A stretch of 64,000 nt of DNA from contig JAEUWC010000015.1 of the NCBI GenBank assembly GCA_016786465.1, positions 62,001-126,000 on the forward strand, in the 5' to 3' direction. This document shows, piece by piece, positions 1 through 64,000 of this stretch. The notes beneath the pieces were generated by a model. It searched no databases and was not told the DNA's origin. It worked only from the letters and a program-made list of their open reading frames with translations. This DNA comes from Bdellovibrionales bacterium (lineage in GTDB: Bacteria > Bdellovibrionota > UBA1018). Within the stretch, counting starts at the first letter, position 1, and each line of letters starts with the position of its first letter. The position numbers and the translations under genes are program-made.

Positions 1-209
1 GTCGCGCCTTTCTGATTCACTTCATTTTCGTTCTGAACGCGCGCGGCGAACTGTTCGACCTTCTTGCGTTCGAAATCTTTAAAAGCGGTGATCAGGAATT
101 CCTGAAGAGCTTGCTTGTTAGTTCCGTCTTTCAGGAACTCGACGACGTTTTCAGCGAACTGCTTCAGTTCTTCTGGGGCTTCGGCGAGTCTTTTTTTACT
201 GTCGGACAT
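1..209 (-). CDS. Unknown protein, 3' end outside window (paralogous N-terminus)
   Basis: The first 69 codons of a minus-strand gene are present; it starts at 209 and runs off the left edge. The visible protein begins MSDSKKRLAEAPEELKQ and is Lys/Glu-rich with a helical look. Residues about 22-50 carry the pattern VEFLxxxxxKxxLxxFL, which recurs with identical spacing near the N-terminus of the upstream gene (310-1614), so the two share a module. A terminator-like hairpin separates them, so this gene probably has its own promoter in the 50 bp upstream of its start. I do not recognise the family. It could be a cytoplasmic structural or regulatory protein; nothing catalytic is visible in this fragment. 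Confidence 0.75.
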   Translation of the reverse strand, partial: MSDSKKRLAEAPEELKQFAENVVEFLKDGTNKQALQEFLITAFKDFERKKVEQFAARVQNENEVNQKGA

Positions 210-261
210 ACTTAACTCCTGACTAATTTACTTAACGAATCAGTGCGTCAATTCCGCACCT

Positions 262-300
262 AAAAAGAGGGGATCGCAGGCCATAAGCCCACGATCCCCC
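262..300 (-). terminator. Rho-independent terminator of the 310-1614 gene
   Basis: Read on the minus strand, an 8-bp stem GGGGATCG/CGATCCCC (arms at 292-299 and 269-276) with further GGC/GCC pairing in the loop is followed by TCTTTTTA. It begins 10 bp after the stop codon of the upstream gene, the usual place for an intrinsic terminator. Confidence 0.75.
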
Positions 301-309
301 GGTTACTTC

Positions 310-1614
310 TTAGCGTCTAAAGCGTCCGCCACCGGCGGCTGCTTTTTTGCGGACAAGGTCGTCTTTCATCACGACGACTTTTTCTCCGCCTTCACCTGCA
401 TCACCATTCACAGCGGCGTCCATCTTCTGGAAGTCTTTCGCCTTCTTCTGTGCGTGTTGATAAACGGTGCTGACTTGTTGATCCAACGACTTGTCGACTG
501 CGATCTTCGACAAAGCCAAGATGTATTTGGTCATGATGACTTGCATCTTGTCTTTGGTCACGCCGTAGTCCTTCAAAGTGTTGACCGCGATCGAGAAGAT
601 CAATCCGGTGTCCATTTCGACTGGATCTGGGTGAGTGCCGATGTAGAAGTCGCGCTCTTTTTCCAACATGATCAAACGATCTTGTGCTTCGAGCTTGGTC
701 TTACGGCCGACCCACAGGCTTCCCACGATCTTGCGGCACTTAGCGATTTCAGCTTCGTATCCTGCGATCGTTGCCTTGTATTCCGCTGCCATTTTTTCGC
801 GCATCTCTTCGTTCACGTGACGAAGGTCGAAGGTGAAAAATTCATCCGGAGTCTTGTCGTTCTCCGAAAGAAGGTACTGGCGCATCAAGAACATGCAGCT
901 GTTCTTGTCGTTCTTCACGTATTTTGGCTTCAATCCCGTGTTAGAAACGATTTCGGCAAGGGTGTTGACGGCTTCGTCCCAAACCATTCGACGAACAGTC
1001 CGGCCATCTTCAACCATACGCTCATCCGCGGTTTCGTCCATCGGGTAGCGTAATTCGAAGTCGCCCAAGTTGACGGTGAAAATGACTTTTTCACGGTGCT
1101 TGTGGTGCGGGTCTTCTTGCTCAAGGTAGATGACTGCGCTGCGGGAAAAGCTGGCCTTGATCTGGCGGTTAAAGCCTCCGACGCCGCGTAGAAGGGTGTT
1201 GATTTCATCAACCTTCTGCTGAACCGTTTTGACCATCGATGATTTGGTGTGTTGCAAACCGCTGACGAATGCGGCTTCGACACCAATCATGTTCAGGTAT
1301 TCATACATCAAGGGTCCGATGTGCCCTGGCTTGTAGAACGGAGTCGAACCACGCATTTCGCTTTCATGCTCGTGCATGACGCGATTGATGGTGCGATCCA
1401 CTGATTCTTCTTCGTACTTTTTATAGGTTTCTTCGAGGAAGTCGGTCAGCTTGCGCTTGTCGCGAGGATACTGGAGGAATTCCACCAGTTTCGCTTTGTC
1501 GCGCTCGAAAGCTTCTGGCGACATATCGTCGTTTCCTGCGGTTGCCTGATCTTGCGCCTCCGCCTGTTGTCCCTCTTCGTCATCTAGGTTAAACCGATTT
1601 TGATTGTCGCTCAT
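310..1614 (-). CDS. Conserved-looking protein of unknown function, 434 aa
   Basis: A soluble, charged protein with no signal peptide or membrane segment. Residues 1-35 are acidic and Gln/Ala-rich (probably disordered); residues about 42-75 hold the VEFLxxxxxKxxLxxFL module shared with the next gene downstream. The middle (about 95-220) mixes strands and helices, a helical, possibly coiled stretch lies around 275-330, and the last 30 residues are basic and end GGGRFRR. I do not recognise a family or catalytic motif. The gene is followed by a clear terminator and preceded by the LysM gene 122 bp upstream. The Arg/Gly-rich basic tail could contact nucleic acid or an acidic partner, but that is only inference. 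Confidence 0.8.
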   Translation of the reverse strand: MSDNQNRFNLDDEEGQQAEAQDQATAGNDDMSPEAFERDKAKLVEFLQYPRDKRKLTDFLEETYKKYEEESVDRTINRVMHEHESEMRGSTPFYKPGHIGPLMYEYLNMIGVEAAFVSGLQHTKSSMVKTVQQKVDEINTLLRGVGGFNRQIKASFSRSAVIYLEQEDPHHKHREKVIFTVNLGDFELRYPMDETADERMVEDGRTVRRMVWDEAVNTLAEIVSNTGLKPKYVKNDKNSCMFLMRQYLLSENDKTPDEFFTFDLRHVNEEMREKMAAEYKATIAGYEAEIAKCRKIVGSLWVGRKTKLEAQDRLIMLEKERDFYIGTHPDPVEMDTGLIFSIAVNTLKDYGVTKDKMQVIMTKYILALSKIAVDKSLDQQVSTVYQHAQKKAKDFQKMDAAVNGDAGEGGEKVVVMKDDLVRKKAAAGGGRFRR

Positions 1615-1736
1615 ACTTCCCCCTCTGGATTCCTTGTCGTCACTTCAGGACGTATTGTTAAAAAAAACTTCTCGAAATTAACTTTCTAGACTCTTTTCGA
1701 CGGAAAGCCCTTATTACTTGAGCGTTTTCGTCCGTA

Positions 1737-2804
1737 TTAGGCAGCACGCGATTCTTTACCCTTCCTCTTCAAATACTTACGCAATTTTTTTGGAACCAAA
1801 GAATGGTAGCCCGGCTGATTTGCGACTTCGCCATCTTCGTAATGAATCAAGGACTTATCGATTTTGTATTCTTCCACAGGGCGCTTCTTAAAATGGTGAA
1901 GCTGGCCACGAGTCCATTCGTCTTCTTCTTCCTCTTCATCATCCAAGATCTCGCCGTTCGGTCCTACGTTACGGAAATAGACGACACCGTTTTCATCCGT
2001 GAATTTCTGTCGACGGGCGCGTGCGATCGCCCAAGAAATCGGAAGCCACAAAAGCAAAAGCGCCATCGCGACGAATCCCGCCCAGAAGTAAGGCGATTCG
2101 AAGATTCCCTTCGTACGCATTTCTTCGATGGCTTCTTCCCATGCAGTAGGCCGCGGAAGAACCCCGGGTGTTCCTTCGGGTGGAGCGTAAACCAGTGGCT
2201 GCGCGGGCGCTTTGAAAGCTTGATTCCAGGCTTGGATCGGATCCTGAGCGGTGCCCAGCGCGCCGTTGGCTGCGGCTGGATTTCTTGCTCCATCGATGAC
2301 GGTTTGACCCGTGGTTTTGTTTTGAACGCTGCCACCTTCTAAGAAGGTCAAGACGTCGCCAGGATGAATCAAGTTTGGGTTTTTAATTTTGTCTGCGTTG
2401 TTTTGATACAACGTTTCCCACATGGCCGTGTCGCCGTACTTCCAAGTCGCGATGCGAACCAGATAGTCGCCACGGTTCACCGTGTAAGTGTCTTCAATTT
2501 TCGGAGCGTAGTAGCTAAACGTCAGCCCGCGCGGAAGTACGTCGTCTGGGCCGTAAGCGTCGAGCTTCCCGCCGTTTTCCTTTCTCAGTTTTCTCCACCA
2601 GGTGGAATGGCCGTAAAGAAGCTTCGCGATTTTCGAAAGCGATTCATTGTGCTTCACGCGGTACGTCTGAAACTGGGTCAGGCGCGCGCTCAATGCAGGG
2701 TCTGCGTCCATCGCTGCGTGTTGTGCAGGAACTTCGTCCTGAGCTACTGCCGCAAGTGCAGCAAAAATTCCGGTCAAAAAAATGGGACGTAGAAGTGCTT
2801 TCAT
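1737..2804 (-). CDS. Secreted, membrane-anchored protein with two LysM domains
   Basis: A signal peptide (about residues 1-22, ending near AVAQ) precedes two LysM domains, at about 47-97 (YRVKHNESLSKIAKLLYG) and 105-154 (YTVNRGDYLVRIATWKYGD), the second ending with the typical NPNLIHPGDVLTF. A Pro/Ala-rich linker leads to one transmembrane helix at about 240-260, then a cytoplasmic tail of about 95 residues with an Asp/Glu cluster (DDEEEEEDE) and a basic end. LysM domains bind peptidoglycan, so the periplasmic part should grip the wall while the tail reports to or recruits cytoplasmic partners. The layout recalls FimV-type proteins of polarity and pilus systems, but there is no specific sequence motif to prove it. 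The next gene on the other strand starts 80 bp away. Confidence 0.85.
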   Translation of the reverse strand: MKALLRPIFLTGIFAALAAVAQDEVPAQHAAMDADPALSARLTQFQTYRVKHNESLSKIAKLLYGHSTWWRKLRKENGGKLDAYGPDDVLPRGLTFSYYAPKIEDTYTVNRGDYLVRIATWKYGDTAMWETLYQNNADKIKNPNLIHPGDVLTFLEGGSVQNKTTGQTVIDGARNPAAANGALGTAQDPIQAWNQAFKAPAQPLVYAPPEGTPGVLPRPTAWEEAIEEMRTKGIFESPYFWAGFVAMALLLLWLPISWAIARARRQKFTDENGVVYFRNVGPNGEILDDEEEEEDEWTRGQLHHFKKRPVEEYKIDKSLIHYEDGEVANQPGYHSLVPKKLRKYLKRKGKESRAA

Positions 2805-2884
2805 GGTCTTCTCAAGCTTTTCGGAAAAATCGGGGCCTACCTAAAGACGCTTAACAGTCCCCGCGTAAGCACCGATAAGCAGGA

Positions 2885-3376
2885 ATGAATTGGGTATTGA
2901 TCATGATTTCAGCGTTCTTCGGAGCGCTGGTTGCCGCAGTCATCGGTTCTGCGTTGCGCATTCTTCTGGGAATGCGGTTGAACTTGATTTTGATCAATCA
3001 TGATTCATCCATTCGCGATCAATCCTTTATTCCGGTCACCACTGAAAACAAGAAGAACAGCCTTTGGCGAAGTTTGACCCAGGGAAACTGGCGCGAAGAC
3101 GTCGAGATCACCGTGGCCGACGATCACGGACACCTATTCATTTTTCAGGTCGGCTTTCACTGGTGGAATCGCTATTGGATGAAGCTTCTGAAAATGCCAG
3201 AAGAACAGGAAGATTCTCACGCAAAACTGAATGGGCAGAAAATCTTGATCGGGCAAAAAATCTGGGCCCGAACCAGCGATCGATTGGATGTCGGCGATCG
3301 ACGCTTTTACTTGCTGGTGACCCCGGAACCTATTCGGCCTGATATGCATCACGACCTTTACGAAGCCATTAAGTAG
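2885..3376 (+). CDS. Small membrane-anchored protein of unknown function
   Basis: 163 aa with one N-terminal transmembrane helix (about 5-28, with GALVAAVIGSALRILLG) followed by a soluble domain rich in aromatic residues (FHWWNRYWMK at about 91-100) and beta-like stretches. I do not recognise the family. AGGA lies directly against the first ATG, which is too close for a good ribosome site; an in-frame ATG at 2903 is possible but also lacks one, so the start is uncertain. It is transcribed away from the LysM gene and may be a single-gene unit, with a weak terminator-like stem after the stop. Confidence 0.7.
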   Translation: MNWVLIMISAFFGALVAAVIGSALRILLGMRLNLILINHDSSIRDQSFIPVTTENKKNSLWRSLTQGNWREDVEITVADDHGHLFIFQVGFHWWNRYWMKLLKMPEEQEDSHAKLNGQKILIGQKIWARTSDRLDVGDRRFYLLVTPEPIRPDMHHDLYEAIK

Positions 3377-3379
3377 GCT

Positions 3380-3404
3380 AGGCGGCTCGGCGCCTTAACT
3401 TTTT
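3380..3404 (+). terminator. Weak terminator-like stem
   Basis: AGGCG and CGCCT arms with a 6-base loop are followed by TAACTTTTT shortly after the stop codon of the 163-aa gene. The stem is only 5 bp, so this is a tentative call. Confidence 0.3.
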
Positions 3405-3474
3405 GGCCAGGTCAATGTCGACACATTCTCAGCAAAGAACCCCCATGAGATCCTGAATTGTAGGGGAAATGTTT

Positions 3475-6400
3475 ATGAAGGGGTATCTGAAGTGGACGGC
3501 TTCGTTCACGGCTTTGGCGTTCAGCTCGTGCAGTCCATCTTTTAAAGTCACGGCAACATCGTCGACGATTCAACCAGGATCGTCACCTTCACCTAGCGCT
3601 TCTCCAAGCGCATCACCGTCGGCTTCGCCGTCTCCCAGTGCTTCTCCTAGTGCTTCACCGACCGCTTCTCCTTCTCCGTCACCGTCCAGTTCGGGGGTGG
3701 CAGGTTGCCCACTTAGCCCGGGCCAGTCGCATTTTTGTCATGGAACAGTTTCAGCTGCGACTCAGACTGAATTAAATGACCGCGTATTGAATTCTCCGAC
3801 GCAGCCCCAGACAGCACGGCCACGGATGTACGGTGGCGATTCAAAATGGTATCCGAAAGTTCGAGCAATGAATCTTGCCGATCCCGGCTGCACCTGGCAA
3901 GGCACCGACAACTGGGGATTTGTCAAAAATGCGCGAGCGCTTTGGGATAAAAATACCGTAGGCGCCTATCTTTGCACCGCTTCGCTTCCGGCGCTAAACG
4001 TTCATCCTGATGCAAAGTTTTATTATCCAAATCCGCCGGCTGCAGCAGATGCCGGCAATGACGAAAGGCGCGTTAAGGTTTTGCACTTGATCCGACAAAT
4101 GTACGCCTGCCATGCGTCTGGCTTAGGTGGGTGCGCCTATTCGAAAGCCAATATCGACGTTCTGGCTGCGAACTTAGTCAGCGGCGAACTGGCCAAACAG
4201 CGCGCGGAAGTCAAGAATGCTTCCGGTTTCTTTCCATCGTGGCACTACGGTTACAACGCGACGTTCTTCGATTTGGGCGCACTTCCAGAATTTCGTTTCT
4301 GGGCGCAATTGGTGGACCTATTTTACAACACTCCGTCCATTCTTTCAGTCGCCGATCGCGATTACATCACGGCTGAATTGGGTAACGAAATTGATAGCTA
4401 CATCGCGGCAGCTGATTTGACCCAAACCAATAGCTTTCATTGGGCCGTTCATAACGGAAATAACTGGACGACAGTTTTGAATGCGGCGGCGATGTACTGG
4501 GTCGTGGCTTACTGGCATGAACAAAACACGAAGGCCCGCCGTGTGCTTCAGTACATTTTGGAAACCAACTGGTTGCATCGGCCGTTCTTTTTGTCGGATG
4601 GTTCTTACATCGAAGGACCTTCTTACTTTGAAGTCACATTGGACGGGCTGTCGGACATGAATGAACTTCAGAAGGGCAGCTTCAACGAACCGATTCACGC
4701 GATGCCCTGGTACCACATGTCGACCAAGACGACGCAGTGGCTTTTGGACAACGTCGCCAGCGACAGCCGATTCTTGGATTTCGGCGATGCCTGGGCCAAA
4801 GACGGGTTTGGGATGATGTATTACATTTCCCTTTCAGCGTGGGAAGAATGGGTGGGAACACGCGCCGAAGGAACGACGACGTTCAATGCTTGTAACATTC
4901 GCGCATTTTTCGCCAACCAGTATTTTGATTACCACTTTCGAAACCCTTACAAACCGACGGGTACCCTGATGCGAGATTGGTCTTCGATCGTTGCATCCTG
5001 CGTTCCACCGGCAGGCGCAGCATTGGCCATGACCACGTACCCTGAATATCAAACGGCGACGTTACGATCGACCATTCCAGGCGCGACTAACTTGGCTGCG
5101 ACTGCGGGTACGAATATGAAGTACTTGCAGGCAGATCAGACGATGTTGGCGTCAAACGGTGTGGATAATTCGCTGCCCCATCGGGAAGTTGATTTCGGGG
5201 CCGTGATTTGGTCAGCTTTTGGTAATCGCCTGCTTTTCGACTGGGGTTACGGCGAACTGAGCTCGACCTATGATTTCTTCCGAATATCGGGCAACAAGGG
5301 TCGCTTCGTGAAGACTTCAAACAGCGACACGATCGAATTCTATATCAAGAAAATCGATTCTTCGAAGACGATTGATACGACGAAGCTTCGCATCGGTTTG
5401 ACCTTGAACTATTCGCAAAAAGACATCGCTTTAAGTCCCTACGTCACGAACGTTTCAACATCGTGGACAAAAGTGGTCGTGCCTTTGATCGATTTCGGAT
5501 TTGCGGAATCCAGTTGGACGGCCGTCCGCACAGGCGGCGACCCGGGCGCACCTTGGACAACGCCGGGCCTTGAGCACGTTTATTTTCGAACCAATGGTGC
5601 AACGGCAAATCCAGGTACGAATATCGGTATTGACGAAATCAAACTGGTCGACGCCACAACGCCGGCCAATAGCGTCTATTGGTACGGCGAATCCCATCGC
5701 ACAGTGACCGACCCAAGGGCCAGGGCAGATGCGGGAACGGCTTTTTACCTAGCTTCTGAAGAAGTTTCAGGCGGCGCAAATTCGACAGCTTCTTGGATGA
5801 ATTTGTTTGTTTCAAATTCAGGCAAGATCTTCCGGATGTATTACAGCGGTGATCCGGATGAATTCATTTTGGCGAACCAAATGGATTATTTGCCGGTCGG
5901 CGCTAACACTTTGGTCATTCCAGGCGCCCGTGAAAACGGCGATCTGATGAGCAACATGAGCCAGTTCAAAGGCGAGAAGGGTCAGATGGCGGAAATCACC
6001 GTCGGACCCTTTAGTGGTTTCGTCATGGACGCATCGGCCGTCTATGGTTCGGCCCGTGCTGACGGCAATCTAGAATACTTCCTTCGCTATGGTCTAGGTA
6101 TGGGCAATGGCGATTACTTGCTGGTGGACACCTTCAAAGCCAAGGCGGGTAAGGAAGATAAAATCCAGGAATTCTGGTACACGCACGCAGATCCAAATTT
6201 CACGGCGTGCAGCCCGACGTCGTATAATTTTAACGTCGTGATGACTCAGCCTTCGGCAAACACGCTTCAATTGGTGCCGTCTTGTAACGGTATGAATCGA
6301 TCGGTCGCGGCAGAATCCGCAGGACGAATCATTGCTGCAGCGGCACAGCCTGGCTCGATGGTGCTGGGAGCACCATCGTTCTTGACCGCGGATCCGCTTT

Positions 6401-6702
6401 TCAATCGGTACCTGATGGACGGCGGAAAGATCATTCGTCTGTTGAACCGCGTGAATAGCTGGGATTATCGCCGAATTGCTCGCTACGAACCTTCGGCGGC
6501 GGTTTCAGAAGATGTACGGGTCTTCTTGATGCAATCAGCGGCAGGCGTATCAAAGTTCACCGCGGCCAGCGTAACGAAGAAAGCTTCCTGTGCAAGCCCT
6601 TCGGCGACTGCGATTTGCTTCACGGTGATCGATGGGGCCATGAATGTGGAAGTTCGCACCGACAAGGTCGATGGCCGCTACCAAGTCGTTGGGATTCAGT
6701 GA
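3475..6702 (+). CDS. Secreted heparinase II/III-type polysaccharide lyase with inserted binding-like domain
   Basis: About 1075 aa. The start at 3475 is preferred because AGGGGA (3462-3467) sits 7 nt before it; the ATG at 3469 is only 1 nt away. A lipoprotein-like signal ends LAFSSC, followed by a long Ser/Pro/Ala linker of SPSAS-type repeats (about residues 35-75). The alpha/alpha-toroid lyase region contains HNGNNWTTVLNAAA (about 325-338) and DGSYIEGPSYFEVT (about 375-388), matching the conserved N-W and DG-EGP-Y elements of heparinase II/III and alginate-lyase relatives. The C-terminal beta part is interrupted at about 605-740 by a jelly-roll-like stretch ending GIDEIKLVD, typical of carbohydrate-binding modules. 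It probably cleaves a uronic-acid-containing polysaccharide outside the cell; the substrate cannot be read from sequence. The stop abuts the convergent neighbour. Confidence 0.75.
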   Translation: MKGYLKWTASFTALAFSSCSPSFKVTATSSTIQPGSSPSPSASPSASPSASPSPSASPSASPTASPSPSPSSSGVAGCPLSPGQSHFCHGTVSAATQTELNDRVLNSPTQPQTARPRMYGGDSKWYPKVRAMNLADPGCTWQGTDNWGFVKNARALWDKNTVGAYLCTASLPALNVHPDAKFYYPNPPAAADAGNDERRVKVLHLIRQMYACHASGLGGCAYSKANIDVLAANLVSGELAKQRAEVKNASGFFPSWHYGYNATFFDLGALPEFRFWAQLVDLFYNTPSILSVADRDYITAELGNEIDSYIAAADLTQTNSFHWAVHNGNNWTTVLNAAAMYWVVAYWHEQNTKARRVLQYILETNWLHRPFFLSDGSYIEGPSYFEVTLDGLSDMNELQKGSFNEPIHAMPWYHMSTKTTQWLLDNVASDSRFLDFGDAWAKDGFGMMYYISLSAWEEWVGTRAEGTTTFNACNIRAFFANQYFDYHFRNPYKPTGTLMRDWSSIVASCVPPAGAALAMTTYPEYQTATLRSTIPGATNLAATAGTNMKYLQADQTMLASNGVDNSLPHREVDFGAVIWSAFGNRLLFDWGYGELSSTYDFFRISGNKGRFVKTSNSDTIEFYIKKIDSSKTIDTTKLRIGLTLNYSQKDIALSPYVTNVSTSWTKVVVPLIDFGFAESSWTAVRTGGDPGAPWTTPGLEHVYFRTNGATANPGTNIGIDEIKLVDATTPANSVYWYGESHRTVTDPRARADAGTAFYLASEEVSGGANSTASWMNLFVSNSGKIFRMYYSGDPDEFILANQMDYLPVGANTLVIPGARENGDLMSNMSQFKGEKGQMAEITVGPFSGFVMDASAVYGSARADGNLEYFLRYGLGMGNGDYLLVDTFKAKAGKEDKIQEFWYTHADPNFTACSPTSYNFNVVMTQPSANTLQLVPSCNGMNRSVAAESAGRIIAAAAQPGSMVLGAPSFLTADPLFNRYLMDGGKIIRLLNRVNSWDYRRIARYEPSAAVSEDVRVFLMQSAAGVSKFTAASVTKKASCASPSATAICFTVIDGAMNVEVRTDKVDGRYQVVGIQ

Positions 6703-7695
6703 TCAATTGATCGTCTGACCCAAGCGGGATGATCGTGGGGATAGCCCCATCATTCTTTCCGCAATCGACAACGGGGCCGGTTCTTCTGCGTCGGCGTAAA
6801 CCGCGGTCACGCTATCGTCCGATGTCGGGCCGTTGACCAGCACGGGTTGATTTTCAGGAACGCCTTGGGCGATCAGGCTGGCGTTTTTGTCGATGACCGA
6901 CTGAATCTGCTCGCACTGCTTTTCAAGGCGACTTTCCATTTCAAAAAGCATTTTTTCGATGTTTCTGCGTTCGTCCTGGTGGTCTTCAATGATTCTGGAA
7001 ATAGCGATTCGTTCTGGATGATTGCCAGGCAAGCGCGCCAGCGCTTTGCGAACGCGTTCGATTTCCAAAGTCTTTGCCTTCAGCAATCCACGAATCGGAT
7101 AAATCTGCTTTAAGTATTCGACTTCGCGATGAAGGGCGGAAGCGATTTCGCGAAACTTCAGGCGTTCGCGCGCCAGTTCTTCGCGGGCCTTTTTCACGTA
7201 AAGATTGTCTTCAATCAGCGCTTCCAGTCTTTCGGCGCGTTTCAGTTGTTCCAGGTAATCGCGGTAAATCTTGGATTCTTCTTTGGACTTGGAACGTTCT
7301 TCCGAAGCGGTGACGAACTTTTCCATCTGAGCCTGGATTTCCGGTCCGGTGATTCCAATTTTTTCCTGCGTCGGCGCCTGTTTCACGGCCTTCAAGCGCT
7401 TGACCAAAAGTTCGTTCAGATCCGCAAGCTGGGTCTTCAGGACGGTCACTTCGTTGGTCAATTCTTGCTTCAAGTCTTGTTGAATTTCGTTTTTAATTTG
7501 AACCGGGTTCACCGGCACAGGTGCACGAGCCAAACGTTCCTGCAGGTCTTCCACCTGTTGAATCAGCACATCTTTTTCAAACTGGGTCCGCGTCAGTTCA
7601 CGCGCCAGTTTTTGATTCTTTTCGCGTTCGATGGCCAGTTCGGCTTCGATTGATTGAGACGCTTCCAAAACCATTTCATCCCAAGTATTCATCAC
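6703..7695 (-). CDS. Cytoplasmic coiled-coil protein of unknown function
   Basis: About 330 aa, almost wholly helical with long heptad-like stretches (about 15-60, 75-110, 130-275) rich in Glu, Lys, Gln and Leu. No signal peptide, membrane helix or catalytic motif is visible. The start is GTG at 7695 or the adjacent ATG at 7692; neither has a strong ribosome site. A short unstructured tail (about 285-330) ends in a small basic segment. Such proteins often act as scaffolds or in cell-pole and division complexes, but nothing here assigns a role. Its stop codon touches that of the convergent lyase gene within the palindrome TGATCA, so there is no room for a terminator between them. Confidence 0.75.
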   Translation of the reverse strand: MMNTWDEMVLEASQSIEAELAIEREKNQKLARELTRTQFEKDVLIQQVEDLQERLARAPVPVNPVQIKNEIQQDLKQELTNEVTVLKTQLADLNELLVKRLKAVKQAPTQEKIGITGPEIQAQMEKFVTASEERSKSKEESKIYRDYLEQLKRAERLEALIEDNLYVKKAREELARERLKFREIASALHREVEYLKQIYPIRGLLKAKTLEIERVRKALARLPGNHPERIAISRIIEDHQDERRNIEKMLFEMESRLEKQCEQIQSVIDKNASLIAQGVPENQPVLVNGPTSDDSVTAVYADAEEPAPLSIAERMMGLSPRSSRLGQTIN

Positions 7696-7743
7696 TCATC
7701 ATTCTGGCTGGATTGAGACTTGGGCACAACCGGAAGAAAGTGC

Positions 7744-8550
7744 CTAGGGGACTTCGGGAAACCGAAAAACGCGTTCTGCGTTCGTGGTCGTCGTTAGCGC
7801 CAATTTTTCGACGCTGATTCCGCGGATCTGGGCCAAGAATTCGGCCGTATGGCGAACAAAGCGGGGTTCACACTTCTTTCCCCGGTGCGGGACGGGTGCC
7901 AAATAGGGTGAATCCGTTTCGACCAGGATCTGGCTTTCGGGGACCCAAGCTGCGACTTCGCGAATGGCCTGGGCGTTCTTAAAAGTCAGGATGCCCGAAA
8001 AGGAAATCATGAACCCCAGCTGGACAGCGCGTTTCGCAAATTCGGCGGTGCCTGTGAAGCAATGGATAATTCCGGGGTGACAAAGGTCGGGGTGTGCCCC
8101 TTTTTGGCGAAGAGCAACGTACTTTTCCAGACCCACGATCAGATCGGCTTCGCCTTCGCGTGAATGAATGACGACCGGAAGATTCACTTCAACGGCCAGC
8201 GCAAGCAACCGGTCAAAGACCTGTCTTTGGGTTTCGCGCGGAGAATGATCATAATGGTAGTCAAGACCGATTTCTCCGATGGCCAGGCACTTAGGGTGGG
8301 CCGCCGCCTGACGGATCTTTTCGAAATCCGCGTCGGTCATCTTTTCGGCTTCGTGCGGATGGACGCCGGTCGAATGAAAGACTCCCGGGATTTCGTCCGA
8401 AATCTTTTGAAGGCGCTCGACACTGGAAGCGTCTACTCCGATGGTCATCAACGGGTAAACTTGATCGGCCTTGGCTTCGGCGACGATTTGCGCGGCGGTC
8501 TTACCGTCGTACTCGTAGTCCAGGTGGCAATGAGTATCGATCAGTCGCAT
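7744..8550 (-). CDS. tatD: TatD family metal-dependent hydrolase/DNase
   Basis: 268 aa, full length for the family. The metal-binding residues of the TIM-barrel are all visible: HCH at residues 7-9 (DTHCHLD), E93 in GEIGLDYH, H129 in VVIHSRE, H163 in IIHCFTG and D213 in ETDSPYL. Family members are 3'-5' exonucleases or related DNases/phosphoesterases active on single-stranded DNA and, in other contexts, implicated in RNA or D-aminoacyl substrates. It starts 3 bp after the stop codon of the upstream VKOR-DsbA gene, so the two are co-transcribed. No odd features; the exact substrate is unknown. Confidence 0.93.
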   Translation of the reverse strand: MRLIDTHCHLDYEYDGKTAAQIVAEAKADQVYPLMTIGVDASSVERLQKISDEIPGVFHSTGVHPHEAEKMTDADFEKIRQAAAHPKCLAIGEIGLDYHYDHSPRETQRQVFDRLLALAVEVNLPVVIHSREGEADLIVGLEKYVALRQKGAHPDLCHPGIIHCFTGTAEFAKRAVQLGFMISFSGILTFKNAQAIREVAAWVPESQILVETDSPYLAPVPHRGKKCEPRFVRHTAEFLAQIRGISVEKLALTTTTNAERVFRFPEVP

Positions 8551-8553
8551 GAA

Positions 8554-9705
8554 TTATTTCGCGGTCATTTCATCCAGCAGGCTGGTCCAAACGGGGAAGG
8601 GCAGCGCGCCTTCCATCTTTTTGCCGTTTAAGAAAAACGTCGGCGTCGACTTCACACCCAGGGTCAGTGCCTGATCGACGGAAGAACTGATCAAGGCTGC
8701 CGTTTTTGGGTCCTTCATGCACTTTTCCAAGGCTGCGACGTCTAATCCGATTTCCTTGGCCCAAGTCATGACAATTCCGTCCGTGATTTCATCCTGACGA
8801 TCGAAAATCGTTTCGTACATCTTTCCGAACTTGCCCTGTTCGTTTGCGCAAAGGGCCGCGCGAGCGGCTTCACAGGCATGAGGATGGCCCCGAGATTTCA
8901 TCGTCGTGTTGCAAGTTTGATCCAAGGGAAAACCTGCATAAACGACTTTGATGCCTTTAGGATACCGCTGCAAAAGCGAATGCATCAGCTTTGCGCCTTG
9001 GCGACAATAGGGGCATTGAAAGTCGCTGAATTCGACAATCGTGACTTTGGCAGATGGGTCACCCAAGACCGGAAGCGCGGAAGAAATATTCAGCGTCGCT
9101 GCAGGTTCTGCACGAACGCTGTCGGCCAATTCTTGGTTAGAAACGCCTTCTAATTTGGATTGGTCAAAAGTTTTTAGAAAAAGAACTGTGATACCGACCA
9201 CTGCGCCAACGGTCACCATGGCGCGGAACCAATGATCCCGGGAAGGGACGGATCCGGTCTTCAAGCTGCCGATTCCCGAATAGGCAATCGCCAAACCTGC
9301 AAGATTCACGGCGTCGATTCCCAAACACTGAGGGCAGAATTTTTTTAGAACCATCGCCATGATGTAAAAATAGACGACCGACATCACGGTTCCGATGCTG
9401 AACATCCCTGTGATCATGCGAAGCGCTGTTGGCGCCCACCCTGCTGAAAACCCCATCAATGAAAGAATCGCAATCGCCAGGAACCATCCGGCAGTGAAGC
9501 TGGCTAACGGAAATCCTGAAATCAGTTCCGCGTACTTGCTTCCGTCAACCGCCGCGCAATCAAAAGTTTCGTTGATTTTGCAGATAGGATTGAACGACGC
9601 TTGGCCGCTTCGAATATCGTAATAGAAAAGGCTTAAGGAAATAGACAGGACCAATCCGACAAGCGACAATCCCAGAAGAATCGAGAAGATGCGGTTGTGT
9701 TTCAT
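8554..9705 (-). CDS. Vitamin K epoxide reductase-DsbA fusion, periplasmic disulfide-forming enzyme
   Basis: 383 aa from the ATG at 9705 (another ATG at 9717 is possible; neither has a clear ribosome site). The N-terminal VKOR part has four to five membrane helices, the loop pair CKINETFDC (C42, C50), a following Ser-Lys, and the active-site CPQC (about 124-127). After a linker comes a DsbA/thioredoxin-like periplasmic domain (from about 200) with FQCPYC (231-234) and the cis-Pro segment STPTFFLNG near the end. VKOR passes electrons from the thioredoxin-like partner to quinone; fused forms replace DsbA plus DsbB. It should make disulfides in exported proteins, including the Cys-containing secreted proteins nearby. 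It is divergent from the next gene with only about 15 bp between start codons. Confidence 0.92.
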   Translation of the reverse strand: MKHNRIFSILLGLSLVGLVLSISLSLFYYDIRSGQASFNPICKINETFDCAAVDGSKYAELISGFPLASFTAGWFLAIAILSLMGFSAGWAPTALRMITGMFSIGTVMSVVYFYIMAMVLKKFCPQCLGIDAVNLAGLAIAYSGIGSLKTGSVPSRDHWFRAMVTVGAVVGITVLFLKTFDQSKLEGVSNQELADSVRAEPAATLNISSALPVLGDPSAKVTIVEFSDFQCPYCRQGAKLMHSLLQRYPKGIKVVYAGFPLDQTCNTTMKSRGHPHACEAARAALCANEQGKFGKMYETIFDRQDEITDGIVMTWAKEIGLDVAALEKCMKDPKTAALISSSVDQALTLGVKSTPTFFLNGKKMEGALPFPVWTSLLDEMTAK

Positions 9706-9720
9706 GTAGAACAACATGCC

Positions 9721-11214
9721 ATGAAAAAACCTTCAGTTTTGAAAATTTTAGTCGGGATTTCAGTTTTTGTGGGGCTTGTCATTTCCGGCGCGGCTTGTTC
9801 ACGTCAAGCTTCGGCACCCGCGTCCAATGGCGGTGCCGGAACCCTTCGAATTCAATGGTCCAGCGAACCCCAATCCTGGGACCCGACTTTCGCGCAAGAC
9901 GGATTGGCGCTGCGCATCTTAGCGAATACCATGGGCGGACTTTATCGCTATGATGGGGACGCAAAGCTGGTCCCGCTTTATGCCGCCGAAGTCAAAGTTT
10001 CGAAGGATTTCAAAACCTACGATTTCAAAATTCAAGGGGCTTGGTCGGATGGGGTCGCGATTGATTCCGATCAATTCAAGTGTGCTTTGGATCGGGCCTT
10101 GGATCCAAAGTCGGGCGCCAAGCTTTCCTTTCTTTTGAAGCACATTCAAAAAATCGAAACCCCTTCGAAAGATCGACTGAAGATTCAGCTGGCAAGGCCC
10201 GACCCGCGTTTCCTTCACTTGACCACTTTGCCAACGATGATGCCGCTTCGTTGTGATTTGATCGCCGCCAATCAAGGGTCTTGGCCAATGATGGGTCCTA
10301 CGACCGGCGATTACCGATTGGCCGACGTCAATAAAGGCGTTTCGTACCACTTTGTTTCCAATCGGGGCGGTCATTCTGTCGAAGCGCTTTTGGTGCAGGA
10401 CGAATCCACCGGGGTGCGGCTTTTTGAATCCGGCCGCTTAGACATCTTGAGCCGAGTTCCGCAGTATGACCTGAAAAGGATGCAGGCAAAGGGATGGATT
10501 CGAACAGATCCTTTTTGGGCGACCTATTATTTGGGTTTTCACGTCAAGAACCCAGCCGTTTCCGAACGAGAACTTCGAAAGCGAGTTCGCGATTCCATTG
10601 CCAAAAAAGAAATCGTGGAACTTTTGGGCACGGCTGAAATTCCGGCCCAATCCTGGATTCCTCCAGGCCTTGAAGGGCACACGGCCACGCTTACCTTGAC
10701 CCCCGCCAATCCCAACACGGCAGCAGTAAAAAAAGGCGCCGAAATTGCGGTTCAGTATGATTCCAGTGCGCGAAACGCGACGGTGATGGAAAAAATCCAG
10801 GCTGATCTTCTGAAAACTTTGGGAATTCGCCTGCGTTTGGAAAGTTCAGATTGGAAGACCTATCAGCGAAACCTGGGGGCTTCGCCTAAGCCCATCTTTC
10901 GTTTTGCGATGCAGGCTCCGGTTGCCGACCCGCTGTTCATGCTTCAATCCTTTACGTCCAAAGATCCCAACAACTATACCGGCTGGGCTGATGCCCGGTA
11001 CGACGCGTGGGTGGACGAAATCGCTCAGATGGAATCAGGCCCCAAGCGAAACCAGCTGATTCATCGCGCACAGCTTTACCTTTTGGACGAGGCCGTCATT
11101 TTCGTGCCGCTTTATTTCTATAATCAAATTCATGCGGTTTCGCCCAAGATTCAAGGCTTTCGTCCCAACCCGATGGGGGTTTTTCGGTGGGCGGATCTGA
11201 ATTTTTCGACATAA
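9721..11214 (+). CDS. Oligopeptide-type ABC transporter substrate-binding protein (family 5)
   Basis: About 497 aa from ATG 9721 (MKKPSVLKILVG). The N-terminus is a signal with a lipoprotein-like end, VISGAAC, so the mature protein is probably lipid-anchored. The body matches family 5 binding proteins: PQSWDPTFAQDG near the N-terminus, GAWSDGVAIDSDQFKCALDRALD (read in two pieces) around residues 105-125, and YNQIHAVSPKIQGF near the end. These proteins bind peptides or other small ligands for an Opp/Dpp importer. No permease or ATPase gene lies next to it, so it works with a transporter encoded elsewhere or as an orphan sensor. The adjacent FemAB-like gene starts 11 bp downstream, suggesting co-transcription and perhaps a shared interest in cell-wall peptides. 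Confidence 0.88.
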   Translation: MKKPSVLKILVGISVFVGLVISGAACSRQASAPASNGGAGTLRIQWSSEPQSWDPTFAQDGLALRILANTMGGLYRYDGDAKLVPLYAAEVKVSKDFKTYDFKIQGAWSDGVAIDSDQFKCALDRALDPKSGAKLSFLLKHIQKIETPSKDRLKIQLARPDPRFLHLTTLPTMMPLRCDLIAANQGSWPMMGPTTGDYRLADVNKGVSYHFVSNRGGHSVEALLVQDESTGVRLFESGRLDILSRVPQYDLKRMQAKGWIRTDPFWATYYLGFHVKNPAVSERELRKRVRDSIAKKEIVELLGTAEIPAQSWIPPGLEGHTATLTLTPANPNTAAVKKGAEIAVQYDSSARNATVMEKIQADLLKTLGIRLRLESSDWKTYQRNLGASPKPIFRFAMQAPVADPLFMLQSFTSKDPNNYTGWADARYDAWVDEIAQMESGPKRNQLIHRAQLYLLDEAVIFVPLYFYNQIHAVSPKIQGFRPNPMGVFRWADLNFST

Positions 11215-11225
11215 AATAGAAAAGC

Positions 11226-12191
11226 GTGTGGATCGCTAAGCCCGTTCGGGCACTTTCTGAATCCGAACTTTCGCGTTTTCCTAAGGACGTGCCCTTGGCG
11301 CAGACCTTGGACTGGGCGCGCGCGATTGAATCTTTGGGATCTAAAACTTATGCCGTCTTTGAAACCGACCTGGCCGTCGGCGGGATCGTTTACGAATCGC
11401 AGCCCGGACGTTTTGAATGCGTGAACGGTCCGGCCTTGCACTGGGATGATTCCGAAAAAGTAGCAGCCCAGTTTTCGACTTTCGTCTTGGCAGTCACAAA
11501 ACTTTCAAAAAACTTTCAGGCAGTCACCCTTCGCCCCAGGTGGCCGGCCGATCAAATGCAGTCCAGGCTTTTGAAGATCCCTTTTGCGGTCACGCGGGTG
11601 GATCAGGCATCGACCTGGGTTGTTCCGGTTCAAGAAACCTGGGAAGCGCAGTTGAAGCTGGCTAGCCCACGATTGCGTCGCACGCTGAAGCGCGCGGAAG
11701 CTTTGACTTCAGTTCAAGTCACGTCGTCAGAAGCTTGGGTGGGCGATGCCCTGGACCGCTTTGTTCAAGCGGTTTCGGATCACGCGAAAGAAAAAAGTTT
11801 CAGTGTTCCGCCGACCCATTGGTTTCGATCCCTGGTTCAAGGCGAAGGTTTCTTTTCAGTACAAGCCGAATCGTCTTTTTCAAAAACGGAACTGTTGATC
11901 GCTGTTCAGTGTGGCCGGGCTCATTACCTTTTCGGAGTCACCCAGAAAAAACCCGGTTCCGCCGAAACCCAAGCGCGAAAAGCCGATTCCGGGCGCGACA
12001 GCACTTCCACGGTGGCCCACTTTCGCGTCCTAGAAGAACTTCGCCGCCAAGGAATTCAAGAATACGACCTAAACGGCTATGTGACTGATGCGAAGTCCGA
12101 TCATCCTTATTTTGGCGTCGCCCAGTACAAAAAACAGTTCGGCGGATCAACCGTCGATTACGTCCAAGCTGTCTTTGAAATCGAAGCCTAG
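11226..12191 (+). CDS. FemAB-like / GNAT-fold acyltransferase
   Basis: 321 aa starting at GTG (MWIAKPVRAL). The pattern AQTLDWARAIESLG near residue 25, the pairs of tandem GNAT-like halves, and the C-terminal segment with EYDLNGYVTD..HPYFGVAQYKKQFGGSTVDYV are characteristic of the FemX/lipid II aminoacyltransferase superfamily, which adds amino acids from aminoacyl-tRNA to peptidoglycan precursors or transfers other acyl groups. The coupling with the peptide-binding lipoprotein 11 bp upstream fits envelope work but does not define the donor or acceptor. It is cytoplasmic with no signal. Its stop overlaps the convergent barrel gene by 4 bp (CTAG). Confidence 0.72.
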   Translation: MWIAKPVRALSESELSRFPKDVPLAQTLDWARAIESLGSKTYAVFETDLAVGGIVYESQPGRFECVNGPALHWDDSEKVAAQFSTFVLAVTKLSKNFQAVTLRPRWPADQMQSRLLKIPFAVTRVDQASTWVVPVQETWEAQLKLASPRLRRTLKRAEALTSVQVTSSEAWVGDALDRFVQAVSDHAKEKSFSVPPTHWFRSLVQGEGFFSVQAESSFSKTELLIAVQCGRAHYLFGVTQKKPGSAETQARKADSGRDSTSTVAHFRVLEELRRQGIQEYDLNGYVTDAKSDHPYFGVAQYKKQFGGSTVDYVQAVFEIEA

Positions 12192-13051
12192 AATTTGCGG
12201 GTGATTCCGCCGCCGAAGATGGGCTTGTTCGCAGGGCTTAGGAATCCTGCGCCCGCGCCAAAGGACCAATTGTCCAAAACATAGCGAAGTTCCAGTTCCC
12301 CGCCAAAAAGCAGGGCCGACTTTTCTGGAAACGAATATGAAACCGGCGTACCGGGGGCGTCTGGCCAGTTCCCTGATCGGTAAATCAACGTGGGTCCAAA
12401 GCAAACGGCGAAGCTGTCGGATCCCGGGAACCACAGAAACCAAGGGCGAAGCAAGCCGCCCATTGCAGCTGAATTGGAAGTTTCGTAGATGATGGTTCCG
12501 CTGCTGTTCGGTGTGATTTTACTGGTCGCAAAGAAACCCCCCAGAGAAGTTTCAAAAAGAAACTTTCGGTTCATTCGAAACTGCGTCCCTAGCGCCAGAT
12601 AGCCGCCAAACTGCGAAGGGAACAAAGTGTCTGAAGTGGCGTCCGATCCAACGATTCCTAGTTTGTCCTGATAGCTGATCACCCCGGCGCGAACAAAAAA
12701 TCCGTAGCGTTTCAGGGCCGCACGCGTACTTCGCGTGTCGACGGTTCCCCGTGAAGTCGGCGCTTGGGCCGGAATTGCGCCCCCGCCACCCAGGCACTGA
12801 GTCGACGTCAAAAGAAATCTTTTTCCGTCCCAAACATGCTTGAACTGCGGGCGGCCTTGAACGGGGCGGGCTTTGACTTGGGTTCCGACAGAAAGCGGAA
12901 GTTCAGGAAGCTTGTTCCATTTTCCGCCCGCATTTTCGTAAACCGCGCACTGAGTATTCGAAACCGTGAAGGATTCGATTTGATTCTGTTGTTGACCGTG
13001 TGCCGTGGGCGGCGCGTACGCGATCAAAAGCAAAGCCAGCGGGTTAAGCAT
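12188..13051 (-). CDS. Outer-membrane beta-barrel-like protein
   Basis: 287 aa with an N-terminal signal peptide (about 1-19, ending AHG). Residues 28-90 include two Cys (CAVYEN and TSTQCLGG) that could form a disulfide and look like a small beta domain. From about residue 110 to the end, alternating short hydrophobic strands with Gly/aromatic turns (FFVRAGVISYQ, LFGGELELRYVL) and the C-terminal Phe (GGGITRKF) are typical of small outer-membrane barrels. No specific family is recognised. It is the last gene of the minus-strand MinD-J/HTH-RluA-PgeF run, starting 4 bp after PgeF ends. Confidence 0.7.
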   Translation of the reverse strand: MLNPLALLLIAYAPPTAHGQQQNQIESFTVSNTQCAVYENAGGKWNKLPELPLSVGTQVKARPVQGRPQFKHVWDGKRFLLTSTQCLGGGGAIPAQAPTSRGTVDTRSTRAALKRYGFFVRAGVISYQDKLGIVGSDATSDTLFPSQFGGYLALGTQFRMNRKFLFETSLGGFFATSKITPNSSGTIIYETSNSAAMGGLLRPWFLWFPGSDSFAVCFGPTLIYRSGNWPDAPGTPVSYSFPEKSALLFGGELELRYVLDNWSFGAGAGFLSPANKPIFGGGITRKF

Positions 13052-13055
13052 GTTT

Positions 13056-13748
13056 CTAGGCTAACTGAATCGCGCTGTATTGCCAAATTCCGTTTTTCTT
13101 TTCGCGGCGATAGCTGTGAAAAGAAAAGTCGGAATCGCCTTCCAGTTTCGCGCATCGAGTGCAGTAGGGAATGATTTCGATGGCTCGAAATCCCAACTGC
13201 TCCAGTTGGATCTTGTTGATCTCGGCCAGGTTCAGATGCCGATGCTTGGGCACGCCTCGGGTTCCGTATTCGCCTAGGAAATCTTGCGCGATCTCGGGAC
13301 TGGTTTCGTAACAACAGGGACCGATGGATGGTCCGATCGCCGCCACCCAGTTCTTGGTTTTTTCTTCAATTCCCAACTCCGCCGACGAATCCAAAATCGA
13401 AAGCCATAGAGCTTGAACGGCGCAGGCCTGTGTTCCTCTCCAGCCGGCATGAACACTGGCGACAACCGAAGCGTCGGCCTTGGCCAACAAGATCGGTACG
13501 CAGTCGGCGGAAATCGCTGCGATCGGAATGTTTTTCTTCCGGGTAAAAAGCCCGTCGGTGTCACCGGCGGCTTGCTTGGGTCCCGTGATTTCTACGGATC
13601 GGACGCCGTGAACTTGCTTCCAAGTCGGGCGGTCATCCCAGTGTGCAGCCAAGACTTCAGGCGCGGGTTTTGCGCGCGTTCCAAAGCCATGGATCACGCC
13701 GGGAATTCGGCTCATCAGACTGGAAGTCAAAAAGGATTCAGCGGCCAT
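13056..13748 (-). CDS. pgeF: Peptidoglycan editing factor / laccase-domain nucleoside phosphorylase (YfiH family)
   Basis: 230 aa, the usual size. The zinc site is complete: QVHG (H47), ADCVPI (C83) and HAGWRG (H100), followed by the family hallmarks GPSIGPCCYE (about 139-147) and FHSYRR near the end. Family members are reported as purine nucleoside phosphorylases and, in E. coli, as PgeF, which prevents misincorporation of L-Ser into peptidoglycan precursors. The gene overlaps the upstream pseudouridine synthase by 11 bp, implying translational coupling. Nothing odd. Confidence 0.93.
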   Translation of the reverse strand: MAAESFLTSSLMSRIPGVIHGFGTRAKPAPEVLAAHWDDRPTWKQVHGVRSVEITGPKQAAGDTDGLFTRKKNIPIAAISADCVPILLAKADASVVASVHAGWRGTQACAVQALWLSILDSSAELGIEEKTKNWVAAIGPSIGPCCYETSPEIAQDFLGEYGTRGVPKHRHLNLAEINKIQLEQLGFRAIEIIPYCTRCAKLEGDSDFSFHSYRREKKNGIWQYSAIQLA

Positions 13749-14772
13749 GGTTTTTCAAAACCTCGTGAAGTTTTGTCAGATGTTCCGGAAGGGGGGCCTG
13801 GAAACGAAGGGGCTTGCCCGTGATGGGGTGTTCAAATCCCAATACGCGCGCGTGAAGCGCTTGGCCGGGAAGGGATTCAACAGCTTTTCGAACATCCACC
13901 GGCAAGGCGTTCCACTTGGTGTGGCGCGAACTGGGGGTTCCGTAAGTCGGGTCACCCAAAATGGAATACCCCAGATCCGTCAGGTGCACGCGAACCTGGT
14001 GGGTGCGTCCTGTTTCTAAACGGCATTCTAAAAGCGAAGCAAAGCCCTTGGTTTCCGTATCTCCATAGCTTTCCAGCTGGACGGCTCGGGTGATCGCGTT
14101 TCGTCCGTCTTCGACCTGCGATGACATTTTTTTTCGATCGCTTGGGCTTCTGCCGATCTGGCTTTCAATCCTAACTTCCTTTTTTCCAAAAGGTGTCCAA
14201 TGGGGCGATCCAAAGCAAAACGCCCAATACGCACGTTCTATTTCGTGTTTTGAAAAAACTTCGGACATCTTTTGGTGGGCTGCATCGGTCTTGGTGATCA
14301 AAAGTGCGCCACTGGTGTTTTTATCGATGCGATGGACGATCCCAGGACGAAGTTTTCCACCGATTCCGCTTAGGTCCTTCACATGGTGTAAAAGCGCATG
14401 GACCAATGTTCCTTCTTTTTGGGTGTCTGAAGGGTGCACGGTCAACCCGGCCGGTTTGTTCACCACCAGAAGGTGTTCATCTTGAAAAAGAATGTCTAAC
14501 GGAATGTCTTCCGGAATCAGTTCCAAAGGCGCTGGTGCCGGAACTCGAACTTGAATGACCTGGCCAGGAAGGAACTTTTCGCTGCTCTTAATGGCTCTTC
14601 CATCTAGGGTGATTCGACCTTCGTCGATCCAGGCTTGAATCTGACTTCTGGATGAACCTTCCACATCTGTAGAAAGTCTTTCGGCCAGGAAACGATCCGC
14701 CCTTGTGTCGATCGGATCGTCTTCGGTCACGTGAACCGTGACTAGCCTCTCTTCTCTTTTTCCGTTCGCCAT
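13738..14772 (-). CDS. RluA family rRNA/tRNA pseudouridine synthase
   Basis: 344 aa. An S4 RNA-binding domain (about 23-75, with RSQIQAWIDEGRITLDG) is followed by the RluA-type catalytic domain; the motif HRIDKNTSGALL puts the catalytic Asp at D150, and GRTHQVRVHL and LHA..L near the C-terminus are also present. This layout is that of RluD/RluC-like enzymes that convert uridine to pseudouridine in 23S rRNA. The exact site cannot be told from the sequence alone, so no symbol is given. It overlaps both neighbours (31 bp with the J-like/HTH gene, 11 bp with pgeF). Confidence 0.93.
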   Translation of the reverse strand: MANGKREERLVTVHVTEDDPIDTRADRFLAERLSTDVEGSSRSQIQAWIDEGRITLDGRAIKSSEKFLPGQVIQVRVPAPAPLELIPEDIPLDILFQDEHLLVVNKPAGLTVHPSDTQKEGTLVHALLHHVKDLSGIGGKLRPGIVHRIDKNTSGALLITKTDAAHQKMSEVFSKHEIERAYWAFCFGSPHWTPFGKKEVRIESQIGRSPSDRKKMSSQVEDGRNAITRAVQLESYGDTETKGFASLLECRLETGRTHQVRVHLTDLGYSILGDPTYGTPSSRHTKWNALPVDVRKAVESLPGQALHARVLGFEHPITGKPLRFQAPLPEHLTKLHEVLKNHGR

Positions 14773-15587
14773 TGAGTGACTCGGGCTAGGTAAGCGGCCG
14801 CAGCTTTTTCGCCCGGCAGCTTCAAGTAGCGACAGATCTGCAAAATGAATCCGCGCAAGTAGACGACGGCCGGAAGTTTATCGTAATTTTCGTCTTCAAT
14901 GGCCAAGATGTAGGTTTTTGAAATTTTGGAATAGTCAGCCATTTCTTCGACTGATACGCGTTTGGATTCACGAACCTTACGCAAAAACCGTCCGCGCCAT
15001 TCCACCTGTTCGGTGATTTCCAGCGCAAGCGTCGGATCTTCGGGGCCCGGTCCAGTCGGCATCGCAACGTTTGGCGTGACCGGCGCTTTCGTCAGTCCGG
15101 GCTGAGGCGCTGCGGGCACAGGCTTTTTCGCCGGTTGCATGGGATTTCCAAACGGATCCAAGTCATCGAGATCTGCGGGAGGGCGTGCGGCAGCAGGTGG
15201 TTGCGCCGGGCGCTGGGTCTGAGCCGGTGCCGTGAAATCCGTTGCCGGAGCCACCAAAAGGTCGTCGCCCGATCCACCTTCCATCGGCGGAACTCGATCG
15301 ATCGAAAAAATCTTCTTCGCTTCTGGTTCTGAAAAAGTTTCTGAAATCTGACCGTGCTTACGGTCATATTCTTTACGGCGTTCGGGGCTTGAAAGAACGG
15401 CAAAAGCTTCTTCGATTCGTGCCAGAATGCGATCCGTTTCTTCAGGATCCATCAAAGAATAAAGCGCGACACTGTCTTTTCGGTAGGCGGCCTTCGCACG
15501 GTGATAAGCCGCGCGGATTTCCTGTGGGTTTGCGTCCGGACCGATATCCAAAACGTCGTAAAGGGTCTGGTCCTTGGGATCGATCAT
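14742..15587 (-). CDS. J-like domain plus RodZ-type helix-turn-helix protein
   Basis: 281 aa with two recognisable ends. Residues about 7-75 resemble a DnaJ domain (TLYDVLDIGPDANPQEIRAA and AFAVLSSPERRKEYDRKHG), but the HPD tripeptide needed to stimulate Hsp70 is replaced (YRKDS). A Pro/Ala-rich linker (about 95-190) leads to a HTH_25-type DNA- or protein-binding domain (about 203-265) like that of RodZ, with ISKTYILAIEDENYDKLP and VYLRGFILQICRYL. There is no transmembrane helix. The stop of the MinD/FlhG-like gene directly abuts its start (15588/15587), and it overlaps the pseudouridine synthase gene by 31 bp. It may be a partner of that ATPase in polarity or flagellar control, but this is inference from context. 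Confidence 0.82.
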   Translation of the reverse strand: MIDPKDQTLYDVLDIGPDANPQEIRAAYHRAKAAYRKDSVALYSLMDPEETDRILARIEEAFAVLSSPERRKEYDRKHGQISETFSEPEAKKIFSIDRVPPMEGGSGDDLLVAPATDFTAPAQTQRPAQPPAAARPPADLDDLDPFGNPMQPAKKPVPAAPQPGLTKAPVTPNVAMPTGPGPEDPTLALEITEQVEWRGRFLRKVRESKRVSVEEMADYSKISKTYILAIEDENYDKLPAVVYLRGFILQICRYLKLPGEKAAAAYLARVTQWRTEKEKRG

Positions 15588-16643
15588 TTAAAGAATGTCG
15601 TTTCGCTGATGACCGTGGCGTTTCACCAGATATTGAACGATTCGTTCAATGCTGGAAACCAGTTTTGAATTTGGGAATTCTTGCAAAAGCGGGCGCTTGC
15701 GTCGGACGGCCTGCCAGACCGCGCTGTCGTAATCCAGGTAGCCGACGTAATCCATGTCGATGCCGAAGTACTTTTTGCAAACAGTCTTCACCGAAAATCC
15801 AATGTCGACGTCCGTCTGCGTGCGCGCTTGATTCACGACTAGCTTTGGACGAAACCTTTCGATTTCTTCTTTCAGCCGCATTCCCGCTTCGGGGTTTGCT
15901 TGGTTGACTTCGCGGAAAAGGTCCGAAGGGCTACGAATGCCCAAAGTGTTCTTCGCATCCATCGCTGCTTCGATCAGCGGGCGAATCGAATCCAGGTTTC
16001 GCGACAATTGAAGCCGACGGTAGTAAGCGCTTTTGATAAAGCGGTAGCCGTTTTCAATCGACGTCGGTTCCGGCAACAAAGCGATCAATCCCAGGTCGCT
16101 GTACAAGAAAAAATCCAAAGTGTTGTAGGTCGTACCGGCGCCCAGGTCCAAGATCAGGTAATCTGCGTCCAAGCTTCGCAGGTCTTGAAGCAGACGAACC
16201 TTTTGCGAATGCTTGATGTTGGCAGCACCAACGGAATCTTGCGCGCCACTGATGATGTCCAGGTTGTGGATCCCAGTGGGTGTCACGCATTGTTGGATTC
16301 CAGATGCGCGTCCCGAAAAGAAATCGCTAAGCGTGTTTCTGGGTTGGTCAACACCCAGGGCCGTGTGAAGATTTGCGCCGCCCAGATCCAGATCGATGGC
16401 GATGACCCGATTGCCTTGGCGGGCCAAGGTAATGGCTAAGCTTGAAGCGATCAGGCTTTTTCCGACGCCGCCTTTTCCACCGCCCAATGCCCAAACTTGT
16501 TTGACCCGTGAAGACGCGCGCGGCGCGATTTGATCAAAAGGATTTTCCCATTCTTCGTGAACGTCCGCATCCGGCGGAAGCGCGCCGCCGCCGATTTCAC
16601 TGGCGATTCGAAGTTGAGAAGGGGATCCCGGGGTACCGTCCAT
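15588..16643 (-). CDS. MinD/ParA-type P-loop ATPase, FlhG-like
   Basis: 351 aa from ATG 16643; a TTG 42 bp upstream is also open but that TTGACA looks like a promoter element. The deviant Walker A GGGKGGVGKS lies at about 54-63, with IDLDLGGANLHTALG (switch region) and LDLGAGTTYNTLDFF (Walker B) following, and EPTSIENGYRFIKSAYYRRL, typical of the FlhG/YlxH and related MinD subgroup in which the family partner is a flagellar or polar GTPase. The extended insert with Arg/Lys-rich helices (about 190-270) is seen in delta-group 'MinD/ParA family' proteins. No C-terminal amphipathic membrane helix is evident. It heads the operon with the J-like/HTH protein and probably controls number or position of a polar structure. 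Confidence 0.85.
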   Translation of the reverse strand: MDGTPGSPSQLRIASEIGGGALPPDADVHEEWENPFDQIAPRASSRVKQVWALGGGKGGVGKSLIASSLAITLARQGNRVIAIDLDLGGANLHTALGVDQPRNTLSDFFSGRASGIQQCVTPTGIHNLDIISGAQDSVGAANIKHSQKVRLLQDLRSLDADYLILDLGAGTTYNTLDFFLYSDLGLIALLPEPTSIENGYRFIKSAYYRRLQLSRNLDSIRPLIEAAMDAKNTLGIRSPSDLFREVNQANPEAGMRLKEEIERFRPKLVVNQARTQTDVDIGFSVKTVCKKYFGIDMDYVGYLDYDSAVWQAVRRKRPLLQEFPNSKLVSSIERIVQYLVKRHGHQRNDIL

Positions 16644-16656
16644 GGTCACAATCTCT

Positions 16657-16685
16657 ATGGTTTCGGTCTGGCATCGAACTGTCAA
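16657..16685 (-). promoter_or_regulatory. Possible promoter of the MinD-like operon
   Basis: A perfect TTGACA lies on the minus strand at 16685-16680, followed 18-20 nt on by ACCATA/CATAGA as a poor -10. Transcription would begin very close to the ATG at 16643. The -10 match is weak. Confidence 0.35.
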
Positions 16686-16787
16686 GCTAAGGGCTCGGGT
16701 GTCTGGCTACTTTTTTGGATACTTCGCATCAAAATCGTCCGGATTCTGACAGGCCCAATTACAGCGATTTAACGCAAAGCGACAAAA

Positions 16788-16806
16788 AAAGGTGCCTGGC
16801 ACCTTT
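16788..16806. repeat. 19-bp palindrome, REP-like
   Basis: AAAGGTGCCTGGCACCTTT is a perfect inverted repeat with a single central T, in the 198-bp gap between divergent operons. Its half-site AAAGGTGyCTG recurs at the outer ends of the long inverted repeat at 26130-26251, so both may belong to one dispersed repeat family. Confidence 0.75.
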
Positions 16807-16833
16807 GACTGGGTAAAGAAAGTCAACTATCAA
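16805..16833 (+). promoter_or_regulatory. Sigma70-like promoter with overlapping inverted repeat
   Basis: TTGACT (16805-16810), a 17-bp spacer and TATCAA (16828-16833) form a plausible promoter ending 8 bp before the ATG at 16842, so the transcript would be leaderless or nearly so. TTGACT and AGTCAA (16821-16826) also form an inverted repeat across the spacer and could bind a repressor. Confidence 0.5.
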
Positions 16834-16841
16834 GCCGATCT

Positions 16842-25231: not shown

Positions 25232-25762
25232 ATGCCTTCGCTGCCCGAAATTTTCCAGCAGATCAATGATCAGCACTTCGATGGTTTTCTAGAAATGCCG
25301 GAACTGGTCTGGAATTCCAGGCTTCGGTCGGCGGCAGGGCGTTTCATTCCAGGCCGTCGTTCCTGGCAGGCCATCTTGCGCGGGGATGCCTGCAAGGCGC
25401 AGATCGAAGTCGCTACCTACCTTCGTGAAATCGACCAAGCCGATCACCATATTCGCGATACTTTGGCGCATGAAATGATTCACTATTGGCTTTGGACCCG
25501 GCGCCGGCCCTATGGGCACACCGACGAATTTTGGGCCAAGATGCAGGCGATGGGCGTCAGTCGTTACAATCCGGTGCCCAAGCAAAGGCCCATCAAGTAC
25601 CACTACCAGTGCCCAAGTTGCCTGAAGACTTTTCCCGCGCGCCGAAAACTGGGGCGTTTGGCGTGCGCGGATTGTTGCAAAAAACATTCAGGCGGAAAGT
25701 TTGATTCGCGTTTTGTTCTGGAAATGCAGAAGGGGCAGCCCGAAGTATGTACCGCGAACTGA
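25232..25762 (+). CDS. SprT-like zinc metalloprotein
   Basis: 176 aa. The SprT-like core has the metalloprotease motif HEMIHYWLW (HExxH, about 79-87) with a third His in YGHTDEFW. A zinc ribbon follows (about 125-152: YQCPSCLKTF and ACADCC). Family members include Spartan-type DNA-protein crosslink proteases and bacterial SprT proteins of unknown substrate. The ribosome site GGTAGG lies 8 nt before the ATG, inside the short gap to the divergent mutS2 gene, so the promoter must lie in mutS2. It overlaps apaG by 16 bp. Confidence 0.85.
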   Translation: MPSLPEIFQQINDQHFDGFLEMPELVWNSRLRSAAGRFIPGRRSWQAILRGDACKAQIEVATYLREIDQADHHIRDTLAHEMIHYWLWTRRRPYGHTDEFWAKMQAMGVSRYNPVPKQRPIKYHYQCPSCLKTFPARRKLGRLACADCCKKHSGGKFDSRFVLEMQKGQPEVCTAN

Positions 25763-26133
25763 CGAACGGCATCGAAGTGGTCGCAGAACCCGCCTATGTT
25801 CCCGAAAAATCACAGCCCGAAAAAGGGGTGTATTTTTTCGCTTACCAAATCACGATCACGAACCGTGAAATGGGGATGGTTCAGCTTCGAAGCCGCCACT
25901 GGATCATCACCGACGGTCACGGGCAGGTTCACGAAGTTCAGGGTGAAGGGGTCGTGGGCGAACAGCCGCTTTTAGGAAACGGTGAAAGCTTCACTTATTC
26001 CAGTTTTTGTCCTTTGCCGACGCCGACAGGAAACATGCGCGGCACATACACGATGGAAGCCGTCGAGGAAGGCCAAAGCTTCCGCATCCGCATCCCGCTT
26101 TTCTTTCTTCGGGCAGATACGGGCACCGCATAA
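25747..26133 (+). CDS. apaG: ApaG protein
   Basis: 128 aa, one beta-sandwich domain of the ApaG family (DUF525). Recognisable elements are FFAYQITITNRE, LRSRHWIITDGHGQVHEV, GEGVVGEQPLLGNGESFTYSS and GNMRGTYTMEA. The function of ApaG is not settled; it has been linked to divalent cation export and Ap4A metabolism and resembles domains that bind other proteins or ligands. It starts inside the 3' end of the SprT-like gene, so the two are translated together. The TAA stop codon lies within the left arm of the long inverted repeat (from 26130). Confidence 0.92.
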   Translation: MYRELTNGIEVVAEPAYVPEKSQPEKGVYFFAYQITITNREMGMVQLRSRHWIITDGHGQVHEVQGEGVVGEQPLLGNGESFTYSSFCPLPTPTGNMRGTYTMEAVEEGQSFRIRIPLFFLRADTGTA

Positions 26134-26251
26134 AGGTGTCTGAGCACTTTTTGATGCTCGGTGCGTTAATTGCGACTTGATCCCGGACAGGAGCCCGAAA
26201 TCCAGTCTTCTTTAACGCACTGAGCATCAAAAAGTGCTCAGACACCTTTAT
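26130..26251. repeat. Long inverted repeat (40-bp arms, one mismatch)
   Basis: Arms 26130-26169 and 26212-26251 are reverse complements at 39 of 40 positions; the outer ends read ATAAAGGTGTCTGAGCAC. The 42-bp loop has a smaller imperfect inverted repeat (GACTTGAT against ATCCAGTC). The left arm contains the apaG stop codon. There is no U-run and no coding content. It looks like a small non-autonomous mobile or REP/MITE-type element; folded as RNA it would also block readthrough between the convergent genes. Confidence 0.9.
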
Positions 26252-26307
26252 GGGGGGGGATCGCCTCTGGACTACCTCGCTCTCGTTAAATGGGGGGGGA
26301 GAGAGCG
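26251..26307. repeat. Duplicated G8 tract and 7-bp stem
   Basis: TGGGGGGGGA occurs at 26251-26260 and again exactly at 26291-26300. CGCTCTC (26278-26284) and GAGAGCG (26301-26307) could pair around the second tract. The purpose is unknown; the G-runs are prone to slippage and are easy to mis-sequence. Confidence 0.6.
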
Positions 26308-26351
26308 AATTTTCCAGAAGCGACCCGAAACGGTCACACGGTCATAAAGCG

Positions 26352-27236
26352 TCAACCCTGGGGGAGGGATTTCGCGGACTCCGTGATTCCGTATTTTTTC
26401 ATCTTAAAGACCAGGGTTTCACGATCCATTTTGGCGCCCTGGCAGGTTTCCTCGATCTTCCAATCGTAGGTTTTCAAAAGTTCCGTCAGATAAATTTTTT
26501 CAAATTGTTCGCGCGTCGCGCGGAAATCAAATTGGTCATCGCCCAGATTCGGAAAGTCGGCCGCTTTAAGCGTATCGCCGGCCACGCGAAGGATCGCCAG
26601 ACGAAGCACGTTGCGAAGCTCGCGAAGGTTGCCAGGCCAAGTGTAGCTTTTCAGCTTTTCCCAAGCGTCGGTTGAAAGCTTGCGGACGTGTTCTTTCTTG
26701 GTTTCGCGGCAAATTTCTTTCAAAAGGCCTTCGACGATGTCTTCGAATTCTTCGATGCGTTCCGAAAGCGGCGGCATCACGATTCGGTATTCTTGAAACT
26801 TTTTCAAAAGCGCAGAATTAAAAAGTCCGCCTTGTGAACGGCTTTCCAAATTGTGGCTGGTCGTCGCGATGATTCGGGTGTGGATCAACATCGGAACCGT
26901 TGAATGCGCGACGGGAAGAGATTTTTTTTCTAGGTAGTGGAGCAGCACCTGCTGATCAGCGAGGGGGAATTCGCTTAGTTCATTGATCAGCAAGGTGCCG
27001 CCACGAGCTTCCACGATCTGGCCGGCGAGGGGGGATTTCAAATTCGCCAACCGGAAGGGACGCGATGCTAGAGGACTGTTTTCATGGATCCAGCGCGCGA
27101 TTTCGCCGCGGCCAGTTCCTGGGGAACCTTCGATCAATACCGGAGACTCATCCGCTTGCGCTGCAACAGTCGCAAGACTGCGCTGGCTTGGCGGAATAAA
27201 GTGCACTGTTTCTCTGGTCTCGGATTGATGAACCAA
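26352..27236 (-). CDS. Sigma54-activator-like AAA+ regulator lacking ATPase and GAFTGA motifs
   Basis: 294 aa. The TTG at 27236 is preferred as start because GAGGGGG lies 4 nt upstream. Alignment by eye to the intact NtrC-type protein at 40675 shows the same fold order, but the Walker A Lys is Arg (GSPGTGRG at 37-44), the Walker B Asp is Asn (GGTLLINEL), the GAFTGA loop and about 30 residues round it are deleted, and the FRxDLYYR arginine-finger segment reads FNSALLKKF. The Fis-type helix-turn-helix at the C-terminus (about 260-285) is kept. It therefore should bind DNA but not drive sigma54 open-complex formation; it may repress or act with partners. It is divergent from the XRE gene across 125 bp. 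Confidence 0.85.
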   Translation of the reverse strand: MVHQSETRETVHFIPPSQRSLATVAAQADESPVLIEGSPGTGRGEIARWIHENSPLASRPFRLANLKSPLAGQIVEARGGTLLINELSEFPLADQQVLLHYLEKKSLPVAHSTVPMLIHTRIIATTSHNLESRSQGGLFNSALLKKFQEYRIVMPPLSERIEEFEDIVEGLLKEICRETKKEHVRKLSTDAWEKLKSYTWPGNLRELRNVLRLAILRVAGDTLKAADFPNLGDDQFDFRATREQFEKIYLTELLKTYDWKIEETCQGAKMDRETLVFKMKKYGITESAKSLPQG

Positions 27237-27330
27237 GGTTCCCCCTCAATGGGAGCATGGGTAGCGCGCCTTTTTGTGATGGTCAATCTTAAATCTCGAT
27301 AACAGATAAATTCTGATGTTTTCAGGTGCA

Positions 27331-27351
27331 ATATCTCAGAATCTGAAATAT
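27331..27351. promoter_or_regulatory. Palindromic operator candidate upstream of XRE gene
   Basis: ATATCTCAGA and TCTGAAATAT flank one central A; the arms match at 9 of 10 positions. It ends 10 bp before the XRE gene start and lies in the gap between the two divergent regulators. Another TCTGA half-site occurs at 27312-27316. A homodimeric HTH protein such as the adjacent XRE regulator is the obvious candidate to bind. Confidence 0.6.
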
Positions 27352-27361
27352 AGCATTTCTC

Positions 27362-28351
27362 ATGGAACGCAAGTATCCGAACTGGGGTCTGTACCTTCGA
27401 TCGAACCGTGAAAAGAAATACCGCTCGGCCCGCGAATTCTGCGCCCGGGGCGATGTGGGGATCAGCTACCCTCAGTATTCGCGATATGAAGGCGGAGAGC
27501 AGCTTCCTGGACTGGCTCAGGCTTTGGAATTGGGTAAGAAGCTGGACCTACAACCCTTTGAAACTGTTGAGAAATGGCTTTCAGACCAGTTTCCTGCCGA
27601 CCATGCCTCTTTAAAGGATGACGTCCTAGCGCTTCTTCGCTCAAGAACGGCATCTAAAGGATCCCTGGCCCCGGCAATCGGCGTAAATCCAAACCCACTA
27701 GCGGCAACCGCAAGCCGAGTTCCAGAAAACACCATGCGATTGGATGACGTGATTGTCTTGAATCGAAGTCACGTTCGCAGCTTTGGAACCAACCCCCGTT
27801 ATCGTGACGTGATCACGTATGTGAATTCGTTTCCGACTCAGTGGATCTCGCAACGCGAGATCGCGATCGCCGCGCAGATCGGATTCGAAGAAGCCGGTAG
27901 CTTGATCGAAGACCTGCACGAGCTGGGCGTCTTGGTGCTTCCAGATGAATCGACGACAGGACCGGGGTCGATGCCGGTGCCTGAATCATACAACGATAAA
28001 GATGGCTACTTATGCCGCTGCTCGAAGAGAATTTTCTATTATCCAGACGACGAAGATTTCTTCCCTCTGCGGAATTTGAACTTCGTGCACAACGTTTCCA
28101 GCTTGATGCGAAACCTCTCGTTCAAAGATATTCAGGCCAAAAAGTCATATCGTGGGCTTTTGACCCGTCAAATGTCGCCCAGCCAGGTCAGCACCCTGAT
28201 CGAGCGCGTGGATTCGCTGATTCATGACGTCATTCAGCAGCCTGAAGAAGATGCATCCGATGGCGTCTATTCCATGTGCGTCGTTTTCGGCGAACGGTTT
28301 CGACGCGAAGCGGTTCTCGCCGAACTAGACACTCCGAAAAGCGAAAGCTAA
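27362..28351 (+). CDS. XRE-type helix-turn-helix regulator with DUF4423-like C-terminal region
   Basis: 329 aa. Residues about 8-65 form an XRE/Cro-type HTH (LRSNREKKYRSAREFCARG, then YSRYEGGEQLPGLAQALELG). A linker (about 75-125) leads to a region (about 130-310) resembling the DUF4423/TIGR02147 domain of Fibrobacter and Bdellovibrio regulators: PTQWISQREIAIAAQIG, EEAGSLIEDLHELGVL and KKSYRGLLTRQMSPSQVSTL. The assignment of the C-terminal region is tentative. The gene sits between a divergent degenerate sigma54-activator gene and the BMP nucleoside transporter genes, which start 10 bp downstream, so it may control that transporter and itself through the palindrome just upstream. Confidence 0.75.
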   Translation: MERKYPNWGLYLRSNREKKYRSAREFCARGDVGISYPQYSRYEGGEQLPGLAQALELGKKLDLQPFETVEKWLSDQFPADHASLKDDVLALLRSRTASKGSLAPAIGVNPNPLAATASRVPENTMRLDDVIVLNRSHVRSFGTNPRYRDVITYVNSFPTQWISQREIAIAAQIGFEEAGSLIEDLHELGVLVLPDESTTGPGSMPVPESYNDKDGYLCRCSKRIFYYPDDEDFFPLRNLNFVHNVSSLMRNLSFKDIQAKKSYRGLLTRQMSPSQVSTLIERVDSLIHDVIQQPEEDASDGVYSMCVVFGERFRREAVLAELDTPKSES

Positions 28352-28360
28352 ACTTTCGTT

Positions 28361-29425
28361 ATGCACTTAAAAAAATTCGGGTTTCTGGGTCGTGTTGCGT
28401 CTTTCCTTGTTCTTGCTTTGTGGACTTCATTAGCTTCGGCCGGTGGTCTGAATGGTGTGGGTCTTAAAGTCGGAATGGTTTTGGACAAAGGCGGTAAAGA
28501 CGACAAGTCTTTCAACGCTTCCGCATATTCCGGCGCAAATCGCGCAAAAGACGAACTGAAGATCCAATACAAGTACGTCGAAGCGACCGACGACAACGCG
28601 TTTGAACCCTTGCTTCGTTCTTTCGCGCAAAAAGATTTCGACTTGATCATCGGCGTTGGGTTTGCCCAAGCCGAAGCCATGGCTAAGGTTTCTAAGGCAT
28701 TCCCAAATAAGCTTTTTGCCATCGTTGATTCTGATGTCAAAGGCGCCAACGTGCGTTCGCTGATGTTCGAAGAACATGAAGGATCCTTTTTGATGGGAGC
28801 AGTCGCCGCCCTGAAATCAAAATCCGGCAAAATCGGATTCATCGGCGGAATGGCGATTCCTTTGATCAAGCGTTTTGAAATGGGGTTCGAAGCGGGCGTG
28901 AAGCACGTGAATCCGAAAGCCACCGTGACGAGCAACTTCGTGGGTGTCACGGCGGATTCTTGGAACAATCCCCCAAAGGCTAAAGAACTGGCATTGGGGC
29001 AGTTCAACAACGGTGTGGATGTGATTTTTCAAGCCGCAGGTGCTAGCGGGAGCGGCGTTTTTGATGCGGCTGAAGAAAAGAAAAAGTTCGCCATCGGCGT
29101 GGATTCCAACCAAAACTGGATGAAGCCCGGCGTGATTCTGACATCGATGATGAAGCGCGTGGATATCTCGGTTTATGAAACGATCAAAGAAGTCGCAGCC
29201 GCAAGAAACGCGGAAGGCAAACTTCCAGCTGACTTCAACAAGACCTTTGCGGGTCTAAAGCGATTTGGGTTGAAGAATTCGGGCGTTGATTACGCACTGG
29301 ATTCTCACAACCAAAAAGAAATGTCGGCCGACGTGAAAAAGAAGATCGACGACCTGAAAGGCCAGATCACTTCTGGCAAAATCAAAGTACCTGACTTCTA
29401 CACGGCGAAAGCTGGGAAGAAGTAA
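28361..29425 (+). CDS. BMP-family nucleoside-binding protein of ABC importer
   Basis: 354 aa with an N-terminal signal (about 1-27, ending TSLASA-GG). Unlike most family members there is no lipobox Cys, so it is probably a free periplasmic protein. The BMP/PnrA-like body starts with KVGMVLDKGGKDDKSFNASAYSGA (in two parts, about 34-57) and continues with GVGFAQAEAM, KIGFIGGMAIPLIKRFEMGFEAG and VDVIFQAAGASGSGVFDAA. Members bind purine nucleosides or related ligands. The ATPase gene follows 7 bp downstream, then two permeases, making a complete importer. Confidence 0.93.
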   Translation: MHLKKFGFLGRVASFLVLALWTSLASAGGLNGVGLKVGMVLDKGGKDDKSFNASAYSGANRAKDELKIQYKYVEATDDNAFEPLLRSFAQKDFDLIIGVGFAQAEAMAKVSKAFPNKLFAIVDSDVKGANVRSLMFEEHEGSFLMGAVAALKSKSGKIGFIGGMAIPLIKRFEMGFEAGVKHVNPKATVTSNFVGVTADSWNNPPKAKELALGQFNNGVDVIFQAAGASGSGVFDAAEEKKKFAIGVDSNQNWMKPGVILTSMMKRVDISVYETIKEVAAARNAEGKLPADFNKTFAGLKRFGLKNSGVDYALDSHNQKEMSADVKKKIDDLKGQITSGKIKVPDFYTAKAGKK

Positions 29426-29432
29426 ACGCGAA

Positions 29433-30992
29433 ATGTTTGCGATTCAGGTTCAAGGCCTGACCAAAGCCTTTGGCGATTGTGTAGCCAACGACCAGGTCAC
29501 GTTTTCGGTCAAAAAGGGAAGCATCCACGGGATTGTCGGCGAAAACGGCGCCGGCAAATCCACGGCGATGAAGCTTCTTTACGGACTGTACAAGCCGGAT
29601 TCTGGGTCCATCGTCATGGACGGAAAGCCACGTCAGTGGCGGACCCCGGCAGACGCGATATCGGCTGGGATCGGCATGGTCCACCAGCACTTTATGCTGT
29701 CGGAAACGGAAACGGTTTTGGACAACTTGATCCTTGGGGTCGAAAAAACGGCAGCATTGGGAAAGATCAACCGCAAGCAAATTGAAAAAGACTTGATGGC
29801 GTTGTCCCAGAAGTACCGAATGCCCCTGAATCTATCGGCACGCATTTCTGAAATCCCAGTGGGACTTCAGCAAAGGGTCGAAATTCTAAAGATGCTTTAT
29901 CGGGGCGCGGAATTCATGATTCTGGACGAACCGACCGCGGTTTTGACCCCGCAGGAAATTGAAGAACTTTTTAGAAACCTTCTTGAACTGAAAAAAGAAG
30001 GAAAGACGATTCTGATCATCACCCACAAGCTTCGCGAAGTGATGGCGATTACCGATCGCGTGACCGTGTTTCGCGCAGGAAAAGTCGAAGGGGACCTAGA
30101 AACCAAAGACACTTCTGTGCAGGATCTGGCCGACCGAATGGTTGGCCGAAGGGTTCATCTGACAATCGGTGGGGACCATCCCGAAGATTCAAAACTGGGA
30201 CATACGCCAAGAAGTGGTGGAGGAAGCTTGCGTCCGGCTTTGGAAATCAAAGGCCTTGGCCTTTTACGTCCGGGCGAATCCAAACCCAGACTGGATTCGA
30301 TCCACCTGACCGTTAGCCCAAAAGAAATCGTGGGGATCGCCGGTGTTGAAGGCAACGGCCAGTCCGAACTGATTCAAGCGATCTTTCATCCAAATAACCC
30401 ACGCCATCGGTCTTCCGGGCAGATTTCGATTTTGGGTCAAGACATTCAGGCCTTCGACACGCAGGCGATCAAGGAACTGGGCGTGGGCTGGATTCCTGAA
30501 GATCGCCACAAGGAAGGACTTTTGCTTCAGAAGTCTTTGCGCGAAAATTTTCTTTTAGGGCAAACGCGCCGCGAACAGTTTTGCAAAAACGGCTGGATTC
30601 GCTGGAATTCCGTCGACGCTTCCCTGAAACAGGGAATGGAAGACTTTGACGTTCGCCCCCGAAATATTCACGCGCTTGCAGGGGGCCTTTCAGGCGGAAA
30701 CCAACAAAAGCTGATCATCGCGCGCGAATTGGATCGCAGACCCAATTTTCTAGTCGTCGCACAGCCCACCCGGGGTGTGGACGTGGGCGCGATTGAATTC
30801 ATTCATCGCCGCCTGGTTGGCCTTCGTGAAGAAGGCGCGGGTATTCTTTTGATCAGTTCGGAATTAGATGAAATTCTGGCGCTTTCTGACCGGATCTTGG
30901 TCATGTATTCGGGCAAAATCGTCGCAGAATTTGCGCGCGGAGAAGTCGACGCCATGAAACTGGGCGTGAAAATGGGAGGCGGTCATGGCTAG
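29433..30992 (+). CDS. Nucleoside ABC importer ATP-binding protein (two NBDs)
   Basis: 519 aa, a tandem-domain ATPase of the sugar/nucleoside (RbsA/NupA-YufO) type. The first half has Walker [10 protein letters not shown] (about 35-43), a signature GLQQRVEIL and Walker [11 protein letters not shown]; the second has a degenerate Walker [11 protein letters not shown], signature [13 protein letters not shown] and [10 protein letters not shown]. It overlaps the permease gene by 8 bp. It powers import of the ligand caught by the BMP protein. Confidence 0.93.
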
Positions 30993-32052
30993 TCTTAAAA
31001 TCTGGCTGATTCGGCTTCGCCCCATCATCGCCGCTTTGCTGGGACTTTCATTGGGAATTGGGATTACGGCCTTAGCTGGGGAAAGTCCCGCGCACGTGGT
31101 CGCCGTGTTGGTGAAAAGTGCCTTGGGTTCCCCTTACGATCTAGGGATGACTTTGTTTTACACAACCCCTTTGGTTTTCACGGGTCTTTCGGTCGCGATG
31201 GCGTTTCAGTGCGGACTTTTCAATATCGGTGCAGAAGGCCAACTGGCGATGGGTGCGCTTTGGGCTGCGGTACTTGGAATCGTGATGCCGGGGCTTCCTG
31301 GTTTCGTAGCTCCTGTATTTGCGGTCCTGGCTTGCATTTTGGGTGGGGCAGCTTGGGGAGCCATCCCGGGTTGGCTTCGCGCGAAGCGCGGAAGTCATGA
31401 AGTGATCAATACGATCATGATGAATTTCGTGTCGGCGGGTGTTTGCAGCTACGTGACTTTGTATGTTTTTCGAAACACCGAAGGACAAAATCCAGAAACG
31501 CTTCCGATCGCGGCTGCTTATCAGCTTTCGCAGTTTTCAAGTTTTGGGGGCGCACCCGTTTCGTGGGCATTGATTTTGGCGGTCTTGGTTTGGGCGGGTT
31601 GTATCGTTTTTCTTCGCAAGACGCGGCTGGGCTTTCAGCTGATGTCGGTGGGCGAAAATGAATCCGCCGCCGAAGCTTCAGGGATTTCGTCGCCCAAGAT
31701 GCGGATTCTGGCCATGGCGATTGCAGGGGGCCTGGCCGGCCTGGTCGGAGTCGGCGAAGTCCTGGGAAATGCGCACAAGTTCAAGATGGGGTTTTCGGCA
31801 GACTTTGGCTTCATCGGAATAGCAGTTGCGCTTTTGGCGCGAGGGCGCCCCGAAGGTGTGCTTCCGTCGGCTTTTCTTTTCGGCGCCCTTCATAAAGGAA
31901 CCGCGGATCTGGACTTTGAAACCACGCACGTGACTCGCGAATTGGCGTTGATTCTTCAGGCCCTGGTGATTTTGTCGGTTTCAGCTGACGGGCTTTGGGA
32001 TTGGATGAACCGGATCGGCGTGAAGAAACGCACCGGAAAGGCGGCATCATGA
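30985..32052 (+). CDS. Nucleoside ABC importer permease, first subunit
   Basis: 355 aa with about eight to ten membrane helices. The BPD_transp_2-type features GLFNIGAEGQLAMGALWAA (about 76-94) and GSHEVINTIMMNFV mark it as the branched-chain/nucleoside-type permease (YufP/NupB-like). ATGA overlap with the second permease shows coupled translation. Confidence 0.92.
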   Translation: MASLKIWLIRLRPIIAALLGLSLGIGITALAGESPAHVVAVLVKSALGSPYDLGMTLFYTTPLVFTGLSVAMAFQCGLFNIGAEGQLAMGALWAAVLGIVMPGLPGFVAPVFAVLACILGGAAWGAIPGWLRAKRGSHEVINTIMMNFVSAGVCSYVTLYVFRNTEGQNPETLPIAAAYQLSQFSSFGGAPVSWALILAVLVWAGCIVFLRKTRLGFQLMSVGENESAAEASGISSPKMRILAMAIAGGLAGLVGVGEVLGNAHKFKMGFSADFGFIGIAVALLARGRPEGVLPSAFLFGALHKGTADLDFETTHVTRELALILQALVILSVSADGLWDWMNRIGVKKRTGKAAS

Positions 32053-32942
32053 ATTTAGATTCGCTTTTGGACTTCAGTTCAGCTGTTCTTCGCGGGATGA
32101 CGCCGATCCTTTTTGCGGCTCTGGGCGGTTACCTTTCCGAAAGATCCGGCGTGATCAATATCGCATTAGAAGGAATGATGTTGATTGGAAGTTTCTTTGG
32201 TGTGCTTGCTGCCCTGTCGTTTCACGGGTCGGGTGCACCTTGGATGGGTTTTTTGGCGGCTGGGGTCGCAGGCGGAATTTTTGCTGCGCTTTATGGCCTT
32301 TTCGTCATTCGGTATCGCGCCAACCAAATCGTTGCCGGAACCGCGATGAATCTATTGGCTGCGGGGCTCACGCCTTTCTTTTGCAAGATCGTTTTTGATT
32401 CGACCGGGAACACTCCTAGTCTTCCCCTGGAAGATCGCTTTCAGTATTTTCCGATGTTTCTTTCATTCGGTCTGGCCTTTGGACTTCACTGGATGTCACG
32501 TCAGACACCGATGGGGCTTTGGATTTCTTTCGCAGGTGAAAACCCTGCCGCCCTGGCGACCGCCGGAATCCGGGTCAACCGACTTCGCACTTGGGCCGTG
32601 ATTGCTAGCGGTGTTTTAGCAGGGTGGGGCGGGGCCAGTCTTTCGATTTGTCTTTCATCGTCCTTTTCCAGAAACATGACCGCCGGTCGCGGATTCATGG
32701 CGCTTGCCGCATTAATCTTTGGAAAGTGGCGGCCGCTTCCTGCGATGGGTGCATGCTTGTTTTTTGCGATTTCCGACACGGTTCAGATGCGCCTTCAGGG
32801 CGTACCCGTATTTGGCGGGCAACCGATCCCAGTTGAATTCATTCAAATGATTCCTTACGTGGCAACGATGTTGATTCTGGCGGGGTGGGTCGGTCAATCC
32901 CGCGCGCCGAAATCACTGGGGTTGCCGTTTCACCAAGGCTGA
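32049..32942 (+). CDS. Nucleoside ABC importer permease, second subunit
   Basis: 297 aa from ATG 32049, which overlaps the stop of the first permease. About eight membrane helices; SGVINIALEGMMLIGSFFGV near residue 32 and RANQIVAGTAMNLLAAG around 90-105 match the YufQ/NupC-like partner subunit. It completes the importer; the next gene, in the same direction, starts 18 bp on but encodes an unrelated envelope protein. Confidence 0.92.
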   Translation: MNLDSLLDFSSAVLRGMTPILFAALGGYLSERSGVINIALEGMMLIGSFFGVLAALSFHGSGAPWMGFLAAGVAGGIFAALYGLFVIRYRANQIVAGTAMNLLAAGLTPFFCKIVFDSTGNTPSLPLEDRFQYFPMFLSFGLAFGLHWMSRQTPMGLWISFAGENPAALATAGIRVNRLRTWAVIASGVLAGWGGASLSICLSSSFSRNMTAGRGFMALAALIFGKWRPLPAMGACLFFAISDTVQMRLQGVPVFGGQPIPVEFIQMIPYVATMLILAGWVGQSRAPKSLGLPFHQG

Positions 32943-32959
32943 AGTTAGAATTCAGGCAT

Positions 32960-33715
32960 ATGAAAAACACGGGTTGGGTTCTGGTATTCGTCGCGGCTTT
33001 GGGCTTTTCCGAAAGCGCGCACGCTCTTTCAAGCTATTCTGCAACGGCGCTTGGGGCGCTCAGCAACCAAGACCAGGTCGATACCTTGGTCGGAACCATG
33101 GCTTTGGGAACCAACCACCGCGCCTACGAACCCGCGACTTCGCTGGGTGCCGTCATTGGTCTAGATATTGGATTTGATCTGGCCTTGATTCGCGTTTCTT
33201 CTGATTTTCAAAACTTGATGACCGCTGTCGGCGCCGCCGGAGTTCCCAACACCTTGCCGCTTCCCAGGATCAATCTTCACAAGGGTCTTCCCGGACGTGT
33301 GGACCTGGGATTTTCTTGGGTGGGTTATCAGGGAAATTCCGTATACGGAATCGAAGCCAAGTTCACACCGCTTGAAGGCCCCGCGGTTCCTGCGATTGCG
33401 ATTCGCGGTGCTTACACCTTTTCGAAGATCTACTTCATGGATACGGGCACTTTTACTTTTGATGCTTTGATTTCCAAGAAACTTGCGATCATCGATCCTT
33501 ACCTGGGGTTTGGTTACATTTACTATTCAGGAAACCTGATCGTCCCAACTGGACAGTCACTTGCGCCGACGATCAGTGCAGCGTCCAGCGGCGGAACCGG
33601 GCGTTTTTTCATTGGCTTGCCGCTAAAGCTCGGGTTCCTGAAGTTGACCCCGGAATGGGAATCTACTTTTTCAAAAATCAGCAACATCGGATTGAAGGCT
33701 AGCCTTGCACTTTAA
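32960..33715 (+). CDS. Secreted outer-membrane barrel-like protein
   Basis: 251 aa from ATG 32960, preceded by a weak CAGG. A signal peptide ends AHA-LS. The mature protein is largely beta with Gly/aromatic turns (RVDLGFSWVGYQGN, YLGFGYIYYSGN), as in outer-membrane proteins, and ends GLKASLAL. No named family. It overlaps the next gene (lipoprotein) by 11 bp, so the two are probably made together. Confidence 0.72.
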   Translation: MKNTGWVLVFVAALGFSESAHALSSYSATALGALSNQDQVDTLVGTMALGTNHRAYEPATSLGAVIGLDIGFDLALIRVSSDFQNLMTAVGAAGVPNTLPLPRINLHKGLPGRVDLGFSWVGYQGNSVYGIEAKFTPLEGPAVPAIAIRGAYTFSKIYFMDTGTFTFDALISKKLAIIDPYLGFGYIYYSGNLIVPTGQSLAPTISAASSGGTGRFFIGLPLKLGFLKLTPEWESTFSKISNIGLKASLAL

Positions 33716-34667
33716 GAACGCGGTCGGAATCCTAGTGTCGGGCGTGATCTTCGCGGGCTGCACGGTTGAACCCTTCAAAACTTGGAACAATCAACTGCGG
33801 GCAGAATTGAATGCACTAAGCCAGGTGGCCCAAGGGAAAAGCAGTCCCTTAGGTGAAAAACCCGCGGTCGATTCGGCCGCCGAAATGGCCAAGGCCGCCC
33901 AGGTGAATGCCGAAGTCCTTCAGGAAATTTTTCGGGTCGTCTGGATTCAGGAAACGATCGACCGCAGTCAGTTTGGGAACTGGGTGGATTCAGCGAACCA
34001 AGGTGCGTCGTTTGACGGGATTTTTAATGGTTTTGTTCATTCAGCTGAATTTAAGAAACTAGAAGAAACCTACGCAAAGACTCCGCACCGATTGGTAGAT
34101 GTTTTTGCGGAAGAACTTTCTTGGCTGCTTTTGGAAATGCCAACCCCCACGGTGCTGAATTCAGCAATGGCAAAACCCATTGCGCGCCCTGATCTTGCGG
34201 GGATGGAAAGGCAGGCGATGGAAGCGGCGGCAGCGATGGTTGTGCCCCCGATTCAGCAAGCGACGATTCGAAAACGCACATCGGCCGATGATCAAGAATG
34301 GCGCAAGCTTCAAAAGACGGAAGCCCTGGTATTGTTTACGCACGCTTCGCCTTTTACGATGAAACGCGTTTTGGGTTCTGAAGCGCTGAAGTTGGTTTCT
34401 GCGTATTCGGGAAACCGTGCAAGACTGGCGCGATGGTATGGGCGGTTTTGCGAAAGAATGAAGGCAACGGGCACGGATTTTGGTCTTCGTGAAAGGAATC
34501 AAGGTACTGCTGAATTTCACGAACGATGGGCGCTTGAAGCGTCCGAAGCGATGCTAAGCTGGGAAATTCTGAACCGACTTCAGCGCCACATGAATCAAAT
34601 GTGGAAGACTTTGGATCCGGAAAGTTATCCAAAAGTGAAGCCTGTCCAGGCAGTCAAAGCCGACTAA
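33705..34667 (+). CDS. Lipoprotein of unknown function
   Basis: 320 aa starting at TTG 33705. The signal ends with a good lipobox, IFAGC, at about residues 15-19. The rest is mostly helical; GIFNGFVHSAEFKKLEE (about 105-121) weakly recalls DUF4214/linker-type repeats, which is not enough to name a family. It is translationally coupled to the barrel-like protein upstream and may be its periplasmic partner. Confidence 0.7.
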   Translation: MHFKNAVGILVSGVIFAGCTVEPFKTWNNQLRAELNALSQVAQGKSSPLGEKPAVDSAAEMAKAAQVNAEVLQEIFRVVWIQETIDRSQFGNWVDSANQGASFDGIFNGFVHSAEFKKLEETYAKTPHRLVDVFAEELSWLLLEMPTPTVLNSAMAKPIARPDLAGMERQAMEAAAAMVVPPIQQATIRKRTSADDQEWRKLQKTEALVLFTHASPFTMKRVLGSEALKLVSAYSGNRARLARWYGRFCERMKATGTDFGLRERNQGTAEFHERWALEASEAMLSWEILNRLQRHMNQMWKTLDPESYPKVKPVQAVKAD

Positions 34668-34726
34668 ATGATACAAGTTGAAAAAAGAATTTCTCTGCGC
34701 GTAAAACCTCAGAGAAAATTAATCCC

Positions 34727-35155
34727 ATGCTACGGGTTTGGGTTTTTCTTCTTCACAGCTTGATCACGCCTTCTTTTGCTAAGCGAATGCCTCCACCCAT
34801 TCTGACTCCGCTGGAAGTCGAAAAGAATCAGATTCAAGTTCGCTTTGTGAACAATCCGTGCCTGACGCGGCAGGGGCTTTGTAGTTTTCAGGTTTTTGTC
34901 ACATCGACCCCGATTGGGAAAAAAGGGGCAAGGGCTTTTGACTGGAAAACCGTGATTTACGAGTCCGATTACATCAAGGACTTGGAACGAGATATCCAAG
35001 AAATTCATCCCAAGTCGCTAGAATTGAAGGATGGCTTGATTCAGGTGACGGACGAATTCGGCTCGACTTACCGCATTGATCCAAAAACGGGTTTTCTCAT
35101 TTCGCCTCACTCGCCGCTTTTCTACGAAAACTGGCCCCAAAAACCGCGATCTTAA
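34727..35155 (+). CDS. Small secreted protein of unknown function
   Basis: 142 aa with a short signal peptide (about 1-18, ending PSFA-KR). Two Cys (CLTRQGLC) could form a disulfide. The rest is beta-like with no recognisable family. Its stop is followed 14 bp later by the BKACE gene, so the two may be co-transcribed; I see no functional link. Confidence 0.65.
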   Translation: MLRVWVFLLHSLITPSFAKRMPPPILTPLEVEKNQIQVRFVNNPCLTRQGLCSFQVFVTSTPIGKKGARAFDWKTVIYESDYIKDLERDIQEIHPKSLELKDGLIQVTDEFGSTYRIDPKTGFLISPHSPLFYENWPQKPRS

Positions 35156-35160
35156 GCTAG

Positions 35161-35988
<828 letters not shown>

Positions 35989-36005
35989 ACCGTCAGCTTT
36001 GCGGA

Positions 36006-37343
36006 CTATTGAAAAAGCTGGGGCGGGATATCGATTCCCGCTTCTTTTAATTTGTCGATAAACTTGGGCGCGTAGCCAGGGCTTTTGAAAATGCCTTTTT
36101 CGGGGGCGCCCGGCATCTGGGGTCCTAGTTCAAATTCGTAAAGTTCCTGCATCGTAATCGCATCTTGTTCAAGACCCGTGATTTCAGAAATCTGAACCAC
36201 CCGGCGCTTGCCGCTTCGAAAGCGTTTCACCTGAACCACCAATTCGACCGCCGAAACGATCTGGCGTCGAATGGCACTTAAAGGAAGTTCGCTTCCGGCC
36301 AGCATGCAGTAAGTTTCAAGTTTTCCCAGCGCATCCCGCGCGGTGTTTGCGTGAATCGTTGAATAAGACCCCGGATGGCCGCTGTTCATCGCAGTCAAAA
36401 GATCAAAGGCTTCGGCACCACGAATTTCTCCAAGCAAAACGCGATCTGGCCGCATGCGAAGGGCGTTTCGAATCAAGTCGCGCGCAGTGACTGCCGGAAG
36501 GGTTAGGCTTGGGGCCTTGGTTTGAAGGCGCACGGAATTGGGATGATCCAAAGCCAGTTCCGGAGTGTCTTCGATCGTGACGATTCGTTCGCTTTTTGGA
36601 ATCAAACCCAGAAGCGAGTTCATCAGGGTTGTTTTTCCGGAACCCGTACCGCCTGAAATCAGAATATTGATCCTAGCCACCACACAAGCATTCAGAAAAT
36701 ACGCGATCTTGCGATCCATCATTTCTGAATTCATCAAGTTTTCTAGGGTGTAACGATGGGTTGGAAATTTTCGAATCGTGACCGCAGGCCCACTCACAGC
36801 CAAGGGCGGTACAATGATGTTCACGCGCGAACCGTCGGGCAAAATGGCGTCCACGATCGGAGAATCTGCAGACAAAACACGTCCCGTAAAATCCAAGATG
36901 TTTCGGATCAAACGATTCAATTCGGTCAGGTCCGAAATCGCAATGCCTGAAAAGATGATCTTCCCGCCAGTTTCGACCATGACGTTTCGGGTGTCGTTGA
37001 TCATGATTTCGGTGATGGCCGGATCCTTCATGAAAGTTTCCAGAATCCCCATATCCGGCATGCGGATGGGTTGGACCGAAATGTTCGGAGCAATTGAACG
37101 AACGCCAGTTGCGGACGGCGAAGTCGGACCAGCAGCCGGCCTAGGGCGTGGAATTCCAGTTTCGGTGCGATCCGTTTGCGCCGCCTGCGCTGTTTGCGCA
37201 CGAAGTGCGGTAGCCGAAGGAAGCGCCGCAATTTCTTTCGCCGACTGAACGCGAAGATGCGGATCGGTTCGGTCGGTATCCGGCCCTTCGAATCCGGTGG
37301 CAGTACCGGTGTTAGCAGTGGTGGGTGCTTTTCGAATCCCCAT
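36006..37343 (-). CDS. cpaF: CpaF/TadA-type secretion ATPase
   Basis: 445 aa. Residues 1-110 are Thr/Ala/Arg-rich and probably disordered; the N-terminal domain of the CpaF family (ITEIMINDTRNVMVETGG) begins at about 130. The ATPase has Walker A SGGTGSGKTTLMNSL (about 229-243), an Asp box IEDTPELALDHPN, Walker B LLGEIRGAEAFDLL and the His box SGHPGSYSTIHANTARD. It drives assembly of Tad/Flp-type pili or similar secretion machines, but no other Tad gene is next to it. The disordered start is long for the family. Confidence 0.9.
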   Translation of the reverse strand: MGIRKAPTTANTGTATGFEGPDTDRTDPHLRVQSAKEIAALPSATALRAQTAQAAQTDRTETGIPRPRPAAGPTSPSATGVRSIAPNISVQPIRMPDMGILETFMKDPAITEIMINDTRNVMVETGGKIIFSGIAISDLTELNRLIRNILDFTGRVLSADSPIVDAILPDGSRVNIIVPPLAVSGPAVTIRKFPTHRYTLENLMNSEMMDRKIAYFLNACVVARINILISGGTGSGKTTLMNSLLGLIPKSERIVTIEDTPELALDHPNSVRLQTKAPSLTLPAVTARDLIRNALRMRPDRVLLGEIRGAEAFDLLTAMNSGHPGSYSTIHANTARDALGKLETYCMLAGSELPLSAIRRQIVSAVELVVQVKRFRSGKRRVVQISEITGLEQDAITMQELYEFELGPQMPGAPEKGIFKSPGYAPKFIDKLKEAGIDIPPQLFQ

Positions 37344-37408
37344 AGCAGTCTTTGATTTTAGTGCATTTGCTGGGGGGCGTCTGCGGGCAATAATTTCCTA
37401 GCGCGGAC

Positions 37409-38638
37409 CTAGTTCGTAGGGTCTGTGTGGGTGCTTCCCAGCCAAAGGGTGTAGTCCAGGTCGGGTTCGTCAGCGAAAAGCATGACCATTCGATCGACTC
37501 CCATCGCAATTCCGGCAGATGGCGGCATTCCTTCTTCAAGGGCTTGAATGAAGCCTTCGTCAATCGGTGTTGAAGGAAATTCCGGACCATAAGTTTTCAC
37601 CCGGGTTTCCATGTCCTTTTCGAATCGCTTTCGTTGCTCGATGGGATTCGTCAGTTCTTCAAACGCGTTCCCCAGTTCAAGGCCCGCAGCGTAGACTTCA
37701 AAACGCTTGGCCCAGCTTGTGCCATCGGAATCTTGATCAATCACGGCCAAGGCTGACTGGGACGCCGGATACCGAGTCACAAAAACCGCCTGTTCATCCG
37801 GAAGTCTAGGTTCAATACAGTTCATCCAGATCCGAAAATAAAGATCATCCCAACTTTCGTCGGCGCGTGCTTCTTTCAGATTGAGCCGTTGACAGTGCTT
37901 CCATAGGTCTTCGGCCTTGGAATTTTGAACCAGATCAATTCCAACGAATTCTTGGAAAAGATCGCGAACACGCAGTCGGGGCCAGGGCGTCTTTACCGAA
38001 ATGCGCTTTCCCTGAAACTGAATTTCCGGCTTTCCAAAAAGATCCATTGCCAGCTTTTCAAAAAGGTTTTCGACATCTGCCATCACGTCTTCGTAGCCGG
38101 AAAATGCTCGGTACCATTCCAGCATCGTGAATTCCGGATGGTGGGTGGTGCTTTTGGGTTCGGAACGAAAAGCCGGACAGATCTGAAAAATTTTTTCTAA
38201 GCCGCCGACTAAAAGCCGTTTCATTGCAAATTCAGGAGATGTGGGAAGGTACGCCCCCGTGGTCGTTGCGATCGGGCGGATGTGGGTTTCCATTCCTGGG
38301 CAAGGGACCAAAAGGGGGGTTCGCGTTTCCAGAAAGTCCTGGCGCAAAAAAAAGTTCCGAATTCCGGATTCGACCTGACTTCGAAACTTCATTCCTTTAA
38401 GTCGGCGCGGGTCTGAAATTCTTTGCGTGAAACTTTCACGGCGCATTCTGTCCGCCGTGATTTTGGAAGCCGTCAGAACTTCGACATGACCCTTTGGGTC
38501 GATCGCCACCCAGTCCCCTGGTTTGGCGCCATGTGTCGCCTTTACTTTCACTTGGGATCTTTGGCCGCGTCGAAGAAGCAGAACTTTGTCTTCTTCAATC
38601 GCCAAAATTCTACCCAAAGTTTTTCCCAAAAAAGGCAT
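37409..38638 (-). CDS. epmA: EpmA/GenX-like EF-P lysine ligase (class II LysRS-like) with N-terminal extension
   Basis: 409 aa. The class II synthetase core has FRSEPKSTTHHPEFTMLEWY (about 157-176), the motif AVFVTRYPASQSALAV, ELGNAFEELTNP and SAGIAMGVDRMVML near the C-terminus, and lacks the anticodon-binding domain of full lysyl-tRNA synthetase. EpmA attaches (R)-beta-lysine to elongation factor P. About 75 residues precede the usual EpmA start and look like a small OB/beta domain (GRILAIEEDKVLLLRRGQRS), which is unusual. The EF-P and EpmB genes are not in this window. The start at 38638 has an ordinary upstream. Confidence 0.82.
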   Translation of the reverse strand: MPFLGKTLGRILAIEEDKVLLLRRGQRSQVKVKATHGAKPGDWVAIDPKGHVEVLTASKITADRMRRESFTQRISDPRRLKGMKFRSQVESGIRNFFLRQDFLETRTPLLVPCPGMETHIRPIATTTGAYLPTSPEFAMKRLLVGGLEKIFQICPAFRSEPKSTTHHPEFTMLEWYRAFSGYEDVMADVENLFEKLAMDLFGKPEIQFQGKRISVKTPWPRLRVRDLFQEFVGIDLVQNSKAEDLWKHCQRLNLKEARADESWDDLYFRIWMNCIEPRLPDEQAVFVTRYPASQSALAVIDQDSDGTSWAKRFEVYAAGLELGNAFEELTNPIEQRKRFEKDMETRVKTYGPEFPSTPIDEGFIQALEEGMPPSAGIAMGVDRMVMLFADEPDLDYTLWLGSTHTDPTN

Positions 38639-38868
38639 CCCTGGGATTTAGGATTTGCAGTCCGGAAGCACAATAGGAAAATCTAGCCCATGTCGCCAAG
38701 CGCGACAGCAACTGTTGCAAATGGCAACGGTTTTAACCGAAAATTTGGTTGTAAGTCCCTGAAATGACTAGCAGACTAAGTTGGTACCTGAATTGCTCTA
38801 AGTACATAGGTGTGAGGGCCTGAAGGGGTCGTCATTCAATTAACAAATCATGATCGAGGAGATCTAAA
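38639..38868. promoter_or_regulatory. 230-bp intergenic region upstream of the Ala/Pro/Lys-rich gene
   Basis: It holds a strong ribosome site (GAGGAGAT, just before the ATG at 38869) and a long leader with several short inverted repeats such as GTTGCAAATGGCAAC. I could not fix a -35/-10 pair, and it does not match a riboswitch consensus I know. Confidence 0.4.
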
Positions 38869-39069
38869 ATGAAAAAGCTAATCGTTGCTCTAGTCCTAGC
38901 TGCATTCTCAATGCCTGCTTTCGCTCAAGACGGCGCTGCTCCAGCAGCTCCAGCAGCTCCTGCTGCAGACGCTCCAGCGGCTCCAGCTGCAGACGCTCCG
39001 AAAAAAGAAAAGAAGCATAAGAAAGAAAAGAAAGCCAAGAAAGAAAAGAAAGCCAAGAAAGCTGAGTAA
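38869..39069 (+). CDS. Small secreted Ala/Pro- and Lys-rich protein
   Basis: 66 aa with a signal peptide (MKKLIVALVLAAFSMPAFA-Q), a middle of APAAPAADAP repeats (about 24-44) and a tail of repeated KKEKKAKK units. Very strong ribosome site, Ala codons confined to GCT/GCA/GCG, and a strong terminator downstream point to high expression. The basic tail would bind acidic polymers such as DNA, teichoic-like or LPS phosphate groups; the repeats suggest flexibility. No family name. Stands alone between the EpmA-like gene (divergent) and the histidine kinase. Confidence 0.8.
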   Translation: MKKLIVALVLAAFSMPAFAQDGAAPAAPAAPAADAPAAPAADAPKKEKKHKKEKKAKKEKKAKKAE

Positions 39070-39114
39070 TCGCTTTCAAGCAAACGATTCAGCTTTGTTA
39101 GGCTGATTGTGATT

Positions 39115-39151
39115 CCGGGGGTGATCGAAAGATCACTCCCGGTTTTTTTTT
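39115..39151 (+). terminator. Strong rho-independent terminator
   Basis: A 12-bp stem (CCGGGGGTGATC paired with GATCACTCCCGG, one G-U) with a GAAA tetraloop is followed by nine T. It is 46 bp after the stop of the small Ala/Pro/Lys-rich gene. Confidence 0.95.
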
Positions 39152-39185
39152 GGCGATCGCAGCCCGTCTTCGCTAACGTGAACCT

Positions 39186-40646
39186 ATGTGGCGTTGGCTT
39201 AAAGCGGGAAAAGGGACATGGCGGAAGGTTCGTTTGAGCCTTCGGCGCATGGACCTTCAGACAAAGGTTTCATTGATCCTTACGGCGGTTGTCGTCCCGA
39301 CTTTCGTCATTGTTCTTTCGGTTCAGAATCAATTCGCAAGCCCCATTCTAAAGGACGAACTGAAGCAATTAGGGATCAGCACGGGAAGATCCCTGGCGCG
39401 ATTGATTGTTTCCAGGCGTTGGCTTCAGTCTCCTGACGCCGGAAAGTTGATTGAAAGCGCGGTTCAGGAAATCGCATCGACCCAGCCCAACATCATTCGA
39501 ATCGACGTCATCATTCGGGATTCCGTCACGAACGAAATCAAGATCATGGGATCCAATTTTGAAAACGATTCTACCAACACGACTCGGACCCTGGGACCGT
39601 ATTCGGATCAAATCCAAGCTGAAATCGTGACCGATGACGATGACGACGAAAGTTGGGACATCTATGTTCCAATCGAACAGCGCTTTCGAGACGTGAAGCT
39701 GCAGCGCAAATTTTACGGCGTGGTTCACATTGTCGTTTCGCTGAAATTCATTTCACGCCTGATTGACGCGTTTGAAAGGGTTGCTGCCGGTGCTGCAGCG
39801 TTTTCGGTCGTTAGCTTGATTTTGCTTCTGAGCTACTTTCTTCGCCGAACTTTGGAAAACGACCGCCGCCTGCGTGAAGCTGAAACGCAGAACATTCAGT
39901 TGTCTGAACAGCTTCACGAAGCGGAACGGCAGCTGATGAACAGTGAAAAACTGGCCGTTATGGGGCAATTGACAGCTAGCTTTGCGCATGAAATCGGAAC
40001 ACCGCTAAACGCCGTTGGCGGCCACTTGCAGCTTTTGAAAGAAGAATCGGGAATTGATTCCGAACGCATACAGATCATCGGCGATCAGTTGAACAAGATC
40101 GAAGGCATTGTTCGAAACTTTCTGCAAAGCACCGCGAAACCTTCGTCCCAGCGTCAGTTGGTGGACGTGAACAAGATCGTCGATCGAACCCTGGGAATTG
40201 TACGCCCACGTATCGAAGCCATTGGTGTTGATATCCGCAAGGAATTGGATCGCGAAATGGGTCCAATCCGCGCGGTTCCAGTCGAAATTGAACAGATCCT
40301 TTTGAACTTGGTGAACAATAGCCTAGACAGCATGAAGTCCAAGAAAGCCAAGAAAGACCGGTCTAGGGCGTTGCTGGAAGTTTCAACTTCGATGCGCCAG
40401 GAAGGTGGCCGGGATTGGGCTTTTGTCGAAATCTATGACACGGGCGAAGGGATCGGTAAGGCCGACCTTGAAAACGTCCTAAAGCCTTTCTTTTCGACCA
40501 AAGGGCCCCGTGAAGGAACCGGCTTGGGGCTGACCATCTGTCAGGAACTGGCTAGGAAGTACGGCGGGGACCTGGAAATCGATTCTAAGGAAGGGGTTTG
40601 GACGCGGGTCACCCTGAAAGTCCCATATCAAACCAGGCTTTCCTAG
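39186..40646 (+). CDS. Membrane sensor histidine kinase (NtrB/ZraS-like)
   Basis: 486 aa. A transmembrane helix at about 28-47 and another at about 200-220 flank a periplasmic sensor (about 50-195) containing an acidic run (TDDDDDES). A coiled linker leads to the kinase core: H268 in SFAHEIGTPLNAVGGH, then N-box LLNLVNNSLDSM, G-boxes YDTGEGIG and GTGLGLTICQ. The next gene is the NtrC-type regulator, 28 bp downstream, so they are a cognate pair. The signal sensed is unknown. Confidence 0.93.
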   Translation: MWRWLKAGKGTWRKVRLSLRRMDLQTKVSLILTAVVVPTFVIVLSVQNQFASPILKDELKQLGISTGRSLARLIVSRRWLQSPDAGKLIESAVQEIASTQPNIIRIDVIIRDSVTNEIKIMGSNFENDSTNTTRTLGPYSDQIQAEIVTDDDDDESWDIYVPIEQRFRDVKLQRKFYGVVHIVVSLKFISRLIDAFERVAAGAAAFSVVSLILLLSYFLRRTLENDRRLREAETQNIQLSEQLHEAERQLMNSEKLAVMGQLTASFAHEIGTPLNAVGGHLQLLKEESGIDSERIQIIGDQLNKIEGIVRNFLQSTAKPSSQRQLVDVNKIVDRTLGIVRPRIEAIGVDIRKELDREMGPIRAVPVEIEQILLNLVNNSLDSMKSKKAKKDRSRALLEVSTSMRQEGGRDWAFVEIYDTGEGIGKADLENVLKPFFSTKGPREGTGLGLTICQELARKYGGDLEIDSKEGVWTRVTLKVPYQTRLS

Positions 40647-40674
40647 ATCCCGGTTCCATGGTTAATCTGGCCCC

Positions 40675-42054
40675 ATGCGTATCTTGGTCATCGACGACGA
40701 TGAAGTCATGCGGAAACTGGTCCGCGAAGTCCTGTTGAAGGATGGACATCAAGTCGAAATGGCGGGAAGTGGTGAAGCCGCGATCCCTTTTCTAAAAAAA
40801 GAAGTCTTCCCAATCGTCGTCACTGACGTTCGCATGCTGGACTTGGGCGGGATGGACGTTCTTCGCGAAGTGAAGAAAAGAAATCCCGAATCCGTCGTGA
40901 TTTTGATGACCGGTTTCGGAAGCATGGACGGAGCCATTGAAGCCATTCGCGAAGGCGCCTTTGATTACATCAGTAAGCCCTTCAAGATCGATGACCTGAA
41001 GGCGCTGGTCAAAAGGGCCGCGGATCATTGGGAATCGCTTCGCAGTCGACCCAAAGGGACGCAGCAAACGGGAAGCCCGGCTTTAGACGTCAGCCAAAAA
41101 GGATTGATCGGGAAGTCCGCCAAGATTATTGAAATTTATAAGACTTTGGCACGTGCGGCTTTAAGTCAAAGCAACGTCCTAGTGACCGGGGAAAGTGGAA
41201 CCGGAAAAGAATTGGTTGCGCGTGCAATTCATGAAAATTCGCAACGGCGACAAAAACCCTTCGTTGCAGTGAACTGCGGCGCCCTTGCCGAAAATCTTTT
41301 AGAAAGCGAACTTTTTGGGCACGTGCGCGGAGCATTCACAGGTGCGACCCACGACAAAAAAGGGCTTTTTGAAGAAGCCAATGGGGGAACGCTTTTCCTA
41401 GACGAAATCGGAGACGTTTCAGCCCCTCTTCAGATCAAGCTTCTGCGCGTGCTTCAAGAAGGTGAAATGAAGCCGGTGGGCTCGAACGAAACCCGCCGCG
41501 TGGATGTTCGTTTGATTGCGGCGACCCACCGGGATTTGGGCGCTTTGGTGAGCCAAGAAAAGTTTCGCGAAGACCTTTATTATCGGCTGAAAGTGATTGA
41601 AATTTCGATCCCTCCGCTAAGGGAACGAAAAGAAGACATCCCGCAATTGGTCGAAGTTTTCTTGATTCGCTATTCCGAAAAAAACGGAAAGCAGATTTCG
41701 CACGTTTCAGACGAAGCAATGAAGTACCTGAACGGATATTCCTGGCCGGGAAACGTCCGGGAACTGGAACATTCGATTGAACGCGCAGTCGCCTTGACCA
41801 AGACTTCGGTTCTTTACCCCGAAGACTTGCCACTTGAAATTCGAGAACCTTCAAGCCCTGATTTAGCTGGGACAGGTAGTGGTGTTGCGGGAAATCAGCC
41901 GAATTCCTTGGAAGATATTGAAAAACTTCACATCCTGCGGGTCCTTCAGGAAAACGGCTACAACAAATCCAAAGCCGCCGATGCGCTGGGAATTGACCGA
42001 GCTACCCTGTATCGGAAGGCATCACGTTACGGAATTGATTTGCGTGGAAAATAG
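40675..42054 (+). CDS. NtrC-family sigma54-dependent response regulator
   Basis: 459 aa, complete. Receiver domain 1-120 with acidic pocket DDDE and phospho-acceptor D51 (VVTDVRM); AAA+ with Walker A GESGTGKE (172-179), GAFTGA (219-224), Walker [12 protein letters not shown] and arginine finger FREDLYYRL; Fis-type HTH at the C-terminus ([18 protein letters not shown]). It activates sigma54 promoters when phosphorylated by the kinase just upstream. Overlaps the Nudix gene by 11 bp. Confidence 0.96.
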
Positions 42055-42625
42055 CTGGAAGAAAAAAGTACAAGAATCCTTGGCGCTGGATTTGCCGTAT
42101 TTTTCAAGGCCCCTTCCGATGGAAGGCACGCCGGCATCGGTTTTGGTCTTGTTGCATTTCCAGGGGGACGATCCTGGAATTCTTCTGACCCGTCGAACCG
42201 AACAGGTTGAAACCCACAAGGGACAGATCGCTTTTCCCGGCGGAATGCGCGACGAACAAGACGGATCCGAAGTCGAAACGGCTTTACGGGAAACCGAGGA
42301 AGAAGTCGGAATTCATCGGGATCATGTGGAAGTTTTAGGGACCCTGCCCAAGTTCTGGGTGCGTTCTGGGTTTTTGGTCACGCCGGTCGTCGCCGTTCTG
42401 AAGGCCCCGGTCGATTCCATTCAGTTTTCCATCAGCCAGCAGGAAATCGACGAGGTTTTCTGGGTCAGTTTCAGCCAGTTAGCGGCGCCAGGTGTTTACC
42501 AGCAGGAACCCTTTCGGGTCGGAAACCTGGTTTATCCCATCCATGTCTACCAAGTCGGGCGCCATCGCGTCTGGGGCGCGACTGGAGCAATGATCAAGAA
42601 CCTTCTCGATCGTTTGCAGTCCTAG
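42044..42625 (+). CDS. Nudix hydrolase, CoA pyrophosphatase-like
   Basis: 193 aa from GTG 42044, inside the end of the response regulator gene; other starts are possible. The Nudix box G-x5-E-x7-REUxEExGU is complete (GGMRDEQDGSEVETALRETEEE in two parts, about 63-86). KGQIAFPGG before it and the VYQVGRHRVWGATGAMI end fit the NudL/CoA diphosphatase group. It would hydrolyse a nucleotide diphosphate derivative in the cytoplasm. Confidence 0.88.
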   Translation: MENSWKKKVQESLALDLPYFSRPLPMEGTPASVLVLLHFQGDDPGILLTRRTEQVETHKGQIAFPGGMRDEQDGSEVETALRETEEEVGIHRDHVEVLGTLPKFWVRSGFLVTPVVAVLKAPVDSIQFSISQQEIDEVFWVSFSQLAAPGVYQQEPFRVGNLVYPIHVYQVGRHRVWGATGAMIKNLLDRLQS

Positions 42626-42650
42626 ATTTTGACGTTTAGAATCAGGCCAT

Positions 42651-43190
42651 ATGATTCGTTTCCTAATGAGCGTCTTTTTTTGCATCTTGTTTTCTGGATC
42701 CGCGGTCCTGGCCGACGAAATTGAAACCGTGCAAGCACAGCCGGCGAAGACCAAGTCTGAACCTTTCAAAGGAAAGGCACCGACTGAAAACTGGGGCTTT
42801 AGCGGGCTCACGGGTGCGGGCGTTTATGGTTCCAAAGGCGGTGTCACTTTAACCGCCGGGCTTTCAAAAAAGATTTTGGACCGTGGATTTTTGTCCGACA
42901 TCAATAACCAGGTTCACGTCGAAGTTCAGATGGGACCGCTTTGGGTCTTTTCAAGTCATGCTTGGTATTACAGCACCCACCTTCGTTGGGATTTCATTCA
43001 AGATTCTCAGTGGCGGTTTTACGCGTTAGCGGGCGTTTCAGGCCACGTCACTAGCCAAGCGCTTTTGGATCGATGGACCTTCATTCCACGAACCGGTATC
43101 GGTGCATTTTTCAAATTGATCCCCGGAATTTTTCTTCGCGGTGAACTGAGTCACGAAATGACGGCGATCGGAGTCCACTGGGCCATTTGA
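42651..43190 (+). CDS. Secreted barrel-like protein of unknown function
   Basis: 179 aa with a signal peptide (about 1-21, ending SAVLA-DE). From about residue 45, short amphipathic strands with Gly turns (GLTGAGVYGSKGGVTLTAG, RFYALAGVSGHVTSQ) look like a small outer-membrane barrel. No family recognised. The stop overlaps the start of the next gene (TGATG), so the two are translated together. Confidence 0.7.
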   Translation: MIRFLMSVFFCILFSGSAVLADEIETVQAQPAKTKSEPFKGKAPTENWGFSGLTGAGVYGSKGGVTLTAGLSKKILDRGFLSDINNQVHVEVQMGPLWVFSSHAWYYSTHLRWDFIQDSQWRFYALAGVSGHVTSQALLDRWTFIPRTGIGAFFKLIPGIFLRGELSHEMTAIGVHWAI

Positions 43191-43888
43191 TGAAAGGACC
43201 GCTGGCGTTTCTCATCCTATTGATTTCGTCGGGGGCTTGGGCTCAAAGCCTGAACGTCACTCGAAGTATTCAGGATGGCGGCCAGTTGAAAAAGTTATTG
43301 AAGGTCGTGACTGAATCTCCGAAGCCCGCAGCTTCGGCGCCAGTTGCTCAGCCGGCTTCGCACGCGGGACGGGTCTTTGCCCCGAATCAACCGCCTACGT
43401 TCGTTCAGCCCGTGGGGCAGCCCGGGATGGGAATGGGCGCGGGAATGGGTATGGGTCAGAACGGAATGATGGGGAATCCAAACGGCCAAATGGGACTTGG
43501 CCAAAATGCAATGATGGGCCGAGGCGCAGCCCGAGGCCGCGGAAACCGAATCGTGACCACTGTTTTTTATCCCAGGGTGGTAGGCCTTCAGACCTCGAGT
43601 ACACCTGGACCCAACGGAACCTGGGAATGTTTTCTGGAAGGCGATCGAAAACCGACGGGAAGTCAGAACTACCGCTACTTGACCCAAGCGCAGCAGCGGC
43701 AAATTGAACTTTTCGAAGACGAAGGCGGATGGGATCCCTTGATTTCAAAAAAGGTTCGCCCCGGTGAACGCTTTGCTTCGGTTGGGATGCAGAAAAAGTA
43801 CGGCAACGAAGCCGGAATGGCCCAAATCAGTCAGACGGAATGCTATCGGATGCTGGGTTACACCGTTCCTAAATCACCGACGAAGTGA
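43190..43888 (+). CDS. Secreted protein with Met/Gly/Asn-rich low-complexity segment
   Basis: 232 aa from ATG 43190. Signal peptide (about 1-18, ending GAWA-QS). A Pro/Ala region and then a Met/Gly-rich segment (about 78-112) with repeats such as GMGMGAGMGMGQNG and GQNAMMGRG. The last 100 residues contain one Cys pair (WECFLE and TECYRM) and could be a folded domain. The Met-rich stretch might bind copper or another soft metal, but that is a guess. Coupled to the upstream barrel-like gene. Confidence 0.7.
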   Translation: MKGPLAFLILLISSGAWAQSLNVTRSIQDGGQLKKLLKVVTESPKPAASAPVAQPASHAGRVFAPNQPPTFVQPVGQPGMGMGAGMGMGQNGMMGNPNGQMGLGQNAMMGRGAARGRGNRIVTTVFYPRVVGLQTSSTPGPNGTWECFLEGDRKPTGSQNYRYLTQAQQRQIELFEDEGGWDPLISKKVRPGERFASVGMQKKYGNEAGMAQISQTECYRMLGYTVPKSPTK

Positions 43889-44866
43889 TTCTTTTTCAAA
43901 TAGCGCAACATAGGCCCCGCCCAGCAGACCCGCTTCGTTTTCCAGCTTTGAAACTTCAAGCCGTGGCATCAGATCAATTCCGTCACGCCTTCTAGCTAGA
44001 AGTCTTTCTAAGTGGGTCCGCGTTTCGGGGGCGAAAAGTTCGAAGGCATCGGCAAAGCTACCGGTGAAAAGAATTTTTTCGGGAGCGTAAAGAACGACGA
44101 AACTGGTGATTGCGACGGCCAGGATTTCAGAATATTCGCGAAAAGCCGCAACGGCACGCGGGTCGCGCTTTCTGGCCAGTTCCGTAATGTCTTTTGCGGT
44201 CAAGTCGGGATTCGCAAATCGTGTTCGTGCGCGGCGGGCGAAATTTCTTCCCGACAGGTAGGCTTCGGCACACCCCAAGTTTCCGCAGCCGCAAGGCGCG
44301 GTTTGGTCTTGCCAGTTCAAGATGATGTGTCCGCCTTCAGGATGAAGGTCATGAGCGCAGCGGACAAGCTGGTCATTGACGATGATCCCGGTACCCAGAC
44401 CCGTGCCCAAGGTCAGGATCATCGAATTCTTCACCGACTTGGCCGCGCCAATCCATTTTTCAGCCAAGATGGCTGCAGCAGCGTCGTTTTCTAAAAAGAC
44501 TTTTCGCTTCAATCCTTTGGACAAAAGCTTCACCAGCGGGACTTTTCCCCAGTTTCCCTGCGCTGATGAAAAGTTGGTCGGATCCAGAAGGATCCCTTTT
44601 CTAGGGTCCAGGGGGCCGGCTGATGCGACACCCACGTTTTTGATCAAAGGGTAGCGTCGAAGGAAGTCGCGACCTTCTTTGCATAGGAATTCGATCACCG
44701 CATCTTTTCCCTTTTCGAAAGGAACAGGCAGGCGCTTTTCTTCTAGGATTTTTCCTTTTTCCGAAACGACGCCGATCGCGACTTTGGTGCCGCCCAAATC
44801 ATAAGCCAAGACGGTTCGAAGGGCGCGAGGGCTGCGACGGATTTTTGACGTTTTTCGCGGTTTCAT
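43874..44866 (-). CDS. ROK family sugar kinase (glucokinase-like)
   Basis: About 330 aa from ATG 44866; longer starts exist. ROK features: [34 protein letters not shown], and the zinc-type motif [15 protein letters not shown]. Catalytic Asp in [14 protein letters not shown] short basic leader ([17 protein letters not shown]) precedes the domain and is unusual. It should phosphorylate a hexose or aminosugar. Divergent from ftsK, with 37 bp between starts; convergent overlap of 15 bp with the upstream envelope gene. Confidence 0.88.
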
Positions 44867-44903
44867 GCTGGGATCACAGCGGTGTACCATAGGACTTAGA
44901 ACT

Positions 44904-47462
44904 ATGGGAACACTAGAAAACCGCAAATCCAATACTCAAGGCGAAGTCGCTTGCATCGGGGTTTTTGGGATCGGGGCCTTCGCGCTCTGTTCTCTGCTGA
45001 CGTACCATCCGTCGGACCCTAGCTTTTTCTCGAATTCAAACGTAATTCCTGAAAATGCCTGCGGAAAAGTCGGAGCACTGGTTGCGTCGCAGCTTCTTCA
45101 TTCCATTGGAATCAGCGGGTTCTTGCTTCCGATCGCGTGCTTCTTTGTCGCATCGAGCCTTTTTAAGAAAGAAGGATTTCTTCGTGTCTTTTCGACTTTG
45201 GCCGGAATGACTGCGGCGATGATTTCGATGACTGTTTTTCTTTCGATTCAATGGAAGTACCTGCCTTACGCGGGATCACTTCTTCTGACGGGCGGTGCCT
45301 TGGGAGCATGGGCCAGCGAATGGGTCATGGGCCTATTGAATCCGCTGGGTGCATCGCTGGCGTCGGGCACCGCATTTCTGATTGCTATTGCAGCTTCCAC
45401 ACCGATTAGCGTCGCAAGTTTTGGTGCAGCTTTGCTTCGCGCAGGATCCCAGATTCTTTGGAAGACAACGCAGGTTCTTGGGCGCGCGGCGCTTTTCGGA
45501 ATGGGTGTTTTGACCATGAAGGCTGCTCGTGCAGTTTCCGCAAAAATGACGGCCCTAAGCGCAAAGACAGCGGCGTCGCTTGCCCCGAAGCAAGACCCTA
45601 AGGTCTTGACCGACGGTGCAGATTACGAAGAAGCCGAAGTCATTCAAGAAACCAAACCCCAAGCTGAAGAACCGTCGCTTCCCAAGTCTTCCGACAAACG
45701 GTCGCGCGTTGACCTTTGGGTTCAGCCTCAGGTGATCACGGATCAGCTTCCATTGGGCATGCCGACGCATTCGGAAGCCCCAAACGTTTTGGAAGCCGAA
45801 GGTGTCGATCTACCGAAGAATCCCGTGCCGGCGGATCCGCTTTCGATTTCTTCAATTTCGGTTCGCGCTGCCACCAAGGTCGCCGAAAAAATGTCTCGCA
45901 CCGTCAGCCGCGTGAAGCGAGGAGCCTGGAAGCTTCCGTCGGTCGATTTTCTTCGCAAGGCCCCGAAGATCGAATCCGTCATTGATCGTGATCGTTTGAT
46001 GCAGAATTCGCAGCTTTTGAAACAAAAGTTCGCGGACTTCGGTGTCGAAGGCGAAATCACGGCTGTTCGTCCGGGACCTGTGATCACTTTGTACGAATTC
46101 AAGCCCGGCCCCGGTGTGAAGCTTTCGCGGATTTCGGCGATGGCGGATGACGTCGCCATGGCGCTTTCAGCACAAAGCGTTCGAATCATCGCGCCAATCC
46201 CGGGCAAATCCGTGGTTGGTATTGAAATTCCAAGTGACAAACGCGAGGTGGTTTTCCTTCGTGAATTTCTTCAAAACCCAGATTTCCACGGAAACAAACA
46301 TGCGATCCCAGTGGTCATGGGAAAAGACATCGGCGGACAATCCGTTTTGGCTGACCTTGCACGAATGCCCCATCTTTTGACCGCCGGTCAGACGGGTTCC
46401 GGTAAATCGGTCTTTATGAACGGGTTGATTTGTTCGCTGGTGTACCGGTTTACTCCGGACGAACTTCGAATGATTTTGGTTGACCCAAAGTTCATCGAAT
46501 TCCGAGCTTACCAAGACATTCCGCACCTGCTTCTTCCGGTCGTCGACGATCCAAGAAACGCAGCGACGGCGCTGAAGTGGGCGGTTCGCGAAATGGAACG
46601 CCGTTACCGGATTCTGGCGATGGTTGGTGCAAGAAATCTTGCCGGCTTCAATCAAAAAGTCGAAGAAATGGGCGTCGACACGCTTCGCGATCTTTTGATG
46701 GCTGAAGAAAATCAGGGTTCGGAAGAATCAGAACATTCGATGGGCGGGGCGAAAGCTAGCGGAAGCGATTGGATGGAAGCGTTCGAACCCGACGAAGAAG
46801 GAACGCCCCGGATTGGAAAACTGCCCTATATCGTCGTGATCATCGACGAATTGGCCGATCTGATGATGATTGCAAAAAAAGAAGTCGAAATTTCGATCGC
46901 AAGGATCGCTCAAAAGGCACGTGCGGCCGGGATCCACTTAGTCATTGCAACCCAGCGTCCTTCAACTGACGTCATCACGGGTTTGATCAAGGCTAACTTG
47001 CCTTCACGCGTTTCCTTCCAGTTGGCTAGCGCCATCGATTCGAAGACCATTTTGAATTTTGGCGGAGCCGAAAGGCTTCTGGGGCAAGGCGATATGCTTT
47101 TCATCCCTCCGGGGTTATCTCAGATGGTGCGTCTGCACGGCGCTTACGTCGACGACGACGAAATTGGAAAGATCACTTCGTTTCTGAAGTCGCAGGGTAA
47201 ACCCGCTTATCGTAACGAAATCCTGGTGGATGAAGACGAAGCTGGCGAAGGTTCGGATGACGAAACTTCGGATGGCGATGATGCATTGATGCAAGAAGCG
47301 GTCGATCTGGTTCGTCGCACCCGGCAGGCTTCGGCAAGCTACCTGCAGCGTCATTTGAAGGTGGGATACAATCGCGCGGCTCGGATGATTGAAACGATGG
47401 AAGCTCGGGGAATTGTCGGGCCGGCCGAAGGTTCAAGACCTAGGGAAGTGTTGATGTCATGA
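44904..47462 (+). CDS. ftsK: DNA translocase FtsK
   Basis: 852 aa from ATG 44904, with AGGA 9 nt upstream. About four N-terminal membrane helices (to about 165), a linker, then the motor: [15 protein letters not shown] (Walker A about 494), [30 protein letters not shown] (Walker B) and [13 protein letters not shown]. The C-terminal gamma winged helix (about 790-852) with [20 protein letters not shown] reads orienting sequences. It moves chromosome ends through the septum and activates XerCD. Overlaps the next gene by ATGA. Confidence 0.96.
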
Positions 47463-48256
47463 TTTTAAGAAGTTTGGCCTGGGCCGCATTTGGGCTCGGT
47501 TTTTCAAGTTCCGCGCTATCGGCAATCAGTTGTCGTGAACGGTTGCTTTCGGTGATGGACATCGACAATTACTACCAGTCGCAGCTTCAACCGGAACTTT
47601 TGGAACACTATCCAGGAACACCCGGAATTTGCGGCGCAACCTGCGTGACCAACACCGTTCGTATTTTGGATGCGTTCGAAGGGATTCGTTCGGCACGAAA
47701 AAAAAGAAAAGGAATTTTGGAAACCATCCATTGGGTCGAATGGTTTAAAAAGTATGATCGCCGTGGCGACGTCTACAACCCTTTGACCGACGGGGTTAGC
47801 TTTGAAAACATGCTTCGCACAATCGCAAAGCGTGAAGAAACGGTCTTTAAGGGGATTCAGTTTTTCACAAAAACCATGGATCCTTACGAAGGTTCAGACC
47901 GGAAGCGACTAGAAGAACTGGATCAAGGGTCAGAAGCTATCCGTCACAGTTTCCGCGACATCGTTCCGGCCGACATCCGGAACCTGGACATCGACATCTT
48001 TATGTTTTCGTTTGTGCATCGTTTGGAATCCGGAAAGGTCACCGATTTTGCTCATGCAGTCGTTGGAATCTACGACCCCAAAAAAGACTGGGTCAAAGTT
48101 TTAGATCCGTATTTTCCGGACGACCCTTCCTACTGGAAATTTGAAAAAGGGGCGGAAGGATTTCACGTGGGGCTGAAAAGGGTTTCTGGACCCTATATCG
48201 AAAATCAGCGCCGCGTGGTCGTGAATGACTTTATCGGTCTGAAATTACCCGACTAG
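47459..48256 (+). CDS. Secreted C39-like cysteine-peptidase-fold protein
   Basis: 265 aa. A signal peptide (about 1-22). The order C58 ([12 protein letters not shown]), H199 ([12 protein letters not shown]) and D216 ([10 protein letters not shown]) is that of C39-like or papain-fold hydrolases; the Gln that usually precedes the Cys is not evident. Coupled to ftsK by ATGA overlap, possibly for work at the division site. The exact function is not known. Confidence 0.72.
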
Positions 48257-48766
48257 CTATTCTTGGTCTTCTTCGGTTTTGATTCCTGGAAACATCATTT
48301 GTCCGGCGTCTTGAACGGTTTTGTAAAAAATCTGGCAGCGGCGCTTTCCCGAAATTTTTCGAAACAGATCGGGCCAAAAGCCTTCGTTGCCACATTCCAA
48401 GGTTCGAAGGTGTTTCATGGTTTCAACGCTAAGCCCTCGAAGTTTTTCATAGCGCTTGCAGCCTTTGTGCTTGGGCATAAAGGCCTGAGCTTGGGTCCAA
48501 GTGCCTGGTTTACATTCTTCTTGTGCCTTGGCCTTTTGAATTTCGTCGATGATCTTTTGAGGAACGAAAGTGCATTCGGAAAGTTCCAATGACGGATCCA
48601 ATTCTCCGTCGACCGTGTCTTCGGGATTGGTAATCATCTCGCCGTGAGAACAAACTCTCCAGTGCGGACGAAAATCCAATCGAACCTGTTTTTGCTTTTC
48701 GTCCGAGCACGAAGAAGCCAGAATCAAAACCCCAGCGGCGATTATGGGAAAGAAGTTGTCTTTCAT
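48257..48766 (-). CDS. Lipoprotein of unknown function
   Basis: 169 aa with a lipobox LASSC at about 16-20. The mature protein has six more Cys scattered (CSHGE, SECTF, EECKPG, KGCKRYE, LECGNEG, RRCQIFY), so three disulfides are possible. No family. Convergent with the C39-like gene and directly abutting its stop; divergent from the M23-like gene with 25 bp between starts. Confidence 0.75.
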   Translation of the reverse strand: MKDNFFPIIAAGVLILASSCSDEKQKQVRLDFRPHWRVCSHGEMITNPEDTVDGELDPSLELSECTFVPQKIIDEIQKAKAQEECKPGTWTQAQAFMPKHKGCKRYEKLRGLSVETMKHLRTLECGNEGFWPDLFRKISGKRRCQIFYKTVQDAGQMMFPGIKTEEDQE

Positions 48767-48791
48767 TTATACCCATGGAATAGGACCTTGA

Positions 48792-49373
48792 TTGACGAGT
48801 AAAGCCGTTTTTCCAGTTTCTGGATTTCCTAAAGATGCGGTGGTTTTGGACATGTCGCGTGGTCCGCTGAAGTCCATTCCGACCTACGCCATTGGCAAGT
48901 ACTTGGAAAAGCGCCCGGGCGTTTACGAAACCGCGCTTTTTCAATCCCAAGAAGGCAATCGCAATATTCACATGGGAATCGATCTGTTTGCGCCCGCTGG
49001 AACCGAGGTTCTGGCGTTTGCCCCAGGAAAGATCTTCCTTCAGGATTACAATTCGGCATCTGGGGATTATGGCTACACCTTGATCACCCAGCACCTTTGG
49101 GATGGTCAAACGCTGTATGTGCTTTGGGGACATTTGGCGAAAGCTTCGATCCAGGTGCGCAAAGTGGGACAAAGTTTTCAAGCTGGGGAAGTCTTGGGTT
49201 GGATCGGTCGGCCCGACGAAAACGGGGGCTGGGATTTCCCCCATCTGCATTTTCAAGTTTCCACCCAAGCCCCCGAGCGCTGCGACATGCTCGGTGCTGT
49301 TTCGGATGACCAGCTCGAAAAAGCCAAACAGATCTACTTGGATCCAAGAAAGTTGCTTGGGGCAGTGTATTAA
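48792..49373 (+). CDS. M23-like metallopeptidase domain protein without signal
   Basis: 193 aa. Starts at TTG with AGGA 6-7 nt upstream (48782-48785). The LytM fold landmarks are HMGIDLF (about 57-63), YVLWGHLAK (about 111-119) and PHLHFQV (about 154-160), giving the HxxxD and HxH zinc ligands. Most family members are exported to cleave peptidoglycan; this one has no signal, so it may act in the cytoplasm or be exported unusually, or the start is misassigned. Nothing else is known. Confidence 0.8.
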   Translation: MTSKAVFPVSGFPKDAVVLDMSRGPLKSIPTYAIGKYLEKRPGVYETALFQSQEGNRNIHMGIDLFAPAGTEVLAFAPGKIFLQDYNSASGDYGYTLITQHLWDGQTLYVLWGHLAKASIQVRKVGQSFQAGEVLGWIGRPDENGGWDFPHLHFQVSTQAPERCDMLGAVSDDQLEKAKQIYLDPRKLLGAVY

Positions 49374-49391
49374 GTTTAGACTAAACAAGTC

Positions 49392-49673
49392 ATGTCTTTG
49401 AACTTAGTGTTCGCAGTACTTCTGGGGTTCGGATTCGATGGTTCGGCGCAAGCTCAAGAAGCTGCGGCTCAGCCTGCCGAACCAGTACCCGCCGCGCCGG
49501 CCCCGGTGGCTGAACAAGGCGGTTCAGAAGAGCCCGTAGCGCCGGTCATCAAGCGCTATCGAGAAAGAGAAGCGGATGGGACACAAGCCATCAACCGGTT
49601 CGACGAAAAAAACCTCGTCCAAAAAAGCCTCTACAAGCTTAACGGCGAGCAGCTCGAAGTGGATCCGGATTGA
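49392..49673 (+). CDS. Small secreted Pro/Ala-rich protein
   Basis: 93 aa with a signal peptide ending AQA-QE, a Pro/Ala/Glu-rich middle (about 24-52) and a charged tail. No family. It overlaps the proposed 5' end of the tRNA nucleotidyltransferase gene by 98 bp in another frame. Confidence 0.65.
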   Translation: MSLNLVFAVLLGFGFDGSAQAQEAAAQPAEPVPAAPAPVAEQGGSEEPVAPVIKRYREREADGTQAINRFDEKNLVQKSLYKLNGEQLEVDPD

Positions 49674-51027
49674 ATCGGGATTTCCGATTCCTTCGTACGT
49701 TCGTGAAGCCCTTCAAATATTAGGCGAAGCAGGCCATGTGGCCTATCTAGTCGGCGGAAGTGTGCGCGATTTTCTTTTAAAGCGCGAAACCAAGGACCAT
49801 GACATCGCAACATCGGCAACGCCTGACGAACTGGAAAAACTTTTCCCCCACGCGGTTCTGGTCGGAAAGCAGTTCGGAGTGATCAAGATCCCCCTGACGT
49901 ACGAAGAATCGCCGCACGCGCAGTTTCTGGAAATCGCGACTTTTAGAAAAGACCTAGAATACAAAGACGGCCGCCATCCCACGGGGGTTGCGTGGGCGGA
50001 CCCAGTTCAAGACGCCAAAAGGCGCGACTTTACGATCAACGCTTTGTTCTATGATCCAAAGACCAATCGCATCTTGGATTGCTGCGAAGGGATCAAGGAT
50101 CTGGAATCCAAACGGGTTCGCGCCATCGGGGTGCCAGCGGACCGCTTTAAGGAAGACGCGCTTCGCTTGCTTCGTGCAGTGCGTTTCACGACAGCCCTTC
50201 GGTTTACGCTGGATGAAGCAACGGCTGAAGCGGCTAAGGCCAAAGCCAAACTGATCGCAAGAATCAGCGGTGAAAGGATTCGAGACGAGTTGAATCATAT
50301 GCTTGAAGGGCCGGACCCCGCGAATGCATTTTCGCTTTTGTCGGAACTGGGGATCTTGGATCAGGTTCTTCCCGAACTTTCACGCCTTCGCGGGGTGAAG
50401 CACCCGGCGTTTCCCAGCGAAGGCGATTTTTGGAAGTTCACTTTAAGGCTTTTGGAAGCCGTAAGGCGGCAAAACCCGGTTCGGCCAGCAGTATTGATGT
50501 GGGCGGCACTTTTGTCGCGCACCGGAATTCCGACGGCAGCCAAAAAGAACGCCGGGAAAAGTTTCAATGGATTCCCGCAAGAAAGCGCGCGGATTTCCAT
50601 TCAGATCGCCGAGCGCCTTCATCTTTCCAAAAGTGAATCCGAACTGATCCGAAAGATTCTTGAAGAACAGCTGAATTTTCGCGGCGTCTTCCAGATGCGG
50701 GAAGCCACCATTCAAAGGCTGATTCGTGCACCGCACTTTGACTGGCAGATGAGCCTTTTCAAGGCCGATTCGACGATCACGGACGGGAATCTGGCGCAGG
50801 TCGAATTCCTAAAAAGCCGTTTCGAAGACTATCGGCGCAATCCCGAAGCCCATGATTTGAAACTGATCAGCGGCGAAGATCTGATTGAACTAGGTTTTTC
50901 ACCTGGACCACAGTTTTCAGAAATGATGAAGAACGTCGAAGATCTGGTTTTGGAAAAAAAGTTAAAGACTAAAGAAGAAGCTCAAAGTTACATCATCGAG
51001 CATTACGCCAAGAAGGGAACCGTGTGA
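49576..51027 (+). CDS. tRNA nucleotidyltransferase / poly(A) polymerase family protein
   Basis: 483 aa from ATG 49576, giving a Ser/Lys-rich extension of about 30 residues that overlaps the upstream gene. A start at ATT or another rare codon near 49669 would remove it; I cannot decide. From about residue 45 the class II nucleotidyltransferase is clear: YLVGGSVRDFLL, DHDIATSATPDEL (catalytic DxD), RRDFTINALFYDPK and RDALRLLRAVRF-like EDALRLLRAVRF. A cytoplasmic enzyme that adds CCA (or A) to RNA 3' ends. The GNAT gene overlaps its stop. Confidence 0.88.
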   Translation: MGHKPSTGSTKKTSSKKASTSLTASSSKWIRIESGFPIPSYVREALQILGEAGHVAYLVGGSVRDFLLKRETKDHDIATSATPDELEKLFPHAVLVGKQFGVIKIPLTYEESPHAQFLEIATFRKDLEYKDGRHPTGVAWADPVQDAKRRDFTINALFYDPKTNRILDCCEGIKDLESKRVRAIGVPADRFKEDALRLLRAVRFTTALRFTLDEATAEAAKAKAKLIARISGERIRDELNHMLEGPDPANAFSLLSELGILDQVLPELSRLRGVKHPAFPSEGDFWKFTLRLLEAVRRQNPVRPAVLMWAALLSRTGIPTAAKKNAGKSFNGFPQESARISIQIAERLHLSKSESELIRKILEEQLNFRGVFQMREATIQRLIRAPHFDWQMSLFKADSTITDGNLAQVEFLKSRFEDYRRNPEAHDLKLISGEDLIELGFSPGPQFSEMMKNVEDLVLEKKLKTKEEAQSYIIEHYAKKGTV

Positions 51028-51560
51028 AAATTCAGTTGTTAGGGGCCGAAGACATTCCGGCATTTTCCAAGCACCTTCATCAATGCCTTCTTGAAAACAC
51101 CGACCCGGCGCTTTCGGTTTATGCTCCCTTCCTAAAAGAAGAAGTTCGAAGCGTCGAAGTCATTGAAAAGAAGTGCCGTGAATCGTGGAACCGTCCGCTT
51201 CATGAAAAAGGGTGGGAACGGGTTTGGGCCATGATGGATCAGGGCCAGATGTTGGGTCATGTGGATTTGAATTCAGGCCGGATGACCACCGAACTTCATC
51301 GAACTTATTTGGGCATGGCGATCTTGAATCCCAACCGGGGAAAAGGGATTGGGCGAAAGCTTTTGAACCACGCGGTCGAATGGGCCAAGGCGCAACCCAG
51401 TTTGGCTTGGTTGGATCTTTACGTTTTTCAGCACAACCATGCCGCGATTCATCTTTACCGGGAAGCGGGTTTCCAAGAAGTTTTCCGCCGCGACGACGCG
51501 TACCGGATGCGAGGTGAAAAGATCGCGGATTTAGCGATGACCCTTCGGCTTCGTAGCTAG
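51024..51560 (+). CDS. GNAT family N-acetyltransferase
   Basis: 178 aa, GTG start overlapping the previous stop (GTGA). The acetyl-CoA loop NPNRGKGIGRKLL (about 95-107) and AAIHLYREAGFQEV are typical of GNAT. The target is unknown. Its 3' end overlaps the convergent NFACT gene by 30 bp. Confidence 0.88.
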   Translation: MKIQLLGAEDIPAFSKHLHQCLLENTDPALSVYAPFLKEEVRSVEVIEKKCRESWNRPLHEKGWERVWAMMDQGQMLGHVDLNSGRMTTELHRTYLGMAILNPNRGKGIGRKLLNHAVEWAKAQPSLAWLDLYVFQHNHAAIHLYREAGFQEVFRRDDAYRMRGEKIADLAMTLRLRS

Positions 51561-52961
51561 TGCTGGCGTTGAAGCCCCCAATAATCGCTTCAATCTTTCG
51601 GGGTCAGGCTTCACCAGTAAGGTCTTGTTGTGGGTGTACGAAGCTTCGGTCGAATCCTTGATTCGTTTCACATGCTTTTTGAAAGTGTAGTCCACTTCGG
51701 TGGTTCCCCAGTTTTCACCGCCGCTGTGAAAGATGCAAAGCTGGGCGGCATCCAAAAGCGTTTCAAGCGATGCCGACTTACCACTGTGCAGGGGAATCAG
51801 CACGTGCGCCCCCGGTCGACCGCGGACGTGCATCCAAAGGTCGTTACCGCGCGCATGCTTGAACGTCAGTTCTAGGTTTTCATCCCGCGATTTTCCAACC
51901 CAGATGCCCAGGCCTTCTTTTGAAATGTAGCTTCGACCCATCCACTGGTTTTTCGAAGGCTTGGATTTGGATTCCGTGCCTTGCGGGGTTGTGCGTAATC
52001 CCGCGCCCAAGGCTTTTTCGATTTCTTCAAAATCTTTCAGACGCGCCAGTTGTTCAGCGCGTTTTTTCAGAAACTGAATCTGGCTTTGGGATTCCTCAAG
52101 CCGGCGCTTCTTGCGTTTGGCTTTTTGGAAAAGTCGATCCATTTCCTTGGAATCCAAGTTTTCTCCGACCGAAAGAATTTTTCCTTTCAGCGCTTCGCCT
52201 TCGGCGGACCAGTCGGGTTCTGCAGAGGCTTCATCCAAGGTTTTTTGCGCTTGGCGAATTCGTTTTTCGATTTCTGAAAGCATCGCCTTCAGCGACCTTT
52301 CGGCCGCGTTCTTTCGGTCTTCCAGGTCTTCTTCGACCAAGGCTTTTTGAACGTGATCTGCCCAAAGCTTTAGGTTCGAAAGTTCTTCGGGGTATCGAAT
52401 TTCGGCGTCCGGAACTTTCCTAGGACCTTCGCTTTTTGTGGGCGCTTTTTTTGGGGCCTGGGATTCTCGTTTATGGGCTCGAGAATCGGCAAGGATCTGG
52501 CCCCGATCTGAAATCAATAACGCTTCAGGAAGGGCCGGAATCATCGAAAGTCGAAGCCCGATTTTGTCGTCGCGTCCGTCCCCCGAAAACCAGACCGTGA
52601 TTACCCGTTCCTGTTCTGGTACTTCGATCCCAAGCCATTTACGCGATTTCAAATGCTTGGCCATCGCTAGTCCGAACGGACTTTGTGTGGCACTGGCACA
52701 AGCCTTGGGTCCCTTGCCCAAGTCGGCGAAAAGATAATTGCCCTGAGGCCGGATGCGAAACTGGATGTAGGCTTCGTCTTTGCGGCTGGTCAGACGAATG
52801 CACCATTCTGATTTTCGGTAGTGCGAAAGGTGGGTCTGGTTTTCAGGGACAATGACTTTATCGACGTGCCAGTTCCCGTGCGAAAACGCCTGACGGATCG
52901 TTTGGACCAGTCTTGCCCATTCTTTCCAATTCAGGATCGCTAGTTTCATGGCTGAATCCAT
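51531..52961 (-). CDS. NFACT family protein, RqcH-like
   Basis: 476 aa. The N-terminal NFACT-N part (about 1-150) keeps the pattern around QERVITVWFSGDGRDD; where Bacillus RqcH has an essential Asp-Arg, this protein reads Glu-Arg (EQERV). A coiled region (about 185-325) follows, then NFACT-R at about 345-440 with NDLWMHVRGRPGAHVLIP. RqcH recruits alanyl-tRNA to obstructed 50S subunits and adds Ala tails; NFACT proteins are otherwise seen as adhesins in some pathogens. MutS2/RqcU is in the same window. Divergent from the RlmI-like gene, 14 bp apart. Confidence 0.9.
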   Translation of the reverse strand: MDSAMKLAILNWKEWARLVQTIRQAFSHGNWHVDKVIVPENQTHLSHYRKSEWCIRLTSRKDEAYIQFRIRPQGNYLFADLGKGPKACASATQSPFGLAMAKHLKSRKWLGIEVPEQERVITVWFSGDGRDDKIGLRLSMIPALPEALLISDRGQILADSRAHKRESQAPKKAPTKSEGPRKVPDAEIRYPEELSNLKLWADHVQKALVEEDLEDRKNAAERSLKAMLSEIEKRIRQAQKTLDEASAEPDWSAEGEALKGKILSVGENLDSKEMDRLFQKAKRKKRRLEESQSQIQFLKKRAEQLARLKDFEEIEKALGAGLRTTPQGTESKSKPSKNQWMGRSYISKEGLGIWVGKSRDENLELTFKHARGNDLWMHVRGRPGAHVLIPLHSGKSASLETLLDAAQLCIFHSGGENWGTTEVDYTFKKHVKRIKDSTEASYTHNKTLLVKPDPERLKRLLGASTPALATKPKGHR

Positions 52962-52975
52962 GTTACTTCTTGTCT

Positions 52976-54388
52976 ATGCCAACTCCAAAGGAAACGGTGA
53001 CCTGGAAAGTCCGCTCGGGGTCAGATCGACGTTTCAATGCCGGTCACCCCTGGCTTTACTCCAATGAATTGGAAACTTCCCCAAAAGGGATTTTGCCCGG
53101 AACACCGATTCGTTTGATCGATGCCCAGGATCGTTTTTTGGCTTGGGGTTATGGAAACCCGCATTCGTTGATTTCGTTTCGCGCCGTTTCGCGCGATGAA
53201 GGCGAAGAAGATGCGTGCGGGTTTGCGGGTGTCCGTCGCCGTCTTGAAACGGCCGCAAGACTTCGGGCCGAAGTGGGGTTGTCTTCGGTCAGCTTTCGCT
53301 GGATTTTTGGCGAATCGGATTTTCTGCCAGGCCTGATCATCGATCGTTATCGGATGTCGGACAATTGGGGCACCGAAGCCAGCCAGGTGATTGTGATTCA
53401 GGCGCAAACGGCAGGCGCACAAAAATGGATTTCTGAACTTCCCGAACTGATCTTGGATGTCGTGAAAGGCAATCCCGCGATTTTCGAAAATACTCCGGCC
53501 AGCCAAACCGCGATTTTGATCCGAAACGATGTCGGTGTTCGCAAGCTAGAAGGACTTGAAGAAGAAAAGCCCCAGTTGGTTCGCCCTGTTTTCATGTCCG
53601 AAGCCATGCTGAAGAAATCCAGGATTCGCATCCTTTCCCAAAGCGGCCGAATCGGAGAATTCATCGAAATGAACTGCGATCTTTGGGAAGGACAGAAAAC
53701 TGGCTTTTTCTTGGATCAGTCAGGAAACATCGGGCGCCTGATTCAGTTTCTTCAATCAAAAGTGCGCGCGAAAGAAAGACAGACCACTGCGCTAGGGAAG
53801 AAAGAAAGAACCCGGATCAAGATTTTGGATCTTTGCACCTATGTGGGCCAATGGTCGACCCAAGTGGCGCAAGCCATGACGGTGGAACAGGCCGATGTCG
53901 AAGTGACGTTGGTCGATTCTAGCCAAGCGGCCTTGGATTTGGCCGAAACCAATGTACGCAAGTGGACGCCGCACGTGAAAAAACTGAAAGCGGATGTGGT
54001 CCACGATTTAGGTTCCGTACCGGTTTTACCCGGGGGAAGCGGTCCTTTTGGTCCCTACGACTTGGTGATTTCTGACCCCCCGGCGCTGATCAAAGGGCGA
54101 AAGGACATGCCCCAGGGGACCCATGCTTACCTTCAGCTTCACACCCAGGTCATGCGCCTGGCAGGCGAAGGCGCAATGGTCGCCTGCTGCAGTTGTTCGG
54201 CCCTTTTGGACGAAGAAGATTTCTTGGCGACACTGGCTAAAGCAGCGCGCCGTAATAAAAAATCGGTTCGATGGCTGGACCGCGGCGGGCACTCGGTAGA
54301 TCATCCAGTACTAGCCGAATTTCCTGAAGGTCGATATTTGAAAGCCTGGTTCGGCGTCGTTCATTCCATCGGAGGCACTCGTGGCTAA
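52976..54388 (+). CDS. RlmI-like 23S rRNA (cytosine-C5) methyltransferase
   Basis: 470 aa from ATG 52976. A PUA domain (GSDRRFNAGHPWLYSNEL, about 15-32) and an EEHUD-like linker lead to a Rossmann methyltransferase with IGEFIEMNCDLWEGQKTGFF (in parts), motif I LDLCTYVGQWS and DLVISDPPAL. This matches RlmI/YccW-like m5C methyltransferases. The start has no clear ribosome site. Overlaps the peroxiredoxin gene by 8 bp. Confidence 0.88.
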   Translation: MPTPKETVTWKVRSGSDRRFNAGHPWLYSNELETSPKGILPGTPIRLIDAQDRFLAWGYGNPHSLISFRAVSRDEGEEDACGFAGVRRRLETAARLRAEVGLSSVSFRWIFGESDFLPGLIIDRYRMSDNWGTEASQVIVIQAQTAGAQKWISELPELILDVVKGNPAIFENTPASQTAILIRNDVGVRKLEGLEEEKPQLVRPVFMSEAMLKKSRIRILSQSGRIGEFIEMNCDLWEGQKTGFFLDQSGNIGRLIQFLQSKVRAKERQTTALGKKERTRIKILDLCTYVGQWSTQVAQAMTVEQADVEVTLVDSSQAALDLAETNVRKWTPHVKKLKADVVHDLGSVPVLPGGSGPFGPYDLVISDPPALIKGRKDMPQGTHAYLQLHTQVMRLAGEGAMVACCSCSALLDEEDFLATLAKAARRNKKSVRWLDRGGHSVDHPVLAEFPEGRYLKAWFGVVHSIGGTRG

Positions 54389-55112
54389 AGCAAAGAAAAA
54401 AGCGGTCGTGAAGAAAAAAGCACCAAAAAAGGCGGCTGTTAAGAAAGTTGCGAAAAAGAAAGCACCCGCTAAGAAGAAAGCGCCTGCAAAGAAAGCTGCT
54501 GGGAAGAAAGAATCATCCGCAAAGCGCAAAGGGACTTCGTCGGCAAAAACGGTACCGCCTGAAGTCGCGATGGCCCTGACCCATCCGCTGAGCACTCCGC
54601 GCCCGCACCTAAATATTGTGTCGGACAAGCCCGAACCCGAAACCGCAGAAAAATTAAAGGCCGGCGATAAGGCCCCCGGATTTTCGCTGCAGACCGATGA
54701 AGGAAAAACGGTCAGCCTGGCTTCGCTAGCCGGAAAGAAAGTCGTTTTGTATTTCTATCCCAAGGACGACACCCCGGGATGCACCAAGGAATCTTGCGAC
54801 TTTCGCGATTCCTTGAACCGCGTGACGAAATCCGACGCTGTGATTTACGGAATCAGCAAAGACAGCGTCGAAAGTCACAAAAAATTTCGTGAAAAGTTCA
54901 GCCTGAATTTTCCACTTCTTTCAGATCCTACGGGTAAGACCTGCGAAGATTACGGCGTCTGGAAAGAAAAATCGATGTACGGACGCAAGTACATGGGCAT
55001 CGAACGCATGACGTTCTTGATCGGTAAAGACGGCAAAATCAAGAAGGTCTATCCTAAAGTGAAAGTCGAAGGTCACGTTGAACAGGTGATCGCTGACTTG
55101 GCGACGATCTAA
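54381..55112 (+). CDS. bcp: Bcp-type peroxiredoxin with N-terminal histone-H1-like Lys/Ala tail
   Basis: 243 aa, GTG start. Residues 1-50 are Lys/Ala/Pro-rich repeats (KKAPAKKAAGKK), like the tail of AlgP/histone H1. A linker (about 50-90) leads to a 1-Cys/2-Cys peroxiredoxin with GDKAPGFSLQ, YFYPKDDTPGCTKESCDFRD (peroxidatic Cys in TPGCT, resolving Cys in ESC) and the Thr/Cys order of BCP. It reduces peroxides with thioredoxin; the tail should bind DNA or RNA and may park the enzyme on the nucleoid. The tail is absent in ordinary Bcp. Confidence 0.9.
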   Translation: MAKAKKKAVVKKKAPKKAAVKKVAKKKAPAKKKAPAKKAAGKKESSAKRKGTSSAKTVPPEVAMALTHPLSTPRPHLNIVSDKPEPETAEKLKAGDKAPGFSLQTDEGKTVSLASLAGKKVVLYFYPKDDTPGCTKESCDFRDSLNRVTKSDAVIYGISKDSVESHKKFREKFSLNFPLLSDPTGKTCEDYGVWKEKSMYGRKYMGIERMTFLIGKDGKIKKVYPKVKVEGHVEQVIADLATI

Positions 55113-56396
55113 GTGACCTCTCTTTTCGTTACCAGCGCCAAAGGCTTTGAAGGGGCACTTGCCGACGAATTGAAACAGGCCTGTGGAATCGGTGAACTAG
55201 TCGCTAAGATTCACCGCGAACGCGGTGGCGTCCGAATCCTTCCGTTTGAAAACGAAGAAGCGAAGCTGATTGAAGCCGCCTACCGGATCTGTTTTTTTTC
55301 AAGGGTCGCGGGACGGGTTCTTTGGGAACTGAAAACCTTTGAATGTAGGACCGCCGACCAGCTTTACACAGGAATTCGATCCATTCATTGGACCAACCAT
55401 ATCGCCCCGGACGGAACGATGGTGGTGGATTTTCATGGTGTGAATTCGGCGATCAAAAATACTCAGTTCGGGGCTTTGAAAACCAAGGACGCGATTTGCG
55501 ATCAGCTTCGTACCTTAAAGGGTCAACGTCCTTCGATCGACACCAAAAAGCCAGACGTTCGCGTTTCGGTTCACTTGGACAAGAAAAATCAAGCGGCCGT
55601 GGCGATCGACCTTTCGGGCGACAGTTTGCATATTCGGGGCTATCGAACCGAAACGGTGATGGCGCCGTTGAAAGAAAATCTTGCGGCGGGAATTCTTTGG
55701 TTATCGGGCTGGGCTGAAAAATCAAAGACCGGCGTTCCATTGATGGATCCTTTTTGTGGTTCCGGAACCATTGTCCTAGAAGGCGCCTTCATGGCCTTGG
55801 ATTTTGCACCCGGGCTTTTGCGCTGGAAGAAACCCATGTCGACTGCAGCCTTTGGTTTTGAAAGGTGGCTAGGGCGGGACGACGCGAAAATTCAGTCGAT
55901 TTATGAAGAAGCGCAAGGTCGGGTTCAGGCCCGAATTGAAGCCCTTCGGGGCGGAAAAGGTCCACGTACGCTGCAGCGCATAGTCGGCTTTGACCAAGAT
56001 GCGGAAGCCATCAAGGCCGCGCTTTCCAATCTTCACGCGTCTGGAATTCCCGATTTTCAGAAAAACGCATCTTCCATTCAGGTCCATTTCGAAAAAAAGG
56101 AACTGGGGCAAGGAGCCGTTCCTTCAGGGCGTTCAGGTTGGATTGTGACCAATCCCCCTTACGGTCTTCGAATCGGTGAAACGCAGGCGTTGCAAAGGCT
56201 TTACAGAAGCTTTGGCGACTTCATGAAGAAGTCTTGCGAAGGGTGGAATGCAGCGGTGATCACCGAAGCCACTGACTTGGCGAAGTCCATCGGACTGAAG
56301 CCGTCGGCCAAGATCCCGGTTTGGAACGGCCCCATCGAGTGCCGGGTCCTGACCTATCAGTTATATGCGGGTAGTCAAAAAACTGAGGAGAATTGA
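55113..56396 (+). CDS. RlmL-like 23S rRNA (guanine-N2) methyltransferase with THUMP
   Basis: 427 aa. GTG 55113 follows the previous stop directly. A THUMP-like N-terminus (about 1-160) precedes a methyltransferase with PLMDPFCGSGTIVLEGA (about 209-225) and WIVTNPPYGLRIGE. It corresponds to the N-terminal half of RlmKL (m2G2445). Downstream a 37-bp gap leads to an unknown gene. Confidence 0.9.
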   Translation: MTSLFVTSAKGFEGALADELKQACGIGELVAKIHRERGGVRILPFENEEAKLIEAAYRICFFSRVAGRVLWELKTFECRTADQLYTGIRSIHWTNHIAPDGTMVVDFHGVNSAIKNTQFGALKTKDAICDQLRTLKGQRPSIDTKKPDVRVSVHLDKKNQAAVAIDLSGDSLHIRGYRTETVMAPLKENLAAGILWLSGWAEKSKTGVPLMDPFCGSGTIVLEGAFMALDFAPGLLRWKKPMSTAAFGFERWLGRDDAKIQSIYEEAQGRVQARIEALRGGKGPRTLQRIVGFDQDAEAIKAALSNLHASGIPDFQKNASSIQVHFEKKELGQGAVPSGRSGWIVTNPPYGLRIGETQALQRLYRSFGDFMKKSCEGWNAAVITEATDLAKSIGLKPSAKIPVWNGPIECRVLTYQLYAGSQKTEEN

Positions 56397-56433
56397 ATTC
56401 TGCTCGGGTCTTTTTGGGTTTACATTCTGGGTT

Positions 56434-57027
56434 ATGAAGCAACCCGAATATTCAAAAAATCAAACCCAGTCGATCATTCACGACAGCCCAAATCAGGCCG
56501 ATGCACAGACTGAAAACTTACTGAAACTTTTGGAAGAACAAGAAGCGATTCGGAAGAACAAACTTCCTTCGGTTCGCACCGTTCTTGCCGTGCTTTCATC
56601 CAAAGGCGTTGTTTTCGATACCGACGCCTTGAAACAAAAAATCGTCATGACCTATCCGGATGCGACGGTGTTTTTTCTGACCACCACGGGACAAGCCATT
56701 GGTCCGAAGGCGCCCGGTAAAGTGGACTTACTGGTGGATTTCACCAGCCCCCGCAGCCGGCAAGGCTGGTTCTATGCCCGCAAACTTCGTCGCATGGCCA
56801 AGTTCGCCGTGGGCAGAAACGCCGGACTTTTTCGCAAATCCATCTACAATCGCATCGTCGATGAAAAAAAGATGGCTGACCTTCCTTCAGATCTTCTGGA
56901 TCGTGAACGTCTGGTTCAAAGAAAAGTACTGGAACTGGTCGGAATCACGATTGCTCAAAAAGGGGAAACCGGTCCGGATCTAGGCCAGTCGATTGCACTG
57001 GATCTGCCGCCCATGGCCAGGCTCTGA
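56434..57027 (+). CDS. Protein of unknown function upstream of resB
   Basis: 197 aa from ATG 56434; the open frame extends to 56365. Soluble and mixed alpha/beta with no signal. VDLLVDFTSPRSRQGWFYAR (about 104-123) and the basic KLRRMAKFAVGRNAGLF are the most striking parts, but I do not recognise a family. Its stop overlaps the resB start by TGATG, so it is made with ResB and could help cytochrome c maturation. Confidence 0.75.
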   Translation: MKQPEYSKNQTQSIIHDSPNQADAQTENLLKLLEEQEAIRKNKLPSVRTVLAVLSSKGVVFDTDALKQKIVMTYPDATVFFLTTTGQAIGPKAPGKVDLLVDFTSPRSRQGWFYARKLRRMAKFAVGRNAGLFRKSIYNRIVDEKKMADLPSDLLDRERLVQRKVLELVGITIAQKGETGPDLGQSIALDLPPMARL

Positions 57028-58538
57028 TGAAGTTTTCGGAAACCGCCGGAAAATTCTTCGAGCGGATCTACGAAATCCTGATTTCGCTTAAGCTCGCGGT
57101 CATCACGATCGGGATTCTTTTGGTTTCCTTGATCACAGCGACTTTTTTGGAATCGATCTACGACACACCGACGGCTCAGTACTGGGTCTATCGGTCGTTT
57201 TGGTTTTACCTGGTTCTGCTTTGCTTAGGTTTAAACATTCTTTTTGTCGCCATCAGTCGCTGGCCTTGGAAAAAGCACCACACCGCATTTCTTCTGGCCC
57301 ACTTAGGAATCATGATGATTTTGATCGGTTCCTGGATCACGCAGCGTTACGGCCTGGATGGAAACCTGCGCTTCACCGAAGGCGAAGCTTCTTCGCTGGT
57401 GGAACTTTCAGATTTGATGGTGGTGGTCGCGGATGGTCCCGAAGTAAAGACCTTTCCGATTCAGTGGACCCCGCCTTCGGCCCATTTTTCAAAAGTTCGA
57501 ATGGACGACTATGGATTGGTGGTCGACCGTTGGATCACGCACGCTGAAGGCGATTACGATTTCATGGATTCCGGGGACCAGACATCGCAACCTGCGGTGA
57601 AGATCCGCGTGCAAGGCGGTCCGATGAGAATCGTTCAGGATTACTGGCTTTGGGGCGGCGACGTGAACTTTGCAAGGCGCCAAGCCGGGCCTGCGCAGAT
57701 CAAACTGATCACCGAAAAATTTCCGCTGGAAAAAGAAGATCTGAAAGTCGATCCCAAACGCTTAAGCGATCCCAAAGCGGTTCAAGCGGCCCATTCGGCT
57801 TCGCCGCTTTTTGGAACGGGCAAGGGCCCCGAACTTCGAATTCGCCTAAAGGGCGGAAAGATCGAAGCCGAAGCCGTTTCGCGCGAAGGAAAGAAAGTTC
57901 AGATCACCGCCGAACCCAACGCCGAAAAAGTTTATGAAACGGGATGGAAGGGGAACGTCACGGTCAGTTTTCTTGCAATCGTTCCGCACGCGACGGCAGT
58001 TGCGACCTATCGTCCTTCGCAGATTCAGTACGGAAATTCCGCGCCTAGCTCTGCCATTCGGATTGCAGCGCAAGACCTAGATCCGCAAACCACGGATCAG
58101 CAGGCAGTTCGATCGGGAAAAGCCGTATGGCTAGGGTTGGGTGAAAGGGCAGTATTCAAGATTCGTGATCGTGAAGTCGCCATGGGATTTACGACTCAAA
58201 GGGTTCAGCTGCCTTTTTCTTTGAAACTGAAAGAATTTCGAATCGATCGTTATGACGGAAGTCGGGATCCGAAAGAATATTCTTCGTTTGTTCATGTCAG
58301 TCAGGGCCAGGGCAAGTATACAGACCCCATTCACATTCGCATGAACGAACCGCTTCAACACAATGGCATTACATTTTATCAGGCCAGCTATGAAGAAGGA
58401 TTTCCAAGACCGGTCACTTCGATTCTGTCGGTGAACCGCGACCCGGGACGGTGGCTGAAGTATTGGGGTTCCTTAATTTTGGTTTTAGGCACGATTCTGC
58501 TTTTCGTGAAAAAGTACGTCAGAAGGAGCAAGGCATGA
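57027..58538 (+). CDS. resB: Cytochrome c biogenesis protein ResB/CcsB
   Basis: 503 aa with about four membrane helices: three near the N-terminus (about 17-40, 57-78, 84-102) and one near the end (about 477-497). The large periplasmic domain between has beta-rich features and the sequence RIVQDYWLWGGDVNF. ResB with CcsA forms System II, which exports haem and joins it to apocytochromes. Coupled by overlaps to both neighbours. Confidence 0.9.
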   Translation: MKFSETAGKFFERIYEILISLKLAVITIGILLVSLITATFLESIYDTPTAQYWVYRSFWFYLVLLCLGLNILFVAISRWPWKKHHTAFLLAHLGIMMILIGSWITQRYGLDGNLRFTEGEASSLVELSDLMVVVADGPEVKTFPIQWTPPSAHFSKVRMDDYGLVVDRWITHAEGDYDFMDSGDQTSQPAVKIRVQGGPMRIVQDYWLWGGDVNFARRQAGPAQIKLITEKFPLEKEDLKVDPKRLSDPKAVQAAHSASPLFGTGKGPELRIRLKGGKIEAEAVSREGKKVQITAEPNAEKVYETGWKGNVTVSFLAIVPHATAVATYRPSQIQYGNSAPSSAIRIAAQDLDPQTTDQQAVRSGKAVWLGLGERAVFKIRDREVAMGFTTQRVQLPFSLKLKEFRIDRYDGSRDPKEYSSFVHVSQGQGKYTDPIHIRMNEPLQHNGITFYQASYEEGFPRPVTSILSVNRDPGRWLKYWGSLILVLGTILLFVKKYVRRSKA

Positions 58539-60241
58539 AAATTCGAAATGCGCTTTTGGGACTGATCTTCGTTTCGTCTTGGGCGTCGGCATCTGATTTG
58601 GCCCTGCCCGAAATCCCAAAAAAGAAATGGGACTTTTCAGAATTCGCCCAGACGCCGACGCATGTGGGGGGGCGCCTAAAGCCTTTGGACACCTTTGCTC
58701 GTGAAGTCGTGCTTCAGCTGACGTCTTCACGAAGTTACAAGGGTTGGGACCCGGTTGATTTCGTGCTTTCATTGGCCGCCCATCCAGCCGACTGGGAAAC
58801 GATGCCCATCATTTCCGTTTCGCTTTTGGATGTGAAAAGGCAGTTGGGTTTAGAAGAAAAGCGAAGCCATTTTTCGGCAGTTGAATTGATTCGGGATTCC
58901 TACCTGGGCCAGTACGCTCAGCGTTTAGGTTCGGATTCAAAATCCATGGTTCCCAATCTTTCGGGGGGTGTTGCCAAGGCTGATCCACGCGAACAAGAAA
59001 TCAAGAAGATCCTGGAACGGCTTCTTTTGTTTAGAAGTCTGGCCAATGGCGACGCCTGGACCCTGATTCCAGCGACGGGCGGGCATCCCTGGAGCCCGCT
59101 TTCGGACAAGAATCAGAAAGGACCTGAAGCCACTGAAATTCGCGCACACTTTGCCGGAATGCTTCAGGCATATCGAAACGAAGACGAAAAAACTTTTCGT
59201 GGCGGAAGCCTTCATGTTCGACAGGCGGTCTTGAAAGCCATGAAGCTGGAAGACCCCAAGTCCATGACTGAAGATCTGAAGCGCGAAGTGAAGACACTGG
59301 GTTCTGAAGTTTTTTACAACCGCTTGCACCCCTTTATGTGGGGTTGGATTCTGTATCTGCTGGGTGCAATTCTTTGGATCTTTGTGCTGGTTCAAAACCC
59401 AAAAGCGAAAGCGGTTTTCAATACGCTGGCTTTGTCGGCCACCGGAATGGGTTTACTAGCGCATATTACCGGCATCACCCTTCGCTGCTACATCGCGGGT
59501 CGCCCTCCGGTTTCAAACATGTACGAATCGATTGTCTGGGTGGCGCTTGGCGTGATGGCCTTCGGCGCCATCATTTATGCAACTCAGCGCCAGGCCGTTC
59601 TTTTGGCTGTTTCTTGTGTATTGGCCTGTTTTGGTTTGATCGCAGCCGATGCTGCACCCGCGATGATGGATCCTGGAATTCATCCTTTGGTTCCAGTCCT
59701 TCGCAGCAACTATTGGCTGACGATCCACGTCTTGACGATCACTTTGGGTTACGCGGCATTCGCCCTTAGCCTGGGGATTTCAAACGTCACGCTTTGGAAC
59801 TTTCTGAAAAAAGCGAACGCTTCTAAAATTGCCGGACTCAATCAGCTTTCCTATCGTGCAATGCAATTCGGAGTGGTTTTGCTGGCTGCCGGAACGATTT
59901 TGGGCGGAATCTGGGCGGACGCTTCTTGGGGTCGTTTTTGGGGATGGGATCCTAAGGAAGTCTGGGCACTGATCGCTCTTTTAGGCTACATCGCGATCCT
60001 TCACGCACGGTACGTGGGTTGGATTCAGCAATTCGGATTCGCCGCTTCAAGCGTCGTTTCCTTCATGTTGGTCGTGATGGCGTGGTACGGCGTCAATTTC
60101 GTGCTGGGCGAAGGAAAACATTCGTATGGTTTCGCCAGCGGCGGTCGCGGCCCGGTCTTTACTGTTTGCGGACTTCAGCTTCTTTTTGTTCTTTGGGTGG
60201 CTGCGCGGCAACAGGGGTGGCTGAAGAAGGTCCGTCTTTAA
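58535..60241 (+). CDS. ccsA: Cytochrome c biogenesis protein CcsA/ResC with long periplasmic N-terminus
   Basis: 568 aa from ATG 58535 (strong site AAGGAGCAAGGC before it; ATGA overlap with resB). A signal-like start, then about 270 residues outside the membrane, then eight helices (from about 268). The WWD haem-handling motif is at about 460-480 (WGRFWGWDPKEVWALI) with His residues around. The N-terminal extension is longer than in classic CcsA. Its last 83 bp are overlapped by the convergent START gene. Confidence 0.92.
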   Translation: MKIRNALLGLIFVSSWASASDLALPEIPKKKWDFSEFAQTPTHVGGRLKPLDTFAREVVLQLTSSRSYKGWDPVDFVLSLAAHPADWETMPIISVSLLDVKRQLGLEEKRSHFSAVELIRDSYLGQYAQRLGSDSKSMVPNLSGGVAKADPREQEIKKILERLLLFRSLANGDAWTLIPATGGHPWSPLSDKNQKGPEATEIRAHFAGMLQAYRNEDEKTFRGGSLHVRQAVLKAMKLEDPKSMTEDLKREVKTLGSEVFYNRLHPFMWGWILYLLGAILWIFVLVQNPKAKAVFNTLALSATGMGLLAHITGITLRCYIAGRPPVSNMYESIVWVALGVMAFGAIIYATQRQAVLLAVSCVLACFGLIAADAAPAMMDPGIHPLVPVLRSNYWLTIHVLTITLGYAAFALSLGISNVTLWNFLKKANASKIAGLNQLSYRAMQFGVVLLAAGTILGGIWADASWGRFWGWDPKEVWALIALLGYIAILHARYVGWIQQFGFAASSVVSFMLVVMAWYGVNFVLGEGKHSYGFASGGRGPVFTVCGLQLLFVLWVAARQQGWLKKVRL

Positions 60242-60905
60242 GACCGTATTGCGCAACCACGGGGTGTGGAACGATATCCGGTTTTGAAGCCTGCTTCAGG
60301 ATGTTGGTGATCGTTTTCTGCGGAAAAGTTTTTTGAATGATGTTGACGATGAAGGCAGGAATGTTCCCCTTGGGGTCTGCGTGGGATTCGGCAAGGATTT
60401 CAGTTCCTTTTCCGCCATCGATGGACTTCATTTCAAATTTCGCGAATTTGATGTCGCCGCGAACTAGGTCTGGATTTTCAGGATAATCGGGTAGCGTAAC
60501 AGATTCGACAAAAAGCGTGACCGTTTTCTTTTCCTTGTTCGGAGTAATCGTCGTGTGCGTCACGAAGTCACGATCTTTCAAAGGCCAGGGTACACGGGTG
60601 ATGAAGTGTTCCCATTTTTCAAATGGCGAAGTTTTTTTGATCAGCTTTGCGTAACGAACCCTTTCGGCCCATTCGGTCCTGCGCTCGGTATCAAAAACGA
60701 TGCTTAGGACGATTTCTAGCGGTGCCGCAATCTTGGCTTCGCCCCGATACGCGTAAACTGAACTTCCCGGAATTTCTTTTCGATAAACGGTGACGACGTC
60801 GGATTTCGCGACTTCGACCCATTCTTGATCGCTGGATGCCCAAATCGAAGAAGGAACAATTGCGTAAAACAGGACCCCTAGCGTCAATGCTGATTTCATC
60901 ATCAT
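60159..60905 (-). CDS. Secreted START-domain protein, second paralogue
   Basis: 248 aa (MMMKSALTLG; shorter starts possible). Signal peptide ending SIWA-SS. START domain with YRKEIPGSSVYAYRGEAKI, VPWPLKDRDFV and NIPAFIVNIIQKTFPQK, matching the protein at 21033-21704. The last 28 residues (PVAAQPPKEQKEAE) form a polar tail not found in the paralogue; they are encoded by the part antisense to the ccsA 3' end. Lies 2 bp after the helicase gene. Confidence 0.85.
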   Translation of the reverse strand: MMMKSALTLGVLFYAIVPSSIWASSDQEWVEVAKSDVVTVYRKEIPGSSVYAYRGEAKIAAPLEIVLSIVFDTERRTEWAERVRYAKLIKKTSPFEKWEHFITRVPWPLKDRDFVTHTTITPNKEKKTVTLFVESVTLPDYPENPDLVRGDIKFAKFEMKSIDGGKGTEILAESHADPKGNIPAFIVNIIQKTFPQKTITNILKQASKPDIVPHPVVAQYGLKDGPSSATPVAAQPPKEQKEAEVRKQ

Positions 60906-60907
60906 GA

Positions 60908-63052
60908 CTAACGATTAGAAATCTGATTGCGAATTGCGGCAAGGAAATCCTTCACCTTGCCTTCGTGTTCGGCTTGTTTTTCGGCAGTCGAAAGATCTGG
61001 GGTTTTAGACTCGTTGCGTATCAGCATCAGATCACTTGGAATTTCGTCCAAGAATCGGCTGGGGTTGCGGGGGACGTCCTTTCCATAACGGATCCGATTT
61101 CGGGTACGGGTCAGAATCAGTCGGTCTTTGGCCCGAGTAATCCCGACGTAACAAAGGCGTCTTTCTTCTGACAGGTCTCCGTCGCCTTCTAAAGTGCGCC
61201 GGTGGGGCAGTAGGCCTTCTTCCATGCCCACCAAGAAAACGACTGGGAATTCCAGGCCCTTGGCCCCATGCAAAGTCATCAAAGTCACTTCGTCGCGGGG
61301 TTCGTTGTTTTCTTTTTCGTCTTTGTCGTCTGTCGCTTCAAGGGTCATCAGCGCCAGAAAGTCGCGAAGAAGATCAAAAGCGGTTTTTGCTGAACGAACT
61401 TCGGATTCTTTCATTTGTCCCAAAGCGCTTGCCATTTCGTCGCAGTTTTCCCACTTCTTGGCCGCCGCAACGACGTCTTCGGAATCTTCTTCCAAAGCCT
61501 GCTTGATTCCGATTTTCGAAAGGCTTTCTTTTGCCCAAAGGGATGCCGCTTCGGCAGTGACGGGGGCTTTTTCCAAGGCTTCCTGAAGCCCACGGATCAG
61601 TTGGTAAAAGACCAAAAGCGCTGCTCGCGCTTTGTCGGTGAAAGATTCGGGATATGAACCCGGTTGGGTACAGATTTTTTCAAGAACCTGAAAAAGGCAG
61701 GATCCTTCTTGCAAAGCGATTGCCCCCAGGTTTTCCAAAGTCGTTCGTCCAATGCCACGGGTCGGCCAGTTCACAATGCGACGGAAAGAAGCATCGTCTT
61801 GAATGTTCACAATCAGGCGCCAGTAAGACAGCAGATCCTTGATTTCTTTTCGGTCCAAAAACGAAAGCGTCCCGACCATCTTGTAAGGAATGTTGCGCAT
61901 TCGAAGCGCTTCTTCAAAAAGTCGCGACTGAGGATTCGATCGATAAAGAATCGCGAAATCCTTCCATGGGCGAATTTGCTGAAAGTTTCCTTGGACGGCG
62001 GTTTTTGCCAATCGAAAGATTTCGTCGCCCACGACATCCGCTTCACCGCGGTCGTCTTCGCAAAGAATCATTTCCAAGGGTTCGCCTTGACCTCGATCCG
62101 ACCAAAGGGATTTCGGGTGTCGAATTCGATTCTTTGAAATGACTTGGTTTGCCGCGTTCAGAATCGTCGAAGTGCTTCGATAGTTCTGATCCAAAGTGAT
62201 CGTTTTTGCGCCCGTGAAATGTTGATTGAAATGCAGGATGTGGGTGGGGTCTGCGCCTCTCCATGCGTAAATGGATTGATCATCGTCGCCAACCACGCAG
62301 ATGTTCTGCGTTTTTTCAGTCAGCGCCTTTAAAAGGCGGCTTTGCGCTGGGTTTGTGTCCTGGTATTCGTCGACCAAAATGTAGCGAAATCGAGCGTTCA
62401 GTTCGCGCCGAACTTCTTCATTTTGTTCGACCAAGCTGACTGCGTGAAAAAGCAGGTCGTCAAAGTCCATCGAAGCCTGAAGCTTCAGCTGGTCCTGATA
62501 CTTCACATACGCATTCGCGGTGATGATCGCGTAATCCCCCGCAAGCGCCTTTCGATCCAAGAAATACCGTTCCGCGGTTTCGTGGCTTAGAAAGCGATTC
62601 TTCGCCTGACCGATTTCAAAAAGAATGGTGTCTGGATCGAACTTCTTGTCGTCGATTTTCAGATTCTTCAGAATACCGCGGATGATGTCGACCTGGTCGT
62701 TGCGATCGATGATCGTGAAGTGATTCGGAAACCCGATCTGACCCGCGTACTGGCGAAGGATTCGAACGCAAAGCCCGTGAAAAGTCGCGATCGTCAAACC
62801 TTGTGCTGCCTTCTGACCCGAAACCTTCGTCACCAGATCCTTGACCCGTTCCCGAAGTTCTTCGGCCGCCTTACGCGTAAACGACAAGCCCAGGATCGCA
62901 GTCGCTGGAACCTTTCGTTCCGCAATCAAGTGCGCGATGCGATAGGTCATGGTGCTGGTCTTTCCGCTTCCGGCACCGGCTAGGACCAAAAGGGGGCCAT
63001 CGCCAAATAGGACGGCTTCTTTTTGTCGGCTGTTCAAACGATTCAGATTCAT
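60908..63052 (-). CDS. UvrD/PcrA/Rep-type DNA helicase
   Basis: 714 aa from ATG 63052. All SF1A motifs: I AGAGSGKTS (26-33), II DEYQDTNPAQ, III DDDQSIYAWRGA, IV LDQNYRST, V TLHGAKGLEFPVVFLVG and VI YVGITRAKDRL. A 3'-5' helicase for repair or replication restart. Size fits PcrA/UvrD/Rep; without a domain search the exact member is not named. Confidence 0.93.
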   Translation of the reverse strand: MNLNRLNSRQKEAVLFGDGPLLVLAGAGSGKTSTMTYRIAHLIAERKVPATAILGLSFTRKAAEELRERVKDLVTKVSGQKAAQGLTIATFHGLCVRILRQYAGQIGFPNHFTIIDRNDQVDIIRGILKNLKIDDKKFDPDTILFEIGQAKNRFLSHETAERYFLDRKALAGDYAIITANAYVKYQDQLKLQASMDFDDLLFHAVSLVEQNEEVRRELNARFRYILVDEYQDTNPAQSRLLKALTEKTQNICVVGDDDQSIYAWRGADPTHILHFNQHFTGAKTITLDQNYRSTSTILNAANQVISKNRIRHPKSLWSDRGQGEPLEMILCEDDRGEADVVGDEIFRLAKTAVQGNFQQIRPWKDFAILYRSNPQSRLFEEALRMRNIPYKMVGTLSFLDRKEIKDLLSYWRLIVNIQDDASFRRIVNWPTRGIGRTTLENLGAIALQEGSCLFQVLEKICTQPGSYPESFTDKARAALLVFYQLIRGLQEALEKAPVTAEAASLWAKESLSKIGIKQALEEDSEDVVAAAKKWENCDEMASALGQMKESEVRSAKTAFDLLRDFLALMTLEATDDKDEKENNEPRDEVTLMTLHGAKGLEFPVVFLVGMEEGLLPHRRTLEGDGDLSEERRLCYVGITRAKDRLILTRTRNRIRYGKDVPRNPSRFLDEIPSDLMLIRNESKTPDLSTAEKQAEHEGKVKDFLAAIRNQISNR

Positions 63053-63133
63053 TTCGAAACCAGTGTCTTGATGGAACACCTGCTGGTCAAGTCACGATTG
63101 GAAGAAATTCGGTGCCCACGATATGCTTTCCAC

Positions 63134-64000
63134 ATGACTGCTTTTATTCTGCTTTTTCTTTGTCTTGTGGCGGGCTTTGCGCTGCGGCAGACGGGGCGTT
63201 TGGGGGATCAAGGGGCTCGCGCTTTGGGCACGACGGTGACCTATGTCTTTTTGCCCGCAGTCGTTCTTTCGCAAGTTCATCAAATGGGGGGAACGATCCC
63301 TTCTTGGATCCCCGCTTTGGCAGGCTGGGCGCTATTCTTGGGGTCTGCCGCTGCTTTTTTGTGGATCGGGCGTCGCTTAAAATGGTCAGCGGCCCTTCAG
63401 GGTGCGGTGATTCTTTCAGCTGGGCTTGGAAACACTTCGTTCATTGGCTTTCCGATTTTGACCTGGCTTCGCGGTGAAGAATCCATTCCCGTGGCGATAT
63501 TGGCCGATCAGTTTGGCGCCTTCTTACCGCTTTCAACCGGTGGGGTGATCATTGCTGCGGTTATGGGTTCTAAGCGTGCGCGTTTCAAGGAAACGGTTTT
63601 TCGCGTCACGACCTTTCCGCCTTTCATCGCATTGGTGGTCGCGCTCTTTACGGCGGGCTGGAATTTTCCGGCGGCACTTCAACAAATCCTGGACGCACTT
63701 TCGGCTGCGATGATTCCTACGGCTTTGGTTTCGGTAGGGGCTTATCTGAAATTTTCTGGGGCAGCGGTTTTTAGAAAGTATCGGGGTCCGCTGATTGCGG
63801 GGCTTTCGTACAAATTGGTTTTGGCCCCCTTAGTTCTGGTTTTGGTTTTGAAAGGGGCTTTTGGACTTCGCGGACCTTTTGTGGACATCGGGGTTTTGGA
63901 AGCAGGGATGGCGCCGATGATTTCAGCAGCCCTGGTCGCCGCCGAATACGATTGTGAACCCGAACTTTGCAATCTGATGATCGCCGTGGGGACCCCGATT
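63134..64000 (+). CDS. AEC family (auxin efflux carrier-like) transporter, 3' end outside window
   Basis: 289 codons from ATG 63134 to the window end. Eight or more membrane helices; LGNTSFIGFPILTWLRG (about 98-114) and EAGMAPMISAALVAAEYD (about 256-273) are the typical AEC motifs. It exports or imports organic acids or related small molecules. Missing perhaps only the last helix. Confidence 0.85.
   Translation, partial: MTAFILLFLCLVAGFALRQTGRLGDQGARALGTTVTYVFLPAVVLSQVHQMGGTIPSWIPALAGWALFLGSAAAFLWIGRRLKWSAALQGAVILSAGLGNTSFIGFPILTWLRGEESIPVAILADQFGAFLPLSTGGVIIAAVMGSKRARFKETVFRVTTFPPFIALVVALFTAGWNFPAALQQILDALSAAMIPTALVSVGAYLKFSGAAVFRKYRGPLIAGLSYKLVLAPLVLVLVLKGAFGLRGPFVDIGVLEAGMAPMISAALVAAEYDCEPELCNLMIAVGTPI

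Follow-up and report, generated by a model that had tools for sequence, protein, structure and literature searches.

The stretch of DNA that was analysed (the window, 64,000 nucleotides) carries an open frame for a protein resembling a degenerate enhancer-binding protein (EBP), with the genes of a BMP-type importer on one side and those of SprT- and MutS2-like proteins on the other (Table 1). The frame and ribosome-binding site predicted by the first-pass annotation were both found: 294 codons open with TTG, and GAGGGGG lies four bases upstream. However, the position of this start is uncertain, because the relatives start at M-E-x-V-H-F-I-P, about 8 residues downstream, and the AlphaFold2 model has low confidence for residues 1-8. 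The Shine-Dalgarno and start region (27229-27244) could pair with the gene's own Walker A coding segment (27121-27136) over 16 nt that are 88% complementary and 92 nt apart, which may be chance. A 61-nt inverted repeat (26126-26255, 85% complementary), situated between the regulator gene's 3' end and apaG, folds to -85.5 kcal/mol (z -14), has related pieces at about 10 other places in the genome, and resembles a REP or MITE-like element.

Table 1. Coordinates of the regulator gene, its motifs, upstream elements and neighbours in the window.
Feature	Position	Strand	Basis or remark
Degenerate EBP-like regulator	26352..27236	-	294 aa, TTG start
Shine-Dalgarno-like GAGGGGG	27241..27247	-	
Promoter-like TTGAC-N14-GCGCTA, right half of dyad only	27262..27286	-	window version of the orthologues' TTGAC-N14-GCGTTA
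Walker A remnant GSPGTGR, residues 37-43, with R for K	27108..27128	-	alignment and residue census
Point between N65 and L66 where 23 residues (loop L1, including GAFTGA) are deleted	27041..27042	-	alignment
Walker B remnant GGTLLINEL, residues 79-87, with N for D and the E intact	26976..27002	-	alignment and census
Arginine-finger segment FNSALLKKF, residues 139-147, with N140 and K146 for the two arginines	26796..26822	-	alignment and census
PGNLREL, residues 201-207, with the sensor II arginine (R205) intact	26616..26636	-	residue census
C-terminal Fis-type HTH, residues 241-283	26388..26516	-	weak Pfam match, three helices in model
Divergent XRE-type HTH regulator, 329 aa	27362..28351	+	occupies the slot in some genera only
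BMP-family substrate-binding protein (bmpA)	28361..29425	+	domain models
Importer ATP-binding protein, two ABC cassettes	29433..30992	+	domain models
Importer permease 1	30985..32052	+	domain models
Importer permease 2	32049..32942	+	synteny
SprT-like protein	25232..25762	+	Pfam; long-standing neighbour in f1, f3, f5 and f6
Presumably MutS2-like protein	22861..25215	-	synteny; near neighbour in f1 and f5

In Pfam searches, the window protein matched Sigma54_activat (PF00158, 63 bits), Sigma54_activ_2 (PF14532, 62 bits) and the lid domain AAA_lid_14 (PF25601, 54 bits), all above the cut-off. The fold said to be kept is therefore present together with its lid, while the Fis HTH, claimed along with it, scored 19.6 bits with HTH_8 against a cut-off of 22 and is represented by three helices in the AlphaFold2 model. 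The architecture is an AAA+ core followed by a putative Fis-type HTH, without a receiver or any other sensor domain.

Motifs were called from an alignment of the window protein with the 16 other EBPs of its genome, including the intact EBP of the window (L004, about 41104-41604). In comparison with them, the protein has R43 for the Walker A lysine and N85-E86 for the Walker B DE pair, a gap of 23 columns exactly spans the L1/GAFTGA loop, and the two arginines of the finger motif FR(E/D)DLxxRL are replaced by N140 and K146. The four lesions announced from the sequence were all borne out. Nevertheless, the statement that all ATPase features are lost was too strong, since G37, G40, T41 and G42 of the P-loop, E86 of Walker B, T126 at sensor I and R205 at the sensor II position are still present, and the Walker A lysine is retained in most of the kin. 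With respect to a functional bEBP, the window copy has the AAA+ fold and lid (Pfam; Z 20-21 to NtrC1, FlrC and PspF) and lacks the complete ATPase site (Walker A lysine, Walker B DE, two fingers); the GAFTGA loop L1, which contacts sigma54, is missing from it and from the orthologues spanning the site. A bEBP-derived AAA+ core without GAFTGA is what characterizes the GAFTGA-less relatives of EBPs, and the window copy has it. By its motifs, it ranks with the most degraded family members that have the HTH. Another GAFTGA-less NtrC-like response regulator (L016, G000:C4:75671-76093; 436 aa), encoded beside a histidine kinase, retains the Walker A lysine, the DE pair and finger 1.

Of the 55 genomes of the order, 46 carry an orthologue (36-59% identity), in some cases as a fragment at a contig end. 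Outside the order, no clear orthologue was obtained and the matches were ordinary EBPs only. A wider spread was considered and discarded: a contig scan gave one true orthologue (51%) among the matches listed, and the others, with 26-35% identity, look like ordinary EBPs. In the tree, the family forms a single clade (support 100/100) that a long branch sets apart from the 16 other EBPs of the genome. Residues were then counted in 47 sequences, where partial ones leave gaps (f1-f6 denote taxonomic families within the order, g3 and g26 genera, and G numbers genomes). The expectation that homologues share the losses held for GAFTGA, deleted in every orthologue that spans it, and for the finger 1 arginine, present in none of the sequences. 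It failed for the Walker A lysine, replaced in just three of the sequences covering it (window, G039, G004), the K-to-R change needing three steps on a tree whose deep forks are unresolved, and for the Walker B aspartate, which is kept in 13 of 13 f5 sequences and in none elsewhere (P, S, N, H, Q, A, L or E instead). At the second Walker B acid, f5 has D and most f1 sequences have E; at finger 2, f5 has R, and K predominates in f1. Every sequence that covers the sensor II position has the arginine there. Since PspF E108D supports transcription on duplex DNA like the wild type with reduced ATPase activity (PMC4132715), the f5 proteins may hydrolyse some ATP. Nucleotide binding probably still matters in the family, because most relatives retain the Walker A lysine. 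On this comparison, we are dealing with a regulator family descended from sigma54-dependent activators and long maintained across one Bdellovibrio-like order.

The gene neighbourhood was compared across the order. In f1 and f3, at least 25 genomes have the regulator gene next to a BMP-type importer operon. The two are usually divergent, in some genomes separated by the XRE gene, and in G017 they are co-directional. In several f5 genomes, the importer lies 20-37 kb away on the same contig, and the divergent neighbour of the regulator is a protein of 277-297 aa with a signal-like N-terminus. The XRE regulator of the window gave weak HTH matches and no other Pfam or NCBIfam family. An XRE gene and a nucleoside importer had been proposed as neighbours, and both an XRE gene and a BMP-type importer do adjoin; "nucleoside", in turn, is a guess, as the importer matches BMP-family models and the putative B6 transporter model stayed below the cut-off. 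A strict coupling of gene and importer was rejected: bmpA occurs without the gene in G010, G011, G013, G014, G016, G035 and G040, and genomes such as G037 and G039 have the gene but gave no match to bmpA. Synteny is established here, and the conserved adjacency suggests that this gene may regulate the neighbouring importer, with the reservation that bmpA without the gene and the gene away from bmpA both occur.

The AlphaFold2 model, built with 22 orthologues, reached a pLDDT of 86 and a pTM of 0.74, with the HTH helices modelled. Foldseek and VIA-align placed the window protein with NtrC1, FlrC, FleQ, PspF, NtrX and VpsR, the VIA-align Z being about 20-21 over about 220 residues to NtrC1, FlrC, FleQ, PspF and VpsR; such likeness of fold carries no information on activity. 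PspF (core fold Z about 20.9) has, as the window protein, a minimal AAA+ core plus HTH and no N-terminal regulatory domain, but it activates sigma54 and has GAFTGA, both Walker motifs and the two fingers intact. VpsR possesses a receiver-like N-terminal domain, TyrR, DhaR and HupR have N-terminal sensor domains, and in FleQ a segment ahead of the core binds c-di-GMP.

EBPs without GAFTGA that act at sigma70 promoters have been described, namely VpsR of Vibrio cholerae and the NtrC proteins of Caulobacter and Rhodobacter capsulatus, which carry a deletion of loop L1/GAFTGA (PMC10274813), as well as the sigma70-dependent EBP homologues TyrR, DhaR and HupR, in which GAFTGA is defective (PMC3162934). 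VpsR shares the AAA+ fold (Z 20.2 over 219 residues) and binds c-di-GMP (PMC10714721); the window protein differs from it in lacking an N-terminal domain and in the loss of the two arginine fingers. Both NtrC proteins retain a receiver domain, and that of Caulobacter requires ATP binding and hydrolysis and has a deletion of 8 residues versus 23 in the window protein. TyrR, DhaR and HupR are not orthologues of the family. The library searched held no paper on Bdellovibrio together with GAFTGA. By sequence, the family fits this GAFTGA-less, sigma70-acting kind, and in its motifs and architecture it differs from the known examples: it has no N-terminal domain, both fingers are lost in most of f1, and the HTH was dropped in one clade.

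Family membership, motif losses and fold being established, the reading that we favour, with confidence somewhat better than even, is that the gene encodes one of the minimal EBP-derived regulators of an ancient family found across the order, a protein that is sigma54-independent, performs no productive ATP hydrolysis and likely binds DNA via its HTH, in the manner of VpsR, TyrR, HupR or the NtrC proteins without GAFTGA. We infer the loss of hydrolysis, the sigma70 action, the target promoters and the direction of control. Without loop L1, the protein would be unable to engage RNA polymerase-sigma54, and with R43, N85, N140 and K146 no productive ATP hydrolysis would take place in a ring. The HTH would bind DNA, and the AAA+ core would mediate oligomerisation and might also act as a switch that senses a nucleotide or ligand, regulation taking place at sigma70-type promoters. 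In the family of the window copy, the likeliest target would be the divergent (XRE-)bmpA importer promoter, possibly also the gene's own promoter. The loss of loop L1 is not due to loss of sigma54, because the genome encodes it; no convincing sigma54 (-24/-12) promoter was seen in the ten upstream regions scanned.

A refinement of this reading, possible although we regard it as tentative, is a ligand-gated switch in which a nucleotide or cyclic dinucleotide would occupy the AAA+ pocket unhydrolysed and thereby control DNA binding as in VpsR or FleQ. The P-loop and the sensor II arginine are kept, nearly all relatives have the lysine, the protein has no other sensor domain, and its fold matches VpsR and FleQ; however, its N-terminus looks too short for a FleQ-like c-di-GMP-binding segment ahead of the core, and the window copy itself carries R for K.

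A different use of the core is raised by the proteins of G015, G018, G024, G028, G032 and G037, which are about 250-270 aa long and stop in the linker ahead of the HTH, with no HTH remnant evident in the three downstream frames. They form the sister clade of the window copy (94/85), with a single loss of the HTH on the tree, and they keep the Walker A lysine and the AAA+ core and, in several cases, the bmp neighbourhood. Because this clade dropped the HTH, DNA binding is not required for all functions of the family. The AAA+ core could then be the working part, acting by protein contact, either through mixed oligomers with an intact EBP or by binding to another regulator; the HTH would be an accessory dropped in some lineages. 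The clean end before the HTH and its single loss agree with this, but the HTH-less copies evolve faster (long branches; pN/pS about 0.37 for G028/G032, L063/L064), indicating by this measure a constraint that is weaker but present. Moreover, the absence of the two inter-subunit fingers should weaken the normal ring interface of EBPs, and the partner is only postulated. The core-only clade fits a partner role in mixed oligomers without demonstrating it, and we consider this alternative unlikely. Equally doubtful in our view is the broader proposal of an order-wide pseudo-ATPase offshoot of sigma54 activators with graded catalytic losses, whose HTH-less clade would be a stand-alone inactive AAA+ subunit binding another regulator or ligand.

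Constraint on the family is established by the close pairs of orthologues, with dN/dS of about 0.01-0.07 in f5 and genus g26 and 0.20 in one f1 pair (g3); no genome of the same genus as the window copy is among the pairs. The end branch of the window copy is ordinary (0.55 versus a median of 0.45) and its identity to its kin typical. A pseudogene in early decay, for which one might cite the genomes of the family that miss the orthologue, the extra losses of the window copy in relation to its kin and the lack of a same-genus genome to gauge its own selection, is very improbable given the open frame, the Shine-Dalgarno, losses conserved order-wide, this ordinary branch and the strong purifying selection on orthologues; lone decay of the window copy is ruled out by the orthologues and their selection. 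The claim of repurposing rather than decay is well supported by the order-wide orthologues, the purifying selection in close relatives, the synteny and the confident fold.

Upstream of the HTH-bearing orthologues of f1, f3 and f6, a common TTGAC-N14-GCGTTA with an inner YGC-N3-GCG dyad was detected. TTGAC-N14-19-GCGTTA was present in 18 of 33 upstream regions and absent from 553 kb of flanking strand-bases; genome-wide, the pattern was not enriched over the control, so it is not a general promoter. The full palindrome TAACGC-N3-GCGTTA gave 23 sites versus 4 control sites in 25 genomes, four of them in G028. A dyad of the type TAAYGC-N3-GCRTTA also lies across the promoter or start of a conserved small XRE gene beside recG in many genomes (L217 1991-2512, L218, L219, L234 and orthologues L237-L256), and at a few secreted-protein genes. 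The dyad as operator of the regulator itself was discarded, as G028 has the full palindrome with a copy lacking the HTH and a similar dyad occurs at the recG-side XRE gene. For these reasons, it is perhaps the site of another regulator; that the recG-side XRE regulator binds it and acts on this gene may be so, but this should be taken as a lead only.

AAA+ activators serve as the standard textbook example of transcription powered by ATP, and this family provides many orthologues at different stages of loss. The losses, of the polymerase contact and of catalytic residues, occur under continued strong selection. With about 290 aa and no sensor domain, the protein is a very small test object for the use of the AAA+ fold once hydrolysis is gone.
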